64,000 nt of DNA from an uncultured archaeon. GTDB taxonomy: Archaea; Thermoplasmatota; Thermoplasmata; Thermoplasmatales; Thermoplasmataceae. The notes under the pieces were generated by a model. That model did no database searches. It had not been told where the DNA came from and saw only the letters and a list, made by a program, of their open reading frames with translations. Made by a program: the position numbers and the translations under genes. Below are positions 1 to 64,000 of the stretch, piece by piece (positions within the stretch are counted from its first letter, which is position 1; each line of letters begins with the position of its first letter). The stretch is from assembly GCA_000965745.1 (NCBI GenBank), contig CP009479.1, positions 2,056,457 through 2,120,456 of the forward strand. Reading direction: 5' to 3'.

Positions 1-114
1 TATGTCCAGAGAAACATACTCAACAGGGGAACTGTGATTCGGACTGAGGCTGGCGAGGCAAGGATAACATCAAGACCGGGCCAGGATGGCATAATTAACG
101 CAGTTCTTCTATGA
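1..114 (+). CDS. rps8e: 30S ribosomal protein S8e, C-terminal fragment
   Basis: This is the last 37 codons of a gene that begins outside the window. The reading frame from base 1 gives a tail with [16 protein letters not shown] and ends N-A-V-L-L, which is the very conserved C-terminus of archaeal S8e, a small-subunit ribosomal protein. The stop codon overlaps the ATG of the next gene (ATGA), so translation of the two is probably coupled. Only the tail is seen, but it is diagnostic. Confidence 0.9.
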
Positions 115-365
115 CCTTTACTTTGTATACTCAATATTTCAACCCTAAAATATCCCGCTCCAAGGGCAGGAGAATTAAGAAATCTGCAGCCGAGAATTTT
201 ACTGATCAGAAACTTCACGAAATCCTTAGATCCATCAACGCAAAATATGAAATCAGGGATGCCAGGTACCCACGGGTTCCGTGGGAAGAGGCAAAAATGT
301 TTGTAGTCGAGTCAAAACTCAAAAAGTCCACAGTCATTAAGATGATTGAGAGAAAGCTGTCCTAA
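111..365 (+). CDS. srp19: signal recognition particle 19 kDa protein (SRP19)
   Basis: An 84-residue basic protein starting [17 protein letters not shown], the typical SRP19 RNA-binding opening. SRP19 binds helices 6 and 8 of 7S RNA and prepares it for SRP54 in co-translational targeting to the membrane. Length and basic composition fit archaeal SRP19. It overlaps the stop codon of the S8e gene by four bases and so lies in the same operon. The convergent priL gene ends a few bases into its 3' end (362-365). Confidence 0.93.
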
Positions 366-1351
366 TTCTTCTTTCTCTTCTTGACTTCATAATACCATAA
401 TGGGTGTTTTAGCCATTCCTGGTTGCAAAGTGTGTCGTCACCTTTGTAGCAGATATGGTTCGCCTGCAGAGTCGCACACTTTGGCGGAGAGTACTCGACT
501 CCGGAAATCTCCCCGGTTATATGCTTGACCTGATATTCAGTTGTTCTCGGGTCAAAATCAGGTGCGGTCTTGAACTGCTCAGCTATGTTTTCACCCTTCA
601 TGCCAACTTTGTGGAGAAAGCTTGCCAGTGTCAGTCTTGCTATGTGCGGAAGGTTTACCCCATCGTGAAGCTCTTTCAGGTACTCCTTGATGCAGGGGGG
701 GAAAAGCTTGAAATCTATCTCCCCGAGTTCCATGGTCTTCTTTGCATGGTTCTCCCTGTACAGCTTCTTCATTCTCTGTGCGAACTCAGACCACTCGCCC
801 AGTATCTCACGTGCTGAAGAGACGTCAATCCTGTCCACAATTTCAAAGGTTCTCGCAACAAAATGCTCCCTTATGACCTTTGCAACAGTCTCCTGAACTG
901 CGTAGACAAGACCGCCCCTTACGGCCTGGGATCTGAGCCTGTACCGGGACCCGCTAAGCCTTCTGGTGCTTCTCAGGAACTCTTCCACCGGAATGGAAAA
1001 CAGGCCATCAGTAACATCATAAGTTACACCTATCCCAACCTTTCCCGCATACTCTTCCACATCTTCCGGGTTCTCTTTTCTCAGAGAATTCTCAAGATAA
1101 TCCCTCTGCTGGTTGATCACTCTTGCAGTCAGGACACTTTCGTCTATGGCCGCAAGGATCCAGAGGGCCAGCCTGAATGCGTCATTGCCTATCCCGGGTG
1201 AGATTCCCCTTTCCTCAACGCTCCTTGCTATGAATTCCTCTGCCTCATTCCTGATCCGTGAGGCCGATGAGTCATTAGAGTTCAGAATGAACTCTATTTC
1301 TGAAGGCTTTGTAAACGATTTTTCATCCGGTATTATGAGGGAAGGTGTCAT
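362..1351 (-). CDS. priL: DNA primase large subunit PriL
   Basis: A 329-residue protein of the archaeo-eukaryotic primase large subunit family. It partners PriS in making RNA/DNA primers at replication forks. Four cysteines expected for the C-terminal 4Fe-4S cluster are visible at about residues 220 (PPC), 292 (PKC), 301 (HIC) and 309 (TLC), in the usual order. The C-terminus is very basic. Its ATG overlaps by one base the TGA of the upstream pepQ gene (TGATG), so the two are one minus-strand operon. It ends tail to tail with srp19. Confidence 0.92.
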   Translation of the reverse strand: MTPSLIIPDEKSFTKPSEIEFILNSNDSSASRIRNEAEEFIARSVEERGISPGIGNDAFRLALWILAAIDESVLTARVINQQRDYLENSLRKENPEDVEEYAGKVGIGVTYDVTDGLFSIPVEEFLRSTRRLSGSRYRLRSQAVRGGLVYAVQETVAKVIREHFVARTFEIVDRIDVSSAREILGEWSEFAQRMKKLYRENHAKKTMELGEIDFKLFPPCIKEYLKELHDGVNLPHIARLTLASFLHKVGMKGENIAEQFKTAPDFDPRTTEYQVKHITGEISGVEYSPPKCATLQANHICYKGDDTLCNQEWLKHPLWYYEVKKRKKN

Positions 1352-2433
1352 CAGGAAACTTCTATCAGATCATACGTGGGTGCACTTGTAATTTTCTCGA
1401 ATCCGTTCTTTTTAACAATCACGTCATCCTCTATGCGGACTCCTCCAAACTTTGGAATGTACACCCCGGGCTCCACCGTTACAACCATATTGGTTTTGAG
1501 GATGAAGTCCAGGTTTCTTCCAAGTGCGGGGTGATCATGGACATCCATTCCAAGGCCGTGGCCAAGGCTATGTATGAACCTCCCCTTGTACTTGGTGTCA
1601 TCAATGATTTTTGATGCTATTCCGTCCAAATCCTTTCCGTTTGCCCCGTCCTTTATCTCCTTCATGCTCTCTTCCTGGGCATTCCTGACAACTTCATACA
1701 TATCCTTCTGCTCCTGGCTCGCCCTGCCAAAGACCACGGTCCTGGTTATGTCAGAACAGTACCTTTTGTACAGTGCGCCGTAGTCCATCAGCACAAAGTC
1801 ACCCTTTTTCAGTTTAACATCATGGGGGCTGTAATGCGGCATGGAACTGTTTGCGCCAAAGGCTACTATTGTACTGAAAGAAGGCTCAGAAGCTCCCGCC
1901 TTCATCATCTCATAGGCCATTTCTGCTGCCACCTGGGCTTCGGTTATGCCTTCCCTGAACCTGTCCAAAATTGTGGGCAGGATCTCACTCCCAATCTTTG
2001 CCGCTTCCCTGAGCTTCTTGAGCTCTTCCTCCGATTTTATCTTCCTTGCTTCCGAAATTGAGCTGGAGACATCTATGAACTCTTTATCAGGAATTATCCT
2101 CAGCAGTTCCTTGTACAGGTCCATCGTGAGAGATGAGTAGTTGAGCCCTACTGTGTTCACGTCCTTGAACTCTTCCTTCAGGATATCCCTCATGCCGTTC
2201 CTCGAATCGTATACCACAACTTCGTGGCCGGTATCCCTGGCAACTTCCTCCTCAAGGGAGGAGGTTATGATCTTGAGATCATCTTTCGTAGCTATGACTG
2301 CAGACCCCTCAAAGGAACCGCTTTCGGCTCCAGTAAGATAGAAGAAGTTCTTGTCAATCGAATTGCCTCCGCCGTTCAGAATCAGTATGGTTTCAGCTTC
2401 TCTGGCAAAGGTGAATAAATTCTCATAGCTCAT
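1351..2433 (-). CDS. pepQ: Xaa-Pro dipeptidase/aminopeptidase (M24 family)
   Basis: A 360-residue M24 'pita-bread' metallopeptidase that cleaves Xaa-Pro bonds, probably cytoplasmic peptide turnover. The N-terminal half is the creatinase-N domain. The C-terminal half carries the dinuclear metal site: Asp in LMDYG, Asp in YCSDITR, His in HSLGHGLG, Glu in TVEPGVY and Glu in RIEDDV. A TATA-like element lies about 25 nt before the ATG, so the transcript may be leaderless. It is the first gene of an operon with priL, a pairing that looks like co-transcription rather than shared function. Confidence 0.88.
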   Translation of the reverse strand: MSYENLFTFAREAETILILNGGGNSIDKNFFYLTGAESGSFEGSAVIATKDDLKIITSSLEEEVARDTGHEVVVYDSRNGMRDILKEEFKDVNTVGLNYSSLTMDLYKELLRIIPDKEFIDVSSSISEARKIKSEEELKKLREAAKIGSEILPTILDRFREGITEAQVAAEMAYEMMKAGASEPSFSTIVAFGANSSMPHYSPHDVKLKKGDFVLMDYGALYKRYCSDITRTVVFGRASQEQKDMYEVVRNAQEESMKEIKDGANGKDLDGIASKIIDDTKYKGRFIHSLGHGLGMDVHDHPALGRNLDFILKTNMVVTVEPGVYIPKFGGVRIEDDVIVKKNGFEKITSAPTYDLIEVS

Positions 2434-2503
2434 GAACCATAAGGTTGAGACAAAATATAATCATTCTCCAATCGCCGGATTATCGTGCCCAAAGTGTATG
2501 GCG

Positions 2504-3580
2504 TCAGAACTTTGCCTTTAAGTCCCTCATCTTGATAGCACGCCTCATCCGGTTAATCCTGATAGGTAGAGGTGGGTGGGTGATGCCGCCCGAAGCTTGG
2601 ACTGGTGTCAGATTGAGATAGTTTGTCTTAAGAAGTGCGTTTACTGCGGCTTCCTCTGTCTGGAACCTAGATGCAAACATATCAGCCTGCAGTTCATACC
2701 CTCTCTTTACGGCGGGGACAAGTGCGGGTATGCCCAGGATGAAGAGGAATATGCCTGCCTGTGTCAGGAGGGCAGAGGCCAACTCATTTGAAATATAGAG
2801 GTAGGAGAAGAACATGACCGCAGACGCAAACAGAAGGAAGAATGTCAGTGCGAGAGTCTTCAGGTTGTGCCTGTAGATCACATGCCCCAGCTCGTGGGCA
2901 AGTATCACCAGCGCCTCATTCTCAGTGAGGTTCTCGAGCAGGTAATCAGTCACATACACTTTATTGGACAGTATTCCGGTGCAGTATGCATTTGCCACTT
3001 TCATTTTCTTCTCCGGAACAATGCGTATCGTGAATTCCGGCATGCTGGTTGAGCTTGCAATATGAGAAACACCGGATCTGATAACTTCAGACTGTATCTG
3101 GGTGGACATTTTCTCGTATCTAACAAATCTTGGGCTGTAGACGCTCAGGATGAATGACACCACTATGAATGCTATAACCACGGAAAAGAATTCAATCTGG
3201 TTGAATCCCCTGTAAGTTTCCACCAGTACGAATATCAGAACCGTAAGTACTATTGAAGCCATCCTTATCGTATACATGGAGTAATCTGAATGAATGATAT
3301 AATAACCAAAACTGACAGTAAGCTCCCTGTATCTCTTCTCCGTCCTGTATCTTGCGAATATTGCCACAAGAACAGTTGCTATGTATATCGCAACAGAAAG
3401 GCCGAGCAGCAATACGCTCTCAATGAAGAATATCCAGATTATCAGCAGTACAGCAGGCATAAGGAAGAGGAGGATTGAAAAGGGCCTTGTGGCTCCTTTA
3501 AGGTGCTGGATATAGTCGATGGACCTCTTTTCCAGCTCATCGTATTGAGGAGGGTTTGCACGGATAAGATCCTCTATCAT
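2504..3580 (-). CDS. htpX: HtpX-like M48 membrane metalloprotease
   Basis: Membrane-bound zinc protease, probably for quality control of membrane proteins. The HELGH zinc motif (L-A-H-E-L-G-H) is clear, and a second zinc-ligand region follows (E-L-Q-A-D-M-F-A). There are two N-terminal hydrophobic hairpins and another pair after the HELGH helix, as in HtpX/Ste24-type enzymes. The open frame extends to 3661, but I prefer the ATG at 3580 (M-I-E-D-L-I-R). A TATA-like TTTTAAG lies about 25 nt upstream of it, and the extra 27 residues look like leader. The gene is divergent from queE. Confidence 0.85.
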   Translation of the reverse strand: MIEDLIRANPPQYDELEKRSIDYIQHLKGATRPFSILLFLMPAVLLIIWIFFIESVLLLGLSVAIYIATVLVAIFARYRTEKRYRELTVSFGYYIIHSDYSMYTIRMASIVLTVLIFVLVETYRGFNQIEFFSVVIAFIVVSFILSVYSPRFVRYEKMSTQIQSEVIRSGVSHIASSTSMPEFTIRIVPEKKMKVANAYCTGILSNKVYVTDYLLENLTENEALVILAHELGHVIYRHNLKTLALTFFLLFASAVMFFSYLYISNELASALLTQAGIFLFILGIPALVPAVKRGYELQADMFASRFQTEEAAVNALLKTNYLNLTPVQASGGITHPPLPIRINRMRRAIKMRDLKAKF

Positions 3581-3692
3581 GATTATTATACCCGGAGCCG
3601 GCTTAAAAGTGTGTACCCATCTCTTTATGGCCTCAGTTCCATGGACGGCAAAAAAAGGCAATGCCTAAATTCTGGTCATTAATCATGATCCT

Positions 3693-4322
3693 GTGCTCTT
3701 AACGGAAATGTTCGAAAGCATCCAGGGCGAGGGCCCCCTGATCGGGGTGCCGATGATGTTTGTCCGGACAAACAGATGTAACCTCAGATGCAAATGGTGT
3801 GACTCAACCTACACCTTCCAGGGTGGCCAGGAATACATGCTCGAGTATGTTCTGGACAAGGTTTCCAAGTCCAGAAGCGAATGGGTATGCTTCACCGGGG
3901 GAGAGCCACTGTTGCAGAGGGATGCCCCGGAATTCGTCCGTGGTGCAGTAAAGGCGGGCAGGAAGGTCCTGATTGAGACCGGGGGTTCAATATCCATTGC
4001 CGATTTCGTCCGGATTGAAAACACAGTCATAGACATGGACATCAAGACGCCATCATCTGAAGAGCAGGAAAGCCTGGACAGGAAGAACCTGGAACTGCTG
4101 AGGAGCACAGACTATGTCAAATTTGTAATATCAGACGACCGGGATTTTGATTACGCCGTTGATTTCCTCGGCAATCTTGGGAAAGATACGCAGGTTGTGT
4201 TTCAGCCGGCATGGGGCTCAAGCCTGAAGGAGCTCACCGAAAGAGTCCTCAAGAATAACCTGAATGTGAGGGTGCTGCCTCAACTTCACAAACTGATATG
4301 GGGGGAGATACCTGGGGTCTGA
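3693..4322 (+). CDS. queE: 7-carboxy-7-deazaguanine synthase (QueE, radical SAM)
   Basis: A 209-residue radical SAM enzyme that turns carboxy-tetrahydropterin into 7-carboxy-7-deazaguanine, the precursor of archaeosine in tRNA. The N-terminal signature E-M-F-E-S-I-Q-G-E-G is typical. The SAM-cluster motif C-N-L-R-C-K-W-C (Cys29, 33, 36) and F-T-G-G-E-P-L are intact. The start used is GTG at 3693, because an in-frame stop lies at 3666. An ATG at 3708 would cut into the conserved signature. No other archaeosine genes are adjacent. Confidence 0.9.
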   Translation: MLLTEMFESIQGEGPLIGVPMMFVRTNRCNLRCKWCDSTYTFQGGQEYMLEYVLDKVSKSRSEWVCFTGGEPLLQRDAPEFVRGAVKAGRKVLIETGGSISIADFVRIENTVIDMDIKTPSSEEQESLDRKNLELLRSTDYVKFVISDDRDFDYAVDFLGNLGKDTQVVFQPAWGSSLKELTERVLKNNLNVRVLPQLHKLIWGEIPGV

Positions 4323-4354
4323 TTTTATAGATATTCGGCATTGCTGGTGCATAC

Positions 4355-5620
4355 ATGACTGATGTCGCGATTTCGGGCAGGTTCTATTACCAGGGGAGAT
4401 TCAGGGACCTGACAGTTGGGGTAACAAACGGGATAATATCAGAAATCAAGAAGAACCTGAAGGCACAGGTGCATTATTCGGTGGAAGGCGGAATTTTACC
4501 GGGTTCAACCGATACACACGTTCATTTCAGGGACCCCGGGGAAACTGCGAAGGAAGACTTCTCAACAGGATCGGCAGCTGCTGTTTACGGGGGAACAACC
4601 ACAGTATTGGACATGCCGAACAACAGGCTGCCAATAGTGGATTACGACCGATTTTATGATAAAAAGGCTGCAATCAGGGGGAGATCATACTGCGATTACG
4701 GCCTTTACTCCCTTTTTACAGGCGGCAATGCCCAGGTTCTCAGCAAAGAGAGCATAGCATTAAAGATATATCTGGGGGGAAGCACAAATTCAACCGGACT
4801 TGCTTCCATACCCCAGGATCAGATATCAAAACTTCGAGAGGAGGGTTTCAGGCTCGTTTTTCATGCAGAATCTGATGAATGCCTTGATAGAAACAGAAGG
4901 GAGGTGCATTCTCTCGCTGATCATGACCTGTCCAGGCCCGAAGCTTGTGAGAAGATGGCAGTGGACTACGTGGCATCCCTGAAGTACCCGGATAAAACTG
5001 TCACACACATTAGCAGCATGGCATCATTGGCGGACATAAAGTCAAGGGATTTCAAGATCGAAGCTACACCACACCATCTGCTTCTCAATGAGGCCATGGG
5101 CCTTGGCCCTAAAGGAAAGGTCAACCCACCACTGCGGTCAAAAGATACCCAGCTCAGCCTGCTAGAAGCGTACGCCGGAGGCAGAATCGACGTGGTTTCT
5201 TCCGATCACGCGCCGCACACGGAAGAGGACAAGGATGGATTCGAGTATGCAAAATCAGGGATAATAGGTGTCGAAACCAGGCTTCCCCTGATGCTCGCAC
5301 TTGTAAAGAAAGGAATTGTCCCGATGGAAGTGTTTTACCGTACAGTAATAGAGAATCCACCCGCAAATTTCGGAATCAAAAAGGGGAAGCTTGAGATCGG
5401 TTATGTCGCAGATTTCTTCTCGGTGAAGCTCTCCGAAATGCAGAAGATCAACGAGAACCGCCTCCATTCTAAGAACAGCTTCAGCCCCTTTGACGGGTTC
5501 GATGCAGTTTTCCCTGAAAATGTTTTCATCAGGGGATCACCGGCACTGGAGAACGGGGAATTGCTTTCTGACAGGCAGGGATTGTTCCTGAACGACATTA
5601 AAGGAGCCCGAAATGCCTGA
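4355..5620 (+). CDS. pyrC: dihydroorotase
   Basis: A 421-residue amidohydrolase that closes carbamoyl-aspartate to dihydroorotate in pyrimidine synthesis. The metal motif D-T-H-V-H-F-R-D-P-G, the later catalytic S-S-D-H-A-P-H, and further conserved His residues (H-A-E-S, T-H-I-S-S) match class I dihydroorotases. The Lys in L-K-I-Y-L-G could be the bridging carbamylated lysine. A TATA-like element (ttttatag) is about 25 nt before the ATG, suggesting a leaderless mRNA. The 3' end overlaps the convergent HAD phosphatase by 23 bases. Allantoinase is the main alternative and is less likely in an archaeon. Confidence 0.9.
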   Translation: MTDVAISGRFYYQGRFRDLTVGVTNGIISEIKKNLKAQVHYSVEGGILPGSTDTHVHFRDPGETAKEDFSTGSAAAVYGGTTTVLDMPNNRLPIVDYDRFYDKKAAIRGRSYCDYGLYSLFTGGNAQVLSKESIALKIYLGGSTNSTGLASIPQDQISKLREEGFRLVFHAESDECLDRNRREVHSLADHDLSRPEACEKMAVDYVASLKYPDKTVTHISSMASLADIKSRDFKIEATPHHLLLNEAMGLGPKGKVNPPLRSKDTQLSLLEAYAGGRIDVVSSDHAPHTEEDKDGFEYAKSGIIGVETRLPLMLALVKKGIVPMEVFYRTVIENPPANFGIKKGKLEIGYVADFFSVKLSEMQKINENRLHSKNSFSPFDGFDAVFPENVFIRGSPALENGELLSDRQGLFLNDIKGARNA

Positions 5621-6278
5621 AGATGTCTATGACGCCCCTCCCATGGGATTCGTCTGAGATGTACTCACACTCCTCTTTAATGCTGTCAGTAGCATTTGCC
5701 ACAGTTGCTTTCCTGACCGGAACCTCGTACATCGCATAGTCATTGTCAGAATCTCCACACACCAGGACTTCATCCTTGCCCAGGCCGAACATTTCAATGA
5801 GCTTTCTTATCGCGAAAGCCTTCGTCTGCCCCTTGCTCATGATGTGCCATGCGTATGTGCTGTCAACTATTTCGACCCTGTTCAGCCATTCGCCGGGTGT
5901 CCTGGCAATCTCGTTCAGCATAGCTTCCCTATCTGCAGAAAATGCAACAGAAGTTTCTCTCCACCTGTTGGTCAGAATCTCACTTATGCTTGCCCTGTTT
6001 TGAAGGTACTTAAAAAACTTCAGTGGAACTTCCTTCGTGAAAAACGTCTCAATGGAATCGTTTGAGAGGATCACACCTCCATTCTCACCGAATACTGGCC
6101 CGTTTATTCCGAGATATGTTTTAAGCGCATACATCACTGGAATAACGTTTCCGCTCACCAGGCTTATCAGCGTTCCCCTCTCCTGCACTTTTGGAAGGGT
6201 TTCAACAACTTCGGGGGCTATCCTCCTGTCTTTTTCGCTCAGGGTTCCGTCCACATCCAGGACTACTAGCTTAATCAC
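5598..6278 (-). CDS. HAD phosphatase, phosphoglycolate phosphatase-like (TA0175 type)
   Basis: A 226-residue HAD-superfamily hydrolase with the class IIB cap seen in archaeal phosphoglycolate phosphatases. Motif I is D-V-D-G-T-L, motif II is in S-L-V-S-G-N, and motif III/IV is V-C-G-D-S-D-N-D. It probably removes 2-phosphoglycolate or a similar small phosphate ester. A sucrose-phosphatase- or mannosyl-phosphatase-like role is possible. The start is GTG at 6278, and it shares an AT-rich promoter with the divergent rnp4 gene. Its 3' end overlaps pyrC. Confidence 0.82.
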   Translation of the reverse strand: MIKLVVLDVDGTLSEKDRRIAPEVVETLPKVQERGTLISLVSGNVIPVMYALKTYLGINGPVFGENGGVILSNDSIETFFTKEVPLKFFKYLQNRASISEILTNRWRETSVAFSADREAMLNEIARTPGEWLNRVEIVDSTYAWHIMSKGQTKAFAIRKLIEMFGLGKDEVLVCGDSDNDYAMYEVPVRKATVANATDSIKEECEYISDESHGRGVIDIFRHFGLL

Positions 6279-6288
6279 TGCACGTCAC

Positions 6289-6305
6289 ATATATATAAAA
6301 TTAAT
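6289..6305. promoter_or_regulatory. shared divergent promoter region (TATA) for the HAD phosphatase and rnp4
   Basis: Only 47 bases separate the two divergent start codons. The tract atatatataaaattaat contains TATA-like sequence readable on both strands, and lies about 25 nt from the rnp4 TTG and 10-25 nt from the phosphatase GTG. This favours leaderless transcription of rnp4 from the TTG. Confidence 0.5.
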
Positions 6306-6325
6306 AATTATTCCTGTGAAACCAA

Positions 6326-6625
6326 TTGAACAAGAAGGAAATGCTCGGCATTGCGAAAGAAAGAATCAGTATTCTCCACAGAATCTCAATGGGAGAAAAA
6401 GACACTGATATTGCGTCAGCGAGAAAGCATGTGGAGATGATGGAGGCAATAGCGAAAAGAACGGACATAACCCTCCCTCCAGGAATAAAAAGATCATACT
6501 GCAAAAAATGCAAGACCCCATACGGAGCAGAAACCAGGCTCAGAATCAAGAAAGGAAAAATCATGCTTTTATCATGCGGTTCCTGCGGTGACAGGAGAAG
6601 ACTCGTTTATTCACTACACCGCTAA
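6326..6625 (+). CDS. rnp4: ribonuclease P protein component 4 (Rpp21/Rpr2 family)
   Basis: A 99-residue basic protein with an N-terminal helical part and a zinc ribbon formed by Cys59, Cys62, Cys84 and Cys87 (Y-C-K-K-C and S-C-G-S-C), as in archaeal RNase P subunit Rpp21. With Rpp29 it supports the specificity domain of RNase P RNA in tRNA 5' maturation. The start chosen is TTG at 6326, which lies at leaderless distance from the TATA element. An ATG at 6341 is the alternative. Confidence 0.9.
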   Translation: MNKKEMLGIAKERISILHRISMGEKDTDIASARKHVEMMEAIAKRTDITLPPGIKRSYCKKCKTPYGAETRLRIKKGKIMLLSCGSCGDRRRLVYSLHR

Positions 6626-6978
6626 GGCGCCCCGAAGACCATGCAGTTGCCGGGAAAGCAAGGGCAAATGCCAGGCAATGCTTGCGCTCTTTTTCAAAAC
6701 CTGAAAGGAGACAAAAAGCAGTGCTCTCTCCCTGATTTTCCTTCTGAAACAAAAAGTGAGATTGGAGTCATGTTATCCACGCAATGGCCATTACAAGGAA
6801 CAGAATTAATACTGCAGGAATCATTGTATGAACGACATCTGCCAACTCAATAAGCCGGGCACTCCAATAATTGCAGAGTCCGCATGGTCTTAATTTTGAA
6901 CGTGTAAATCCCTTCCGGCGGCACAGGGCTGCAAATCCCTGTTAGAATTAGATTGGTTGATTTACGGTACGGATAGTT
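6626..6978. other. gene-free interval with a hairpin and a repeated motif
   Basis: This lies between the convergent ends of rnp4 and the small gene at 6979. I see no convincing gene. It contains the first copy of an intergenic repeat (6821-6852: TCATTGTATGAACGACATCT, then CTCAATAA a few bases later). It also has a perfect 6-bp hairpin, acagggctgcaaatccctgt, at about 6927-6946, which looks like an anticodon arm but has no tRNA around it. Confidence 0.4.
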
Positions 6979-7206
6979 CTACTCTGAAAGTGTTTCAACC
7001 TGGAACAGAACCTTGAAACCCTCAAGGGTCGCCTGTATTTTGTCTGCAAACCATATTGAATCTTCCGTGGTGGCATTATTTCCCCATTCGTATACAAGAT
7101 CCTGCTCGCCAATGACAGGCTTGAATCCCAGTGACCTGAGTCTGTTTATTACCTCGCTTGGCTTTGCCCCCTCACTTGAAAAAGTTACTTTGAGATAGGT
7201 TTTCAT
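6979..7206 (-). CDS. small conserved-looking hypothetical protein
   Basis: About 75 residues from the ATG at 7206 (M-K-T-Y-L-K-V-T-F). It reads as one small alpha/beta domain with no signal peptide or membrane segment. I do not recognise a family. The reading frame opens at 7230, but a TATA-like atatatattaat lies directly before that point and about 27 nt before 7206, so the downstream ATG is preferred. It is convergent with rnp4 and upstream of the MMPL gene on the same strand, with a separate promoter. Confidence 0.55.
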   Translation of the reverse strand: MKTYLKVTFSSEGAKPSEVINRLRSLGFKPVIGEQDLVYEWGNNATTEDSIWFADKIQATLEGFKVLFQVETLSE

Positions 7207-7302
7207 AGGATTCACTCGTAGATTACCCATTAATATATATTCTTTTTCTAAACCAACCGCTGCGTTAAAATGCAGGTTATTCTGAAGAAAAATGATGATT
7301 AA

Positions 7303-10300
7303 TTAGTTATCATTATCCTTTGAATTCATCTTATATGGCCACCAGTTCCATTTCTTGAGGAACATCATTATTGTAGGCACGAAGAAGGGCCAGCTGATGA
7401 AAGTATCTACAATGACACCGAGTGCGAGGCCAAGGCCTATCTCTTCCATGATCCCTATGCCGCTGGTATACAACGCGCCAAAGGTGACGAAGAGAAGCAT
7501 CCCAAGGGTCACAATTACACCTCCGTTTTCCTTGATGCTGAGAAGTGTTGCCTCCTCGTCGGTTGCCCCTTTCATAACCTCTTCCCTGACCCTTGTCACC
7601 ATGAATATATCATAGTCCAACCCTACTGCCAGGAGGGTGATGAAGGTGAATAATGGCAGGAAGATCAGGATAGGCTCTCCCTGGCCATAGTAGATTATCA
7701 GGAAGACTGCGGAGAGTGCAGCAAGCACTGATGACACCACCATTGCAATGAGCCTTATGGGGGTGAACAGTGAACTGAGCTGTATGAGCAGTACTGCGAA
7801 TATTGCAATCAGAAGGATGGGCACCATCTTGACGAATGTGGATTCAGTATACGTGTGCGCGTCATTCAGAGATTGCGTCAGACCACCAATGTAGTAGTTC
7901 TGTACCGTCCCCTGGGCGGTGGCGCCTGATGATTCCAGAGTGCCGTTTATGAGCGTTGGAAGGGTTTTTACAAAATTGCTGGCCTGATCCCGCCAGCTGA
8001 CGGAAGAAAGCTGGAAATCTATGGTCGCAAAGTGTGAATCACTCCCGATGAACGAGTTTGTTTGATTCCTGTATGTTGAGTTATAGCTCGAAGGGACGGT
8101 TGAGAAATCCGGCGGCACAAATGAGCCGTAAGGGAATGTTGGGCCGTAAACCTGGGTTATCTCATTCTGGTTCATAAGCGCCTTCTCAACTGCGCTTATC
8201 TGCCCCATTTCTGTGAGGTTGTAATTTCCGTTTGAAACAAGCGGAGATGCAAATTTCATTACTATGAATCCACGATCGAAGAAGTCGCCGTTGAACGAAT
8301 TGTTAACGACTTCCAGTGCCTGGATCCCACTGCTCGATGGCACCAGGTCGAAAACATTCATGCTAGTCGGCGTCTCGAAGTAAACGTAGGAAGCGAGGAA
8401 AGTTACTACGAGGAAAACTACCAGCATCTTCTTCTTGTTGTTCTTCACAACACCCGCAATCCTTGTCATGGATTTCTCGAGGGGGAATTTCTCGGCGTGC
8501 GTTATGTCGGATGGCCAGAACAGCTTTGTGCCAGTCTTTTCTAGGATTGCGATGAGGAATGTATTGGCCAGAGCTATTGAAATGCCCACGCCTATTGCGT
8601 TGGTGAGACCGGAATCGCTGAATATAGGGATATTGGAAAGCCAGAGTACAATATAGGATAGTGCAACAGTTATGCCGGATGTGAACACAGCATGTCCTGC
8701 CCACTGCCCCGCGTCGAATAAAGCTGTGGGGTTCCCGCGCCTCCTCTCCTGCCTGTATCTTGACATGATGTAGACCACATAATCGCTTGTAAGCCCAAGG
8801 ATTAGTATCAGGAGCAGTGTCGGGGTGATGAATGAGATCGAGGCATGGAACACATACTGGTAGAGGAGTCCATTGAGGCCCATCGAAAGTACTGTTGAGA
8901 ACGCGAAAATAGCCAGTGGTATGAATGCTGCAACTGGTGACCTGAAGAAAAGCCCGACGATTATGATGGAAAGGGCAATCCCAATAACAAGGGCGCGAAC
9001 CATTCCGTTCAATATCTCATTGCTCAACTGCTGATCAAGAGCGCTTGTCCCTGCCACATAGTAATGGCTGCTTGGAAGCATTCCGCCTGATTTAGAATAG
9101 TTGTTTGAAATATCCGTAACAGTGTTTACAACAGTAAGGCTGTAATTTTCAGAAAAGCTCGCAATCATTATAGTGGTACTGTTGTCGTATCCAACGAACT
9201 GGTGAAACACATACGGAGTTGGAATAACCGGGTAGCTCGCGAATGATCCATGGAGTATTTCGCTTCTTACGAGGGATTCTATGTTGTCCGTGCTGTTAAG
9301 TGCCCTGAGGAAACCTTCCAGGGTTTGACCATTGTAAGTTATCAGGGGGTTGCCCTTGAGTGTATACTTGGTCCCGTTTGCTACCATGGGGACCATCAGC
9401 TGCATTATTTGAGGGTCGGTAGCAGGCTGTCCGAGTCCGTAAACACTTTCAAGGAAACCATTAACTGTCAGGTTCAGGCTGTCACCAATAAATGATACCA
9501 AGGTGGAATTCGACGACAACTGGCTGGAAAATGTGCTGATTGTATAGTTCCTGACAAAGCCCGTATAATTTGTATCCTTGTAATAGGACCCTGCTGTACC
9601 AAGGTAGGAGAAGAACGAATAATTTGCATTTATGGCATAGATCAGATCTCTTTGTTGAGGGGTATTCTGAAGCAAAGCGTAGAAGGGGGAAGTTGAATTG
9701 TGAAGTGCCCAGTTAATGGAGTCATTCATCGCGTTCTGCAGATTTGTGGGTGTATAGTATGTGTATGTGCTATTCCAGTACTGGGTGAAGTTGTTCACGT
9801 ACGAAACAGCTGGTTCAGTGTATCCTGTTGAGTTTACTGTCTGAGAATACGCCAATGAGACATTTCCACCGGTGTTGGAAAAAACACTTAGATAATATGC
9901 CGGAAGTCCATAGATCAATCCAACAGTCTGGTTTACACTGTTGTTCAGTACAGTCATCTGATTATTGATCGATGAAATCAGTGAATAGGTTGAATTCAAC
10001 TCCTGTTTGAGGCCTTCGGAGAAGTGGTACAAAGTGCTGTTTTCAAGGGTGAAAGCAGTGGTAATATTATCGTATCCATTTACAGTCTTGAGATAGGATG
10101 TTACGTTCTGCTCGAGGCTGATTATTCCGGCTGCCCCTTTCTGAGTTGTCACACTGGTGTTACTGGTTACAATAATGAGTGCAGACCCGTTCGAGCCAGG
10201 ACCCTCAGACGATGAGAAATACTGGGTTTGAAGGTCACTTGCTTTCTGAGCCATGGAATTAGCAGGAACAATACTTCCCCCAAGATTGTATGAGGTGTTG

Positions 10301-10419
10301 CTGAGGAAAAGAGTTGATGACGGGGCAACTAGAATGAGGGCTATAACCCAGAAAATTATAATCCCGGTACTGTGCCTAGCTGAGAATTTCGCTATTCTGC
10401 GAAACGATGACTCAAACAT
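7303..10419 (-). CDS. MMPL/RND-family membrane transporter
   Basis: A 1038-residue protein with two homologous halves. Each half has one N-terminal helix, a large extracytoplasmic domain rich in N-X-S/T, and a block of about five membrane helices. The Asp-Tyr pairs of MmpL-type proton relays are visible in both halves (G-L-T-S-D-Y and V-G-L-D-Y-D-I-F-M). Family members use the proton gradient to export lipids or hydrophobic compounds. In an acidophile with a steep proton gradient this could mean export of lipids or toxic solutes, but the substrate cannot be read from the sequence. It stands alone, with no TetR-type regulator nearby. Confidence 0.88.
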   Translation of the reverse strand: MFESSFRRIAKFSARHSTGIIIFWVIALILVAPSSTLFLSNTSYNLGGSIVPANSMAQKASDLQTQYFSSSEGPGSNGSALIIVTSNTSVTTQKGAAGIISLEQNVTSYLKTVNGYDNITTAFTLENSTLYHFSEGLKQELNSTYSLISSINNQMTVLNNSVNQTVGLIYGLPAYYLSVFSNTGGNVSLAYSQTVNSTGYTEPAVSYVNNFTQYWNSTYTYYTPTNLQNAMNDSINWALHNSTSPFYALLQNTPQQRDLIYAINANYSFFSYLGTAGSYYKDTNYTGFVRNYTISTFSSQLSSNSTLVSFIGDSLNLTVNGFLESVYGLGQPATDPQIMQLMVPMVANGTKYTLKGNPLITYNGQTLEGFLRALNSTDNIESLVRSEILHGSFASYPVIPTPYVFHQFVGYDNSTTIMIASFSENYSLTVVNTVTDISNNYSKSGGMLPSSHYYVAGTSALDQQLSNEILNGMVRALVIGIALSIIIVGLFFRSPVAAFIPLAIFAFSTVLSMGLNGLLYQYVFHASISFITPTLLLILILGLTSDYVVYIMSRYRQERRRGNPTALFDAGQWAGHAVFTSGITVALSYIVLWLSNIPIFSDSGLTNAIGVGISIALANTFLIAILEKTGTKLFWPSDITHAEKFPLEKSMTRIAGVVKNNKKKMLVVFLVVTFLASYVYFETPTSMNVFDLVPSSSGIQALEVVNNSFNGDFFDRGFIVMKFASPLVSNGNYNLTEMGQISAVEKALMNQNEITQVYGPTFPYGSFVPPDFSTVPSSYNSTYRNQTNSFIGSDSHFATIDFQLSSVSWRDQASNFVKTLPTLINGTLESSGATAQGTVQNYYIGGLTQSLNDAHTYTESTFVKMVPILLIAIFAVLLIQLSSLFTPIRLIAMVVSSVLAALSAVFLIIYYGQGEPILIFLPLFTFITLLAVGLDYDIFMVTRVREEVMKGATDEEATLLSIKENGGVIVTLGMLLFVTFGALYTSGIGIMEEIGLGLALGVIVDTFISWPFFVPTIMMFLKKWNWWPYKMNSKDNDN

Positions 10420-10519
10420 GCAAATCCTACGGGCAATTGGAAGGATAAAATTAAAGTTTTTCAGTTGAAGAAAATTTGAGGCATAAAGTTCTTGTTCGGT
10501 AAGGAGTTTTTAAACTGAG

Positions 10520-11467
10520 GTGCAGGGTGTGGTCATAAGCAGTCCTTATGAGGACTTTGATCTTTATACATACTTCGTTGAACTCGTGAAACAGATACCT
10601 GAAGGAAAAGTTGCATCGTATCTTGAGATCGCAAAGGCACTTGGGGACCCAGTGGCAGCTGTTTCATGCGCGTACATGCAGTCAGAGCTCAGGGAAGCGC
10701 AAAACGTGCCGCTTCACAGAGTGGTAAGGGCATCGGGAGAACTGGGTGGTTACAAGACAATTGAAGAGGTAAGGGGAGATACAGCCAGGCTGAGAGATGA
10801 GGGCCTGACGGTAAGATCCGGGAAGGTAAAGTTTGTCGATTCCCACAGATTCACCGATTTTGAAACAGAATACCCGCTGGAAAAAATGAAGGGAGAACAG
10901 GAAAAACTCTCAGAGAGAGTGTCCATGGATGACGATTTTGACGAAGACCTAATAGGCGCGGTGGATGTCTCTTACGACGGAAGAAAGGGTTATGCCGCAT
11001 TCTCATACGCTGAAGATGACGAATATATCAGCAGGAACCGGTCGATGGATGCGAATTTTCCCTACATTCCCGGTTTCCTGTTCTACAGGGAGTACAGGTT
11101 CATAAAGCAGCTTGCCAGGAATTTCGGGGGTACCTTGTTAATCGACGGCAATGGGCTGATCCATCCAAGATTCTTCGGTCTTGCATCAGCAACTGGCGTT
11201 TTCCTGAATAAGGCCACAATAGGGGTAGCCAAATCACTTCTCCTCGGGAGAGTCAAGCACAACTGGGTCCTTTATAGAGACAGAAAGATCGGTTATGTCC
11301 TTAACAGGAACACGATCATCAGCCCGGGGCACAGGATTTCAGTTGATTCAAGCGTTGACTTCATGATAGGGAAGTATAACCATGTGTATCCTGAGATTCT
11401 TAAGATAGCCCACAACAGTACGGTGAAGTTGAGGAGGGAGCAGACAAAAATTCTGGAGGCCAGCTGA
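10520..11467 (+). CDS. alkyltransferase-like (AGT/ATL) domain fused to endonuclease V
   Basis: A 315-residue DNA repair fusion. Residues 12-105 are the winged-helix DNA-binding domain of O6-alkylguanine alkyltransferase (I-P-E-G-K-V-A-S-Y at 26-34), but the PCHR active site reads P64-L65-H66-R67, so the acceptor cysteine is missing. Residues 120-310 are endonuclease V, which cuts next to deaminated bases such as inosine. Asp149 (A-V-D-V-S-Y), the P-Y-I-P wedge (181-184), Glu191, Asp209 (I-D-G-N-G) and I-G-V-A-K-S are all present. The same domain order is known in Ferroplasma. The start is GTG, with a TATA-like ttttaaac just upstream. GTG at 10529 is an alternative. Confidence 0.9.
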   Translation: MQGVVISSPYEDFDLYTYFVELVKQIPEGKVASYLEIAKALGDPVAAVSCAYMQSELREAQNVPLHRVVRASGELGGYKTIEEVRGDTARLRDEGLTVRSGKVKFVDSHRFTDFETEYPLEKMKGEQEKLSERVSMDDDFDEDLIGAVDVSYDGRKGYAAFSYAEDDEYISRNRSMDANFPYIPGFLFYREYRFIKQLARNFGGTLLIDGNGLIHPRFFGLASATGVFLNKATIGVAKSLLLGRVKHNWVLYRDRKIGYVLNRNTIISPGHRISVDSSVDFMIGKYNHVYPEILKIAHNSTVKLRREQTKILEAS

Positions 11468-11886
11468 TTCGGTATTTTACTGGCACCTCATAGCATTCCA
11501 TGCATCCAGCGCATTCCTTTTGTTGAACGCGTCTCCTGAACAAAGTAAAACGTGATTAACTTACAGCTGCGTCCATGCTGGACAGAAAAATGGCGGTTTT
11601 GCAGAGTCAAACTTGCAGCCTTTCACACAAACCGACATGAGTTGGACCTCATCTCTGTCTTCTCTGTGATGGTCCTGCATTACGGCATGATGTTTCCCAC
11701 TGGCATGGGAACTTAACATGGCTGGGCTATTCATTATGAACGACATCTATGGGTTCTCAATAAAATTCTTCTAAAATAGAATCCGTGGAATAGGCACCTT
11801 CAAGGCAATGACTGCAGACTGCAGTTTTGGCAAATCAAGCTGCCCATCTCTGAGAGGGCTCGACATAGCATTGAAGTTCCCGGATC
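11468..11886. other. gene-free interval with a second copy of an intergenic repeat
   Basis: No gene is supported in these 419 bases. The stretch 11731-11763 repeats the motif at 6821-6852: TCATT, ATGAACGACATCT and, 7 bases later, CTCAATAA. A minus-strand frame of 61 codons (11561-11746) with a few cysteines is open but has no family resemblance or promoter, and I leave it uncalled. Confidence 0.4.
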
Positions 11887-12255
11887 TCATTTCCATTCCA
11901 GAAACTTCATCCTGTTTCCGAACGGGTCGTCGACATAGAACCTGTCATCACCAGGCAATGGTTCATCTTCTTTCACGGATATGCCTTTTGCCACAATCCT
12001 CTCCTTCAACACGTTGAGATTCTTCACATGTATTGCAGGATGCGCTTTCTTAGCTGGCCTGAAATCATGGTCAATGCCTATGTGTATCTGGTTTGTACCG
12101 CATTTGAACCAGAGCCCGCCTCTCTTCTTCAGGTTCTCGGGTTTCTCAATTTCTTTCATTCCCAATACACCATGAAAGAAATCTCTGGCAACACCCTCGC
12201 TTCCCTCGAGGGCTGCTAACTGCACGTGATCAATGCCATAGTAGTCAAAACTCAT
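11887..12255 (-). CDS. VOC-superfamily (glyoxalase/bleomycin-resistance fold) protein
   Basis: About 122 residues forming one beta-alpha-beta-beta-beta pair: I-D-H-V-Q-L-A at the start, a second metal-ligand region around Q-I-H-I-G-I, and the C-terminal D-P-F-G-N-R-M-K-F-L-E signature of the vicinal-oxygen-chelate fold. Such proteins act as dimers on small electrophiles or antibiotics, and the substrate is unknown. The frame opens with TTG at 12264, but ATG at 12255 begins right at the domain and has a TATA-like tgtatttgtatac about 30 nt upstream. Confidence 0.8.
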   Translation of the reverse strand: MSFDYYGIDHVQLAALEGSEGVARDFFHGVLGMKEIEKPENLKKRGGLWFKCGTNQIHIGIDHDFRPAKKAHPAIHVKNLNVLKERIVAKGISVKEDEPLPGDDRFYVDDPFGNRMKFLEWK

Positions 12256-12371
12256 CCAATTCAACTCATGGTTAGATGCTTGAAGTATACAAATACATTA
12301 AGTAGAGTCCAAGCTCCGCCCACTAAATAAAATAAGAGAGATAACTTAGCTCAATCTGCACAATTTGGGAA

Positions 12372-12383
12372 TTTTTTAATATA
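12372..12383 (+). promoter_or_regulatory. TATA element of the tRNA-Leu gene
   Basis: A T-rich ttttttaatata lies about 27-35 nt before the first base of the tRNA, the spacing expected for an archaeal TBP site. Confidence 0.55.
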
Positions 12384-12408
12384 CTCCAAGAGTATTTAGG
12401 AAACCATT

Positions 12409-12493
12409 GCGGAGGTTGTCGAGCTAGGTCAAAGGCGATGGATTCAGGGTCCATTCCCGTAGGGGTTCGCCGGTTCGAATCCGGCCCTCCGCA
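12409..12493 (+). tRNA. tRNA-Leu (anticodon CAG)
   Basis: An 85-nt class II tRNA. The acceptor strands GCGGAGG and CCTCCGC pair perfectly. The anticodon arm is ATGGA, loop TTCAGGG, TCCAT, giving anticodon CAG for Leu codon CTG. A long variable arm follows, and then the T-arm GCCGG-TTCGAAT-CCGGC. No CCA is encoded and no intron is seen. Its 3' 52 bp (12443-12494) are repeated exactly at 14839-14890, so it is the chromosomal attachment site of an integrated element and is left intact by the insertion. Confidence 0.95.
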
Positions 12494-12494
12494 T
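12443..12494 (+). repeat. attL copy of the 52-bp direct repeat (tRNA-Leu 3' part)
   Basis: Identical over 52 bp to 14839-14890. The flanking bases differ on both sides (a before versus g, c after versus a), which fixes the repeat ends. Confidence 0.92.
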
Positions 12495-12784
12495 CCCTAT
12501 ATGGGTTTGTGCAGTTCACTACCTCCGATTTTTGACCGGAGTGGGTATTTAAAAAGGTTTTCCATTGGTCCGTGTTATCTATTGTGTCTATATCATAACC
12601 TGAGACTCTGTCTTCGTGATCATTACTTGGATTACATAAGATCTGAACACTCTCAAGACAGCTACAAGTTTTAGATGTGGAAATCTGGAACCTTATCCAT
12701 AAGCACACACTAAACCAGGAAGTTTCAAAGTTATTTGATAAAAATGAATCTTTGTGCAGATTATCAATGCATAGCGATGTACAC

Positions 12785-13870
12785 TTATGAATATATTGTT
12801 ACTCCGCACATGTTGTAATTACTGTTGAGCCACCCTCCAGTGAGAAAGCCATCTTCATAGGCTCCCGGAGCAGTTTCTGGCTCATAGGTACCATAAAAGT
12901 TGCCTACATTTCCTTGGGCTAGAGGATTTGGACCACCAGTCCAGTAGTCAAACGTTTGGACAAGAAATGTTTGAACCCAGTCCCCCACGTTGTAGGGTGC
13001 ATTTGTGGTATAATATGAATATTGCCCATTGGCCACAGAGGCCAAATTGAGGTTGTAGAAAGTATTAACGTTGAATTTAGGTATTTGGTCTTCGTGTTGT
13101 GTTGCGGTATCTAATGGTGCTTCTGTCATAAAAGCGGACCAAGTTGTATGCACGGTTGTTGGTAGATTCACCGTATCACTATGTGAATAACCCGATGAGT
13201 CACCCCAGTAGAATGTAATTTGATTGAAGTATCCGTTTGCGCCAGCGTTTGTAGATATCGACAAATACAGGGTGCTACCAGTAGGAACTGTAACTGCTCC
13301 TCCATTTCCGTTAGAAATACCTACATTATATGGAACACCATAGTTGTTGTTATTGTTTAAACTCAAATACTCCCACCACAGATATGCGTGATTTGGTCCA
13401 ACATTTGCTGACACACTATCTGACGGATTCAATGGTACTTTTACAGTTTTATCTGGTGATATGCTATACCCAAGCTGTATTAATCCATTATTTCCACCAT
13501 GCCCACCTTCAAGACCTATCCAAGCGGACATCATCGAAATTGTACAAGTAGCAATCGTGCTTGGGTCTTGTACTGCTTCAACATTTACATAAGAATTCAC
13601 TGAAGTGAAACTGGAGCCTGAGGGAGCCCAAAATTCATAACCACCCCAAGCATAGCTATTATAATACTGGGCCTCAGGTCCTCCATTTTTTGGAATGGGA
13701 GAAGTAGAATTCTCGTATATCGTTTGCATAGAAAATGGTCCAAAAATTTCAGAGGCGTGTTGTGAAAGAACTTTCTCCAAGGGACTGTCAGCAATTTGTG
13801 GTGCTAGGATGCTAATCACTGCGACAGCTATCAGAACAATTGTCAGAATCTTTCTGATTATATTTCTCAT
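12785..13870 (-). CDS. secreted glutamic peptidase-like protein (G1/eqolisin family)
   Basis: About 361 residues from ATG 13870, with an N-terminal hydrophobic helix (signal peptide or anchor) and then an all-beta domain. Features match G1 peptidases: the opening W-G-G-Y...G-S-S-F-T-S-V, then A-W-I-G-L-E-G, L-I-Q-L-G, Y-L-W-W-E-Y, and W-S-A-F-M-T-E-A-P. Counted from the longer frame start at 13912, the candidate catalytic pair is Gln146 and Glu264. G1 enzymes work at acid pH, which suits an acidophile. The upstream TATA-like tttaataaac supports the ATG at 13870. It lies inside the tRNA-borne element as its main cargo. An inactive relative with a binding role is possible. Confidence 0.7.
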   Translation of the reverse strand: MRNIIRKILTIVLIAVAVISILAPQIADSPLEKVLSQHASEIFGPFSMQTIYENSTSPIPKNGGPEAQYYNSYAWGGYEFWAPSGSSFTSVNSYVNVEAVQDPSTIATCTISMMSAWIGLEGGHGGNNGLIQLGYSISPDKTVKVPLNPSDSVSANVGPNHAYLWWEYLSLNNNNNYGVPYNVGISNGNGGAVTVPTGSTLYLSISTNAGANGYFNQITFYWGDSSGYSHSDTVNLPTTVHTTWSAFMTEAPLDTATQHEDQIPKFNVNTFYNLNLASVANGQYSYYTTNAPYNVGDWVQTFLVQTFDYWTGGPNPLAQGNVGNFYGTYEPETAPGAYEDGFLTGGWLNSNYNMCGVTIYS

Positions 13871-14143
13871 TATTTTTATAATATGGAAAGCTATGAAAAG
13901 TTTATTAAACATAAAAATGATGGTATTCAGTACAAAAAGGGCGGACTAAATCCCCATCACTTTGAACATTCCCGAATAACAAGAGAATCTGTGGCCAAAT
14001 TCACTATACCTACCTTGGACTTGGGGTCAACTCCCCGGTGGATCGTTTGAAAAGCTTTCAATTGAAGGAAGTATGCCTACCTACTTTGCCAAAAGGAAGT
14101 ATAAAAGACTGTCCCAGCAGCATTTTCTATTGTGCCAAATAGA

Positions 14144-14428
14144 TTATGTTGTTGTACGGCTTTGCTTACTATGCCACAGTTGTCTAATTGACAAAATAAT
14201 TACTATCACAGAAAAGATCAATACGAGTATAGAGGTCGTGACAATACCTGCGGTCGTATAAAACCAGAAACTCCCAGAATAATGTGCTGGGCCCGGGATA
14301 CCAGGAGTATTCGGCAGGTTGAATATATTGTACAATGCTTCGGACCAGAATATCAGACCCAGCATCCCGGCCATCAACCCAAATATTGAAACCAAATTCC
14401 AAAATCGTAATCCTACGATCGACACCAT
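14144..14428 (-). CDS. small two-helix membrane protein of the integrated element
   Basis: About 94 residues with two strongly hydrophobic helices, near residues 8-30 and 55-80, and a short basic C-terminal tail (R-Q-L-W-H-S-K-Q-S-R). No family is recognised. Small membrane proteins of this kind are common in archaeal viruses and plasmids. The frame opens with TTG at 14470, but ATG 14428 is preferred, as a TATA-like ttttaatata lies 50 nt upstream and the extra residues overlap the integrase remnant. Confidence 0.55.
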   Translation of the reverse strand: MVSIVGLRFWNLVSIFGLMAGMLGLIFWSEALYNIFNLPNTPGIPGPAHYSGSFWFYTTAGIVTTSILVLIFSVIVIILSIRQLWHSKQSRTTT

Positions 14429-14478
14429 TTTATAATAAACTAAGAGAGGATTTAACTTTAACGCTACCAATTCCTATA

Positions 14479-14850
14479 TTAAAATGTAATATCACCATAA
14501 AAATAAGCCTTCTTAATTTCTTCATAACATGGAATGTAGTTATCAACTTGTGAACGGCCTCTATTCTTCAATATACGAAGTTAAGGCTCTATTGTTTCCT
14601 CTTGCACTTCTCCATCATTCTCCAGTAGGAATTTGAGGTAATTTCTCAACGTGAGAACGCAATATCTATGACTTCCCTGTATGGAATTAAGGTACTTTGT
14701 CAAGTCTTTAACTGTTGTAAGCCTGTATGACCTGAAATATTTGGTATAGTACTGCAATATGGCCTTTCTGTGTCCAGAGCTTGTGCTCTTTAACTCCAAC
14801 CATTGTTTAAAGTTTCGATATTCATTCAATCTAATAGGTTCAGGGTCCAT
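14479..14850 (-). pseudogene. tyrosine-type integrase remnant (N-terminal part, in-frame stop)
   Basis: The ATG at 14850 lies inside the right tRNA repeat. The first 89 codons read as the N-terminal SAM-like, DNA-binding part of an archaeal integrase (R-N-F-K-Q-W-L, ending L-K-F-L-L-E-N-D-G-E-V-Q-E-E-T-I-E-P). A TAA follows (14581-14583), but the same frame continues for 33 codons with L-R-I-L-K-N-R and D-N-Y-I-P-C-Y-E-E-I-K-K-A. This resembles the linker 'VD.YIPS.EE' that precedes the catalytic domain in this family. The catalytic R...H-x-x-R...Y part is absent. It is a broken gene whose position in the att repeat identifies the mode of integration. Confidence 0.7.
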
Positions 14851-14890
14851 TCCCGTAGGGGTTCGCCGGTTCGAATCCGGCCCTCCGCAT
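14839..14890 (+). repeat. attR copy of the 52-bp direct repeat (tRNA-Leu 3' fragment)
   Basis: A perfect copy of 12443-12494 that contains only the 3' 51 nt of the tRNA plus one base, so it cannot make a tRNA. It also supplies the first codons of the integrase remnant on the opposite strand. Confidence 0.92.
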
Positions 14891-15036
14891 ACTATCCAAA
14901 AGAAGGGAGAGACGAAAGGGTTTCAAAATCACTTAATTCCGGGTTCCCTGAACGATTTTCGGTGATATTTAATTGTTGTCGAGGTCCTAATATATAAGTA
15001 TAGGAATATAAGGGGGAGGCTATCGGGCAGATAACC

Positions 15037-15252
15037 TTATCTTACTATGAAATAGACTATGATGATCCCTACCATTATGATCACAATGCCACTCATGACG
15101 AGTTCGATCCTTTGCACTATTCCAAAGTAGTGATACCACGAGACCGTAAAACCTATTGAACCCGTAATTCCAGCGTAGAATAATACTACTACTGCTATTG
15201 CTCCTGCTAATCCTAATGCCCCAGCCATTATCAAACCTGCTTGTTCAACCAT
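15037..15252 (-). CDS. small two-helix membrane protein
   Basis: 71 residues almost entirely made of two membrane helices: an N-terminal Gly/Ala-rich one (A-G-A-L-G-L-A-G-A-I-A-V-V-V-L) and a C-terminal Val/Ile-rich one. No family is recognised. It lies in the AT-rich island just outside the first integrated element, head to head with the next gene across a 196-base AT-rich control region. It is possibly virus- or plasmid-derived. Confidence 0.55.
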   Translation of the reverse strand: MVEQAGLIMAGALGLAGAIAVVVLFYAGITGSIGFTVSWYHYFGIVQRIELVMSGIVIIMVGIIIVYFIVR

Positions 15253-15448
15253 TCTGTTTCGCCTTCTTTTTTAATTACTGCGGAAATACCTATATTACGA
15301 AGTTTATACGCAATAATCTTTCATAAATATAGATTCTTCTATATAGGAATAATACTGTAAATATATATAGTGATATTGTAGCAAAAATAACTACGAATAT
15401 AAGAAATCAGATACCAATTGTTTTTATAGAAATCCTCAATGTAGAGCC
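15253..15448. promoter_or_regulatory. AT-rich divergent promoter region
   Basis: This stretch separates two divergent genes of the island and is packed with TATA-like runs (tttataga about 25 nt before the start at 15449, and atatatatagtg). The short words attacgaag (15290 region) and ctacgaatat are partly inverted, but I see no clear operator. Confidence 0.35.
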
Positions 15449-16435
15449 ATGCGTAATGATAAGGTGTCGTTCTCTATGACTAAACAGGAGATACATGAGC
15501 TCGAAGCAATCAGGTTAAGATACCTATTTTCAGACAAATTCTTTCCGCCTATCCTTGACTTCAAGGACATTGTCCAAGGTATGTTGTATCTAACAAGAGT
15601 AGCGGTGGAAAAAAATCGCAACTCCTTAAGAGGTTTTGTGAATCTTTTATCTCAAAAACGTGAGCTTCCGATGGTGACACCAGATGAGTTGAGCGATGAC
15701 GAAGAGGAGCAATTCGACTTCCAGAAAGATGAGGTCAGAGATGAGAAGCACCAAACAAATGAGACTACATCAGAAGATGCGAGAACCAGAAGTTATATTT
15801 TTTCTGTTAGCGAGGATGACAGGCAGAACATCAATCGGATCAGATCACTTATTTCTGAACACTCCCGATTTCAAGACCAGATTTTCAAGGATTCTGAAAT
15901 AATCAAAGGCTCAATCAATTTTGTTAGACGTCACAAGTGGAGAAACATAGAGTTCTTCCATTACACTTACTTCGGAGCATTATATGATTTGGTGCCTATA
16001 ACAATGTTAAAAATGGTATATCCTCTCGATAGTGTTCCCATGACGAATGAAGAGGAAGCTGAGGTTGGTGAAATCGAGTTGGATAAGAAGGTCATATACA
16101 AATTTCTCGTTAAGCTTAAGAACGTTGATCCTCCCAATACCGTTGAAGAGCTATATCAATTTGTAAAAAACGGTGAACGCAGTGAATTTGCTGGTCTAAA
16201 TTATGCAGAGGCTTTTCTTGGTTACTGGCTCATGTCAAATATGCTTCCATACAATACAACAATATTCTCGTTTTCATTGATGTTATCAGCTATGTCGTTG
16301 CTTGATAAAGTTGAGTCTAATGAGGCTACAACTACTTGGAATGAAGCAAAGGATAGATTCTCACTAATTCTGAATATAACCCTTGATGCGGTAGTTAATG
16401 GAAATAGTGAAAAGAATAAAGATGGAAATAAATGA
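15449..16435 (+). CDS. unknown protein with an internal duplication, possibly ribbon-helix-helix-like
   Basis: 328 residues with no family I recognise. Residues 6-50 and 116-160 align without gaps at an offset of exactly 110. Shared positions are F-S-(M/V) near the start, I-R at 21-22/131-132, F and I at 31/35, and I-(V/I)-x-G at 41-44 ending with Arg50/Arg160. Each unit reads as a short strand, a long helix, a loop and a second helix, as in ribbon-helix-helix DNA-binding domains. A very acidic linker (about 78-112) joins them. The C-terminal half (170-310) is helical. It lies in the accessory island, so a plasmid or virus regulator is plausible but inferred. Confidence 0.6.
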   Translation: MRNDKVSFSMTKQEIHELEAIRLRYLFSDKFFPPILDFKDIVQGMLYLTRVAVEKNRNSLRGFVNLLSQKRELPMVTPDELSDDEEEQFDFQKDEVRDEKHQTNETTSEDARTRSYIFSVSEDDRQNINRIRSLISEHSRFQDQIFKDSEIIKGSINFVRRHKWRNIEFFHYTYFGALYDLVPITMLKMVYPLDSVPMTNEEEAEVGEIELDKKVIYKFLVKLKNVDPPNTVEELYQFVKNGERSEFAGLNYAEAFLGYWLMSNMLPYNTTIFSFSLMLSAMSLLDKVESNEATTTWNEAKDRFSLILNITLDAVVNGNSEKNKDGNK

Positions 16436-16769
16436 TTTATGCAATAAATGAGACAGATTTATATGAACCGCCATCAGCGAAAAGATAGTCATTGTTGGTT
16501 TCAAGGGCTTGAATAATCTTCTCCAATGAATTAAGGGGCCAGCGCAAAGTCAGTTTTCTGGATGTTTGTATTGAAAAGAGACTATTTCGGAAAAAATTGG
16601 ATCAGGAGGATTCAACGACACATAATACCTGAGCATCATTTGTTTAAGAATCCGGTAAATTATAAGGTTTTTACCTTGCTTGAACTATGCTCTTGTTTTC
16701 CACCAACGGGCTTGTAAATAAACGGCTCATTTACTCAATAAGAAAACAGATAAATGCGGGTTGTCAAGT
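16436..16769. other. gap with a possible broken reading frame
   Basis: The plus frame from ATG 16463 is interrupted by stops at codons 18 and 24 and then stays open to TAA 16715-16717. A 51-codon segment (16562-16717) is rich in basic and aromatic residues. I do not recognise it, and it may be the relic of a gene of the island. A CTCAATAA motif, also found in other intergenic repeats here, lies near 16734. Confidence 0.3.
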
Positions 16770-17174
16770 TCAGTAGTCAAGAACCTTCACATCTATTTCG
16801 GCAATCTTGTCGACCCCTTTGAAATCCTGATCATTTGTTATCAGCCTGACCCTGTTCTCAGCACAGATTCCCAGAATGATAACATCCAGTTCGTTTATCA
16901 ATTTCCCATTCGCCCTTAGCTTTGTATATATGTCCGCACAATAACCTGCCGTTCTCGAAGTAAAGTCATAAACTTCAAGCTGGTTCAGGAATGACATTTG
17001 CACCTCCTTTTTGCCCTCCTGCAGATTTGATATCAAAATCCCACGCAGAAACTCATATTTGTTGATGACAGTTATGGCGGGCGTTTCATCCAGGACATCA
17101 TTCAGGGCTGCAACCACATTTTTCTGTCCATGAGCCAGACCAATCAGTATGTTTGTGTCCAGCACGGTGACCAT
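16770..17174 (-). CDS. vapC: VapC-type PIN-domain toxin
   Basis: A 134-residue PIN ribonuclease. The acidic metal site is complete: Asp6 (L-D-T-N), Glu41 (K-Y-E-F), Asp97 (E-L-D-V) and Asp115 (T-N-D). Such toxins cut tRNA or rRNA when their antitoxin is lost. It starts 4 nt after the stop of vapB in the same operon. It lies in the tRNA-linked island, where it could stabilise the mobile DNA. Confidence 0.9.
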   Translation of the reverse strand: MVTVLDTNILIGLAHGQKNVVAALNDVLDETPAITVINKYEFLRGILISNLQEGKKEVQMSFLNQLEVYDFTSRTAGYCADIYTKLRANGKLINELDVIILGICAENRVRLITNDQDFKGVDKIAEIDVKVLDY

Positions 17175-17178
17175 ATAT

Positions 17179-17415
17179 CTACAGCTCCTTTATGTCCCTG
17201 GATTTCGAGCGTTTCCTGGCTTCTAGGACTTCTTGTTTCATTTTGCCGGCCTCTTCCTCTGAGAGTGTGGCTCCAGCGCTCACAAGGTCACGGATTGTGA
17301 GCTTCTTGCCTGATTCCTTCAGGAGTTCCCGGATAATGAAGGAAAAGGACTTGTTGTCTTTGCGTTTAGACAACTCTTCGTAAACATCATCCTGAATGGA
17401 TATCACTTTCACCAT
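17179..17415 (-). CDS. vapB: VapB-type antitoxin (DUF217-like)
   Basis: 78 residues from ATG 17415 (M-V-K-V-I-S-I-Q-D-D-V-Y-E-E-L). The V-Y-E-E-L...S-F-S-F-I-I-R-E-L-L pattern is that of archaeal VapB antitoxins of the DUF217 family. The charged C-terminal helix (E-V-L-E-A-R-K-R-S-K) would wrap the toxin. The frame opens at 17439, but a TATA-like atttaaatg lies about 25 nt before 17415, so that ATG fits a leaderless mRNA. It overlaps the probable operator. Confidence 0.85.
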   Translation of the reverse strand: MVKVISIQDDVYEELSKRKDNKSFSFIIRELLKESGKKLTIRDLVSAGATLSEEEAGKMKQEVLEARKRSKSRDIKEL

Positions 17416-17430
17416 GCATACATATATGCA
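17415..17430. promoter_or_regulatory. inverted repeat, candidate vapBC operator
   Basis: TGCATA-CATA-TATGCA is a perfect 6-bp inverted repeat with a 4-nt spacer. It ends at the vapB start codon and lies between the TATA element and the coding region. Toxin-antitoxin complexes usually repress their own promoter through such a site. Confidence 0.5.
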
Positions 17431-17495
17431 TCTATACATTTAAATTCTTGTCCAGATCCCTGCATAATCTTTCGCGGGAGTGTCATTCATACCCT

Positions 17496-17512
17496 GTATC
17501 CAGCCCTCCGCA
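17496..17512 (+). repeat. degenerate third copy of the tRNA-Leu 3' end (possible old att site)
   Basis: GTATCCAGCCCTCCGCA matches the tRNA 3' end GAATCCGGCCCTCCGCA at 15 of 17 positions, in the same orientation as the two good copies. A match this close is unlikely by chance in a window of this size. The similarity stops upstream, so it is at best a decayed site. Confidence 0.45.
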
Positions 17513-17644
17513 CTAGATTCAATAGTGCGAATCTGAAAATTAGCCAAGTACCCTATTGCATGAGCTTGAATACTAGATTCCGGAAATGGGGCTATTTTGC
17601 GGCAAGCTTATGAGACAAATAGTTGATACTAGAGAGGGTGTTTT

Positions 17645-17827
17645 ATGAGTGTGAACGTGACCTCATACGATGGTAACGGCCAAACATTGAGAATCTGGTG
17701 GAAAGGACTACCTACTCTATGGTAGGATGCCCCTCTGCTCACTGTCATTGTACCATCCTTATACCTGTTCATTGCCTACAAAAATTTCTTTCTCCTGACT
17801 CTTCAATGCCCGTATGTAATGGAATAA
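17645..17827 (+). pseudogene. possible decayed small membrane-protein gene (in-frame TAG)
   Basis: An ATG opens 26 codons ending L-W, then TAG (17723-17725). The same frame then runs 33 more codons with a hydrophobic stretch (L-L-T-V-I-V-P-S-L-Y-L-F-I-A) to TAA. It reads like a 60-residue one-helix protein with a single nonsense mutation. No homologue is recognised, so chance cannot be excluded. Confidence 0.3.
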
Positions 17828-17969
17828 ACTACCGGAAAAAAAGGAAACTTCTACAGTGAAGAATTCGTCTGATACAATGTCAGGATATAGGCTCTCACTT
17901 AATCATGGACCTTCATAGTTTTATATGAGCAATAAAGATATGCAAGAAATCTCGCCGCTTATATACTTC

Positions 17970-17978
17970 GCATTACAC
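17970..17978. repeat. target-site duplication, left copy
   Basis: GCATTACAC, identical to 18980-18988 on the other side of the insertion sequence. Removing the element and one copy restores a continuous sequence. Confidence 0.85.
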
Positions 17979-18979
17979 TAGTGTGTTGCATAATTCCCCT
18001 GTATAATGAAATACAGGGGAACGATTTGTTGTTATGACACCACAACAAATCACTGCAATAGGCAATAGAAGCACAAGAAGATATTGGGTTGGTTCTAACC
18101 GAAGGCATGACAGGTACAACCGATCCTTGGTGAACAGGGTTGAAGACCTCATGGACCCTTCATTCCTCATGAACTGGAAGAACCTGCTGCAGGATAACAA
18201 CAGAGGAAAGAGAGGACATCCCTTCAAAACACCAAATGCGTTCATAACATTCCTTGCGAAGCTGAGAGCACTGTACAGCGTTCCCTTCAGGTCTCTTGAA
18301 GGAATTGCCAGGGTATTCTCCAGGATCTCGGGAATCAGGACAGTGTGCTATACCAACATATTCAGGAGGATCAGGAAGATCGTGCCAACTCTTCCCCATA
18401 CTGATGGGAAACCGGTGGACTGTGCCATTGATTCCACCGGTTTCAAGATCACTATCAGGGGCGATTATCTGGGTACTAAATGGAATCGCCGCAGAAGAGG
18501 ATGGAACAAGCTCCATGCGGTCATCTCAATACATGATGTCTCGGTGCTCTCCTTCTCCATCACCGATGAGCATGTCCATGATGCGAAGGAGGGCAGAAAG
18601 ATACTGGAATCTGTCAGGGACAGAATACTGAGGATATACGGAGACAAGGGATATGATTCAAAGAAGATATTCAATGACTTTGGGCATGGCACAATAATAC
18701 CGCCAAGGAAGAACGCCTCCACACAATCCAGGGGATCACCGGCAAGGGCTAAGGTTGTCAGACAGATCAGAAGGACATCTGAGAAGAGGTGGAAGGAATC
18801 GGTACAGTATGGGAAACGGTGGAATGTAGAGATATATTTCTCAGGTCTCAAGAGAACAATGGGTGAGGTGATCAAGGCTGTCAGGTCTGATTACATAGTT
18901 CAGGAGATCGCCCTGAAGGTGCAGTACTACAACATCATGAGAGAGATGACACATGCCTATTGAATTGTGCAACGCACTA
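17979..18979 (+). mobile_element. intact IS5-like insertion sequence with 9-bp target duplication
   Basis: The 1001-bp element has 18-bp terminal inverted repeats, TAGTGTGTTGCATAATTC and its counterpart with two mismatches. It is flanked on both sides by the 9-bp direct repeat GCATTACAC (17970-17978 and 18980-18988). It carries one complete transposase gene. The clean target duplication suggests a recent insertion. It landed just upstream of the TATA element of the next gene. Confidence 0.9.
18034..18963 (+). CDS. IS5-family DDE transposase
   Basis: 309 residues of a cut-and-paste DDE transposase. Catalytic residues are Asp133 (A-I-D-S-T), Asp204 (G-D-K-G-Y) and Glu266 (V-E-I-Y-F-S-G-L-K-R), with the Y-x(2)R-x(3)E-type spacing usual for IS5 members. 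The basic N-terminal part probably binds the terminal repeats. The gene fills the element, begins 55 bp inside the left end, and its stop lies at the inner edge of the right repeat. No frameshift is seen, so it should be active. Confidence 0.92.
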   Translation: MTPQQITAIGNRSTRRYWVGSNRRHDRYNRSLVNRVEDLMDPSFLMNWKNLLQDNNRGKRGHPFKTPNAFITFLAKLRALYSVPFRSLEGIARVFSRISGIRTVCYTNIFRRIRKIVPTLPHTDGKPVDCAIDSTGFKITIRGDYLGTKWNRRRRGWNKLHAVISIHDVSVLSFSITDEHVHDAKEGRKILESVRDRILRIYGDKGYDSKKIFNDFGHGTIIPPRKNASTQSRGSPARAKVVRQIRRTSEKRWKESVQYGKRWNVEIYFSGLKRTMGEVIKAVRSDYIVQEIALKVQYYNIMREMTHAY

Positions 18980-18988
18980 GCATTACAC
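18980..18988. repeat. target-site duplication, right copy
   Basis: GCATTACAC, the partner of 17970-17978. Confidence 0.85.
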
Positions 18989-19027
18989 AAAGGTATTTTA
19001 AGTCTAAACAACTATATACTATCGGAT

Positions 19028-19495
19028 ATGCACAAACTCTTTCAAAGAATTTCTGGTTTCTTCATAAAGGAGGCAGTTATGAGTGTATATATAGTGATGC
19101 TTTTCTTGGCATTCAGCACTACATATAATCTCCCAGTATCCAGTTTCCTCACTGTGATGTTCCTCATACTCACTTCAGTTCTTCTATTGATGATACCCGT
19201 AATGGATATCAAAAGGATAAGGCACAAAATAGTTACCGGGACCCTGTTGATATTGTCCGGAACAGTAGTGACCTTATATGGCATTCTGCCTCATTTTATT
19301 GTTGCTGCCTACGATAAGTCCGTAATTGCTAAAATTGAGCCCGGTTTCCACCCCTCAACTCCAGTGCTCTTAGCCATTCCCCCGATAAGCTATTGGGTAA
19401 TAGGCATCGGAGTGGTTATCTTTGTTACAGGAATGATTCTTATTGCTTCCAGGTTTGTTATATCGGAAGGTATAGAGAACTCTAGTTCTATGTAA
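19028..19495 (+). CDS. four-helix membrane protein, unknown
   Basis: 155 residues from ATG 19028 (M-H-K-L-F-Q-R). It has four hydrophobic segments, the third and fourth separated by an outside loop containing P-G-F-H-P-S-T-P. No family is recognised. The open frame extends back into the insertion sequence, but the real promoter (tattttaag at about 18993-19001) gives a leaderless start at 19028. The insertion lies only a few bases upstream of that promoter and may alter its regulation. Confidence 0.6.
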   Translation: MHKLFQRISGFFIKEAVMSVYIVMLFLAFSTTYNLPVSSFLTVMFLILTSVLLLMIPVMDIKRIRHKIVTGTLLILSGTVVTLYGILPHFIVAAYDKSVIAKIEPGFHPSTPVLLAIPPISYWVIGIGVVIFVTGMILIASRFVISEGIENSSSM

Positions 19496-19855
19496 ATGTA
19501 AGCTGTTTAATCAGTCGACTATTGACTTGCAGAACCTTGTACTTTTATAGGTCCCAGCATGGTGCTCAGGCACTATCCTTCGACTTCTAATCCGCAGTTA
19601 AAGGTTTTCAATACTCGCTCATGGCGGGAGAAGGATACACCAGAGACTGGATCAAGCTCAGCTTCCATGCCTGTCAGCTACTTCTCTTACACTCACTAAT
19701 AAAATATTAAGTAGATATGTAAACCTTGAAGGGTCAAGGGAGAGGCACATCTACTCAATAAAATGGATCCCTCTAACAGCCTGGAGATGACTTGAGACCT
19801 CCAGCCACAGGACATATGGTTGTTTTCATTTCTGTAAATGCCGGATTGGATTCCT
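19496..19855. other. gene-free interval
   Basis: No supported gene. A tRNA-like word (gacttctaatccg, near 19590) has no complete cloverleaf around it. An ACATCTACTCAATAAAA sequence near 19747-19763 resembles the shared intergenic motif at 6831 and 11741. Confidence 0.35.
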
Positions 19856-21685
19856 TCACTCCGCTTGCTGATCGAGCTGCTCGGTTCTGTTTGGTCCATC
19901 AGGGCCGCTTCCATAGAGTTTCCTTATGTTTCGGTACAGAAGCAGAATGAAGTACGCGTTGGCCAATATTATGAATGGCAGGAGAAGAGAGCTCATGAAT
20001 GATACCTTTTCTGCCTCAAGCTGGCCCAATGGGCTTGAAAAATAGTTGTATGAAAGATAGGGATTGATGAAATAGGTCAGGCTGTAAGTAAGGAAGAGAT
20101 ACACCACAGGTATCAGGGAAAGAAAAAATGCACTCGAATATTCCAGTTCAATGAGCAGGAGTGGGATGACCCAAATGAAATACTGCGGGTTTACGTAGTT
20201 GTATGTAAGGAAGAATACCGTAAGCACAACGATCATGTATCTCCCGGGATTGGGTTGGATCTTCCTGATAAGCAGGAAGGCAGTAAGGACGATGTAGAAC
20301 GGTATGAATACATAGAGGAAGAGTGAGGGAAAGGTTTCTACCCCTAATGACCTGACAATCACCTGCCAGCTGACGCCATTTGAGGAGAAGAGCCCGAAAA
20401 ATGTCGGCACTGATCGCGAGAAAAAAAGCTCTTTGAGGGATACTATGACCGATCCGGTGAGGTAATACATTACGATGTCCGGGGACAATACGAGCAGGAA
20501 CAGCCCCAGGTCGCGGACTTTCCTGCGGCTGTTCAACAGAATTAGCGGAAGCAGGAATACCGGAAAAATTTTGAAGGATGTCCCAAGCGCCGCCATGACG
20601 GCTGATGTTCCAGTCTTTCCCTGCCTTAATTCCACAATGGAAAACAGGAGAAAGAAGGCCGAGAGCACATCAAGCTGCCCCCAGGCAATGCCAACAACCA
20701 GTACGTATGGGTTCAGAAGCCAGTACCTGTTCGCACGTGAGGAATCAATGTAACCATTCCGCACAAGAAGGAGATAAGTTCCAACAGTGGCAGCCATCAT
20801 TGGGACCTTTATCAGGGCGTAATACGGGATCAGGTATATTCCATTCAGGGCACGCCAGGCCATGTAAGTGAAGCCGCTCACCGTGCCGGGGAAGTTGAGG
20901 AGTTCATTGCTCAGAGCTGGTAAACCAGCCAGATGGGCGGCAACGTAGGAAAACATGCTGTAAAGAAGGTAGAGTGGCGGATATTCCCACTTCAGTGAAG
21001 GGGGGAAGAGGGCGGAGTGAACAAAGGGATTCACGCCACCATAAAGGCGTATTCCTGTCGAAATCATGAAAAAGGAGTCGTAGCGCTGGCCGAAAAGGGC
21101 AGCCAATGCAATGTATACCGGTATGAGCATTAGAAAAAGCCGGCGGTTGCTGAAATCCCATCCAATAAGCACAAGAAGGTAAAAAACCGATGTGAGCCCT
21201 ATCAGTGTTTCAATGATCAATGGCCTGTTCGAATGCACAACATTCAGGTGGAATGCAAAATGTAAGGTATCGTTGAATGAAATTATTCCCACAGGATGAT
21301 TGCCCAGGACCTCGGAAGGCCTGATTGTTATGAAAGCCCTGAGATACCCGTCGTTGTACTGGTTTATCTCATATGGGTGCGTGGTTACATTGCCGGAATT
21401 GATAGATACGGACAGATTCCTCTCCAATGATTGTGGCACTTCTCCGAATATCTGGATCTGAAATGTCCCATGGTTCAATGCAGTGGACACAAGTTTTTTT
21501 GGCGTGACAGTGAGGTTGATGTCCCCGGAGTGGATATAAGCCGCGTTTTGATTCTGTAGTGAAATGGCCTCATCGGACAGTGCTGCCACGGAAACCAGAA
21601 GGACAATAAATACTACAGCTATTATCTTCCTCTGTCTTTTCAAAATGCCCTTGAGTCCATCACTTAATCCGGACCGGAATTTCAC
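19856..21685 (-). CDS. polytopic GT-C glycosyltransferase (GT87-like)
   Basis: A 609-residue membrane enzyme. One N-terminal helix is followed by an outside beta domain (about 45-155, several N-X-S/T sites), then about ten membrane helices. The first loop after the helix bundle starts has Q-R-Y-D-S-F-F, with the acidic residue expected of GT-C enzymes. W-E-Y-P-P-L-Y-L-L-Y, the block L-N-P-Y...W-G-Q-L-D and F-K-I-F-P-V-F-L-L-P are typical of GT87/mannosyltransferase-like proteins that use polyprenyl-phosphate sugars. It probably adds hexose to a surface glycan or glycolipid. The start is GTG at 21685, with a TATA-like element just upstream. It is divergent from the GT2 gene. Confidence 0.75.
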   Translation of the reverse strand: MKFRSGLSDGLKGILKRQRKIIAVVFIVLLVSVAALSDEAISLQNQNAAYIHSGDINLTVTPKKLVSTALNHGTFQIQIFGEVPQSLERNLSVSINSGNVTTHPYEINQYNDGYLRAFITIRPSEVLGNHPVGIISFNDTLHFAFHLNVVHSNRPLIIETLIGLTSVFYLLVLIGWDFSNRRLFLMLIPVYIALAALFGQRYDSFFMISTGIRLYGGVNPFVHSALFPPSLKWEYPPLYLLYSMFSYVAAHLAGLPALSNELLNFPGTVSGFTYMAWRALNGIYLIPYYALIKVPMMAATVGTYLLLVRNGYIDSSRANRYWLLNPYVLVVGIAWGQLDVLSAFFLLFSIVELRQGKTGTSAVMAALGTSFKIFPVFLLPLILLNSRRKVRDLGLFLLVLSPDIVMYYLTGSVIVSLKELFFSRSVPTFFGLFSSNGVSWQVIVRSLGVETFPSLFLYVFIPFYIVLTAFLLIRKIQPNPGRYMIVVLTVFFLTYNYVNPQYFIWVIPLLLIELEYSSAFFLSLIPVVYLFLTYSLTYFINPYLSYNYFSSPLGQLEAEKVSFMSSLLLPFIILANAYFILLLYRNIRKLYGSGPDGPNRTEQLDQQAE

Positions 21686-21758
21686 CAGTCATTATATTAA
21701 TGCAGCGTAATAAATTCTGTGCAGGCATCAATGCCCTGGATCGTTTGTTCTTATCTTT

Positions 21759-22682
21759 TTGAATCCGGGCCACATGCCGGTAAGGTTTGAATGCGCCACC
21801 ATTCCATGTCGTTCCAGGAAATACAAAAATGTGAAAAAATGGAACCTGCATGTTCAGGCAATGAGGGAAGCGAAGACTTCCGAATCTGCAGACCCGGCAG
21901 TGCCACATATTGATGTGATCATCAGGACATTCAATTCTGCAAGGACTCTTGAGCCCTGCATGAAATCTATTGCCGCGAACATACCCTTCAGGAAAATAAT
22001 CGTGGTTGACCACAATAGCACGGACTCTACCGCAGAAATTGCACGCAAATTCGGTGCAGAAATACACACGGAAAATGTAGGCCTGGGTTACGCGACCACT
22101 TTGGGAATTTCGCATTCGGCAACGGATTACATCCTATTTGTTGACAGCGACGTCATGATAATCAGGGATGATTTTCTCCGCGAGGCTCTCGTCAAACTCC
22201 AATCGGGGAGAACTGGGGCAATTGTTGGTACAGCAAAGGGGCATCCATTCCTTTACGGACTCCCTCTCGGCCTTACACTCTTTCGCAGGAAAGACATGGA
22301 GGATATGAAGATCCCGGCAGAAATACAGGGCAGTGAGACTTACCACATCAGGATGGAAGTGCGGAGACGGCGCATGAAGGTGAAGTACCTGAAGGACTCC
22401 ATGATTCACAATTCAGTTTACAGAACCTTCAGGTACTGGCCAGAATGGCAAGGTTCCCAGGTAAGGGTGAGCTCCGGGGTCAATCCATGGGAGCTGTTGT
22501 ATTCATTTCTGGTAATCTTTCTCATCTTGTCAAATTCAAAATCCTTGCGTAACCTCGCCTATCTTCCAGTATTCATCGTAAAATTCCTGATAGGATACAG
22601 TAATCCCGCCAGGTGGGGGAACATGGATCGGAGAAGGCTGACACCTCCAAGTCTCAGTCCGGATAACTTGAAATATGAATAA
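21759..22682 (+). CDS. glycosyltransferase family 2
   Basis: 307 residues in the longest reading. The GT-A nucleotide-sugar domain begins at H-I-D-V-I-I-R-T-F-N-S, followed by V-V-D-H-N-S-T-D-S-T and the metal motif F-V-D-S-D-V. Near the C-terminus is one or two membrane-associated helices (W-E-L-L-Y-S-F-L-V-I-F-L-I-L). It probably transfers sugar on the cytoplasmic face of the membrane. The start is uncertain: TTG 21759, ATG 21774 or ATG 21861. The last gives the usual short lead into the fold. The next small gene follows after 18 bases. Confidence 0.8.
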   Translation: MNPGHMPVRFECATIPCRSRKYKNVKKWNLHVQAMREAKTSESADPAVPHIDVIIRTFNSARTLEPCMKSIAANIPFRKIIVVDHNSTDSTAEIARKFGAEIHTENVGLGYATTLGISHSATDYILFVDSDVMIIRDDFLREALVKLQSGRTGAIVGTAKGHPFLYGLPLGLTLFRRKDMEDMKIPAEIQGSETYHIRMEVRRRRMKVKYLKDSMIHNSVYRTFRYWPEWQGSQVRVSSGVNPWELLYSFLVIFLILSNSKSLRNLAYLPVFIVKFLIGYSNPARWGNMDRRRLTPPSLSPDNLKYE

Positions 22683-22700
22683 GGCGTAACAAGGTACGGC

Positions 22701-22910
22701 ATGAAGATCTATTCCGAGCGGTTTCCACTGAAATATCTTTTCGCCAATGAAGGAATATGCCTGGGGGTCGACACCAAAAAATCATCATACCTTCTCCTGG
22801 TGTGCAAGCATGGAATAATATTCAGGAAGAGGCCCGTGGGCGATACGGTCGTTGAGAACCTTGATTACAGGATATATGACATTTATGACAGCATAGCGGG
22901 TTCCGAGTGA
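22701..22910 (+). CDS. small protein, weakly DUF1805-like
   Basis: 69 residues with a compact alpha/beta pattern: G-I-C-L-G-V, then S-S-Y-L-L-L-V-C-K-H-G and a G-D-T-V-V-E-N motif. This pattern resembles DUF1805 proteins found in archaea, but similarity is weak and the function of that family is not known. It follows the GT2 gene by 18 bases and may share its mRNA. Confidence 0.5.
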   Translation: MKIYSERFPLKYLFANEGICLGVDTKKSSYLLLVCKHGIIFRKRPVGDTVVENLDYRIYDIYDSIAGSE

Positions 22911-22952
22911 ATGCGTCAAATTTAAGAGAGGATGAACGAATATACAATCTGA

Positions 22953-24101
22953 TTGACGACGAACGTTAATAAGGAAAGATCACTGGATCTTCTGGCAGAC
23001 ACAGGAAGAGTGACACTCGCCTTTGTTTCTGAAAACATGAAGGTTTATATCATCTCGAACGACTTCAGGAACAGATGGCCCTCCCACGTTCTTCGGGAAA
23101 GCAGGGCCACCCTTTTCCTGGAGGGCCGGAAGAGAATGGGAAAAGCCGGATTGATAACCTCTCCCGGCAAAAAAGATGAGATCATGAAACTTTTCCGGGA
23201 CAAGTACGGGGAGGCATACACAGATCATTATTTCAGGCACCCCAGCAGGTTCATAGAGATCGATACCTCATCCCTTCCCCTTCGGGAGAAAGACGGCTAT
23301 TATGGCTGGCTTGAGGACGAGTTTGACAACATAGCTGAAGAATACGACAGGCATATCTTCGGGAACAGAGTAAATTCACTTCTGAGGGAGAGGTCAGTTG
23401 CCCTGATGAGGAGAACATTCATTGGAAGGAAAAGGCTTCTCGAAATCGGATGTGGGACGGGTACCGAAACTCTTGAGCTCCTGAGGGACGGTCATGAAAT
23501 AACTGCCACGGACATCTCAACCAGGATGATAGATCAGCTGAGAAGGAAGGTGAAAGAAGAGGGACTTTCGGAACAGCTGTCACTGCACAGGGCCCGGGCA
23601 GGAAGAATTTCAGAAGTGCTTTCAGACGGGGAAAGGGGTGTTTTCGACGGGATATACTCAAACTTTGGTGCCCTCAACTGCGAGGAAAACCTTGGAGACA
23701 TCTCTCCGCAGATATGGACTCTACTGACCGATAAAGGACCTTTTGTTTCGGGCGTGTACAATAGGTACTGCATGTCGGAAATCCTATTGTATATGCTGAC
23801 TTTTCAGCCCGGGAAGGTACATGACCGCATGAGGAGGCATTCAATGGAGGGGCACTCACGCTTCTGTGTGGACATATTCTCATATGGGCCCTCTGAATTC
23901 TTCTCCTTTTTCCGAAAATATTTCTTGCTCAGATCCGTCGAAGGCGTCCCGGTAATAATTCCGCCTTCCAATCTTGTGGACTATGTCGAAAAGTTCAGCT
24001 CGCATTTCACCGTTCTCAAGAAACTGGACAGAACTCTTGGAGCCCTGTGGCCCTTCAAGTACCTGGGTGATCATTTCCTCATGGTAATGCAGAAAAAATA
24101 G
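22953..24101 (+). CDS. split-barrel (nitroreductase/F420-type) domain fused to a SAM methyltransferase
   Basis: 382 residues in two parts. Residues 8-105 resemble the flavin/F420 split-barrel oxidoreductases: T-G-R-V-T-L-A-F-V, then V-Y-I-I-S-N, and the tail L-F-R-D-K-Y-G...F-I-E-I-D. Residues 120-380 are a class I methyltransferase with motif I L-E-I-G-C-G-T-G-T-E-T and T-D-I-S-T-R-M-I. The target is unknown. The TTG start is favoured because a stop lies directly before it and a TATA-like aatttaag lies about 28 nt upstream. I do not know this domain pair as a described enzyme. Confidence 0.65.
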   Translation: MTTNVNKERSLDLLADTGRVTLAFVSENMKVYIISNDFRNRWPSHVLRESRATLFLEGRKRMGKAGLITSPGKKDEIMKLFRDKYGEAYTDHYFRHPSRFIEIDTSSLPLREKDGYYGWLEDEFDNIAEEYDRHIFGNRVNSLLRERSVALMRRTFIGRKRLLEIGCGTGTETLELLRDGHEITATDISTRMIDQLRRKVKEEGLSEQLSLHRARAGRISEVLSDGERGVFDGIYSNFGALNCEENLGDISPQIWTLLTDKGPFVSGVYNRYCMSEILLYMLTFQPGKVHDRMRRHSMEGHSRFCVDIFSYGPSEFFSFFRKYFLLRSVEGVPVIIPPSNLVDYVEKFSSHFTVLKKLDRTLGALWPFKYLGDHFLMVMQKK

Positions 24102-24390
24102 GCCGGGCAAACTTCATCGCAACACCTGATGCAATCTGCATGAAACTTGCTCTGCCATCGTGTATTGTTGTTCAGCACCGGTGTTGGAGACTTTTTGCCA
24201 TGGATACTTCCGGGAGCCGCGCCAGGTTTACCTGATACGAAAATGTAACACAGACTCCCTAATATATTGGCTTTGCATAGTAAATTAACTTGGCAGCCCT
24301 TTATTTACTATCTCTGTGCCTTTTCATTCTCCAGACTTATTACATGGAAATGTATATAAGCTTTAAGGCAGTTTATACTTGGTGAGCATT

Positions 24391-24840
24391 ATGGATGATA
24401 GTAGCCGGGAAAAAAGACCAGTCTCACTCTCTGCAATAATGGTATCAGGCATTATTGCTCTTGCGTCAAGTATATTCCTTCTTGTATACGACAAGAACCT
24501 GATGAATCATGCCATGCTCCATTGGTACGGTTTAATTGCTTATGTAATCATAATCGTGATTCTGCTCGGATTATCCGCAGGCAGGTCAAAGGGAGCATTT
24601 GTGGGCCTCATAATAATACCGGTTGTCTTCATTGTACTGATACTGGCAGATGCTGCATTAAACCTGCCTCTAAGCAGCTTCCATTCAACAAGCCCCTCCA
24701 TGCTGGGCTGGAGGTACCTGTTCGGATTTGGAGCTGCGGGTGAGGGATCAACAGCCATAAGATCATCCGCACTGGTTATTGATCTGGTGGCATCTGCAGT
24801 TCTGATAGGTGCTTCGGTGCGTGCCCTGATGAAGAAGTAG
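24391..24840 (+). CDS. four-helix membrane protein, unknown
   Basis: 149 residues from ATG 24391 (M-D-D-S-S-R-E-K-R). It has four membrane helices and a loop of about 25 residues between helices 3 and 4 (L-S-S-F-H-S-T-S-P-S-M-L-G-W). No family is recognised. A strong TATA-like tgtatataagc lies about 33 nt upstream. The frame also allows TTG 24379 or GTG 24382. Confidence 0.6.
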   Translation: MDDSSREKRPVSLSAIMVSGIIALASSIFLLVYDKNLMNHAMLHWYGLIAYVIIIVILLGLSAGRSKGAFVGLIIIPVVFIVLILADAALNLPLSSFHSTSPSMLGWRYLFGFGAAGEGSTAIRSSALVIDLVASAVLIGASVRALMKK

Positions 24841-24914
24841 GCCCTCTCGTGGTTGAGGGTTGTTCTGCCGCGATGCAGAAACCTTAGTTTACCGTATTCC
24901 GAAAGGTTGCAGCA

Positions 24915-25778
24915 TTATCCGACAAGAGGCCAGATAATCATGTCCATGTCATGCCTCATATCTCTTTTCGACATGAGAATTGAGAGTGCTTCAATGCCTA
25001 CTACAAATGGCAGATGGAAGATCCTTTTCCAGTCCTCGGCTATAACTTTCCACATTATATTGAACAGTAGAGGCAGGTTCCTGAAATTGAGATCATTCAT
25101 GACGACCGGCCTCATGTTGATTGAGGCCAGCTGCCTGTGGCCGAAGTTCACTCTTTTCCTCTGCCTGATCAGATCGATGATGGTTTCCGGAACAGTGTTC
25201 CAGACCGTTATATCGGAAGCGTATCTTGCACTGTATCCGAGTTCTATGGCTCTGAGGCAGATATACGCATCGTCGTTCACCACCTCTCTCAGGTCCTTGA
25301 GTAGCGAGCTTCTGACAATCAGCACTTCTCCTCCGTGCAGAGATTTCCCCGACCTTTCCAGCTCCATGAGATGAAGGTTTCTCACAGCCCATATTGCCGA
25401 AGCAATCCTGGTAGGAAATGTCCGGTCATTCGTGGGCACAACCTTTGGAACAACAACGCCCGTCCTTTGGTCAAAGTACCCCAGAGCCTTCCAGATTGTT
25501 TCCGGCTGAAACGATACATCGCTGCATATTAGGAATGTGAGGTCCCCAGAAATATGTTCCACAGCCCTTCTGAGAGCGGGCATTTTCCCAATCCTCTCAT
25601 TTTCAAAAAACACACGAAGCCTGGGATCACCAAGGGAGGATACATAGTCATATGTTCCATCATTTCCTCCGACAGCCAGTATGATCTCGTCAAAACTGCA
25701 CTCAAGTACGCATCCGAGATTTTTTCTGAGTGATGAAACATCGTTGTAACCGGTAACGATCGCAGAGACTCTCATCAC
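24915..25778 (-). CDS. glycosyltransferase family 2
   Basis: 287 residues. The GT-A fold begins at once (V-S-A-I-V-T-G-Y-N-D). A diphosphate-binding acidic motif is seen at I-C-S-D-V-S-F, and an acceptor-site pattern at N-D-D-A-Y-I-C. The C-terminal part has only short hydrophobic stretches, so it is probably peripheral. R-Q-R-K-R-V-N-F-G-H resembles the Q-x-x-R-W-like motif of processive family 2 enzymes. Its ATG overlaps the stop of the upstream nucleotidyltransferase-like gene by four bases, so they are co-translated. Confidence 0.82.
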   Translation of the reverse strand: MMRVSAIVTGYNDVSSLRKNLGCVLECSFDEIILAVGGNDGTYDYVSSLGDPRLRVFFENERIGKMPALRRAVEHISGDLTFLICSDVSFQPETIWKALGYFDQRTGVVVPKVVPTNDRTFPTRIASAIWAVRNLHLMELERSGKSLHGGEVLIVRSSLLKDLREVVNDDAYICLRAIELGYSARYASDITVWNTVPETIIDLIRQRKRVNFGHRQLASINMRPVVMNDLNFRNLPLLFNIMWKVIAEDWKRIFHLPFVVGIEALSILMSKRDMRHDMDMIIWPLVG

Positions 25779-26407
25779 TCATCAGCTACCCCTTCAGGAA
25801 CCATGTTCCTCATCTCGTGGTACTTTTCCGAATCAAAATAGAAAGAATGCATTGAGACAACAGTGGCAAAGAGTTCAGCAAGCCTGTTCTCCTTCAGGTA
25901 TCTGTGGTTGTTGAACATCGACTTCAGGATGACCCACACGGAAAGCAGCAGGAATACCAGCGGCTCCACCGATAATCTTCCGCTGCGTCCGTCATTTTCG
26001 TTCGGGAAATAGCCGTTGGAAACTTCATCGGGGAAGTATCTTCTCACGAAGGGTGAGTTGTTCAGGAGGCTCTGGTAGTATTCACCCCCTCTGTATGGGA
26101 TTACATGCACCGAGTCAGAAGCGAGGAGGTAGTCCCCGCTCTGCGAGAAAAAGGACCAGGCGAAACTTTCATCCATCACCAGAGATATGCAGATCTTTCT
26201 GTCGCCGTTCAGGATTCTTATTATGAATGCTCTCAGCAGTGTGGTCCAGAGCCTCCTGTTTTTCGTGATCAGGAAGATGTCTATGTCGTCATTATCATGC
26301 GGATTGTATGAAACAGACCCAGATATGCCAGAGAAAACGATGTCCCGGCTTCCGACCCTTTCAAGAAATCTGAATCCTCTTGACACCATGTGATCCTTTG
26401 CATTCAT
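25775..26407 (-). CDS. nucleotidyltransferase-fold protein (Pol-beta superfamily)
   Basis: About 210 residues. The motif G-S-V-S-Y...N-D-D-I-D-I-F-L-I fits the G-S-x(n)-D-x-D core of minimal nucleotidyltransferases, and a third acidic residue may come from V-M-D-E-S. A hydrophobic helix sits near residue 150 (V-F-L-L-L-S-V-W-V-I-L). Coupling to a GT2 gene suggests a role in glycan assembly or its control, though the substrate is unknown. ATG 26407 is preferred over GTG 26419. Confidence 0.6.
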   Translation of the reverse strand: MNAKDHMVSRGFRFLERVGSRDIVFSGISGSVSYNPHDNDDIDIFLITKNRRLWTTLLRAFIIRILNGDRKICISLVMDESFAWSFFSQSGDYLLASDSVHVIPYRGGEYYQSLLNNSPFVRRYFPDEVSNGYFPNENDGRSGRLSVEPLVFLLLSVWVILKSMFNNHRYLKENRLAELFATVVSMHSFYFDSEKYHEMRNMVPEGVADE

Positions 26408-26419
26408 GGGAAAATTCAC

Positions 26420-26789
26420 CTACGGAGTTAATGTTTGTTGAATATAGCCACATTGGGTATTATAATATTTTGCAAGAAATATTCCCTGTGTGATATCCTG
26501 AGTTCCGCGTAAGATATTTTCAATTCGTATCCTCTCTTGTCTCTGTAGGCGCCCCCCTGAATGCAAGAGGATCGTCAGCAGAATACTTCCTGTATTTTTA
26601 CTTCAAAGCTTCGTCAAGCAAGCTGCATGCGGGAACATGGCTATTTCACCAATAAATGCCAGTATTACCACAACGGGCAACTGCAATCTGAGTTTGCGAA
26701 AACCATTCCCTGTGTTGACCCAAGTGGGGCAAAGAATGCCCTGGTGACCGGAGTCCTTTAATGAATAGTTCCCAGCTGGACTCATCGAG
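26420..26789. other. gene-free interval
   Basis: The left end holds AT-rich promoter sequence for the minus-strand operon (tattataatatt near 26460). A 66-codon plus frame (26561-26761) is open but resembles nothing I know, and has no promoter or ribosome site. The stretch gggaacatggctatt near 26632 loosely resembles part of the interval at 11706-11730. Confidence 0.35.
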
Positions 26790-27416
26790 TCAGTAGAACA
26801 GCAGAATGAGGCCCAAAATTACTAGGGCAATCCCGGACACCCCCTTTAGCAGCCGGAAACGCCCCCTGACAATCCTGGCGAACTGCTGCCTGAATGTCAA
26901 AGCCACGAATAGAGCAACCACTACAGCAACGATGCCTGCACTGATCGCCTCAAGTGGATGGCCGTTGATGCCGAGCGGTATCATGATTGCGACAATCTCC
27001 ACCTCCTCAATAGCCACGAGCTGAGTGGCAAGAGCCAGCGTTCGACGACCGCCCTTCTCAAGTTCCCTGGCTTCGCTGACCTCCTCTGGTTCTTCCTCCT
27101 TTTTGAGCACGGAGAATAGGAGCCAGCCAATTCCCACCGCAATCAGGATTACGGCACCTGCCTTCTGGACGAGGGGGAAATAAGACCGGAAGAGAAGAGG
27201 TGCGAGGACGACGAAGACGGCGGATACGGGAAGCACGATGAAGCTGGCAGCCGCATAAGCAAGGAGCAGCATTCTCCAGCCGAACATCCGTGCGTAGATC
27301 AGGTTCACCAAGTTGTCCTCGATCATCTCATAGGATAAGGCTCCAAGAGCAGCGAATAGTACTATGAAACTGAACATCTGAACTTGAATCCCCCTTGTCA
27401 ACTTGAATTTACTCAT
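26790..27416 (-). CDS. TMEM165/GDT1-like (COG4280-type) membrane protein
   Basis: About 208 residues from ATG 27416, with six helices in two repeats of three. The first helix of each repeat has acidic residues (S-Y-E-M-I-E-D and A-I-E-E-V-E-I), like the cation-binding E-x-G-D motif of TMEM165/GDT1 proteins, which move Ca, Mn or protons, but the exact motif is not kept. A charged loop (E-E-P-E-E-V-S-E-A-R) divides the halves. Arginine is often coded by CGN here, while neighbours use AGG/AGA, so the gene may have been acquired. Confidence 0.6.
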   Translation of the reverse strand: MSKFKLTRGIQVQMFSFIVLFAALGALSYEMIEDNLVNLIYARMFGWRMLLLAYAAASFIVLPVSAVFVVLAPLLFRSYFPLVQKAGAVILIAVGIGWLLFSVLKKEEEPEEVSEARELEKGGRRTLALATQLVAIEEVEIVAIMIPLGINGHPLEAISAGIVAVVVALFVALTFRQQFARIVRGRFRLLKGVSGIALVILGLILLFY

Positions 27417-27675
27417 GACTCTAAATGTGCCGCAGATCAAGGTTCTCGTGCTACAATTCAGGCTATGCGTGGGGAACAACAGGTTATTACATATTAGGCA
27501 ACCCTGTTAACTTGAGGCTTGTTTTAAAGATAAACAGTCATCCTGGCGATATGCCACACTGATGCCCTGGATTTGAGAGGCCAGTTTCAGGATGTAAAAT
27601 CATGCTGTGCCCCCACATTTCCTTGACTGCATTCATTTGGGCTGACATCAGGCTGATCACTCGAGGCGACTTGAA

Positions 27676-27936
27676 ATGAATAGTGAAATCAAAGCTGATA
27701 GAATAGCGGACGCGAGGGATACCTTATGCCCCGGGCCGTTCTGGGAATTGATAAAAGTATATAGCTCTGCGAAGGAGGACGACGTCATCTCACTATATTC
27801 TACAGAAGAGTATGACATCGAGACTAAGACGGATGCCCCCGTCTGGATCGATAAGACCGGGAACAAACTGATCGGTGTCTTCGACAGGGAAGGATACTAT
27901 GAAATAATGATGAGGAAGACGAAAAAGGGCCGTTAA
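27676..27936 (+). CDS. TusA-like sulfur-carrier protein
   Basis: 86 residues. The pattern [11 protein letters not shown], then I-K-V-Y, and a W-I-D-K-T-G-N central part matches the TusA/SirA fold, in which the Cys of C-P-x-P (Cys18) carries persulfide sulfur. It probably passes sulfur to cofactor or tRNA thiolation, or takes part in sulfur metabolism. It is followed 55 bases later by msrB, which has its own promoter. No DsrE or rhodanese partner is nearby. Confidence 0.7.
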
Positions 27937-27991
27937 TTTTCTCTTCCGGTACTTACTCCAAATTTAAGTAGAAATCAAGAATATCATATTC

Positions 27992-28354
27992 ATGGAATAT
28001 CGGAAGCTTACCCCCGAAGAAGAAAGAATAATTGTCCATAAGGGTACAGAAATTCCTTTCACAGGAGAATATGAAGATAATTACAGGAAAGGCACATACT
28101 ACTGCAGAAGGTGCAATACCCCACTATACAAATCAGAGAGCAAATTTGATGCCAGGTGTGGATGGCCAAGCTTTGATGATGAAATAGAAGGAGCTGTCAA
28201 GAGGATCCAGGACGCTGATGGAATAAGAACCGAAATCCAGTGCAATAATTGCGGAGCCCATCTTGGGCATGTATTTCTGGGCGAGGGATTCACTCCTAAG
28301 AACGTCAGGCATTGCGTGAACTCAATCTCCCTGGTTTTCATGCCAGAGGAATAA
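27992..28354 (+). CDS. msrB: peptide methionine (R)-S-oxide reductase MsrB
   Basis: A 120-residue enzyme that repairs methionine-R-sulfoxide in proteins. Catalytic Cys108 sits in R-H-C-V-N-S. The structural zinc ligands Cys38/Cys41 and Cys84/Cys87 are present, as are C-G-W-P-S-F and the G-x-H-L-G-H-V-F stretch. A TATA-like aaatttaag about 25 nt before the ATG implies a leaderless transcript. It is complete and a standard single-domain form. Confidence 0.95.
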   Translation: MEYRKLTPEEERIIVHKGTEIPFTGEYEDNYRKGTYYCRRCNTPLYKSESKFDARCGWPSFDDEIEGAVKRIQDADGIRTEIQCNNCGAHLGHVFLGEGFTPKNVRHCVNSISLVFMPEE

Positions 28355-28736
28355 ACCCTGGCAAGTTTCCCATTACGGGCTTTTCTGACAACATTGGAAT
28401 GTTGGCTTATTCCCATAACACTTTCCGGAATCTGGATGATAGGAGGACGGTCTCCCGAAGCCATCCGATCAATCCCCGCTTATTGGCAGAAGATTTGGTT
28501 GGCTCCCTCAAGGATTGGTTTTCCCTGCACTGAAGAATTTGAAGTAGAACTTCCTTTATACGGGCGCGCGCATATCATTGTTCCATATATTGATAAAATT
28601 GAACAGTTTCCATTCCAGCGGCACCCCGCCAGCCATGGGTCGGATCAACTGTTCATGCGGGCCATGGGATCTCCGGGGGCTTAACAGTTAGGCTATGCTC
28701 TTTTTTTGAAACCGCCGATAATTCCTAATTAGAGGG
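28355..28736. other. gene-free interval
   Basis: No RNA or protein gene is recognised. The last part has the AT-rich sequence gataattcctaatta about 15 nt before the formate dehydrogenase operon and is the likely promoter area. Confidence 0.35.
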
Positions 28737-30299
28737 TTGGTTTTGACCGGGCAGATAGAGAGAAAAATTATTGGCAGGATTGAGGGGACAAATCATTCCA
28801 GTTCACTTGAAGATTCAGAAAAGCTAAAAATTGCCGATGAGTTGAAAATTCCCCTTTCAGTGGTTGAGAGTGTTTCGTCCTTTTACTTCAGGGAGAGAGG
28901 GACTGGGACTATATGCACCGGGCTTCCATGCTATCTCAGGAGAAGTGGGGAAGACGGGCATGGGAACTTAGAGAGCTCTTCCTGCCTTGGGTACTGTGAT
29001 CATGCTCCTGTGCTGGAGAAGGATGGAAAATATTACAACGCAGGCGATGCAGGCCTTTCCGAAATAGATGAAAGCAAGGATTCTTTTGTTATGGACAGAA
29101 GAGTGGGGATTGAACCCTACATGATGGGGGGAGGCTATACAGCCCTCGAAGAATTAATTGGATCAGACGATGATTCGTATGTCCTGAGGAGGCTGGAAGC
29201 GTCCGGGCTGAAGGGGATGGGGGGAGCAGGTTATCCCGCCCACTTGAAATGGAAGTCTTTCAGGGAAAGCCATTCCGGGTCCACCTACCTTCTTGTTAAT
29301 GCACACGAGGGTGAGCCGGGCACGTTCAAGGACAGGAAGATACTGGAGCAGAATCCTCATGCTGTGGTCGAGGGTGCCTTGATCACAGCATTCCACAACG
29401 GGGCAGGCAAGATATTTGTTGCACTTAAATGGGAATATGCCAATGCCTATAGGAGCCTGATGAAAGCGCTTGATGAACTCCAGGTTAAATTTGGTGAGGG
29501 AAGCGTAGCTGGAATGTTGCCGGAGATAGATGTTGTAAGGATTGGAGGAACTTACGTAACAGGTGAGGAAACTGCACTGATGGAGGCACTCGAGGACAGG
29601 AGGAGTGAGCCCAGACTCAGGCCGCCTTTCCCCACTGAGAAAGGCCTGTTTGGACGCCCTACTCTGGTTCACAACGTTGAAACTCTGTCGCTTATTCCCG
29701 AAATCCTGAGAAACTCAAATGCCCTGAAAAAGACATACTGCCTGACTGGAGACGTAAATGCCCCGGGTGCCATAGTGGCTGACCTGGGGATATCTGCCAG
29801 GGAACTGGTTGAGGGGCATGGCAAATCCGATTTGCACAGAATAAGGGCATTCATGCCGGGAGGCCTTTCAGGAGGATACCTTCCCCCATCCCAGATTGGC
29901 GTAAAGCTTGACAGCGAGAGCGTAAGGAAGACCGGAGCTTCCATGGGGACCGGTGCAGTAATAGTTCTTTCAGGGGACAGGTGCATGGTTAACATCGCCT
30001 TATCAGTATCAAGGTTCTTTGAGGCGGAGTCCTGCGGAAAATGTGCCCCATGCAGGCTTGGTACAAGTGAGATATCAGAGCTTCTCTCCAGAGTTCTTGA
30101 AGGGGATGGCAGTGAGGAAGACCTTGAGGATGGAAAGCAAATTGCCCGGAGCATGATCGACGGGTCAATCTGCGCTCTGGGCCAGGCGGCGGGAAAGATG
30201 TTTCTTGACTCGATCAGGTATTTTGAGCAGGATTACAGGGAACACCTTGCAGGAGGCTGCCCTACGGGAGAATGTTCCATAGGCGGTGATATGGGATGA
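28737..30299 (+). CDS. formate dehydrogenase NAD-reducing subunit (NuoE+NuoF fusion)
   Basis: 520 residues. Residues 15-105 are a NuoE-like 2Fe-2S thioredoxin-fold domain with C-x4-C (C-T-G-L-P-C) and C-x3-C (C-L-G-Y-C). From about 130 on is NuoF: NADH/FMN site G-M-G-G-A-G-Y-P, N-A-H-E-G-E-P-G-T, and the 4Fe-4S motif C-G-K-C-A-P-C with a later Cys in S-I-C-A-L-G. It would take electrons from the partner subunit to NAD. The start is TTG. Its stop overlaps the ATG of the next gene by four bases. Confidence 0.88.
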   Translation: MVLTGQIERKIIGRIEGTNHSSSLEDSEKLKIADELKIPLSVVESVSSFYFRERGTGTICTGLPCYLRRSGEDGHGNLESSSCLGYCDHAPVLEKDGKYYNAGDAGLSEIDESKDSFVMDRRVGIEPYMMGGGYTALEELIGSDDDSYVLRRLEASGLKGMGGAGYPAHLKWKSFRESHSGSTYLLVNAHEGEPGTFKDRKILEQNPHAVVEGALITAFHNGAGKIFVALKWEYANAYRSLMKALDELQVKFGEGSVAGMLPEIDVVRIGGTYVTGEETALMEALEDRRSEPRLRPPFPTEKGLFGRPTLVHNVETLSLIPEILRNSNALKKTYCLTGDVNAPGAIVADLGISARELVEGHGKSDLHRIRAFMPGGLSGGYLPPSQIGVKLDSESVRKTGASMGTGAVIVLSGDRCMVNIALSVSRFFEAESCGKCAPCRLGTSEISELLSRVLEGDGSEEDLEDGKQIARSMIDGSICALGQAAGKMFLDSIRYFEQDYREHLAGGCPTGECSIGGDMG

Positions 30300-32968
30300 A
30301 TGTGATAATCAACGGCCAGGATTACACTGCCTCAGAAGGGGAATCGGTGCTTGATGCCGCCTCCATGCATGGGATCAGCATCCCTACGCTCTGCAATTAT
30401 GCTGAACATGAAAACGGTGTCTGCAGAATGTGCATGGTAGAGATTGAAGGCTCCCCAAAACTGGTTCCTGCCTGCTCAACTGACGTGAAGGAAAAAATCC
30501 GGGTACGCACTGACACCGAAAGGGTGGAGAACTACAGGAGGACCCTTATTGGCCTGTACATGAAGGAACATGGAAACCACCCCCCAGGGCAGGAGGAAAA
30601 ATGCACACTCCATGAATATGCTTCAGCCTATGGTGTTGAACAGCACCGCAAAGTGGAGCTTATTGCAGCGAAGGATGACAGCCATACTGCTATCAGCTAC
30701 GACCCTTCGCTGTGCATAGGCTGCAGGAAATGCCTTATTGCGTGCAACCTGGACCAGAACAACGATGTCATCTCACTTGTTGGAAGGGGGCATGCCGTAA
30801 AGATAGGGTTTGACAATGATATACCAATGGGATCTTCCAGCTGCACATCATGCGGTGCCTGCGTCGATGCCTGCCCAACTGGCGCGATTATTGAAAAAGA
30901 CTGGGAGCCTGCGAACAGGACAGTGGTGACTACCTGCCCATATTGTGCGGTCGGGTGCCAGATAGAGTACGGGATAACTGATGACAGGATCGTGTGGGCA
31001 AGGGGAATAAAGGGCCTGGGCGTGAACGATGGCAAGTTATGCATCAAAGGCAAATTCGGATATGGGTTCGAAAAGAGTGGGGACCGGCTCGTCAGGCCAC
31101 TGATAAGAAGAGGCGGCGTAAGCAGGAAACCACTGGACGGGAGGAAGATTGAAGAGTTTTTCAGGGAAGCAACCTGGGACGAAGCGCTTGATCTTCTGGC
31201 TGAAAAGATCCGGAATACGGGGGATAAATATGGAAAAGACTCGATAGCCGGCGTTGCCAGTGACAGATCGACCAATGAGGACATCTATGCGTTCCAGAAA
31301 TTCATGAGGGCTGCAGTTAAGACTGACAACCTTGACCAGTCTGCAACCCTCTGCCACTCACCATCTGCAGCGATGCTGTCCTGGTCCCTTGGCGCAGGCG
31401 CTTCGACCAACCCCATACACGACGTGCTCAATTCGAGGACAATAATGGTGGTAGGGTCAAACACCGACAGGTCACACCCCGTTATTAGCGCCTATCTTAA
31501 GAAGGCCGGGAAAGATGGTGCATTTCTGATAGTTGTTGACCCCAGGAACATTGAGCTTGCCAGGAGGGCGGACCTCTTTCTTCAGATCAGGCCAGGCACC
31601 GATGTAGTGCTCTTCTCCGCAATGGCGAGATATATTCTGGAAAATGACCTGGTGGACAAGAACTATGTTGAGAAGTATTCAGAAGGGTTCAGCGAATACT
31701 CACAGTCAGTGGGGTCATTCAACCTGCTCGACGCCGAGGATATAACTGGAATACCGGCAGAAAAGATAGAAATGGCTGCCCGGATATATGCCTTAAGCAA
31801 ACCCTCCAGCATATTCTGGACACTCGGGATAACGGAGCATGAGAATGGCTCCGACAACGTCTCATCACTCGTCAATCTGGCAATCCTGACTGGAAACATA
31901 GGGATACCCGGTGGCGGCCTTAATCCCATAAGAGGGCAGAACAACGTGCAGGGAGGGGCTGATGTTGGCGGTTTTCCCGGCTCACTTCCAGGATACCAGG
32001 AACTCCTTGACCCGTTGGTGAGGAGCAAGTTCGAGAAGAAGTGGAAGACACACATACCCCTGAATGCCGGGCTGAAGAGCACAGAAATGATCCAGGAGGC
32101 ACTCGCTGGAAAAATCAGGCTCATGTACCTTTCGGGAGAGAACTCCATAAGGTCCCACCCGAATTCTTCAGAGGTAGCTGAAGCTTTCCAGAAACTTGAT
32201 TTCCTGGCAGTGCAGGACATATTCTTGAACGAGACTGCCGAATATGCGGACCTCGTCCTCCCTGCAGCATCCTCCTTTGAACAGTACGGGACGTTCACCA
32301 ATACAGAGAGAAGGGTTCAGCTTGTGAGGCCCCTGTTTACACCACCCGGTGAGGCGAGGGCGGACTGGGAGATATATGCTGACCTTTCCGGCAGGCTTGG
32401 ATACGATCTTGGCTTCAATGACAGCGGCGACATAATGAGGGAGATATCCGATCTCGTTCCCTCCTGGAAGGGGATTTCCCATGAAAGGCTGGAAAAAGGG
32501 GGTCTGCAGTGGCCTGTGCCGTCCACCGAATCCCCGGGGACACTTATTCTCCACAGGAATGGCGCTTTGAGGGGCAGGTCAAGATTCAGGCCGGTGTCAT
32601 GGCAGCCAAAAGAGAGCGGGGAATACCCCTATGTCCTGATAACAGGCAGGAGCAGGGAACACTATCACACTGCCACAATGACATCCCGTTCTTCCGTGCT
32701 TGCAGCTGTCTCGAAGGCGCCCGCCATAGAAATGAACAGGGGCGACATGGCCAGGGAAGGGCTGAAGGAAGGGGATAAAATTAAGGTTGAGTCACCGAAT
32801 GGGAAGCTGGCAGCTGAGGTGAGATCCAACGATAACCTCCAGCCTGGTGTCATGTTCACTACCTTCCATTATGCCGGGCTCAGGGCCAACATCCTCACTT
32901 CCTCCACACTGGACCCAATAACAAAAACGCCTGCATACAAAGATACCAGAGTGAGGATAACCAGGTGA
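30296..32968 (+). CDS. fdhA: NAD-linked formate dehydrogenase, molybdopterin subunit
   Basis: 890 residues: an N-terminal NuoG-like 2Fe-2S ferredoxin, a degenerate His/Cys cluster domain (only Cys103 is left), two 4Fe-4S clusters (C-I-G-C-R-K-C-L-I-A-C and C-T-S-C-G-A-C-V-D-A-C-P), then the molybdopterin oxidoreductase with its own cluster (C-P-Y-C-A-V-G-C). Cys353-His354 (T-L-C-H-S-P-S) is the Mo/W-ligand and catalytic pair of formate dehydrogenases, with cysteine and not selenocysteine. It oxidises formate to CO2 (or the reverse) in the cytoplasm, passing electrons to the NuoEF-like subunit. No maturation gene is adjacent. Confidence 0.88.
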   Translation: MNVIINGQDYTASEGESVLDAASMHGISIPTLCNYAEHENGVCRMCMVEIEGSPKLVPACSTDVKEKIRVRTDTERVENYRRTLIGLYMKEHGNHPPGQEEKCTLHEYASAYGVEQHRKVELIAAKDDSHTAISYDPSLCIGCRKCLIACNLDQNNDVISLVGRGHAVKIGFDNDIPMGSSSCTSCGACVDACPTGAIIEKDWEPANRTVVTTCPYCAVGCQIEYGITDDRIVWARGIKGLGVNDGKLCIKGKFGYGFEKSGDRLVRPLIRRGGVSRKPLDGRKIEEFFREATWDEALDLLAEKIRNTGDKYGKDSIAGVASDRSTNEDIYAFQKFMRAAVKTDNLDQSATLCHSPSAAMLSWSLGAGASTNPIHDVLNSRTIMVVGSNTDRSHPVISAYLKKAGKDGAFLIVVDPRNIELARRADLFLQIRPGTDVVLFSAMARYILENDLVDKNYVEKYSEGFSEYSQSVGSFNLLDAEDITGIPAEKIEMAARIYALSKPSSIFWTLGITEHENGSDNVSSLVNLAILTGNIGIPGGGLNPIRGQNNVQGGADVGGFPGSLPGYQELLDPLVRSKFEKKWKTHIPLNAGLKSTEMIQEALAGKIRLMYLSGENSIRSHPNSSEVAEAFQKLDFLAVQDIFLNETAEYADLVLPAASSFEQYGTFTNTERRVQLVRPLFTPPGEARADWEIYADLSGRLGYDLGFNDSGDIMREISDLVPSWKGISHERLEKGGLQWPVPSTESPGTLILHRNGALRGRSRFRPVSWQPKESGEYPYVLITGRSREHYHTATMTSRSSVLAAVSKAPAIEMNRGDMAREGLKEGDKIKVESPNGKLAAEVRSNDNLQPGVMFTTFHYAGLRANILTSSTLDPITKTPAYKDTRVRITR

Positions 32969-32975
32969 CTGAAAT

Positions 32976-33911
32976 TTGGGGAAAAGTATATCCGAAATAT
33001 CTTCTGTGATCAGGGTCTCCGGGTTAAGGAAATCATTCGGGAAAATCCGGGCCGTGGACGGGATAAATTTTGAGGTTGAACGTGGAACAGTGTTCGCACT
33101 GCTTGGCCCCAATGGTGCAGGTAAAACAACAGCAATATCGATGTTGGAAGGCCTTCTGCAGAGGGATTCCGGCAACATAGAGATACTTGGAATGGATCCA
33201 TGGGCAGAGCACGGGACGGTCAGGATGAGGATAGGCGTCATGCCCCAGGGCTTCAATTTCTTCGAGAAACTTACGCCGTTGGATTCCCTGGTGTTTTACC
33301 GTGACCTTTTCGAATCTAGTGTTGATCCGGAATCCCTCCTGAGGCTGGTAATTCTTGATGATTCTAGGAACGTACCCTTTGAGAAGCTCTCAGGCGGCCA
33401 GAAACAGAAGCTCGGGCTTGCGCTTTCACTCGTAAATGATCCGGAGATCCTGTTTCTTGATGAGCCCACCACCGGGCTGGACCCTTCAGCCAGGAGGGCG
33501 ATATGGTCCATTATTCGCATGTTCAGGGACAGGGGAAAGACCATAATCCTGACAACCCACTACATGGAGGAGGCGGAACAGCTTGCTGACAACATTGCCA
33601 TAATCTCACACGGGAGAATAATTGCGGAAGGATCCCCGGAAGGAATTGTCTCCCGTTATGGATCGGGGAGAAAGGTTGTAATAAAGGCAGGAAAAGAGAT
33701 GGGAGACTTCCTCTCCTCCGAAAGGATAGAAGCATCAGTCAACGGAAAATACTTCGAGATCCGGTTGGACCCGGAAACGAACCTTTCGAGCCTGATTGGG
33801 CTCATTGAAGACTCTGGAATAAGCTACTCCCAGTTAACTGTCAGGGCGGACAGCCTTGAGGATGTTTTCATACGGCTTGTAGGCGAGATGTCTGAGGGCG
33901 AGTTGAAATGA
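32976..33911 (+). CDS. ABC transporter ATP-binding protein (DrrA-like)
   Basis: 311 residues. It has Walker A G-P-N-G-A-G-K-T-T, signature L-S-G-G-Q-K-Q-K, Walker B I-L-F-L-D-E-P-T-T-G-L-D-P and the switch His in L-T-T-H-Y. A C-terminal extension of about 80 residues (L-E-D-V-F-I-R-L) is typical of exporters of drugs, lipids or polysaccharides. The start is TTG, 7 bases after the fdhA stop, so it is likely read through from the formate dehydrogenase operon. It overlaps the permease gene by four bases. Confidence 0.9.
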   Translation: MGKSISEISSVIRVSGLRKSFGKIRAVDGINFEVERGTVFALLGPNGAGKTTAISMLEGLLQRDSGNIEILGMDPWAEHGTVRMRIGVMPQGFNFFEKLTPLDSLVFYRDLFESSVDPESLLRLVILDDSRNVPFEKLSGGQKQKLGLALSLVNDPEILFLDEPTTGLDPSARRAIWSIIRMFRDRGKTIILTTHYMEEAEQLADNIAIISHGRIIAEGSPEGIVSRYGSGRKVVIKAGKEMGDFLSSERIEASVNGKYFEIRLDPETNLSSLIGLIEDSGISYSQLTVRADSLEDVFIRLVGEMSEGELK

Positions 33912-34630
33912 TGAGGAGGACGATGGCTTATTTTCGCGTTCAGGTCAAGACATACATGGCCGAGAGGAGTGCCATTTTTGTGTCGCTGATTTTCCCTGTG
34001 ATGATGGTATTCATATTCGGGTCGATAATGCCATCTGAATACCTCACCGGAGTGATTCCCGGGCTAATCGGCTTTTCAATACTTACAGATTCCCTATTCG
34101 CGGTTACTGCGGTGGCATCAAAATACAGGCTGATGCACATATTCAACCAGTTGTCGCTGACTCCGCTCAGGAGGTCTGAGTGGCTCTTTTCCGTATTCCT
34201 GTGGCATGTGATCATAGGCGCGGCATCCTTTGCGATCATAGTCGGTATCGGCTACTTTGCATTTTCAGCCAACATAACACTGCATCTCCTTATCATACCC
34301 TTCATAGCTTTCGGCGCGTTACTCTTCGTCTCCATGGGGCTCCTTATCGGGACAGTTGCGAAGTCATCGGAGAGTGCGGGCATTATTGGGAATGCAGTTG
34401 GATTCCCCATGATGGTCCTGACAGGAACGTTCTTTCCGGTTTCATTCCTCCCCTGGTACCTTCAGCAGGCTGTCAAGGTGCTTCCCCTGTATTACTTTGT
34501 GCAGGGAATGGGAGATGTCATGGTGACGGGGGACTTCAACGAGGGGCTCCTCTATTTAGGGGTGTTGATTGCACTTGCAGCCGGGTTCTTCCTTGCTGGG
34601 ACCTACCTTTTCAGGTGGAGGGAAAAATAA
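33908..34630 (+). CDS. ABC-2 type permease
   Basis: 240 residues with six membrane helices and the ABC-2 layout: a short cytoplasmic N-terminus with an amphipathic helix, and a P-M-M-V-L-T-G-T-F-F-P-V segment before the last pair of helices. It pairs with the ATPase just upstream (ATGA overlap) as a homodimeric exporter. The substrate is not evident. Efflux of an inhibitor is as likely as lipid transport. Confidence 0.87.
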   Translation: MMRRTMAYFRVQVKTYMAERSAIFVSLIFPVMMVFIFGSIMPSEYLTGVIPGLIGFSILTDSLFAVTAVASKYRLMHIFNQLSLTPLRRSEWLFSVFLWHVIIGAASFAIIVGIGYFAFSANITLHLLIIPFIAFGALLFVSMGLLIGTVAKSSESAGIIGNAVGFPMMVLTGTFFPVSFLPWYLQQAVKVLPLYYFVQGMGDVMVTGDFNEGLLYLGVLIALAAGFFLAGTYLFRWREK

Positions 34631-34804
34631 GGTGGATTTGATGACAACCCGGAAATAACGGGCTATCCAAATAACATTAAGTACTGACAAACACTCTTCA
34701 TCTGGCTGATAATCCCTGTGCCGCCCTTCAAGCTTGCCCGGCACCCTGCAGATAAACGGGTGCAAACCGTTCACTGTTATGCAATTTGAGTGGTGATAGC
34801 GCTA

Positions 34805-35425
34805 ATGGCAGAACACGAAAGTGATAACGTTTCGAATGAGAAATTCGGTCCTTTATTTTCCAGAGTATACTCTTTTTTTGCCTCCAGATCGAGAAAAATG
34901 GTAAGGAATTACCGGGCGATAGCCCGGGATATCGACGCTCTGGCGCCCAAAAAGATACTGGATGTTGGTTGTGGCCCCGGTATGCTCATAAAAATTCTGG
35001 GAGACACAATCCCCGATGCCACCATCTATGGGGCTGACCCGTCTCCAAGTATGGTGAAAATTGCGCAAAAAAGGCTGAAAGAGAGGATCAGGAGTGGGTC
35101 AGTAAAAATAATAACCGGGGACAGCAAGAGCATAGAGCTCGATGAGAAGTTTGACGCAATTGTGACCTCGATGTCGTTCCACCACTGGCCGGACAAAGCC
35201 GGAAGCCTTGATTACCTCTCAGGGTTGCTCATGGAAAATGGCTCAATCATTATTTTTGAATCCCACAGGGAAGAGTCGCCTTCCGATTCAGGAAAAACGC
35301 ACCATTCCCTTTCAGAAAGTGAGGCTCATAAAATATCCCTGGAAGGTTATGAAAGAAGCGTGAAGATTGAGGGCGAGATAATTTCAGTAAGGCTGAGAAG
35401 GATGCCGTCAACTACCCCACCCTGA
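34805..35425 (+). CDS. class I SAM-dependent methyltransferase, 3' end replaced by an IS end
   Basis: About 206 residues from ATG 34805, with motif I L-D-V-G-C-G-P-G-M, acidic motif II G-A-D-P-S-P, and motif F-D-A-I-V-T-S-M-S-F-H-H-W. It is UbiE-like, of unknown substrate. The last codons (S-T-T-P-P, stop at 35423-35425) lie in the terminal hairpin of the TnpB element, so the original C-terminus has been cut off and replaced by a few element-coded residues. The core fold is complete and the protein may still work. Confidence 0.8.
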   Translation: MAEHESDNVSNEKFGPLFSRVYSFFASRSRKMVRNYRAIARDIDALAPKKILDVGCGPGMLIKILGDTIPDATIYGADPSPSMVKIAQKRLKERIRSGSVKIITGDSKSIELDEKFDAIVTSMSFHHWPDKAGSLDYLSGLLMENGSIIIFESHREESPSDSGKTHHSLSESEAHKISLEGYERSVKIEGEIISVRLRRMPSTTPP

Positions 35426-36548
35426 CGGATGGGGCTTGCAGCTGGGGGATCAACGGCTGATCGAAAATAGCACCCGCTACAATAGGCTGGCTGGCGGCAG
35501 CCCTGTTCCTGATGTTGAGGGATGCGACGAAATCAGCCTCACCCTCAAAACCACAAGAAATACATTTGAATATGGAACGCTCCGGCCTGTTCCTTTTATC
35601 AACGGTGTGGCAATCAGGACACTCCCTGCTTGTGTTTTTCGCATTCACACCTATGACTGGGACGCCGGATTCAAGAGCCTTGTATTCAATGAAGGTACGA
35701 AGCTGGCAGAAAGACCAGCTATTGTGCCTGTACCTCCTGTTCTTCCCAACGGTTGTCCTCTTCCTTATGCCCTTGAGTTCTTCAAGGGCTATTGCGGAAG
35801 AGGTGCCTTTTGCTCTTTCCGCGATCTCCCCGGAAATGACATGGTTGACATCTCTTGCAAAACGTCTCTCCTTCCCGGAAAGTTTCTTGAGATGTCTCTT
35901 TGCAGACCTGGTGCCACAAGCCTGCAACCTTGATCGCAGACTGGAATGTTTCGTTCCTGCCTCTGCAATCCTGTCTCCTGAGTAGTAATGTCCTGACGAG
36001 TCAACAGCTATGTTCTCGATGCCGAGATCGACACCGATAACATCTGACGCGCTAATTGCTTCCTCTTCTGGAACCTCCACCACAACCATGAGGTAGAATA
36101 TCCTGTTCCTTCTTACGAGATCACACTGCCCTCTGATCCTGTCAAGAGGAAGTTCTCTGTATTTCCCTATTGTCATGGGTATCCTCACCCTTCCCCTGAC
36201 AGTGTTGAGGCTCACTGTGTCGAGGCCCTTGAAACTCATCACCCTCTGGTCATACACGATGCTTCCGAATTCCCGGAACTCGTGCATAACAGTTTTGTCG
36301 TTCTTGTAGGTTTCAACGACCTTTGCTATTACCCTTATGGCAAGCTGGGCTGCGAGCCCGAAGTTCTCCCTTATGTCCCTGTAGACAAGCTTCTGGAGGA
36401 GTACCTTGTTGTACAGCTTTCTCTCGAATGCAAGCCTGGATACAAAGTTGCAGGCTTCATTGAATTTCACGAAGGTGTCAATGAGTGCCTCCTGCTGTTG
36501 CTTATCCGGCAGAAGCTTTACCATAAGAGTCTTGTACACAGTATTCAC
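35412..36548 (-). CDS. tnpB: TnpB RNA-guided nuclease
   Basis: 378 residues with an intact RuvC site: Asp174 (I-G-V-D-L-G), Glu256 (A-L-E-E-L-K-G) and Asp339 (G-E-A-D-F-V-A-S-L-N). A zinc ribbon is formed by Cys310, Cys313, Cys329 and Cys332. TnpB cuts DNA guided by an RNA made from the element's right end, which keeps the element from being lost. The GTG start at 36548 has a TATA-like cttaaatattg upstream. The last seven codons are the right-end hairpin itself, so the guide RNA would overlap the 3' end of the gene. Confidence 0.92.
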   Translation of the reverse strand: MNTVYKTLMVKLLPDKQQQEALIDTFVKFNEACNFVSRLAFERKLYNKVLLQKLVYRDIRENFGLAAQLAIRVIAKVVETYKNDKTVMHEFREFGSIVYDQRVMSFKGLDTVSLNTVRGRVRIPMTIGKYRELPLDRIRGQCDLVRRNRIFYLMVVVEVPEEEAISASDVIGVDLGIENIAVDSSGHYYSGDRIAEAGTKHSSLRSRLQACGTRSAKRHLKKLSGKERRFARDVNHVISGEIAERAKGTSSAIALEELKGIRKRTTVGKNRRYRHNSWSFCQLRTFIEYKALESGVPVIGVNAKNTSRECPDCHTVDKRNRPERSIFKCISCGFEGEADFVASLNIRNRAAASQPIVAGAIFDQPLIPQLQAPSVRVG

Positions 36549-36571
36549 ATATTAACTCAATATTTAAGTTT

Positions 36572-36615
36572 GTCGCAATTCCTCCCCGCCCTATCGGACG
36601 GGGCTTCCTTGCGAC
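36572..36615. repeat. left-end hairpin of the TnpB element
   Basis: An outer stem GTCGCAA/TTGCGAC encloses the inner stem CCCCGCCC/GGACGGGG (with one G-T-type mismatch) around a TATC loop. Such hairpins are the transposase recognition sites of IS200/IS605 elements. Confidence 0.75.
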
Positions 36616-36656
36616 TTCTTGGTGAAGGTTCCCTGATCCTCTGTCAGCGCGAGGCA

Positions 36657-38420
36657 TCACTGAAGGCAGTGCATCACGAACGCACATACATCGGATATTT
36701 CATTGATTGTTTCATCAGCGGCTATGCCTATGTGGCCCCCCTCCTTGTTCACCCTCAGATACGCCCTTGCACCCTTATCCCTGAGGGCCATGTGGAATTT
36801 GATTGCGTGTGCGGGATGCACCCTGTCGTCCTTTAACCTGCTGTATATCAGAGTATCGGGGTACTCAACGTCCCTTATGTTATGGTATGGGGAATATTTC
36901 AGCAGGTAATCCCTGTCCCCGGGAGAGTCGGGGTCCCCGAATTCAGACACCCAGTATTTTCCAACCGACATCCTGTGGAACCTCATCATGTCGAGGACAG
37001 GATTTCCGATAACTGCTCCGTCGAGGATTTCAGGAGCCTGGGTAAGAGTGGTTCCTACCAGCAGGCCGCCATTGCTGACCCCGAAAGCAACAACCTTCAT
37101 CCCGCCACCGCGGAGAGTCCGGATAACGGCCTGGAAATCATTGAAAACATTCTGCTTGTTGTGAAGCATTCCAGCCCTGTGCCATTCTTCACCATACTCA
37201 TTTCCGCCTCTGAGGTTCGAGACAGCAATAGTAATGCCTTTGCTCATCAGGTATGCGAACATGGGGTAGAACATTGGGGAAACGGGAATGTTGAAACCAC
37301 CATACCCGTATGCAAGTGCCCCATTGCTCCTGGCTGATCCTGAATTAACGAGGAAATAGTGTATTCTTGTCCCGTCAGAATCTGCGTACCCGTCCCTGAC
37401 ATCTGCATCCATGATGCGGCTTTCATCGATTTTCTGCATTCTCCTTCCATGGAACTTGAATAGGGAAAAAGGAATGCCGAATGACTCCAGGGCAAGAACT
37501 GCGGCCTCACCATCAGAGTCATAAGATTTCAGGCCCATCGGAGTATCCATTGGAAATTCCACAATCACATTGCCCTCCATGTCGTAAAGAACCGGCCTGG
37601 CCCTGGCATTATCCATGTGTATTACGAGGATTCCGTCGGACACCAACAGGGCTGAATTTATCGGGCTGACACCTTCGATGACTGCCTCTCCGTCCCTTGT
37701 TACAACCCCATTACCCCGGCTTTCGAGGTAATATGACCTGCCATCCCTGAATCCCAAAGGGGTGATTTCGTAATTCTCCCCCTTCACCCTTTTCCAGCTT
37801 GAGGGATCCTCAAGTGAACCTGCATAGATATCCGATCTGGTCCAGTCCCCAACAACCGCATAGATCATTTTTCCGCTTCTGTAAAGTGTTATGAAGTCCT
37901 CTGGGCCCATCCCTTTGCCGAAAACCACGTCCCCGTCCTTCAGTACCCTGTGTGAATTAGGTGGTCCCCCGTCCGGTGTCTTTTCGTCCACAAACGTTTT
38001 GACCAGATAATAGGAATCTTCCGTGAAGGTTATTCCACTGATTGTGCCTTCCAGTTTTTCACTTACTTCACCATCTTTAAACATGGTAAGCAACCCGCTG
38101 TCCGAGCCCCCGGTCTCAAAAACACCGATGCGCTTTCCTTCGGGGTCAGATTCGATCCAGAATACAACATTTGGTGTAGTGTGGATTAGGTTGCCCTCGA
38201 GTGAAACATGATACAGGCCATTTTCAGTGTAAGACTGCAGGATGCCTCTCGTGGTTATCCTGGCTGAAAGCAGCCTCTTCTTTCTGTAAATCTCATCAAC
38301 CTCAGCCCTGGCCTTGACGCTCAGCTCACCGAAGGCATCCTGAAAAGTTTTTCCTGCGGCATCAATGTAGTCAATTACTCCCGAATCGAGTGATTCAACC
38401 TGGATAAGCGGATCTTCCAT
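36657..38420 (-). CDS. prolyl oligopeptidase-family serine peptidase (S9)
   Basis: 587 residues. The N-terminal 350 residues are beta-propeller repeats, and the C-terminal part is an alpha/beta-hydrolase. The catalytic triad is visible as Ser in G-V-S-N-G-G, Asp in L-K-D-D-R-V-H-P and His in E-G-G-H-I-G. S-N-L-R-G-G-N-E-Y-G-E-E-W-H is the usual conserved stretch of this family. It is cytoplasmic (no signal peptide) and probably degrades peptides. It ends about 40 bases from the TnpB element, with no sign of damage. A TATA-like aaattaaatatag precedes the ATG. Confidence 0.92.
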   Translation of the reverse strand: MEDPLIQVESLDSGVIDYIDAAGKTFQDAFGELSVKARAEVDEIYRKKRLLSARITTRGILQSYTENGLYHVSLEGNLIHTTPNVVFWIESDPEGKRIGVFETGGSDSGLLTMFKDGEVSEKLEGTISGITFTEDSYYLVKTFVDEKTPDGGPPNSHRVLKDGDVVFGKGMGPEDFITLYRSGKMIYAVVGDWTRSDIYAGSLEDPSSWKRVKGENYEITPLGFRDGRSYYLESRGNGVVTRDGEAVIEGVSPINSALLVSDGILVIHMDNARARPVLYDMEGNVIVEFPMDTPMGLKSYDSDGEAAVLALESFGIPFSLFKFHGRRMQKIDESRIMDADVRDGYADSDGTRIHYFLVNSGSARSNGALAYGYGGFNIPVSPMFYPMFAYLMSKGITIAVSNLRGGNEYGEEWHRAGMLHNKQNVFNDFQAVIRTLRGGGMKVVAFGVSNGGLLVGTTLTQAPEILDGAVIGNPVLDMMRFHRMSVGKYWVSEFGDPDSPGDRDYLLKYSPYHNIRDVEYPDTLIYSRLKDDRVHPAHAIKFHMALRDKGARAYLRVNKEGGHIGIAADETINEISDVCAFVMHCLQ

Positions 38421-38498
38421 TGAAATCAGATCAATAAGGATGAATTCTATATTTAATTTACAGGCCCCGGACCCGGGTTTTGAATTGTGCAGGAGCTT

Positions 38499-39302
38499 TC
38501 ACTGCAGAAAAGGCAGGCCTGTTTCCTGCCCCGTAACGGTCTGTGCAGTGAAAACAACCTTTGGCCTGAATTCAACTTCCAGGATGCCTGCTTTGCCGCC
38601 ATGATACTTTGAGGAAAAAACTGTTACCAGCCTGTTCCTGAACATGCTTTCTACACCCTCTGCCTTTACCTGGTGCCCCCTAACAAGAAGGTCGAGGTTA
38701 TTTTCTTTCATGAACGAGGAAAATGCATCTTTGCCAAAGAGGTATGTCCCCTCTCCCCTGACGCCCGGTTCAAATCCAGCTAAAATTTCAGAAGGATCAT
38801 TCCACAGAATCTCGAAGGCACAAGGGTCCGATGGCACTTCATCACCCATTGGAAGGCCATCCCAGTCATCAAGGGACATACAGTCCCGCGGAATGCCGCC
38901 ATGTACGCCGAGTACCCTGTCGTTTACAAGGCAGGCGTAAGGCAGGACTCCGTATAGCTCTACTATTTCCTTGTACAGGATGTCATAAAGACCTAGTCTG
39001 ACAAGTTCCTGTTTGAAGCCGTAGTAGCTGTTCATTGACGGGCTTTCGTGATTTCCCCTTATTATGATTATTTTGGTGCTGATTATGGAGGATTCCAGAA
39101 GAAACAGCAGGTTGAGAAGCTGATGCTCACCCCTGTCCACGATGTCCCCCAGGAAGCAAACCAGGTCTGACTCCACGCTTTTCATGACAGCATATGATGA
39201 GATGTCAAGTGCACCGTGAGTGTCACCTATGAATGTCGCAATCCCGTTCCCGATGTTCAGCCGCTTAACCGGGACCGACTCTCCCATTCTTCTGATATAC
39301 AT
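38499..39302 (-). CDS. PPP-family serine/threonine protein phosphatase
   Basis: 267 residues with the three metal motifs of PPP phosphatases: G-D-T-H-G, G-D-I-V-D-R-G and G-N-H-E-S, followed by the later metal His in G-V-H-G-G and R-G-H-Q. It would remove phosphate from Ser/Thr of proteins, or act as a diadenosine tetraphosphatase-like enzyme. No kinase gene is in the window. It starts at ATG 39302. ATG 39287 is an alternative. Confidence 0.9.
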   Translation of the reverse strand: MYIRRMGESVPVKRLNIGNGIATFIGDTHGALDISSYAVMKSVESDLVCFLGDIVDRGEHQLLNLLFLLESSIISTKIIIIRGNHESPSMNSYYGFKQELVRLGLYDILYKEIVELYGVLPYACLVNDRVLGVHGGIPRDCMSLDDWDGLPMGDEVPSDPCAFEILWNDPSEILAGFEPGVRGEGTYLFGKDAFSSFMKENNLDLLVRGHQVKAEGVESMFRNRLVTVFSSKYHGGKAGILEVEFRPKVVFTAQTVTGQETGLPFLQ

Positions 39303-39432
39303 TCGAATTGTATCAACCGCAAGCCCGGGAACTATCAGGTAAATATGGCACTCCCCCTGTCCCTGTGAATTTTCACAGGTTACGCTAAAAATATAAAGAA
39401 CGATGCTTAAAACTATTATCCATATTCATTCA

Positions 39433-39452
39433 GGTGTTGCATAAATTACACC
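39433..39452. promoter_or_regulatory. short inverted repeat upstream of the DUF389 gene
   Basis: GGTGTTGCATAAATTACACC has perfect 5-bp arms and lies 17 bases before the start codon. Eleven of its bases also occur in the terminal repeat of the IS5-like element at 17979. It could be an operator or an old IS-end trace. Confidence 0.25.
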
Positions 39453-39469
39453 TTCGGCCCGGGTGACGT

Positions 39470-40441
39470 ATGAAGAAGATAATAGTTCGTTTCAATGAAG
39501 GCACGATCGAGAAGATTAGGACTTACTCCTCTGAGTTTCAGGGAATATCCTTCCTGGACGCAAGCATACGTGAAATGGTGCTGTATGTCAACGATTCCCA
39601 GCTGGATACCATTATGGACCAGCTTAACACCCTGCTGGATTTCAGGTACAAGGAAAACCTCATAGAAGTGGAGTCGCCTGATTTCATCGTATCCTCATAC
39701 CTGGACAGAAGCTCTGAAAAGAGTGCAGGGTCAGAGAAGACCCCTGTAGAGAAGCTCATTGACCAGACGAAGAAATATACAATACTTGAGTATGGGAAGA
39801 TTTCACTCACTTCGGTTGCAGCGCTCATCGCAATGATGGGGCTGTTCATGAACAATGACCCGATCATCATCGGGGCAATGCTCCTGTCACCCATGCTTGG
39901 CCCAATCTATGCGTTCGCAATCAACATCAGCATAGGGAAGATTGAGTCGGCACTCAGGGGTATAGCAATACTCCTGATCCTCCTTGCCGCGGCTGTTGGG
40001 ATTGTATTCATGTTTACAGCCCTGGCGAAAGCAGTTTTCCCCCTGCCCATAACGACACAGATAGATCTGCGGCTGCACTTCAACTCCCTGTACGTCCCTC
40101 TCGGGATCCTGCTCGGTTTTGCCTCGATGCTTGCAATGGGAAGGGATATACCCGAGATTTTTGCCGGTGTTGCAATATCGGTTGCCCTTGTTCCACCGGC
40201 AGCAGTCGCCGGAATCATGCTGGCAATAGATCCGGCAAAGGCTTTCGTGCCTTTCCTTATTGTTGCACAGAACACGCTTGGAATGATGACCGGCTCGCTC
40301 CTCTCAATGATAATGCTGAGGATAGGACCAAGAAAATATTATGCGCAGGCCACAGCCAGGAAGTATTTGATACGCATACTGATAATAGTCCTGATCCTTC
40401 TTGTCATTACACTCATCGCAGACATTATTGTAAGTCTGTGA
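39470..40441 (+). CDS. DUF389 family membrane protein
   Basis: 323 residues. A soluble N-terminal domain (1-100) precedes about six membrane helices. The signature of DUF389/TIGR00341 is clear: N-D-P-I-I-I-G-A-M-L-L-S-P-M-L-G-P, and later A-I-S-V-A-L-V-P-P-A-A-V-A-G. The function of the family is not established. A good ribosome binding site (gggtga) precedes the ATG by about 3 nt. It is followed by an A/T tract shared with the convergent gene. Confidence 0.88.
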   Translation: MKKIIVRFNEGTIEKIRTYSSEFQGISFLDASIREMVLYVNDSQLDTIMDQLNTLLDFRYKENLIEVESPDFIVSSYLDRSSEKSAGSEKTPVEKLIDQTKKYTILEYGKISLTSVAALIAMMGLFMNNDPIIIGAMLLSPMLGPIYAFAINISIGKIESALRGIAILLILLAAAVGIVFMFTALAKAVFPLPITTQIDLRLHFNSLYVPLGILLGFASMLAMGRDIPEIFAGVAISVALVPPAAVAGIMLAIDPAKAFVPFLIVAQNTLGMMTGSLLSMIMLRIGPRKYYAQATARKYLIRILIIVLILLVITLIADIIVSL

Positions 40442-40444
40442 CCC

Positions 40445-40454
40445 AAAAAAAAAA
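40445..40454 (-). terminator. T10 tract, transcription terminator for the minus-strand gene at 40470
   Basis: Ten A on the plus strand (T10 on the minus strand) directly downstream of the IsdG-like gene. Oligo-T alone is enough for termination by archaeal RNA polymerase. Confidence 0.55.
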
Positions 40455-40469
40455 GGAGGTGCGAAAATT

Positions 40470-40784
40470 TTACTCTGAACTTGAGGAAAATACCTCATGG
40501 ATTGTTATTGTATTCTCACCTGCGAAGGCTTCCTTCGGCAGTGTCTCCCCACTGTGCGCCTTCTTGAATGAATCGCTTTCCATCCACTTCTGGAACTGTT
40601 CCATAGATTCCCAGTAGGTCATGACCACATAGCTGTCCCCTTTGACAGGCCTCAGTACTTCGTTTTTCACAAACCCCGGAAAACTGTCTACCATGTGTGC
40701 CCTTTCCCTGAAAACCTTCTCGAACTTCTCCTTGTATTCCTCCTTGATGGGAATGTTGTTCTGCACTACAATCATGCCCGACAA
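40470..40784 (-). CDS. IsdG/ABM-type monooxygenase-fold protein
   Basis: 104 residues with the antibiotic-biosynthesis-monooxygenase ferredoxin-like fold: P-G-F-V-K-N-E-V-L-R-P, then S-Y-V-V-M-T-Y-W-E-S-M-E-Q-F-Q-K-W and S-F-K-K-A-H. W-x-S-x-x-x-F-x-x-W and the following H-S are typical of the HmoA/IsdG branch that binds or degrades haem. The exact substrate is inferred. It is convergent with the DUF389 gene. Confidence 0.78.
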   Translation of the reverse strand: MSGMIVVQNNIPIKEEYKEKFEKVFRERAHMVDSFPGFVKNEVLRPVKGDSYVVMTYWESMEQFQKWMESDSFKKAHSGETLPKEAFAGENTITIHEVFSSSSE

Positions 40785-40920
40785 TCAGGCCGACTGTTAA
40801 TAACGTTTCTACATGGATATATCTATTCCAATTCTTCCCATAAATGGGCTGCTGCCGATCAATGCAAGCAAAAAAAATGAGGGAAAAATTCGGGGCGGCA
40901 TGCAGTTTCGCAACAGGTTG

Positions 40921-41802
40921 TTATGCATCAATGGCCAGCCCCGCTGAAAGCCTCTTCCCGGGAGGCGTAAACAGCCAAGTCAGAATCAGGCCGAAGACCA
41001 GGGAGTCTGCAAGAAGCTCAGCGATGTGGAAAGGGATGATCTGTACCGGCAGTGGAGCCTCGATCATTGGAATCAGTGAGGCTGGTATGAAGAGCATCAT
41101 GGAGGTTGCAATGAATACATACGGTTTAGATGTGCCAACAGCAACTATGAGGGGTATCAGGGCCAGCGTGAAGATCAGGCCCCTCATGAGCTCTATCGGT
41201 ATCATGACGGTGAAAGGCGGTATCTTGAGGCCAAGGGTTGGGTCCTGGTAATACTGGTAAACGAATGGGCTGACAGCCATTCCGAATGCAAAATAGACAA
41301 TGAAAAACAGCGGTGATGCAGCTATGATCCTGATGATCCAGCTGTTCCTGCTGCGCCTGGAAATCATTTCCCTCGATCTTGCCCAGAGGCTCTCGTTGAA
41401 TTCTGGATGCAGCAGTATGAAACCGGCAGCGGCGGCTACCAGGAAAGATATGAGTATTGACATGGCGATTGCCATTATGAACACGGAAGCAGACCCGAAT
41501 ACATCGGTGAAGAAATACCCTTCAATCATGTTGTTGAAGAATCTCACAACGAACATTGAGAGCCATATCAGCAGGAATACATGATATGGCCTCAACTTGA
41601 GGTAATACACAAGCCATACGAGAAATACGGCCAGGGTGAGGCCCACTTCTGCATCTCTCTCAAGTGTTCCGATAGTGATGCCAGTAGTGATAGAAGTGTA
41701 GAAGAACTCAATGAGTATCATTGCCAGCGTGAATGACAGCAACCTGGGCCAGGAATAGAATCTCCCGTAACTAACCCCGGAGTTTGAATTTGATTCCTGC
41801 AT
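40921..41802 (-). CDS. polytopic membrane protein, unknown
   Basis: 293 residues with about seven membrane helices and a short basic cytoplasmic loop (S-R-E-M-I-S-R-R-S-R) in the middle. No family motif is recognised. Its promoter would lie in the short interval before the nep1 gene (41803-41961). It could be a carotenoid- or lipid-related protein, but I have no evidence for any function. Confidence 0.6.
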   Translation of the reverse strand: MQESNSNSGVSYGRFYSWPRLLSFTLAMILIEFFYTSITTGITIGTLERDAEVGLTLAVFLVWLVYYLKLRPYHVFLLIWLSMFVVRFFNNMIEGYFFTDVFGSASVFIMAIAMSILISFLVAAAAGFILLHPEFNESLWARSREMISRRSRNSWIIRIIAASPLFFIVYFAFGMAVSPFVYQYYQDPTLGLKIPPFTVMIPIELMRGLIFTLALIPLIVAVGTSKPYVFIATSMMLFIPASLIPMIEAPLPVQIIPFHIAELLADSLVFGLILTWLFTPPGKRLSAGLAIDA

Positions 41803-41961
41803 AATTTATAACCAATTTTTTATCCTGCACGGTAACATTAAGCCGGAACCTTATCAGTTAGGACAAGGCAAACAAGCCAGTGCTTCATGAATGCTTTTTT
41901 CAAAGAGAGTGCTGAAACTCTCTTTCGGCACTGTAATAAGGAGAACTGCAATGATGCAGGC

Positions 41962-42633
41962 ATGCTTACAATCATCATTGCTGATGCTGAACTGGAAACC
42001 ATCCCTGAAAAGATGCAGGGTGATCATGCCATACGGAAGTACTCCAAGGAAAAGGGGAAGCCCGTAAATGAGGTCATACTCGACTCCAACTACATGCATA
42101 CTTCCATTGACCGTTACTTTCCTGGAGAGTCGAGCCGGAGGGGAAGGCCGGACATCATCTACATACTGCTTCAGGTGGCAATGGAGTCAATCCTGAACAA
42201 GAACGGCATGTTGAGGATCTTCGTGCACACCAGAAACGACATCTGCATAACGGTCAATCCCAGGGTAAGGCTCCCAAAATCATACAACCGGTTCATAGGG
42301 CTTATGGAAAGCCTCTTCAAGAAGGGAGAGATATCAAGTGATGGAGAGGTCCTCCTGAAAGCTGATAAGATGGATGCCGGGAACTGTATTGAAAAGAACC
42401 GGAAAGGTGACCTTGTGATCCTCTCGCCGGATGGTGAAAAGGCGAAACTCTACCGGGTGATCTCCGGGGATAAAGACTACACAGTGATCATAGGAGGGTT
42501 CCCGGAAGGCGACTACGTGTCAGATGTATACCCGCTTGCCGGTGCATATTCAATATTCAGGGAAGAGCTGACCATATGGTCAGTGGCCTCAGAAGTGATA
42601 TCACAATACGAGCGTGCCGTCGATCTGGTATGA
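41962..42633 (+). CDS. nep1: 16S rRNA pseudouridine N1-methyltransferase Nep1
   Basis: 223 residues from ATG 41962 (M-L-T-I-I-I-A-D-A-E-L-E). SPOUT-fold Nep1/Emg1 methylates a conserved pseudouridine in small-subunit rRNA and aids ribosome assembly. R-R-G-R-P-D-I-I-Y (RNA site), I-F-V-H-T-R, the P-x-S-Y-N-R-F-I-G-L-M-E motif and the knot region I-I-G-G-F-P-E-G-D match the family. The frame opens 25 codons earlier, but homologues start at this Met, and a TATA-like ctgtaataag lies about 25 nt upstream. Confidence 0.9.
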   Translation: MLTIIIADAELETIPEKMQGDHAIRKYSKEKGKPVNEVILDSNYMHTSIDRYFPGESSRRGRPDIIYILLQVAMESILNKNGMLRIFVHTRNDICITVNPRVRLPKSYNRFIGLMESLFKKGEISSDGEVLLKADKMDAGNCIEKNRKGDLVILSPDGEKAKLYRVISGDKDYTVIIGGFPEGDYVSDVYPLAGAYSIFREELTIWSVASEVISQYERAVDLV

Positions 42634-42737
42634 CTGAGCCCGGCGTGGCGAAAATATAGTTAAAATTATTTATTAAGTAACACTTCCTGTTCTAGAACTG
42701 GAACGTAAAGTGTTAACCCACATCAATTCCTGATAAA

Positions 42738-42744
42738 AAGGTGA
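42738..42744 (+). promoter_or_regulatory. Shine-Dalgarno site of rps15
   Basis: AAGGTGA, complementary to the 3' end of archaeal 16S rRNA, lies 9 nt before the rps15 ATG. This is one of the few clear ribosome binding sites at the head of an operon here. Confidence 0.6.
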
Positions 42745-42753
42745 ATATCAAAT

Positions 42754-43194
42754 ATGGCAAGAATGCACACGAGGAAAAAAGGGAAATCCGGCTCAAGAGC
42801 CCAATTCTCAACTGAGAACCATACCTGGGTGGAAATGAGCAATGATGAGATAAAGGAGACTGTTGTCAAGCTCAAGAATGAGGGGCTTTCCAAATCCCTT
42901 ATAGGGATAAGGCTCAGGGACCAGTACGGAATACCCAGCACCAAGGTCATGTTCAACCAGAAGCTTGGTGTCCTGCTTGGGTCAGAGGGTTTGGCTGAAA
43001 ACATACCAGAAGACCTCAACAACCTGATATCCAGGTACCAGAGAGTCAAGAGGCACAATCAGCTCAACAGCAAAGATACCGCAAATGCCAGAAACGGTGC
43101 CCTCATCATGGCAAAGATCCTGAGGCTTGTAAGGTATTACAAGAGGAAGGGAGTGCTTCCGGCAGAGTGGAAACTTGGCAGAGTAATCAAATAG
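42754..43194 (+). CDS. rps15: 30S ribosomal protein S15
   Basis: 146 residues of archaeal/eukaryotic-type S15 with the N-terminal extension M-A-R-M-H-T-R-K-K-G-K-S-G-S. The core L-I-G-I-R-L-R-D-Q-Y-G-I-P and the C-terminal L-R-L-V-R-Y-Y-K-R-K-G-V-L-P are typical. It binds 16S rRNA in the platform. The DHH nuclease gene begins 2 bases after its stop, a linkage common in euryarchaea. Confidence 0.95.
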   Translation: MARMHTRKKGKSGSRAQFSTENHTWVEMSNDEIKETVVKLKNEGLSKSLIGIRLRDQYGIPSTKVMFNQKLGVLLGSEGLAENIPEDLNNLISRYQRVKRHNQLNSKDTANARNGALIMAKILRLVRYYKRKGVLPAEWKLGRVIK

Positions 43195-43196
43195 AA

Positions 43197-44555
43197 ATGC
43201 TCAGCGAAGTGGTTGACGAGAATTTTCAAGAGGCCCTCACAAGAGGGTCAAAACTTATTCTTTCGAACGATTATGTAAGAGTGCTGGCACATTATGACGG
43301 TGACGGCACGAGCGCTGCCATAATACTTGCAACTGCCCTTGAGAGAAAAGGAATAAAATACCATCTGGGATACATAAAAAGCCTTGACGGCGATAGCTTC
43401 AGGAAACGTCTGGAAGAAGAGAAAGATGTTTTCACGGTTATAGTGGACGCAGGATCGGATCAGGCCCAGTACATTTCAGATTTCGGGAATGTGGTAATCC
43501 TGGATCACCATTTCTACACAAAATCAACCGTCGCCTGCCTCAACATCAATGCACGCGACTATGGCGTTGATGGAACGAGGGAGGCTTGCGGTGCAACAAT
43601 GGCTTACCTTATGGCGCTGGCCATCGATGAGGACAACAAAGACCTGCTGCCATTCTTTCTTTCGGGTGTTATAGCAGACAAGCAGGACATTGGCGGTCTT
43701 GAAGGCCTGAACAGGAAGATAATGGACGTTTACGGCAAGGGTGCAACCAGCACCAGGATGCTGAACTTCGAGGGCCAGAATCTTCTGGATTCGATAACAT
43801 ACTCAACAGACCCTTTCTTCCTGGATCTTTCCGGCTATCCCGAAAATGTCAGGAAATTCCTTTCTGACCTGGGCATAGACCCAGCAAAGAAATTCATTGA
43901 CGTAACGGAAGACCAGAAACGTGAGCTCGCAGCAAACCTTGCGATTAGGATGCTCTCACAGAAAGTGGGAACTGAGGCCCTGAAATACCTGGAGTCGGAT
44001 ATAGTCTCCTTCAAGGGCACAGAGTTCACGTCAAAAGAGATAAGCAGCATCGTCGACGGAAACAGCAAGATGGGCATGAATTCACTCTCTGTCCAGTATT
44101 TCCTTGGTGATGACTCTGTCAAGGAAGAGCTGATTTCAAACTGGAAAATATTCAAGACAAAACTCATAGACTACATCTATCGCGCACTCAAGGACACGTA
44201 TAATGAAAGCAATGTCAGGTACTTCTATGCCCCCGAATCTGAAATGGCGGGCTCAATAAGTGGGATAATGATGCTGTACCTTCTGGACCAGGAAAAGCCG
44301 CTAGTTGGATTCAGTGTCAATACCGAGAACACCAAGGTTTCGGGGAGGGGTACGCGAAAAATGGTTGCCAAAGGTCTGAACCTCTCCGTGATCATGAAGG
44401 AGTGCAGCCGCGAAGTAGGCGGAAACGGCGGAGGGCATGATATTGCAGCAGGTGCCGTTATTCCAAGAGGTTCTGAGAAGCAGTTTGTCACTCTGGTAAA
44501 CAAAATGGTAGGCGAACAGCTAACTGGAACGAAAGTGCAAACAAAAAAGATATAA
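43197..44555 (+). CDS. DHH-family single-strand exonuclease (GAN/RecJ-like)
   Basis: About 452 residues from ATG 43197, just after the rps15 stop. The DHH phosphoesterase motifs are A-H-Y-D-G-D-G-T-S, V-D-A-G-S-D, I-L-D-H-H-F and I-A-D-K-Q-D. The DHHA1 domain ends with N-G-G-G-H-D-I-A-A-G-A. Archaeal RecJ-like proteins of this kind include GAN, which binds the replicative helicase complex (GINS). It probably processes single-stranded DNA or RNA ends in replication. A GTG at 43167 inside rps15 is a less likely start. Confidence 0.88.
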   Translation: MLSEVVDENFQEALTRGSKLILSNDYVRVLAHYDGDGTSAAIILATALERKGIKYHLGYIKSLDGDSFRKRLEEEKDVFTVIVDAGSDQAQYISDFGNVVILDHHFYTKSTVACLNINARDYGVDGTREACGATMAYLMALAIDEDNKDLLPFFLSGVIADKQDIGGLEGLNRKIMDVYGKGATSTRMLNFEGQNLLDSITYSTDPFFLDLSGYPENVRKFLSDLGIDPAKKFIDVTEDQKRELAANLAIRMLSQKVGTEALKYLESDIVSFKGTEFTSKEISSIVDGNSKMGMNSLSVQYFLGDDSVKEELISNWKIFKTKLIDYIYRALKDTYNESNVRYFYAPESEMAGSISGIMMLYLLDQEKPLVGFSVNTENTKVSGRGTRKMVAKGLNLSVIMKECSREVGGNGGGHDIAAGAVIPRGSEKQFVTLVNKMVGEQLTGTKVQTKKI

Positions 44556-44578
44556 AGTAACAACTTATTTCAACTTGA

Positions 44579-45223
44579 ATGAGCCGTATAGGCATATTTA
44601 CACTTGACTTCAAGTTCTACCACGATGTTATTAAAGACCTGAGAAGCTGGAATCTGCCTTTTACAAGCATTGAGTCACCCGACAATGTTCCCCGGGACGT
44701 TTCTGTTATTCTGAGTTCAGTGAATGATGAATATGACCTTCCTAACCAGATAAAGGCCGAAAACCCGACAAGCGGAATAAGAATGGCTCTGCCGAGACTG
44801 ATGAACAAGACCCAGTTCAAGAGCCTGGTCATAGGGATAGACCCCGGCCCAAAGCCGGGAATCGCAGTCCTTGCCGACGGAGTTCTCCTGGAAGCTTATG
44901 AATGCTCAAGCACGAGAAAGGTGAGAAAGGAAGTGCACGACATCTCCTCCGGATACTTTTACAGGGAGATCATGGTCAAGATTGGGGATGGGGACGCCCC
45001 CAACAGGAATGAGATCATAAAATCAATTGAGAAACTGGGTATATCGATTCTTGTGGTTGACGAGAAGAACACGAGCACACCGCATAAGGTTCACGACAAT
45101 GCCCTTTCTGCTGCCAGAATTGCCCAGTTGAACGGTGTATTTGATGTAAAGTTCAATGAGAAATTCAGCAGAAAAACGGTTTATGAAAAAGAATTCACGA
45201 CGCTTCTTAGCGTCATCAGGTAA
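44579..45223 (+). CDS. archaeal RNase H/RuvC-fold protein, unknown role
   Basis: 214 residues. The second half starts a RNase H-like fold: S-L-V-I-G-I-D-P-G-P-K-P-G-I-A-V-L, then strand/helix elements and I-L-V-V-D-E-K-N-T-S-T-P, ending with D-N-A-L-S-A-A-R-I-A. Candidate acidic residues are Asp in G-I-D-P-G, Asp/Glu in V-V-D-E and Asp in H-D-N-A. A nuclease or RuvC-like role is suggested, as is a link to the DHH nuclease upstream, but nothing more exact can be claimed. A TATA-like gatataaag precedes it. Confidence 0.65.
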   Translation: MSRIGIFTLDFKFYHDVIKDLRSWNLPFTSIESPDNVPRDVSVILSSVNDEYDLPNQIKAENPTSGIRMALPRLMNKTQFKSLVIGIDPGPKPGIAVLADGVLLEAYECSSTRKVRKEVHDISSGYFYREIMVKIGDGDAPNRNEIIKSIEKLGISILVVDEKNTSTPHKVHDNALSAARIAQLNGVFDVKFNEKFSRKTVYEKEFTTLLSVIR

Positions 45224-45236
45224 TTTTAAGATCCTG

Positions 45237-46019
45237 TTACTTTCTCCATTTGGGCCTTCTCTCGCCGACTCTGGGTCTTCTTCCGGCACCCATTGCCATG
45301 ACAAACATGAATACTCCAACTACTGCGACTATGTAGTATATCCAGTTGTAGTTAGGCGGCTGGCCATAATAGAAATGAGTCGTTGCAGAATTGCCCCCTC
45401 CGTTTATTGAAAGCATTGTGTTGTTGACTTCGGCCTTCAATGTGTGGTCACCATTTGTAATGTAAGGTGCAAGCCAGGTATAGTTGACGATGACTGTCTG
45501 GCCGGGGCCTACCGCGGCTACGGTCTTGCTGGCAATATAGGTGTTGTCAACATAGAAGTTCACCGTGACATTATACATTGAAACAGTGTTCTTGTTGGTT
45601 ATAGCTGCGTGAAGGTATATCGGCTGTATCACGTTCACCACATATGTTGAACTGGACCTGTGTACCCCTGATGATGAAGATGCTGTTGTTTTTACAAGGA
45701 ATGTCAACTGCTGGCTCTCCTGAGGTGCTTTTATCTTCACGCTGAAATCCGGGTTTGACACCGAGAAGTTGTGGTAGGTGTTTGTTGGAGAAAACCCGGT
45801 CATGTTCTCTCCCGAAAAGTAGACTGTAACAGTGTAGTTGCTGAATCCGTATGTGTTATTCACGTACATTGTGAAGGTCTGGCCGCCGTATACGTAAAAC
45901 GGGACGTTGACCTGGGTATTGTATACGCTATTGGAAGTTGGTGCAGCAGATGCCACTGCCGCGACTGATCCCGATGAAACCAATAATAGGATTAGTGAGA
46001 GTATTAGTGCCTTTTTCAT
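45237..46019 (-). CDS. Sec-exported surface protein with C-terminal membrane anchor
   Basis: 260 residues: a signal peptide (K-K-A-L-I-L-S-L-I-L-L-L-V-S-S), two beta-sandwich domains of about 90 residues with many N-X-S/T sites, the second CARDB-like (V-S-M-Y-N-V-T-V-N-F-Y-V-D), then a membrane helix and a very basic tail (R-R-P-R-V-G-E-R-R-P-K-W-R-K). The topology is outside with an inner anchor. Its ATG overlaps the aglB stop by one base (TAATG), so the two are translated together. It may be an accessory subunit of the glycosylation complex or one of its substrates. Confidence 0.7.
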   Translation of the reverse strand: MKKALILSLILLLVSSGSVAAVASAAPTSNSVYNTQVNVPFYVYGGQTFTMYVNNTYGFSNYTVTVYFSGENMTGFSPTNTYHNFSVSNPDFSVKIKAPQESQQLTFLVKTTASSSSGVHRSSSTYVVNVIQPIYLHAAITNKNTVSMYNVTVNFYVDNTYIASKTVAAVGPGQTVIVNYTWLAPYITNGDHTLKAEVNNTMLSINGGGNSATTHFYYGQPPNYNWIYYIVAVVGVFMFVMAMGAGRRPRVGERRPKWRK

Positions 46020-49000
46020 TATCTTTTACCCCTGTTCCTTGATCTGACTCCTGAAGCAATCAGGCCAGCGACTACTATCACCGCTATCATTATAAGGCCT
46101 ATCTCAAGGCTTCCGAAAGGATTTCCGGTGTAATTGCTCATGATTCCCTGCCCTTTTGGGTATGGAGATAGAGAGGATATTACAGGCACAGAAGAGGATA
46201 CAGTTACCTTGTGATTTACAGCCGTCGAGTTGAAGTATGTGTCAAAGGATACTGCCTGGGCCTGGCCACTGCCTGTTGGCGTCATGACTACAAATACAGT
46301 AATACTTGTGTTGTAGGGTATTGTGACGCTGTTTCCCACCTGTGAGGCTGCATAGAAGGTAGCTTTCCAGTTATATTCCGAGAGTGTGGTAAGGGAACTC
46401 TGCGGGATGGAGAAATTTACCTTTATTGCCTCATTCCCTGTATTCTTCAATACAACTGGAACCCAGACCTTGGTGCCGTTGGGGATTGCCAGGCTAGCTG
46501 TCTGTGAAGCACTGAAACCAGATACGCCGACAACGTTCGCATTGATGTACCCATTCGTTGTCTGGCCGTTGTATGAAAGCACCACAGGTATCCGGTTAAG
46601 TCCGGCAGGTGGGTTGTGCTGCCCTGTAACATTAACGGAGACATTCATTATCTGGCCGGGTTGTATTTCCATAGAAGTTCTGTTGAAAACCATGGACCAC
46701 TGCCCTGAACCGGATGAAAGTGTCACGTTTACTGCGCTGTTTCCGGAATTGAGTATGCTTACCCCGGCGTCGAACGTCCCGTTACCCCCGATATTTGGAG
46801 TCTGGGTTGTCTGGGTGATTACAAAGCTGTATACTTCTGATTTTTCAAGAGTTACAGTCACATAGCTGTTTTTGTGGATATAAGCAGTATAGTTGGTTCC
46901 GTAAGTCACCTGTATTGTCGTCCCATTGTATATGGCCTGAGATTCGGTCTGGCTCGCAGAGAAGGTGAAATTGCCAATCGGCAGCAGGAATGGTCCCGCA
47001 GTGGAATTCACCAGAAGCTTCTGGGAACCAATCGATATCGTGACATTTGTTTGAAGCAACTGTGTTTTCAGGTTTACAGACACATATGTCTTGTACCCGT
47101 TTTCCATGGAAATGTTGTATTCGTTATAACCAGAGAAGGGCTTGACGGTCTCGCTTGCGAAATATGCCTGTGACGACTGGTTATTTATAGCGTAAACCGT
47201 GTAGGTTCCATGAGGCACGGTGATGTTGAAGTACCCTGTAGAGTTGGTTCTCGCTTGATCCGCAACTTTTCCTTCAGAGTTAAGCAGCATTACCAGAGTG
47301 TATGGGGAGGGTTGTCCGCCGAATGTGGCCTTTCCATAGATTCCCGTATAAGCTTCCGTGGAGGAAACACTCACGTTGAGATTCCTGTTTGCCGTAAGAG
47401 ACAGTGAAGAACTGCCTGAAAGATAGTATGACCCCGTGCTGTTTGAATACATGTTCTTGTAATAAACCTGATAATCAGTTGCGGTAAGGATCCACGCCCC
47501 CTTTGTAAGATTTACCACCATATTTCCAGTCTTGACCAGGTAATATCCCCCACTGAGTGAAAGTGAGTTTGTCAGGTTGAGTTGGTAGCCCTGCTGGTAA
47601 TTGAATGCAAGATCCCTGTTGCCGGTTATGTTGACCAGGTCCTGATAGACTTTCGAACCATTTGTTGCATAAACAGTATACACTCCAAGAAGCACCCTGG
47701 AATTGTCAGCAACATGTTGCCCTGCTGAATTGAATAGCGAAATGCTCGCTGCCCCATTGACGGACACGGCGGCATACTGCTTGACCGGCGAAACGTATGT
47801 GTTTCCTGCGGTTGTCACAATGTACACTGGATTGGCAGGAGCCGCCTGCAACGTGGTTGAGGTGATCTTGCCGTAGTATATTCCGGGAACTATGTTCCCT
47901 GATGCATAATTGTTGCTGATAGTCAGGTTATAGTCACGCGTGCCGTAAAGCTGGAGGACTCCGTTGACAACCGGATTGCCAGGGGCAGTTGCAAAGGATA
48001 TGTGCAATGGGCTGTTGTTCGGTGTGACCGGAAGATACAGGGAACTCCCGGTGACACCGGACTGCGGCGCCGAATAGAATGGGGAAGCGTATGTTACATA
48101 GAACTGAGACGCATTGTTCTGCACGTAATCCAGCTGAGCGTAACCCTGCTTTCCAACAGTCGTGTACATTACTGGTATATTGGACTGATAGAGTGTCAAT
48201 ATCCCGGTATCAACTGCTGACTGTGCATTATAGCCACCTGCTACTGCCTTGTTGTATACGAACACCGAGGTATCCTGGTTTATGGCAAGGGTCAGATTAA
48301 CTGTCTGGTTTGACGCAAGGTAAACGTGCCTGAACGCGGAGTAGGGATTCCCGAGATATGATGAAACACCCGCAATGCTATAGCTCTGTGCTGGAAGAGC
48401 CACAGTTGCTGTTACCTGCCTGGTGAAGTTGAACTGGAGCATTCCGTCGGAGCTCAAGACCTGGTAGAATCCCCGATACAGGTTTACGTTCTTCAACGTT
48501 GAGCCAATTGAAAGGTAGCTTGCTTTCTGCAGAGTCATGTTCTCCCAGATCTGCGAGGTAAGTGTGAAAGTACTTAAAGCAACCGAACCGCCTGATTGAA
48601 CGTATTCAGTATAAGTGCCATACGGCAGCCTTTCACTGTAGAATCCGTTGGCGGTTGTTTTTACCTCGTAGTACTGGCTGTAGATGCCGTTTTCCATGAA
48701 CTTGACTGTTGTTCCAGCCGCAGCACCCTTGACCTGACCGTTCACTGTGGCTGATACTTTTGGTGTAAGATTCAACGATGTGTTCATGCCCCAAGCATTG
48801 AACGTGATGTGAGAAAGGGCACTAACAGAATTGTTGTTGTATGCATACAGTGTGTAATTTCCGGGTGTAACCCATAAAATTGCCTGTCCTGTGCTGTTTG
48901 TCACATTCTCTGTTACCATGCCCGATGATCCTTCGGCTTTGACCGTGTAATCCGGCAGTTTCGATCCGCCAGCGCCTGTTACATTAAGGAACAGCGTGTT

Positions 49001-52000
49001 GAAGTGCACAAAGATGTCATTTACCTGTGACGCACCGTTTGAGATGTTCACATAAGAGACATTTGTGTACAGCTTGCCTCCATCGATAACCGAAGCCTCA
49101 TAGGACAGTGGAAGAAGGTTATTTGCAGAGTACTGCCCGTTTTGTATCTTAAGTGAATACGACACATTGAAGGTTTGGTTGTGCAGCTCCACTGACCCGG
49201 ACTGCACCAGGGGCTGGGAGAACACTTTTACGTTCTTCTGTTCGGTCGTGTTCTGGAATTCGTTTCTAACATAACCAGAAACGCTGTTGTTCTTAAGCAC
49301 GTAGTTCTTTTCTATCACATAGCTTGGAAGGCCTGTCGTCTGATTATAGCCTGTAACAACCCTGTTTGCCTGGTTCTCACTAACCTTCACTTTTATGTCG
49401 GTTATCGACGTCTTGCCGAGCATGAACAGGCTGTTGAATGAGCCTGTAGTAATTGCGACAGTGTCGTTACCGGGCAGTCCAACGAGACTGTAGTACCCAT
49501 TCTTGTTTGTTACTGTGGTCTGGTGAGGTATTCCATACTGATCGAAGACAGTTACCCTCATCCCGGGGGCAGGCTGTCCGTTAGGCAGGGTGATCTTGCC
49601 GGTTATGTTTGCTCCGGGGTAGTATGAGACTATTGGGGTTCCACCCGATAGCAACTGGTTTGGAGGTGGAAATATTTCTGCGACCCCTTTCCCTTCCTGC
49701 CTGTATGTGTAGGCCTGCTGGAGAGGTATGAGTTTCCAGGCATTCGGATGTGCCTGATAATTGGAATACGGGTTCCATGGAATGCCCTCATATGTGACTA
49801 CAAAGTGGCTCATGTTCCATGCCGGCATGACCTGGTATTTTGACTGGCCGAACGTTACTCCCGGTATACCGTTCACCCCGCCCGCCACGTTGGGGGAATA
49901 TCCCATGGTGAGCCTGTAAATGCTAGTGTTGTAGAACTGAGGAGTGTAAACGATACTGTAGTTGAGTGGCTGGAGACCCGGAGGTAGCTGGTTAAGCGGG
50001 AAGGTTCCATTTGCAGTTTGTGCGTATATCTGGTAGTAATTGGTCGGAACAATCTGCCCCGATGCTGATGCGTATGAAGGGGTATCAGTAAGGTAAGCTG
50101 GAGCATAGAAAATCCCAGTGTTCTGGCCGGATAGCGGGAAAAGCTGTCCGCTGTCTATCTGGATATATTTTATTGAGTTTCCTGTATCAGCTTCCAGCGC
50201 ACTGTACGCGTTGACTATTGTTGAAAGCGGATACTTGGATGCCAGTTGCCCCTTAACAAGTGCATAATATGCATTTGCGTTTGAAATGCCCTTTATGAAG
50301 CTGCCATAAACCGATGAGTTGTCCGAAATCCAGGTTTTGTACTGGGCAGGATTCTTTATTATATTATTAATGAGCAATTCCTCCTGGTGACCGAAATACA
50401 GCGACATGGTCTTATTTACGCCTGTGGTGAAGGAATTGCCGTTGTGGTTATAATCTGCCTGGATAACTCTGGAGATGAAAAGTGATACGATCTGGCTCTG
50501 ATTCTGTGCAAGAAGTATCTGCCCTGCTACTTGGTAACCTTGCTGGAAATCATCCGCGACTGCAGGATGCTGTCCCTGATATATCTCCTGGAAACCGTAA
50601 TCCCACCATGAAACATAAGCGGGCCGTTGGTTCTGAGGTATATTTGTGTCTTGTGTGGAAAGCCATTGCAAGGACTTTGATAGCGGCTGGGACGTATTCA
50701 CGATATAAAATCCGGACCCGCCGACAAACTGTGGCCCCTGTGAAGTATTGCCGAACCTCAGGGCTGGAGGGATTGTTTTGATTATCTGACTGTCAACTGA
50801 TGTTGCAGTGTTTGCTGGCACTGCCGCAGAAACCATTGCAAAACCGGCAGGTATGATCATCAGGAGCACGATAAGAACGGATGTCAAAGCGTGCATCCAG
50901 TTAATATTTCCTTTTATGGACTTGGTAACCGAGACCTGTGTGCTGACCCTTCTTTTCTTGATTTCGGTAAACTTGGAAGTTTCAGCGAAGTAAACGAGGA
51001 CTCCTGCCCCAAGTGCTGCATAAGCCGGAGCTGCAGTGATGTTGAACCTTGCAGCTGCGAAGCTCATATAGATCGATACAATCGAGAAAACCAGCAGGAA
51101 CAGATGAGATTCTTTCTTGTCCTTGAAGTACCTGTATATGATGAAGCCGACCCCTGCCATCCCAAGGATGAACTGGGCAGCCCCGAATCCGCTGATGTAT
51201 TGTCCAAGCTGAGGTGCCTGTGCCTCACCAATCGTGGTATACAGACGACTTTTTACGAAGTATCCCTGCCCGGATATAATTTCATGGAGTATTCCCGGTG
51301 CGAGCTGTCCGATAACAACAAGCCCGATGATGGCCACTACTACGATTGAAGGGATTGTTATGATCCACGGCCTTCTTCCAAAAATGTTGAATACCAGTGC
51401 GAGGCTTATCACGATAAGACCCATGTAGAGGGGGTCGAGGAGCCACAGATGGAAATATCCGTAGCCCAGCGCGTAATACGGGTATGCCCCAACGAGAAAT
51501 CCGAACAGGATGAATATTATTGTGAGGTATGTCAGATGACCGGTCGGGACTTTCATTATAATATTTATGACCAGCTGGACAACTACATAGAGCAGTATGA
51601 TTACCTCGATGTATGGATACCCCTGCCACGAAAGGATAAGCCCCCCTAGCGATGTTGCGCTTAACAGTGCATATATCGTGGCCAGCCTGTTCCGCCTCAT
51701 GTATTCAACAAGAGAAGGAATGTAACTCCTGATTCCATAGAGATTTTCAATTACTCTTGTCTTGGATATTGTGCCTATTCCTCTCTGGAAGAAATAAACT
51801 GCAAAGAATGCAAATAGCAACTCTGGAGTGTGCATCCTTCCGTCTGTCAGTATTCCCGCAGACAGGTTGCTGGGCATTAATGTGTAGAGGGTTGCTGCTA
51901 TTATTCCCGCCTTCTTGCCGAAAACCTCGTTGGTTATGAGGTAAACTGGTATGATAAGAAGTGCTCCGAACAGCGCATCAAGCTCATTGAAGAAGTAGTA

Positions 52001-52348
52001 TGCGCCAAGGTTAACACCGCCCACTGCCGGGGATATGAGCACAGCTATAAGCACTGTGAACCAGTGGAAGAAAGGTGGCCTGGGGTTGTTTGCCCCAATC
52101 GGATAATTAAGAGAAGGATCGAATAGCAACTGGTGGTGGTATGTCAGAATATATTCAATTACCCTGTAATTGTAATATGGGTCACTTCCTCCTGAGGTGT
52201 TGAAGGCGAGTCCGACCCATGCCTGGTCCCATGCAAAGAAGTTTGAGATAAATACATAGAAACTCACCAATATTAATAGAGCGGTAAACTCTGGGCGAGT
52301 TCTGAAAACTGAAAGCTTAGATTCACGGTGTTCGCCTGTTTGATCCAT
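46019..52348 (-). CDS. aglB: giant AglB/STT3-type oligosaccharyltransferase with beta-domain tail
   Basis: 2109 residues, about twice the usual AglB length. The N-terminal 490 residues hold about 13 membrane helices, with the first-loop acidic motif G-G-S-D-P-Y-Y and T-D-G-R-M-H-T-P. The catalytic/acceptor motif W-W-D-Y-G is at 581-585. From about 920 to 1950 the chain is a string of beta domains of the carboxypeptidase-regulatory type (G-K-I-T-L-P-N-G-Q-P-A-P-G-M), then an NPCBM/NEW3-like domain and a final membrane helix with R-N-R-G-K-R inside. It moves lipid-linked glycan to Asn in N-X-S/T of exported proteins. The tail itself is full of N-X-S/T sites. Confidence 0.9.
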   Translation of the reverse strand: MDQTGEHRESKLSVFRTRPEFTALLILVSFYVFISNFFAWDQAWVGLAFNTSGGSDPYYNYRVIEYILTYHHQLLFDPSLNYPIGANNPRPPFFHWFTVLIAVLISPAVGGVNLGAYYFFNELDALFGALLIIPVYLITNEVFGKKAGIIAATLYTLMPSNLSAGILTDGRMHTPELLFAFFAVYFFQRGIGTISKTRVIENLYGIRSYIPSLVEYMRRNRLATIYALLSATSLGGLILSWQGYPYIEVIILLYVVVQLVINIIMKVPTGHLTYLTIIFILFGFLVGAYPYYALGYGYFHLWLLDPLYMGLIVISLALVFNIFGRRPWIITIPSIVVVAIIGLVVIGQLAPGILHEIISGQGYFVKSRLYTTIGEAQAPQLGQYISGFGAAQFILGMAGVGFIIYRYFKDKKESHLFLLVFSIVSIYMSFAAARFNITAAPAYAALGAGVLVYFAETSKFTEIKKRRVSTQVSVTKSIKGNINWMHALTSVLIVLLMIIPAGFAMVSAAVPANTATSVDSQIIKTIPPALRFGNTSQGPQFVGGSGFYIVNTSQPLSKSLQWLSTQDTNIPQNQRPAYVSWWDYGFQEIYQGQHPAVADDFQQGYQVAGQILLAQNQSQIVSLFISRVIQADYNHNGNSFTTGVNKTMSLYFGHQEELLINNIIKNPAQYKTWISDNSSVYGSFIKGISNANAYYALVKGQLASKYPLSTIVNAYSALEADTGNSIKYIQIDSGQLFPLSGQNTGIFYAPAYLTDTPSYASASGQIVPTNYYQIYAQTANGTFPLNQLPPGLQPLNYSIVYTPQFYNTSIYRLTMGYSPNVAGGVNGIPGVTFGQSKYQVMPAWNMSHFVVTYEGIPWNPYSNYQAHPNAWKLIPLQQAYTYRQEGKGVAEIFPPPNQLLSGGTPIVSYYPGANITGKITLPNGQPAPGMRVTVFDQYGIPHQTTVTNKNGYYSLVGLPGNDTVAITTGSFNSLFMLGKTSITDIKVKVSENQANRVVTGYNQTTGLPSYVIEKNYVLKNNSVSGYVRNEFQNTTEQKNVKVFSQPLVQSGSVELHNQTFNVSYSLKIQNGQYSANNLLPLSYEASVIDGGKLYTNVSYVNISNGASQVNDIFVHFNTLFLNVTGAGGSKLPDYTVKAEGSSGMVTENVTNSTGQAILWVTPGNYTLYAYNNNSVSALSHITFNAWGMNTSLNLTPKVSATVNGQVKGAAAGTTVKFMENGIYSQYYEVKTTANGFYSERLPYGTYTEYVQSGGSVALSTFTLTSQIWENMTLQKASYLSIGSTLKNVNLYRGFYQVLSSDGMLQFNFTRQVTATVALPAQSYSIAGVSSYLGNPYSAFRHVYLASNQTVNLTLAINQDTSVFVYNKAVAGGYNAQSAVDTGILTLYQSNIPVMYTTVGKQGYAQLDYVQNNASQFYVTYASPFYSAPQSGVTGSSLYLPVTPNNSPLHISFATAPGNPVVNGVLQLYGTRDYNLTISNNYASGNIVPGIYYGKITSTTLQAAPANPVYIVTTAGNTYVSPVKQYAAVSVNGAASISLFNSAGQHVADNSRVLLGVYTVYATNGSKVYQDLVNITGNRDLAFNYQQGYQLNLTNSLSLSGGYYLVKTGNMVVNLTKGAWILTATDYQVYYKNMYSNSTGSYYLSGSSSLSLTANRNLNVSVSSTEAYTGIYGKATFGGQPSPYTLVMLLNSEGKVADQARTNSTGYFNITVPHGTYTVYAINNQSSQAYFASETVKPFSGYNEYNISMENGYKTYVSVNLKTQLLQTNVTISIGSQKLLVNSTAGPFLLPIGNFTFSASQTESQAIYNGTTIQVTYGTNYTAYIHKNSYVTVTLEKSEVYSFVITQTTQTPNIGGNGTFDAGVSILNSGNSAVNVTLSSGSGQWSMVFNRTSMEIQPGQIMNVSVNVTGQHNPPAGLNRIPVVLSYNGQTTNGYINANVVGVSGFSASQTASLAIPNGTKVWVPVVLKNTGNEAIKVNFSIPQSSLTTLSEYNWKATFYAASQVGNSVTIPYNTSITVFVVMTPTGSGQAQAVSFDTYFNSTAVNHKVTVSSSVPVISSLSPYPKGQGIMSNYTGNPFGSLEIGLIMIAVIVVAGLIASGVRSRNRGKR

Positions 52349-52452
52349 CAGTATACTACCTAGGGTGCTCTAATAGAATCTTCATATAAAAAGCTAATTT
52401 GAAAGAAAGAGCATAGTATGCTCCGGTGCAGATTTCGCACCGGCTGTATGGA

Positions 52453-52920
52453 TCAGAGCAGTGTTATTACTTCATCATCGCTGTCATAATCAAGCAATCT
52501 CGTGTATCTTCCCCATCCAATAATGAGGTTAAATGTGTTCACATCATCCTCTGAAGGAAAATTTGAGCGGATAAAATCCTCAAGTTCCTCCTTGGACATT
52601 TCAGGAACTTCCCTGCTTCTGAAATCCCTCATTAGGGAGTTGAACGGTTCAACGTTGCTGACCTGCCTCTTCAAAATCTCTTTCCTTCCGTCAATGTTGG
52701 CCTTCAGAAATTCTTTTCCAAGTCCTGTGAGGTGAATGTCACCATTCACGATGTCAAGGAGGCCAAGAGCATCAGCATCATTCAAAAGGTTCATGAGCGT
52801 GCTTCTCTCCTCATCGAGTGAGTCGTCAAGCCGAGCAATATCCACAGACTTGCCGACATCCTCCAGGATTTCAAGCAGACCAACAATATCTCCAACGCCT
52901 CTGGTTTCCAAAAGGTGCAT
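52453..52920 (-). CDS. stand-alone AAA-associated C-terminal domain protein
   Basis: 155 residues from ATG 52920. It matches the domain usually found at the C-terminus of nitrate/sulfonate-type ABC ATPases: L-L-E-I-L-E-D-V-G-K-S-V-D-I-A-R-L, L-G-L-L-D-I-V-N-G-D-I-H-L-T-G-L-G, then V-E-P-F-N-S-L and the end motif I-I-G-W-G-R-Y-T-R-L-L-D-Y-D. No ATPase domain is attached and none is nearby. It may act as a regulator or as the helper of an ATPase elsewhere. The longer frame (to 52995) overlaps the divergent gene, so the shorter start is used. Confidence 0.75.
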   Translation of the reverse strand: MHLLETRGVGDIVGLLEILEDVGKSVDIARLDDSLDEERSTLMNLLNDADALGLLDIVNGDIHLTGLGKEFLKANIDGRKEILKRQVSNVEPFNSLMRDFRSREVPEMSKEELEDFIRSNFPSEDDVNTFNLIIGWGRYTRLLDYDSDDEVITLL

Positions 52921-53085
52921 TTCTTTATACAGTATCCTGTATGAATATTGACTTAAATTTTTTCCGCTTTTAAGATGAGGGCTGAGTGGAGTCAACTAAA
53001 TTTTGACAATGTCGCTTTTAACCTCTGCATGTTGAATGCCGTTCAGGGGACTCTAGTTCATAAGGGTCTTCGGTATATAAATAAG

Positions 53086-54093
53086 ATGGGAAACCTCAGG
53101 TCTGAACTGTTAAGGGAACTAGAGTCAAGAGGACCCGGAGGCTTAAGGCAGAATGAGATTTACTCTGCCCTCAATTATTCAAGGTCTCACGTATCAGAAA
53201 CACTCGCCTCACTTGAACGGGGAGGTATTATATTACGCAAGAGGGAAGGAAAGGCTTCAAAAAGGGTCTGGCTTACTGAGCAATATCCAGGGCACATTGA
53301 AGGCCTTGTACGGGTTGGGATATTGATGTCCTCGGAATACGTCCCGTTTCTGAGTTCCATATGGAAGTCCATGGAAGGAAAGAATCAAAAGATAAAGGTT
53401 AGGGTTTTTGGAAGTGCGCCTGATCTGATATCCTCATTGCATGAATACACCCTTGAGATAGGGGTTGCCCCGACATTCACCCACGTCCTGTTTTCACTTA
53501 CCAATAAGAAAGAGGTCATAATTTCTGCAGTAGGTAGCGGCGGGTCGGCCGTTTTATCCAACAGTGCAGTAAACAATAACCTGCTGGCAACTTCTGAATC
53601 CTCTACCATGGCGCTGATGTCCAGGGAATTGGTTAAGGAGAAAGGGGCAAAGATACATTTCTTTACTGACCCGGGAAAGGCGAAAGATGAATTTCTGGCT
53701 GGCTCTTTCGAATATATGGCAATCTGGGAGCCGTTCCTTTCCGATGCAAGGAATCACCCTGGAATTGAGGAGGTGTCGGATAGTGGAGAAAAATCCTTTC
53801 TCAACCCGTGCTGCTCCATCGGGGTGAGCAGAAACTTCCTGGAGTCTGAAGGAGAACTTGTAAGGGTGATTTCAAGAGGATATCATGAATTCCTTGAGAA
53901 AATGGGAGAACCTGACCTTGATTATGGCATTGGCGTAATTTCTGATGCCACGGGGTACAACCCTGAAGAACTCCTGGAATCCCTCAAATCCTATGAGTTT
54001 TCGGACAGATTGGATTTGGCTATGCTCAGAAAGTACATGATAGACGTTGGAATCCCTGTCTCATCGGAACGATTGAAAGAAATGCTTCTTTAG
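53086..54093 (+). CDS. winged-helix regulator with periplasmic-binding-protein-like sensor domain
   Basis: About 335 residues from ATG 53086. Residues 1-65 are a MarR/ArsR-like winged helix (R-Q-N-E-I-Y-S-A-L-N-Y-S-R-S-H-V-S-E-T-L). The rest resembles type II substrate-binding proteins of nitrate/sulfonate ABC systems (G-I-L-M-S-S-E-Y, and M-A-I-W-E-P-F), without signal peptide, so it is a cytoplasmic sensor. The divergent gene encodes the matching AAA-associated domain, which suggests a dismantled transport system turned into regulation. The frame opens at 52975. A TATA-like tatataaat lies directly before 53086, so the exact start is uncertain. Confidence 0.7.
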   Translation: MGNLRSELLRELESRGPGGLRQNEIYSALNYSRSHVSETLASLERGGIILRKREGKASKRVWLTEQYPGHIEGLVRVGILMSSEYVPFLSSIWKSMEGKNQKIKVRVFGSAPDLISSLHEYTLEIGVAPTFTHVLFSLTNKKEVIISAVGSGGSAVLSNSAVNNNLLATSESSTMALMSRELVKEKGAKIHFFTDPGKAKDEFLAGSFEYMAIWEPFLSDARNHPGIEEVSDSGEKSFLNPCCSIGVSRNFLESEGELVRVISRGYHEFLEKMGEPDLDYGIGVISDATGYNPEELLESLKSYEFSDRLDLAMLRKYMIDVGIPVSSERLKEMLL

Positions 54094-54096
54094 TGG

Positions 54097-55722
54097 CTAC
54101 TGCAAAAGCATTTCCACTTCGAGCAGATTAAGCTCAAGCGCTGCTACCGGGGCATTCAAATCATACCTCACCAGGACATCAGGGTCCACTTCCCCAATTA
54201 TCCCCACTGGCTTCCCGTTGAAGAAAATGCTGCCTGCCCTTCCCTCTATAAATCCTTCCTGCTTCTTCTGTCTGATCTCAATGGAACCGATGCCAAGTCT
54301 TGTTGCAGCATAATCAAGAACCTGCTTTATTGAGGAATAGGACGCTTTAGAGTCCATTATCACGGCACAGAAACGAGTTTCCTGTTCACCGTTGCTGTAA
54401 ACCTCCCCAATCTCAAAAACTCTGTGCGGGAGGGGCCTTCTCTTGTTTATGCGCAGCAGCTCAAGGATGTTTATGTGAAGCCTGTCCCTTATAACAGAGT
54501 AATCAAGGCTCTTTGGGTTGCGAATCTCAATGCCTCCCACGTATTGGAAATGCCTGTAATGGGATGACGATGATACGACGAATGTCCTTACTTCCTGGAG
54601 GCCTATGCCTATCATTGCGTCCCTCAAAAGGGATGAAAAATCGTTTGACCTGTTCGGGGTTCCGATCAGGGGGAGGTCCATCTTTTTCTCCCGGATCCTT
54701 GAAAGGCCGTAAGCCTTGACTACGTCCTCTATCACATCCACCTGCCCCATTACGTCGACCCTGTTTCCAGGTACCTTGACGCTTATCCAAGCCGAAGATG
54801 GCTCAGCCATGTATCCCATTCTCCTGAGTAGTTCAATGGTATTTTTCTGTGACGGATCCATTCCCGTGATCCTTTTCATTTCATCACTGGAAAGGTTGAT
54901 CTCCCTTCCGTCATAACCATCTGCTCCGATTTCGGTGAATGCGCCTCCTGTAACACTAGCGGGGTAAACTGTATAACCGATATTCTGGAATTCATAAAGC
55001 AATAGGAAATATGCATCCCTGGCCGCTTTTCTGTCATTTCCTGTTATGTCAACAAAAAATCTCCTGGTTTTTTCATCCACCTTTGATTTCAAGCCGTTTA
55101 TAACGGGTGGCATTGAAAGCACGCCGCCATCGCTGTCCAGTATCACTGGCACTTCAGTATCCGATTCAATAAGCTTGCCGAACTCGACTCCTTTGGGATG
55201 CTCCTTCAGGATACGCTTTGCAGTTCCTGTTACAGTGCCGTCATAAGTAGTAAATTCGATGCTGTCACTTTTCACCGCCCTGTACTCAAACGGGGGTTTT
55301 AGCTTGTCCAGATCATGAAGCCCTATGGAGACCTTGACTCTATTCTTGCCCAGGTTGTCGTGTATTCTTTCCTGGTAGTCGATCAGTCCTTCAAGGCTGC
55401 CTTCAATCGGCCTTCCGCTTGCAATAAACGCAATCGCATATTTCCTGATTTTCCTGACATTGCCAGAAATTCTAAATTCGACTTCAGAGATTGAACTTTC
55501 CCGATTAATCCAGTAGTCTCTGTCATAGAAGCATTTCATAGCTTCCCGCAGGGCCGGGAATGAGAACAGATCAGGCCGGTCCGGGTTGAATTCAACCTTC
55601 AGCTCGTTGCCGTCTTCCTCTATAGTGTAACCGATAACCTCTGAAAACTCAGTGAGGTTTTTGATGAAACTTTTTCCATAATTCTTTACCAGAGAGGATT
55701 TTGTGTCCTTTATGACTACCAT
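54097..55722 (-). CDS. pheT: phenylalanine-tRNA ligase beta subunit
   Basis: 541 residues of the short archaeal/eukaryotic-type beta subunit: the N-terminal V-E-F-N-P-D-R-P-D-L-F-S region, B3/4 editing domain, B5 domain (R-I-T-G-M-D-P...L-L-R-R-M-G-Y) and the inactive catalytic-like C-terminal domain (R-N-P-K-S-L-D-Y-S-V-I-R). With PheS it charges tRNA-Phe. pheS is not in the window. A TATA-like acattaaataaac at about 55747-55760 gives a leaderless start at 55722. It overlaps the end of the upstream gene, so pheT has its own promoter. Confidence 0.95.
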   Translation of the reverse strand: MVVIKDTKSSLVKNYGKSFIKNLTEFSEVIGYTIEEDGNELKVEFNPDRPDLFSFPALREAMKCFYDRDYWINRESSISEVEFRISGNVRKIRKYAIAFIASGRPIEGSLEGLIDYQERIHDNLGKNRVKVSIGLHDLDKLKPPFEYRAVKSDSIEFTTYDGTVTGTAKRILKEHPKGVEFGKLIESDTEVPVILDSDGGVLSMPPVINGLKSKVDEKTRRFFVDITGNDRKAARDAYFLLLYEFQNIGYTVYPASVTGGAFTEIGADGYDGREINLSSDEMKRITGMDPSQKNTIELLRRMGYMAEPSSAWISVKVPGNRVDVMGQVDVIEDVVKAYGLSRIREKKMDLPLIGTPNRSNDFSSLLRDAMIGIGLQEVRTFVVSSSSHYRHFQYVGGIEIRNPKSLDYSVIRDRLHINILELLRINKRRPLPHRVFEIGEVYSNGEQETRFCAVIMDSKASYSSIKQVLDYAATRLGIGSIEIRQKKQEGFIEGRAGSIFFNGKPVGIIGEVDPDVLVRYDLNAPVAALELNLLEVEMLLQ

Positions 55723-55748
55723 GATCTGAAGTCAATGAGATTAGCTGT

Positions 55749-56078
55749 TTATTTAATGTTTTCCTGCTTTGAGATCTCATCAATCTCATCGTTAAGCCTC
55801 TTCAGGGTGTAATCTCTTAAAACTATGCGGATAAGATCGTCGAGTGAGATTGCAGATCCGCTTTCAACATCCTTTTCAAGATCACTGAGGATCTTCTGTG
55901 GGATCATTACGTTCACCTTGCTTGCCTTCCCACCTTTGTAGTTCCTTTCAATGAACTCGTCGATTGATTTTCGGATAATCTCAGAAATGTTCTCGAACTG
56001 CATTGACTCTACGAGTTGCTCAAGCTTCTCCATGGTCTCTTCTGAGATTCTTACGGTAACCCTGTAAGGAACTGACAT
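55749..56078 (-). CDS. tandem ribbon-helix-helix regulator
   Basis: 109 residues with two ribbon-helix-helix units: Y-R-V-T-V-R-I-S-E-E-T-M-E-K-L followed by I-S-E-I-I-R-K-S-I, and K-V-N-V-M-I-P-Q-K-I-L-S-D-L followed by L-D-D-L-I-R-I-V-L. One chain would thus make a complete RHH fold, or chains would stack as tandem dimers. It is a probable DNA-binding repressor. It is upstream of pheT on the same strand, and its last codons contain the pheT TATA element. Confidence 0.8.
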   Translation of the reverse strand: MSVPYRVTVRISEETMEKLEQLVESMQFENISEIIRKSIDEFIERNYKGGKASKVNVMIPQKILSDLEKDVESGSAISLDDLIRIVLRDYTLKRLNDEIDEISKQENIK

Positions 56079-56277
56079 TTTCCTGAACCCTCAAATAATT
56101 CCCGATTCCTATTATTACAGTAATGTTTCAGAGAACGGGACTTAACCTTGTCTGACACAGTTGTAATTTACATATAAACCTTTTTGAGTTGCCTGCAAAG
56201 TTACGTCATCCGGCCGGAGATATTGAAAGGCATTTATTTTGGAATTTAATAAATACAGCCATTCAATGCTATAGCCA

Positions 56278-56793
56278 ATGGTCATTGAAATTGGGAAGAA
56301 AGTCTACCTGGCCGAAACGGCTGTCCTGATCGGAGAAGTGAAATTGTCCGACGGTGTATCTGTTTTTGACCACTCAGTGCTGAGAGGAGATCTGAATCAT
56401 ATCTCGATAGGAACTGATTCAAACATACAGGACAATGTTACGATTCATGTGGAGAAAGACCATCCTACCGTGATTGGAAGGAATGTTTCTGTCGGGCATA
56501 ATGCGATAATTCATGGGGCCAAGGTTGAAGAGAGTGTGATTGTGGGCATGGGTGCCATACTCCTCAATGGCTCCCACATAAGGAGCGGATCAGTAGTGGC
56601 AGCAGGGGCGGTTGTCAGAGAAGGTTTCGAGAGTGAGGAAAATTCAATCGTGGCAGGGATACCGGCAACAACAAAAAAAGTGGATGAGTCCGTCAGAAAG
56701 TACGCAGTGAAGAATGGCGAGTCCTATCAGAAATTAAGAGATCGGTACCTGGCCGGAAAAGTGGAGAAACGATATGGAAAGGGCGAACAATAG
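56278..56793 (+). CDS. gamma-class carbonic anhydrase-like protein
   Basis: 171 residues of left-handed beta-helix (hexapeptide repeats) with a C-terminal helix. The metal His residues His57 (T-I-H-V), His74 (G-H-N-A) and His79 (I-I-H-G) are in place. R-G-D (36-38) and Q-D-N-V match YrdA/Cam relatives. It is likely a CO2/bicarbonate enzyme, although many such proteins lack measured activity. The frame starts with ATG 56278. A TATA-like aatttaataaat lies about 30 nt upstream. Confidence 0.85.
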   Translation: MVIEIGKKVYLAETAVLIGEVKLSDGVSVFDHSVLRGDLNHISIGTDSNIQDNVTIHVEKDHPTVIGRNVSVGHNAIIHGAKVEESVIVGMGAILLNGSHIRSGSVVAAGAVVREGFESEENSIVAGIPATTKKVDESVRKYAVKNGESYQKLRDRYLAGKVEKRYGKGEQ

Positions 56794-56931
56794 GCAAAAA
56801 GAGTGGTGCCCTAGAAACCGGCTTTTCAGCGCCTCTGTGGAACATACCTACACAAGAGCATGCTGAAGGACAGGCAGGAGCCACTACATAATTCTATACA
56901 GTATTATAAATTAAAAATTATACAAAAAATG

Positions 56932-56944
56932 GATATAAATAACC
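56932..56944 (+). promoter_or_regulatory. archaellum operon promoter (TATA)
   Basis: gatataaataacc lies about 30 nt before the ribosome binding site of arlB and is the only good TATA element in front of the operon. An AT-rich stretch (about 56888-56931) precedes it. Confidence 0.6.
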
Positions 56945-56961
56945 AGACGCTTCGACAACCT

Positions 56962-56967
56962 GAGGTG
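56962..56967 (+). promoter_or_regulatory. Shine-Dalgarno site that fixes the arlB start
   Basis: GAGGTG lies 5 nt before TTG 56973 and 20 nt before ATG 56988. The spacing favours the TTG as the archaellin start codon. Confidence 0.55.
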
Positions 56968-56972
56968 TCTAA

Positions 56973-57710
56973 TTGAATAGAGCCGTAATGAAAAGAGCTA
57001 AAAAGCTCGGGAAATTGTTCAGCCTGAAGGTGGACAGCAGAGGAGATACAGGAATCGGTACCCTCATTGTTTTCATAGCAATGGTACTGGTTGCTGCAGT
57101 CGCTTCAACTGTCCTTATTCACACGGCTGGAACACTACAGCAGAGAGCATCGAGTACAGGTCAGCAGACAACGCAGCAGGTATCAACCGGTCTGTCGGTG
57201 TCTTCGATCTATGGGATCAACAACGAAACCGCCGCGTTTACAGCAGGTAGCATAAAGTGGGTAGCCATATACATTGGAGAAACATCCGGAAGTCAGCCGG
57301 TCAACCTCGGTAACGTCACACTCCAGCTGACATACAAGGGCCAGACTGCATCACTTACCTACATTGGCAACAATAGCACAGTTGCCGGGTACCACAGTGC
57401 TGCACAGGGAACAAACAATGTTTTCCAGAGCAAATACTTCAGTGCACTGGATAACAATTCAGCCGGAGCAAGTGATCACTTTGCAGTCCTGACGATAGCA
57501 GACCCAACATCATCCCTGTCGGGAACATACCCAGTGGTATCATACGGTGACCAGGTAGCGCTGCTAGTCAACGTAACAGCAGTATTTGGCGCAGGTATAT
57601 CACAGGGACAAAGTGTAACTGGTTCAGTCACGCCACCGAGCGGTAACCCGGGAGTCATACAGTTCACTGCACCGGAGTCTTTCACACAGGCAATAGTACA
57701 GCTGCAATAA
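56973..57710 (+). CDS. arlB: archaellin (filament protein)
   Basis: 245 residues. The class III signal peptide ends in R-G-D-T-G and is followed by the filament helix I-G-T-L-I-V-F-I-A-M-V-L-V-A-A-V-A. Prepilin peptidase would cut after the Gly. The exposed domain is a beta sandwich with several N-X-S/T sites, likely glycosylated by AglB. The start is TTG 56973, chosen for its Shine-Dalgarno site. Only one archaellin gene is present. It heads the operon. Confidence 0.93.
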   Translation: MNRAVMKRAKKLGKLFSLKVDSRGDTGIGTLIVFIAMVLVAAVASTVLIHTAGTLQQRASSTGQQTTQQVSTGLSVSSIYGINNETAAFTAGSIKWVAIYIGETSGSQPVNLGNVTLQLTYKGQTASLTYIGNNSTVAGYHSAAQGTNNVFQSKYFSALDNNSAGASDHFAVLTIADPTSSLSGTYPVVSYGDQVALLVNVTAVFGAGISQGQSVTGSVTPPSGNPGVIQFTAPESFTQAIVQLQ

Positions 57711-57744
57711 GCTGTATTATTCCCCTATTTAATCAGTGAGTACA

Positions 57745-58221
57745 ATGGGTCTCTTTGACAAATTGATTGGAAGAAGGAAAAAAGAGGCCACAGCAAACGT
57801 ACAGAATCCTATTCAGCAACAGCCAGCGAACGTCAGTCCACCTCCACAACCGCAAGTTGACACGAAGATAATAGAAGGGATAAATCAGCGGTTGACTTCG
57901 ATCGAGAATGAAGTCAACAGGCTGAATATGTCCTTTGAAGCATCTAGAAGAAGCGTATCTGAGGTAAAAGAAGACGTAGAAGGTCTAAAGGAGAATGTAA
58001 AAATGGTAGTTTCACTATATGAAATGGTCTCGAAAGAGTTCAATCCGTTCATAGATCAGACTCCAGAAGAGATCAAGGATCTCACAGACTCACTTAGGGA
58101 AAACGTTGAAGACCTCAGAAGCCTTGTCAACTCAGCAATCAAGGATCTCAAGGAGTTGTATGGAGCACCAGACATGGATTCAATACTAGACGAAATGGAT
58201 CAGGAGGAATCAAATGATTAA
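57745..58221 (+). CDS. arlC: archaellum protein ArlC
   Basis: About 158 residues. An N-terminal Pro/Gln-rich stretch is followed by a coiled coil (about 45-90: I-N-Q-R-L-T-S-I-E-N-E-V-N-R-L) and the ArlC motif V-S-L-Y-E-M-V-S-K-E-F-N-P-F-I. ArlC/D/E form the ring that links the motor to chemotaxis. ATG 57745 is preferred to GTG 57736. It overlaps the next gene by 8 bases. Confidence 0.85.
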   Translation: MGLFDKLIGRRKKEATANVQNPIQQQPANVSPPPQPQVDTKIIEGINQRLTSIENEVNRLNMSFEASRRSVSEVKEDVEGLKENVKMVVSLYEMVSKEFNPFIDQTPEEIKDLTDSLRENVEDLRSLVNSAIKDLKELYGAPDMDSILDEMDQEESND

Positions 58222-58915
58222 CGATTCCCTTAAGGGATTTCTACAGACAAAAGTGGATTCTATCGACAAGTCCATACCTAAATTCGTTGTGGAAGAACTG
58301 AGACAGAAAATACTCAACTCACCGACTAAGTTCTCAAAAACAGATATTGAGAATCTTTTCAACAACCTTCAGAAAAAATACATGGAGGGCAGAGAAAATT
58401 CGCTCCTGGGTAAAGTCGACCAGATATTTCGTGAAATATCCAATGTCGAAAGCATGCTGTCAAGCGGAGGGGGGAAACGCCCGAAGCCCTCGGCATTCGA
58501 CTCAGAAGATGAACTATCCGAACCCACAGCAGAAAAACCTAGGTCTTACAAGAAAAGATACAAGCTCGAAGCAGTCGGAGATGATGTAGTGTCATTGATG
58601 GTTGCCTTGAGATGGCTGGAATTTCTGCTAGACAACTATGGTGCAGAGAATACTCTTGACATACTCGACTACTACGAAAGTCTCGGATGGATATCGCCCA
58701 ATGCAAAAGAACAGATGTTCAAGTTTACAAAGATTACGGGCATAATGGCTCCTGCACAGGAGTACAAGATTAAGCCGACAATACAGGACCACATAGTTAC
58801 GATGCTTTTCATTGAAAAGCTGAACGGTGGAGAGATATCCAGGGACCTGATAGAGAGGCTTGAAAGAGATTTCAGACTTCTCAAAAAAGGAGTAGACGAA
58901 CTGTATGGGATTTAG
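58214..58915 (+). CDS. archaellum protein ArlD/E
   Basis: 233 residues. The C-terminal half has the FlaD/E signature A-L-R-W-L-E-F-L-L-D-N-Y-G, L-D-Y-Y-E-S-L-G-W-I-S and I-T-M-L-F-I-E-K-L. The N-terminal half is helical and charged. A single protein seems to stand for both ArlD and ArlE. It would belong to the cytosolic motor ring. It overlaps arlF by 11 bases. Confidence 0.87.
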   Translation: MINDSLKGFLQTKVDSIDKSIPKFVVEELRQKILNSPTKFSKTDIENLFNNLQKKYMEGRENSLLGKVDQIFREISNVESMLSSGGGKRPKPSAFDSEDELSEPTAEKPRSYKKRYKLEAVGDDVVSLMVALRWLEFLLDNYGAENTLDILDYYESLGWISPNAKEQMFKFTKITGIMAPAQEYKIKPTIQDHIVTMLFIEKLNGGEISRDLIERLERDFRLLKKGVDELYGI

Positions 58916-59339
58916 TTACGTTGCAGCTGCGGCAATTTTGCTCAGTTCAACCCTTATTTTTTTTGGAATGGTATATTCCGGTTTCGTTCAATCGAATCTC
59001 GAAATTCACAATTCAGGGGTTCAGTATGACCACCAGAGATACGATTATCTCAATTCAAACGTAAACATCACAGGATATAATGTGGTGAATGAAAGCACTG
59101 CAAATGCCAGTGCGTATAAGGTATATATAAATATGACAAACACAGGCAGTGTTACGCTCAATATGAACTCGACAGACATCCTGGTAAACGGGATAATGAC
59201 CGGGTTCAATTCATCGGCCGAGTACCTGTTCCCGCTGGGAAAGGGAAACGTCTCATTCAATGTAAATTCAACTTCAACTTATGATGTTGAAATAGTGTTC
59301 AGCACAGGATATGAAAAATATGCGAAGGTGACAGCCTAA
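58905..59339 (+). CDS. arlF: archaellum stator protein ArlF
   Basis: 144 residues: an N-terminal membrane helix (A-A-A-A-I-L-L-S-S-T-L-I-F-F-G-M-V) and an outside beta domain with many N-X-S/T sites. ArlF binds the S-layer or envelope and holds the rotating motor. Its stop overlaps the arlG ATG by one base (TAATG). Confidence 0.85.
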   Translation: MGFSYVAAAAILLSSTLIFFGMVYSGFVQSNLEIHNSGVQYDHQRYDYLNSNVNITGYNVVNESTANASAYKVYINMTNTGSVTLNMNSTDILVNGIMTGFNSSAEYLFPLGKGNVSFNVNSTSTYDVEIVFSTGYEKYAKVTA

Positions 59340-59788
59340 TGGGATCTTTAGCAACATCGGAACTGATATTCTTCATAGCAACTCTTGTGATTAGCGCATC
59401 CGTAGTGGGAGTTCTCGGGGGCCAGACTCTCCATATTACCCAGAGCATAAGCCAGTCTTCAAAGACTGTGTCTTCAACGATAGATTCGGGGTTTGAGATC
59501 ATAAATGACCCGTCCAGCATACCCTACAACAGCGGATATGTGTTCTACATAAAGAACACCGGAAGCGAGAGCTTCTATTTCACGAATAATACTATTTCCA
59601 CCGTGATCAACGGAACCCTGCTTTCGGGCAGCAAAGTGGAATACCAGGACCTTGGAGGAAACGGCATGCTGATGCCCGGCCAGGTCGGGACAATAACCGC
59701 GAACCTGACCCTCAGTCCGGGGTATTACACACTCGATGTTACGCTGAGCAACGGGCTGGGCCATAGCATGGTGTTCCGGGTGAATTGA
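59339..59788 (+). CDS. arlG: archaellum stator protein ArlG
   Basis: 149 residues with an N-terminal helix (L-I-F-F-I-A-T-L-V-I-S-A-S-V-V-G-V-L) and a beta-sandwich domain outside, related to ArlF. The motif G-Y-V-F-Y-I-K-N-T-G is typical. ArlG tops the stator filament and contacts ArlF. The arlH gene follows after 9 bases. Confidence 0.87.
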   Translation: MGSLATSELIFFIATLVISASVVGVLGGQTLHITQSISQSSKTVSSTIDSGFEIINDPSSIPYNSGYVFYIKNTGSESFYFTNNTISTVINGTLLSGSKVEYQDLGGNGMLMPGQVGTITANLTLSPGYYTLDVTLSNGLGHSMVFRVN

Positions 59789-59797
59789 GGATCGGCT

Positions 59798-60469
59798 ATG
59801 TATCTGGATTACGGAATTGAAGGTGACGAACTTGACAAGAGAATGGGCGGCGGGCTATACGTCGGCCAGGTCATGTCAATAATGGGTGAGAGCGGCGAAG
59901 GCAAGAGCATGCTTTCCCTGCGTCTAGCCTACGGCCTGATCCAGAATGGTGCCAGCATATGCTACATTTCATCCCAGTTTCCAGTCAGGGAATTCATATC
60001 AGAATCAGAGTCGCTCGGCTATCCGCTGCTTAACGACATACTGTCTGACCAGATGTCACTGATAACGAGCGTGTTCCTGCTCAGAAGAAGCAGGAAGGCA
60101 ACGATCGATCAGCTTCTTGAGAATGAGAAGGTGAAGCAGAAACAGGTACTGATAATCGATTCGCTCCTTCCGATAATGTTCACCGACTTCGACGTGGACT
60201 ATTTTCTCACGAGGCTGAGAAAATTCTCCGAGGGAAGGATAGTGATAATAACGTTAAACCCGACAGATTTCGACCCCAAGATGCTGCTCAAGATACAGCA
60301 GCTGTCAACCACTGTCATATCATTGAAGTCAAAGGAGCTGGCAGGGGAGCGCAAGAGAGTGATTGAGCTGACAAAATTCCCGATGGCCATGAAAGCTTTC
60401 CAGCAGTCAATATCGTACAGGATTGAGCCTGGAAGGGGCCTGATAGTGGAGATCTCAAGTGTATCATAA
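59798..60469 (+). CDS. arlH: archaellum motor ATPase-like protein ArlH
   Basis: 223 residues with a RecA/KaiC-like fold. It has Walker A G-E-S-G-E-G-K-S and Walker B V-L-I-I-D-S-L-L. ArlH binds ATP but is thought to act by phosphorylation state, regulating ArlI. It probably starts at ATG 59798, and its TAA lies in the ribosome site of arlI. Confidence 0.92.
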   Translation: MYLDYGIEGDELDKRMGGGLYVGQVMSIMGESGEGKSMLSLRLAYGLIQNGASICYISSQFPVREFISESESLGYPLLNDILSDQMSLITSVFLLRRSRKATIDQLLENEKVKQKQVLIIDSLLPIMFTDFDVDYFLTRLRKFSEGRIVIITLNPTDFDPKMLLKIQQLSTTVISLKSKELAGERKRVIELTKFPMAMKAFQQSISYRIEPGRGLIVEISSVS

Positions 60470-60474
60470 GGAGG
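60468..60474 (+). promoter_or_regulatory. strong Shine-Dalgarno site of arlI
   Basis: AAGGAGG overlaps the arlH stop codon and is 10 nt before the arlI ATG, which gives efficient re-initiation inside the operon. Confidence 0.6.
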
Positions 60475-60484
60475 AAAGAAACCA

Positions 60485-62107
60485 ATGGTTGAAATAATAA
60501 AATCAGACAGCCTTGAAATGGCATTAAGCAGGAATCCGCACCTGAACGCATACATCGAAAACTACAGGAATGCCACGGGCAGGACTCCTGAATTCGTTTC
60601 AGTAGCGGACAACTCGATTAGGGACATGTCATCCATAGATGTCATCTATCCTGTGGGCGACCCCATTTTCATTCACATACACCTTAACGACGAGGGGGCG
60701 AAACTGTACACGCCAATTGAGCCGAAGCTCACGTTTGATGAAGTAATAGTAATGGAGGAAATTCTCAACATGCTCCTGGCCTTTGCAACTGATTATCCGG
60801 CCCCTGATAACGAGGAGGTGCTTGAGCAGAATCTCGAAGAGCTTTTCTTCAAGAGGGTGACAGTGGGAGTGGCAAACAAGGTGAGAGGGACCTCCGCAAC
60901 TGTGCTTCCAGAACTTTACGACAAGCTTCTTTACAACCTGAAGAAAGAAGTCATCGGGCTTGGGCCACTTGAGCCGCTTATAAGGGATCCGAATATAGAG
61001 GATATCAGCGGGATTGGCGCCAAGGATGTGTACATAGTCCATAAAATACTTGATTCCATGCAGACAGAGGTAACTTTTGGGGACAACGACAGGCTTTCGC
61101 TCTATGCTAAGAGGCTGAGCGAAAGGGTAGGGAGGCCTGTCAGTGACAAAAACCCGATCGTGGACGCCACACTTCCTGACGGTTCCAGGCTTTCGATTGT
61201 CTATAGCAGTGACGTGTCTGCCAGGGGCCCCAGCTTCACCATTAGGAAATTCCAGGACATACCGATTAGTATAGTACAGCTGATAAAGTTCAACACCATG
61301 TCCGCAGAAGAGGGGGCTTATCTCTGGCTGGCACTTGAATATGGCCAGAGTGTGTTTGTCTGCGGCGAGACTGCAAGTGGCAAGACCACGGTGGTAAACG
61401 CCATGATTCCGTTCATAAGGCCTGAGTCCAAGATATTCAGTGCCGAGGACACGCCTGAGGTCAGGGCACCGCATCCTGCCTGGCAACAGCTGGTTACAAG
61501 GGAAAGAGGTGCGGAGGACAGCAGGGTCACCCTGTTTGATCTTCTCAAGACTGCATTAAGGTCAAGGCCCAATTACATTATCGTGGGTGAAATAAGAGGT
61601 GCCGAGGGTTCCATGGCTTTCCAGGCCATGCAGACAGGACATCCGGTAATAGCCACTTTCCACGCAGCATCAGTCAAGAAGATGATCCAGAGGTTTACCG
61701 GGGTTCCGATCAACATCCCAGTGACGTTCATGGATAATCTCAACATAGCACTGATACAGCAGGCGGTTTACGTCAACGGCAAGTTCCTGAGGAGAACAAC
61801 CAGCATTAACGAGATAGAGGGCTACTACGAGGAGCTTGGCGGAGTCTCCACAAAACAGGTTTTCCAGTGGGACCCGACAACTGACAGGCACATATTCAGG
61901 GGAATGAACAACAGCTACATCCTTGAGAAAAGAATCGGGCAGACTGCCGGCCTTCCCGATCCGAAGATGATTTATGATGAGCTGTTCAAGAGAGCAAGGA
62001 TCCTCAAATACATGGTTACCCAGAACATCAACTCATACTATGATGTGTTCAAACTCGTAAAGACGTTCTACACCAAGGGGGACATAGGCGTACCAATATT
62101 CGGATGA
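60485..62107 (+). CDS. arlI: archaellum assembly/rotation ATPase ArlI
   Basis: 540 residues of a type II/IV secretion-like ATPase. It has an N-terminal domain, then V-I-G-L-G-P-L-E-P-L-I-R-D, Walker A C-G-E-T-A-S-G-K-T-T, Asp box Y-I-I-V-G-E-I-R-G, and His box G-H-P-V-I-A-T-F-H-A. It hexamerises under ArlJ and powers filament assembly and rotation. arlJ begins 4 bases after its stop. Confidence 0.95.
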   Translation: MVEIIKSDSLEMALSRNPHLNAYIENYRNATGRTPEFVSVADNSIRDMSSIDVIYPVGDPIFIHIHLNDEGAKLYTPIEPKLTFDEVIVMEEILNMLLAFATDYPAPDNEEVLEQNLEELFFKRVTVGVANKVRGTSATVLPELYDKLLYNLKKEVIGLGPLEPLIRDPNIEDISGIGAKDVYIVHKILDSMQTEVTFGDNDRLSLYAKRLSERVGRPVSDKNPIVDATLPDGSRLSIVYSSDVSARGPSFTIRKFQDIPISIVQLIKFNTMSAEEGAYLWLALEYGQSVFVCGETASGKTTVVNAMIPFIRPESKIFSAEDTPEVRAPHPAWQQLVTRERGAEDSRVTLFDLLKTALRSRPNYIIVGEIRGAEGSMAFQAMQTGHPVIATFHAASVKKMIQRFTGVPINIPVTFMDNLNIALIQQAVYVNGKFLRRTTSINEIEGYYEELGGVSTKQVFQWDPTTDRHIFRGMNNSYILEKRIGQTAGLPDPKMIYDELFKRARILKYMVTQNINSYYDVFKLVKTFYTKGDIGVPIFG

Positions 62108-62111
62108 TAAT

Positions 62112-63782
62112 ATGGCAGACAATAATTATGGAGGAGCTAAGAGGACAGGCCCGTTTACGGGGATAGAATTCAGGAGCAGGCAGGTGACCCTCATACTAGG
62201 GTCAGCCGGAGCAACAGGGTTTCTCCTGATGACCTATGAGTATACAGGAATACTTTACCTTCTCGTGGGAGCTGCAATGGCAGGTCTAGTCCTGTTCGGG
62301 ATACTCCTCAAGCCGGTCATTGAAAGAGATACGAAGAAGAACGACATAAACTCGAATATACCATTTTTTGTGACAGCCTTTGCAACCCTCGCCACAAGCG
62401 ATTCGAACAGGATTACGCAGCTGGATATACTGTCGAAGAAAGACAAGCTGGGGCTGATCCGGGAAGATCTCGGGAAGATCGTGAACCTTGTCCGGAACTG
62501 GAAGAGGGGTCTGTCCGAGGCTTCCATGCTTCTTGCTGAGAAGACCCCTAGCGATGTTTTCGCAGACTTTCTTTCAAGGTTTGCACACGCTATCGACAGC
62601 GGGCAGGACTTTGACGACTTTGTCAAGACTGAGGCAAACACCGTCATGAGCAATTTTGAGACCGCATACCAGTCAGCCCTCTACACGTTTGAGCTTTACA
62701 AGGACCTCTACGTTTCAATGCTACTGGCCTTTGCATTCCTGATCACATTTGTCATGATAATGCCCGTGCTGATTCCAATAAATGTCATAACAGTCCTCGT
62801 GCTGAGCCTGATGGTAGTTGCCCTTGGGGAAACTATGCTTGTATACGGGATCAAGATAGTTCTGCCCAACGACCCTGTATGGCACGACACTGGAATAAAA
62901 TCGGAAGTGCAGCTCAAACTGGAGAGGATATACAAATTTGCACTGATTGGATCCGGAGGAATAGGTGCGGGACTATATCTCTCAGGAGTTCTCTCGGTTC
63001 TTCCGGTTTATTTCATCATACCCATCGTCATGACCCCGCTGGCTTATCCGAGCTATCTCGGCTCCAAATATGAAAGGAAAGTTGCGAAGAACGACGATAT
63101 GTTCGGAAGCTTCATAAGATCGCTTTCGGGGTCTGCATCGGCAAGGGGGAATCTTGTGATCGATGCCCTGAAAGCAATAGTCCTCCATGACTTCGGCGTA
63201 CTCACCAAGGATGTGAGGAACCTTTACAAGAGACTGAAGTACAGGGTAAACAGCATAACCGCGTGGAAGTATTTCAGCGCAGACACTGGATCGCACCTTA
63301 TAGAGGTCTTCTCAGGAACATTCGTGGAGAGCATTGATCTTGGTGCGGATGCAGAAATGGCCGGAGACATTGTTGCAAGAAACTTTGACCGTGTCGTGAG
63401 AATGAGAAGAAGAAGGCATGCTGCGGCACAGAGCTACATAGGAGTGCTGTATGGAATCACCGGCGGCCTTGCATTTGCCCTGGGGATATCATTCGGAGTG
63501 CTCAAGATCATAAACCAGATATTCACAACTTTCAGCACCTCGACACTCACCAACTTCGGCATCTTCGTGGGGCAGCCTGCAAACTCGATACTGCTGATAC
63601 AGATATTCATATCGCTCATCCTCTACGTGCACTCCATAATAGCCGGCCTCGCACTCAAGATTGCAGATGGCGGGAAGATGATATTCGGAGTCCATCACGC
63701 AGTTATGATGAGCTGGATTGTAGCAGTTGTTATATACGGAACGCTTCAGATCACGGGCGCAATACTCGCAGGGGCCCTCTGA
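62112..63782 (+). CDS. arlJ: archaellum membrane platform protein ArlJ
   Basis: 556 residues with about nine membrane helices in blocks and two large cytoplasmic domains. The first (about 75-190) holds D-F-L-S-R-F-A-H-A-I-D-S-G, the second G-S-F-I-R-S-L-S-G-S-A-S-A-R-G-N, both typical of T2SF/TadC-like cores. It is the membrane core around which ArlI and the filament are built. It is the last clear gene of the operon. Confidence 0.93.
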   Translation: MADNNYGGAKRTGPFTGIEFRSRQVTLILGSAGATGFLLMTYEYTGILYLLVGAAMAGLVLFGILLKPVIERDTKKNDINSNIPFFVTAFATLATSDSNRITQLDILSKKDKLGLIREDLGKIVNLVRNWKRGLSEASMLLAEKTPSDVFADFLSRFAHAIDSGQDFDDFVKTEANTVMSNFETAYQSALYTFELYKDLYVSMLLAFAFLITFVMIMPVLIPINVITVLVLSLMVVALGETMLVYGIKIVLPNDPVWHDTGIKSEVQLKLERIYKFALIGSGGIGAGLYLSGVLSVLPVYFIIPIVMTPLAYPSYLGSKYERKVAKNDDMFGSFIRSLSGSASARGNLVIDALKAIVLHDFGVLTKDVRNLYKRLKYRVNSITAWKYFSADTGSHLIEVFSGTFVESIDLGADAEMAGDIVARNFDRVVRMRRRRHAAAQSYIGVLYGITGGLAFALGISFGVLKIINQIFTTFSTSTLTNFGIFVGQPANSILLIQIFISLILYVHSIIAGLALKIADGGKMIFGVHHAVMMSWIVAVVIYGTLQITGAILAGAL

Positions 63783-63851
63783 TTGCAGTAGTTTCACCTA
63801 GCTACAGGGAGCCACAGTAAGAATAAAATAGCTTCAAGAAACTACAGTAGG

Positions 63852-64000
63852 ATGATTGACGCCTCCAGCGCCAAAAAATCCCTGAAAAGGTTTGTGGGGT
63901 TCGTCGAAGAAATAATGGATACTGACGATGCTGAGTCAAGGGACTCAAAACTGTCAGGACTTATTTCGTATGTGAATGAGAACCGCGACATTATAAAGGA
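63852..64000 (+). CDS. start of an unidentified gene, cut by the window end
   Basis: The ATG at 63852 opens a frame that stays open for 49 codons to the window edge (M-I-D-A-S-S-A-K-K-S-L-K-R, then F-V-E-E-I-M-D-T-D-D-A-E). It is charged and helical, with no membrane segment seen so far. It is separated by 69 bases from arlJ on the same strand and could be part of the operon. No family is recognisable from this piece. Confidence 0.45.
   Translation, partial: MIDASSAKKSLKRFVGFVEEIMDTDDAESRDSKLSGLISYVNENRDIIK

Follow-up and report, generated by a model that had tools for sequence, protein, structure and literature searches.

The island at tRNA-Leu(CAG)

The source genome is a single contig of 2.23 Mb, correctly described in the initial annotation as being of Thermoplasmatales type, and the window analyzed here (the whole stretch of 64,000 nucleotides) covers its positions 2056457-2120456. 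The sole tRNA gene that ARAGORN finds in the window is tRNA-Leu(CAG) at 12408-12496, and base pairing sets the mature gene at 12409-12493. Its 3' part recurs as a direct repeat, 12443-12494 and 14839-14890, with 52 of 52 bp identical, exactly as first annotated. The repeat takes in the last 51 nt of the tRNA, beginning in the anticodon loop, and one flanking T; its first base lies two bases before the anticodon and its last base one past the discriminator. The features are as follows, with N-side and C-side halves of the integrase gene denoted int(N) and int(C):

12409..12493, plus strand: intact tRNA-Leu(CAG) (ARAGORN and acceptor-stem pairing), the integration target, its 3' part restored by the element
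12443..12494, no strand: attL, from the anticodon loop to 1 nt past the tRNA 3' end; exact 52-bp repeat
12495..12784, minus strand: expected location of int(N) at the tRNA-proximal end, int(N) itself being lost; no RHH domain, TAG in the int frame 2 codons before att
12785..13912, minus strand: A4/G1 glutamic peptidase, 375 aa, predicted to be exported (PF01828, hhalign, dyad coordinates)
14144..14470, minus strand: small membrane protein with two transmembrane (2-TM) segments, 108 aa; TTG start, ATG at 14428
14479..14889, minus strand: int(C) pseudogene of SSV/pT26-2 type, with att-derived peptide, core-binding domain, TAA at 14581-14583, start of the catalytic region, then a deletion
14839..14890, no strand: attR, the right att copy inside the int frame; exact repeat

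The locus thus has the hallmarks of a tRNA-integrated element, namely a direct repeat containing the tRNA 3' end and an intact tRNA at one end, and the site-specific integration into tRNA-Leu proposed earlier is borne out by the att pair. The int fragment, the 2-TM gene, and the peptidase gene share one strand and are flanked by the exact att copies. Type I integrases use att sites with a mean length of 58 nt that usually include the anticodon (PMC6972569), an anatomy with which the 52-bp att agrees. No further copy of the tRNA-Leu 3' end with up to 3 mismatches occurs in the window (0 expected in shuffles). A possible second, outer att copy at 17498-17512 was rejected, as its 14/15 matching nucleotides (E 0.9) are at chance level. 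Across the whole genome, the 31-nt tRNA 3' end is found only in this tRNA, in the right copy, in tRNA-Leu(TAG), and, with 3 mismatches, in tRNA-Leu(CAA).

To the right of the element, 14891-18963 is of low GC and may be an older neighboring island. It encodes a 71-aa 2-TM protein, an unknown protein of 328 aa weakly similar to proteins of two related genera, a VapBC pair (16770-17439), and a DDE transposase (18034-18963).

The integrase remnant

A minus-strand ORF of 89 aa (14581-14850) has its ATG within the right att copy, and the initial annotation had the repeat supply the start codon of an integrase-like frame. The ATG is indeed inside the repeat, but the frame is open upstream of it across the whole att (14839-14889: CGGPDSNRRTPTGMDPEP), and we therefore regard it as a chance codon of a longer split gene. 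The CGGPDSNRRTPTGMDPEP frame is also the one in which two integrases targeting tRNA-Leu in the same order (L008 and L009) pass through att.

On its own, the 89-aa protein has no credible match in Pfam or PHROG, and genome contigs scanned directly with it yielded nothing. Among proteins of 61 related genomes, it matches the N-terminal part of tyrosine recombinases of ~276-333 aa from the same family and order (best E 8e-8), and the full-length relatives carry PF16795 (Phage_integr_3). A core-binding-domain profile built from the N-terminal domains of 12 relatives, with the window sequence left out, selects this frame among 1149 window frames with 55 bits and E 3e-16, compared to a best score of 11.5 bits in a reversed-frame control. 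A second, weak match of the N-domain HMM (40470-40784) was discarded, its sequence reading unlike an integrase. The integrase identity, which formerly relied on N-terminal similarity, could have been overturned by this recombinase search, which instead supported it. An AlphaFold model of the fragment (pLDDT 76) resembles the archaeal Xer recombinase 4a8e in Foldseek (probability 0.99, E 0.11) and also matches the integron integrase 2a3v; because the E-values are weak overall (0.1-0.8), we take this predicted fold as support for the assignment rather than as proof.

The frame is interrupted after the core-binding domain by an in-frame TAA at 14581-14583. Beyond it, the same frame resumes for ~33 codons (LRILKNRGRSQVDNYIPCYEEIKKAYFYGDITF), in which the integrase profile recognizes where the catalytic region begins (15 bits, E 2e-4), with LRILKNRGRSQVDNYIPCYEEIKKAY aligning with the corresponding start in the relatives, and terminates at 14479, immediately before the 2-TM gene. 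Only this start is present in the window fragment, the PF16795 catalytic domain with its nucleophilic tyrosine being absent. Judged by its sequence, the fragment is int(C), the C-side half of a suicidal integrase of SSV/pT26-2 type, a class whose gene harbors attP and becomes divided upon integration. Given the nonsense codon and the loss of most of the catalytic domain, it is classed as a pseudogene, related by descent to such enzymes and predicted not to work as one. The short frame of the initial annotation hence belongs to the integrase family as proposed, but it is a decayed gene and not merely a short ORF.

The trivial explanation for these observations would be that the repeat reflects no more than segmental duplication of the end of the tRNA, and that the 89-aa frame is open by chance, as the failure of the protein alone to find a credible Pfam or PHROG match might suggest. 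A chance frame is difficult to reconcile with the profile score and its reversed control, the fold match, and the continuation into the catalytic region, or with the identical position of the frame at tRNA-Leu att sites in other genera. On the strength of the profile evidence and the continuation past the stop, we reject this explanation, to which we assign a practically negligible probability.

At the opposite, tRNA-proximal end of the island, no RHH domain was found, and the int frame carries a TAG stop two codons before att; int(N) has therefore been lost. Since this half is gone from its expected place, the split itself is deduced from the relatives and from the frame running through the whole repeat. 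No PF16795 domain was found anywhere in the genome, whose other tyrosine recombinases match PF00589. With its N-side half lost and no PF16795 catalytic domain in the genome, the island is unable to move on its own.

Split integrases in related genomes

In several relatives, the integrase ORF emerges from an att copy with first residues that are antisense tRNA (MDRSGFEPEASCL, SRRRDSDPRPCAYQA, CGGWDLNPGTPTGLAPQP), while at the opposite end of the element a short RHH ORF runs into the tRNA copy (L063 17387-17614; L104 8303-8494). This int(N) half is found at the tRNA end in L063, L104, and L109. Its best Pfam match is the CcdA antitoxin, and its assignment as RHH is our reading of that match together with the sequence. 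When element ends were joined by script into circular forms, a 15.8-kb tRNA-Thr element (G016) gave a single ORF of 336 aa across attP, a 2.5-kb tRNA-Ala element (G103) a single integrase ORF of 342 aa, and a 6-kb element at a tRNA-Leu 5' half (G055, L109) a single ORF of 387 aa, each likewise spanning attP. Because the relatives' integrase ORFs are continuous across attP, we reject a separate type of integrase that starts inside it. The earlier view of a gene overlapping attP holds insofar as the int frame is tied to the right repeat; however, in this class attP lies inside the gene rather than at its functional start, with the RHH-bearing int(N) of intact relatives at the tRNA end.

PF16795 exceeds its cut-off in 19 of the 117 genomes of the order. 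Some of the sister split integrases are also decayed, with stops in G085 and G098 and broken frames in G031.

These relatives bear on the possibility that the island is a non-autonomous hitcher, similar to a MITE or satellite, which integrated with an already truncated int and was moved in trans by a PF16795 integrase recognizing the same tRNA-Leu att, so that 2.4 kb would be its mobile size. Selection for tRNA function acts on the left att copy alone, and yet the right one has remained exact, in contrast to the heavily damaged int. The lack of selection on the exact right copy means that integration may be recent. Integrases of the PF16795 class that target tRNA-Leu do occur in the order (L008, L009), and excision of fragmented suicidal elements by related integrases has been reported (PMC8371274). 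On the other hand, the genome itself lacks a PF16795 integrase, a second copy of the truncated form was not found, and decay after integration, as seen in G085, G098, and G031, explains the same state. We therefore consider movement in trans of a truncated form unlikely.

Tandem arrays of split-integrase elements occur at a tRNA-Ala-like site in two genomes (L104 in G103:C77 and L066 in G015:C11), where the integrase halves of neighboring elements meet at shared att copies.

The cargo genes

The two remaining genes of the island encode an exported protease and a small membrane protein, as first annotated. A single hydrophobic segment lies at the N-terminus of the 375-aa protein, whose start is more likely the ATG at 13870 (Met15; 361 aa), which would give it a classical signal peptide. 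Its match to Pfam PF01828 (E 4e-4) falls just under the curated cut-off, it passes the A4 cut-off in the genome search, and hhalign against a profile of 12 archaeal A4 proteins gives a probability of 96 and E 2e-9. The archaeal A4 profile itself matches aspergillopepsin II and scytalidopepsin B. The two residues that are invariant in the profile correspond to Gln146 and Glu264 of the window peptidase and are both kept; we take them to be the known catalytic Gln/Glu dyad of the A4/G1 family. These profile matches identify the protein as a divergent A4/G1 glutamic peptidase with an intact gene and a predicted catalytic role. It shares with scytalidopepsin B and aspergillopepsin II the family, by profile, and the catalytic Gln and Glu, but it is archaeal and divergent, has its own predicted signal peptide, and is carried on an integrated element. 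An AlphaFold model, built from 3 sequences only, reached a pLDDT of 31.

The 108-aa protein has two transmembrane segments and no family match in Pfam or NCBIfam; the sole relative found is a paralogue near tRNA-Leu(TAG). Searches against Pfam, PHROGs, and NCBIfam revealed no replication, capsid/virion, or transfer genes among the ORFs of the element, and IMG/VR scans with the integrase and two peptidases found no relative. The earlier suggestion of a minimal plasmid or virus relic is not supported; genes of these three kinds are equally absent from a complete relative of 2.5 kb.

That relative is the tRNA-Ala element of G103 (metagenome-assembled genome (MAG) MAS3.bin138, L104 5955-8490), which has a circular length of 2511 bp and encodes only three proteins: an intact integrase of 342 aa, a 2-TM protein of 133 aa, and an exported A4 peptidase of 361 aa. 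It resembles the window island in size and in holding an integrase, an exported A4 peptidase, a 2-TM protein, and nothing else, but differs in its tRNA-Ala site, its intact int halves, cargo on the strand opposite to int, and cargo proteins that are not closely related. Since a complete 2.5-kb element exists in a Thermoplasmata MAG, the small size of the island is not only due to decay. A related 4.7-kb element in G015 (LSA5.bin55) has the same three genes and a RelBE-like pair, a second A4 gene lies in the neighboring unit of the G103 array, and in G032 A4 fragments are found between tRNA-Leu(TAG) and a PF16795 remnant.

A4 genes also occur, however, outside such elements: most A4 loci in the order are not linked to an integrase, and in the 61 genomes 18 others lack one of this class within ~8 kb (some of these loci end at contig ends). 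An A4-integrase association as a rule was rejected on these grounds. Neither the peptidase nor the 2-TM protein of the window is closely homologous to its counterparts in G103 and G015, and gene order and strand differ, so the common cargo may be convergent; sequence does not support placing the 2-TM proteins of the window and of G103/G015 in one family. In view of this distance and the 18 unlinked loci, we regard the shared content as suggestive, but not proof, of one lineage.

The tRNA-Leu(TAG) locus

A decayed A4 C-terminus followed by the 2-TM paralogue lies ~9 kb from tRNA-Leu(TAG) (G000:C1:1609593-1610236; L122 10094-10737). At the tRNA itself, an orphan int(N), an 80-aa RHH-bearing minus-strand ORF (G000:C1:1600504-1600761; L122 1005-1262), reads into the 3' end; no right att copy matching it was found in the genome. 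This orphan was rejected as the partner of the window int(C), as their frames differ.

It is conceivable that the island is a composite, its right repeat and int fragment deriving from a larger decayed element and its cargo having been acquired separately, for instance by recombination with the paralogous cassette near tRNA-Leu(TAG). The presence there of an A4 remnant, a 2-TM paralogue, and an int(N) reading into the tRNA fits such an origin, as does the mismatch between the frame of that int(N) and that of the window int(C). Yet the two 2-TM copies share only 25% identity over 67 aa, a divergence that indicates no recent exchange between them, and int, 2-TM gene, and peptidase gene lie on one strand between exact att copies. 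A composite origin thus seems quite improbable.

Proposed history

Our preferred reading, to which we assign a probability of roughly 85%, is that a small circular element, of which 12443-14890 is the remnant, integrated a single time into the 3' half of tRNA-Leu(CAG) using its own SSV/pT26-2-type tyrosine integrase. In the circle, the integrase would have been one gene encoding, in order, an RHH domain, attP (the antisense tRNA 3' end), a core-binding domain, and a catalytic domain. The att core, which begins at the anticodon loop, is presumably where the strands were exchanged; this crossover would have restored the tRNA on the left and divided the integrase gene into int(N) beside the tRNA and int(C) at the right repeat. 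Useless in place after integration, the halves would then have decayed; nothing remains of int(N), and int(C) carries a stop and lacks its catalytic domain, these losses presumably following integration. Only the cargo would then persist; its exported acid (glutamic) peptidase and its 2-TM protein probably provide the host with a scavenging or competitive benefit. The peptidase may have been kept for protein scavenging in acid or for antagonism, and the 2-TM protein could serve as its anchor, immunity protein, or processing partner. Excision would require a related integrase in trans, of which the genome has none of that class; a trans-supplied integrase has been proposed for excision of other split-integrase elements (PMC8371274).

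More broadly, we tentatively raise the possibility, which we think rather doubtful, that Thermoplasmatota have minimal suicidal-integrase cassettes of ~2.5 kb, with an integrase containing attP, an exported glutamic peptidase, and a small membrane partner. These would be replication-less circles that are spread by the integrases of larger elements, accumulate in tandem at tRNA genes, and bring with them a secreted peptidase together with a protein that may confer immunity or act as an anchor. One decayed case would lie in the window and a second near tRNA-Leu(TAG).

Relation to known systems

The integrase class is already known, and the island is an ordinary relic of it with a minimal, cargo-only design. 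The suicidal integrases of SSV, pTN3, and pT26-2 constitute the PF16795 class (PMC8371274). Like the window integrase, SSV1 Int and those of the pT26-2 family and pTN3 have att inside the gene, an antisense tRNA peptide, an int(C) that issues from the right att, and an att from the anticodon loop to the tRNA 3' end; the window integrase differs by the loss of int(N) and the degeneration of int(C) to a pseudogene. In the Int of pGE2 from Pyrococcus abyssi, an RHH-like domain, tRNA peptide, core-binding domain, and catalytic domain seem to be arranged in the same order, although its RHH match by profile is weak. Integrated elements of the pT26-2 family and the fuselloviruses share tRNA integration, a split integrase, and an exact att pair with the island, but they are large (pGE2 24 kb, SSV1 15.5 kb) and carry replication or virion genes, compared to 2.4 kb and two cargo genes in the window. 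The ArcVen-P3 provirus of Archaeoglobus likewise has a split SSV-like integrase and a 55-bp att pair at tRNA-Ser, but spans 9.5 kb with viral genes (PMC4158269).

Suicidal integrases have been tested or listed for Sulfolobales, Desulfurococcales, Thermococcales, Archaeoglobales, and Methanosarcinales (PMC8371274); neither of the two main papers names Thermoplasmatales in connection with the class, a statement that covers literature outside subscription. Our results extend these self-splitting archaeal integrases to acidophilic Thermoplasmatales and DHVE2, and a circle of 2.5 kb, with two cargo genes besides its recombinase, illustrates how small such an element can be. At 2.4 kb, the island also lies under the range of 4.2-92 kb that a survey published in 2025 gives for the genomic islands of acidophilic archaea (PMC12302457). 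If such circles move, they would offer a simple natural system for studying how elements that destroy their own integrase persist, and for asking whether secreted acid proteases travel as mobile 'public goods'.

Other remnants in the genome

Further traces of small tRNA elements and of the integrase family occur elsewhere in the same genome. A duplicate of the 5' half of tRNA-Leu(TAG) lies 1.09 kb upstream, and the two copies enclose an antitoxin/MazF-like pair (G000:C1:1599396-1600547; L163 12397-13548), an arrangement that looks like another tiny tRNA element and is comparable to the 5'-half element of G055 (L109). A remnant of the core-binding domain of the same integrase family lies beside tRNA-Cys (G000:C1:1977854-1978021; L160), and a fragment with RHH and core-binding integrase sequence (G000:C1:326076-326264; L002) is broken off where transposase-like sequence begins.
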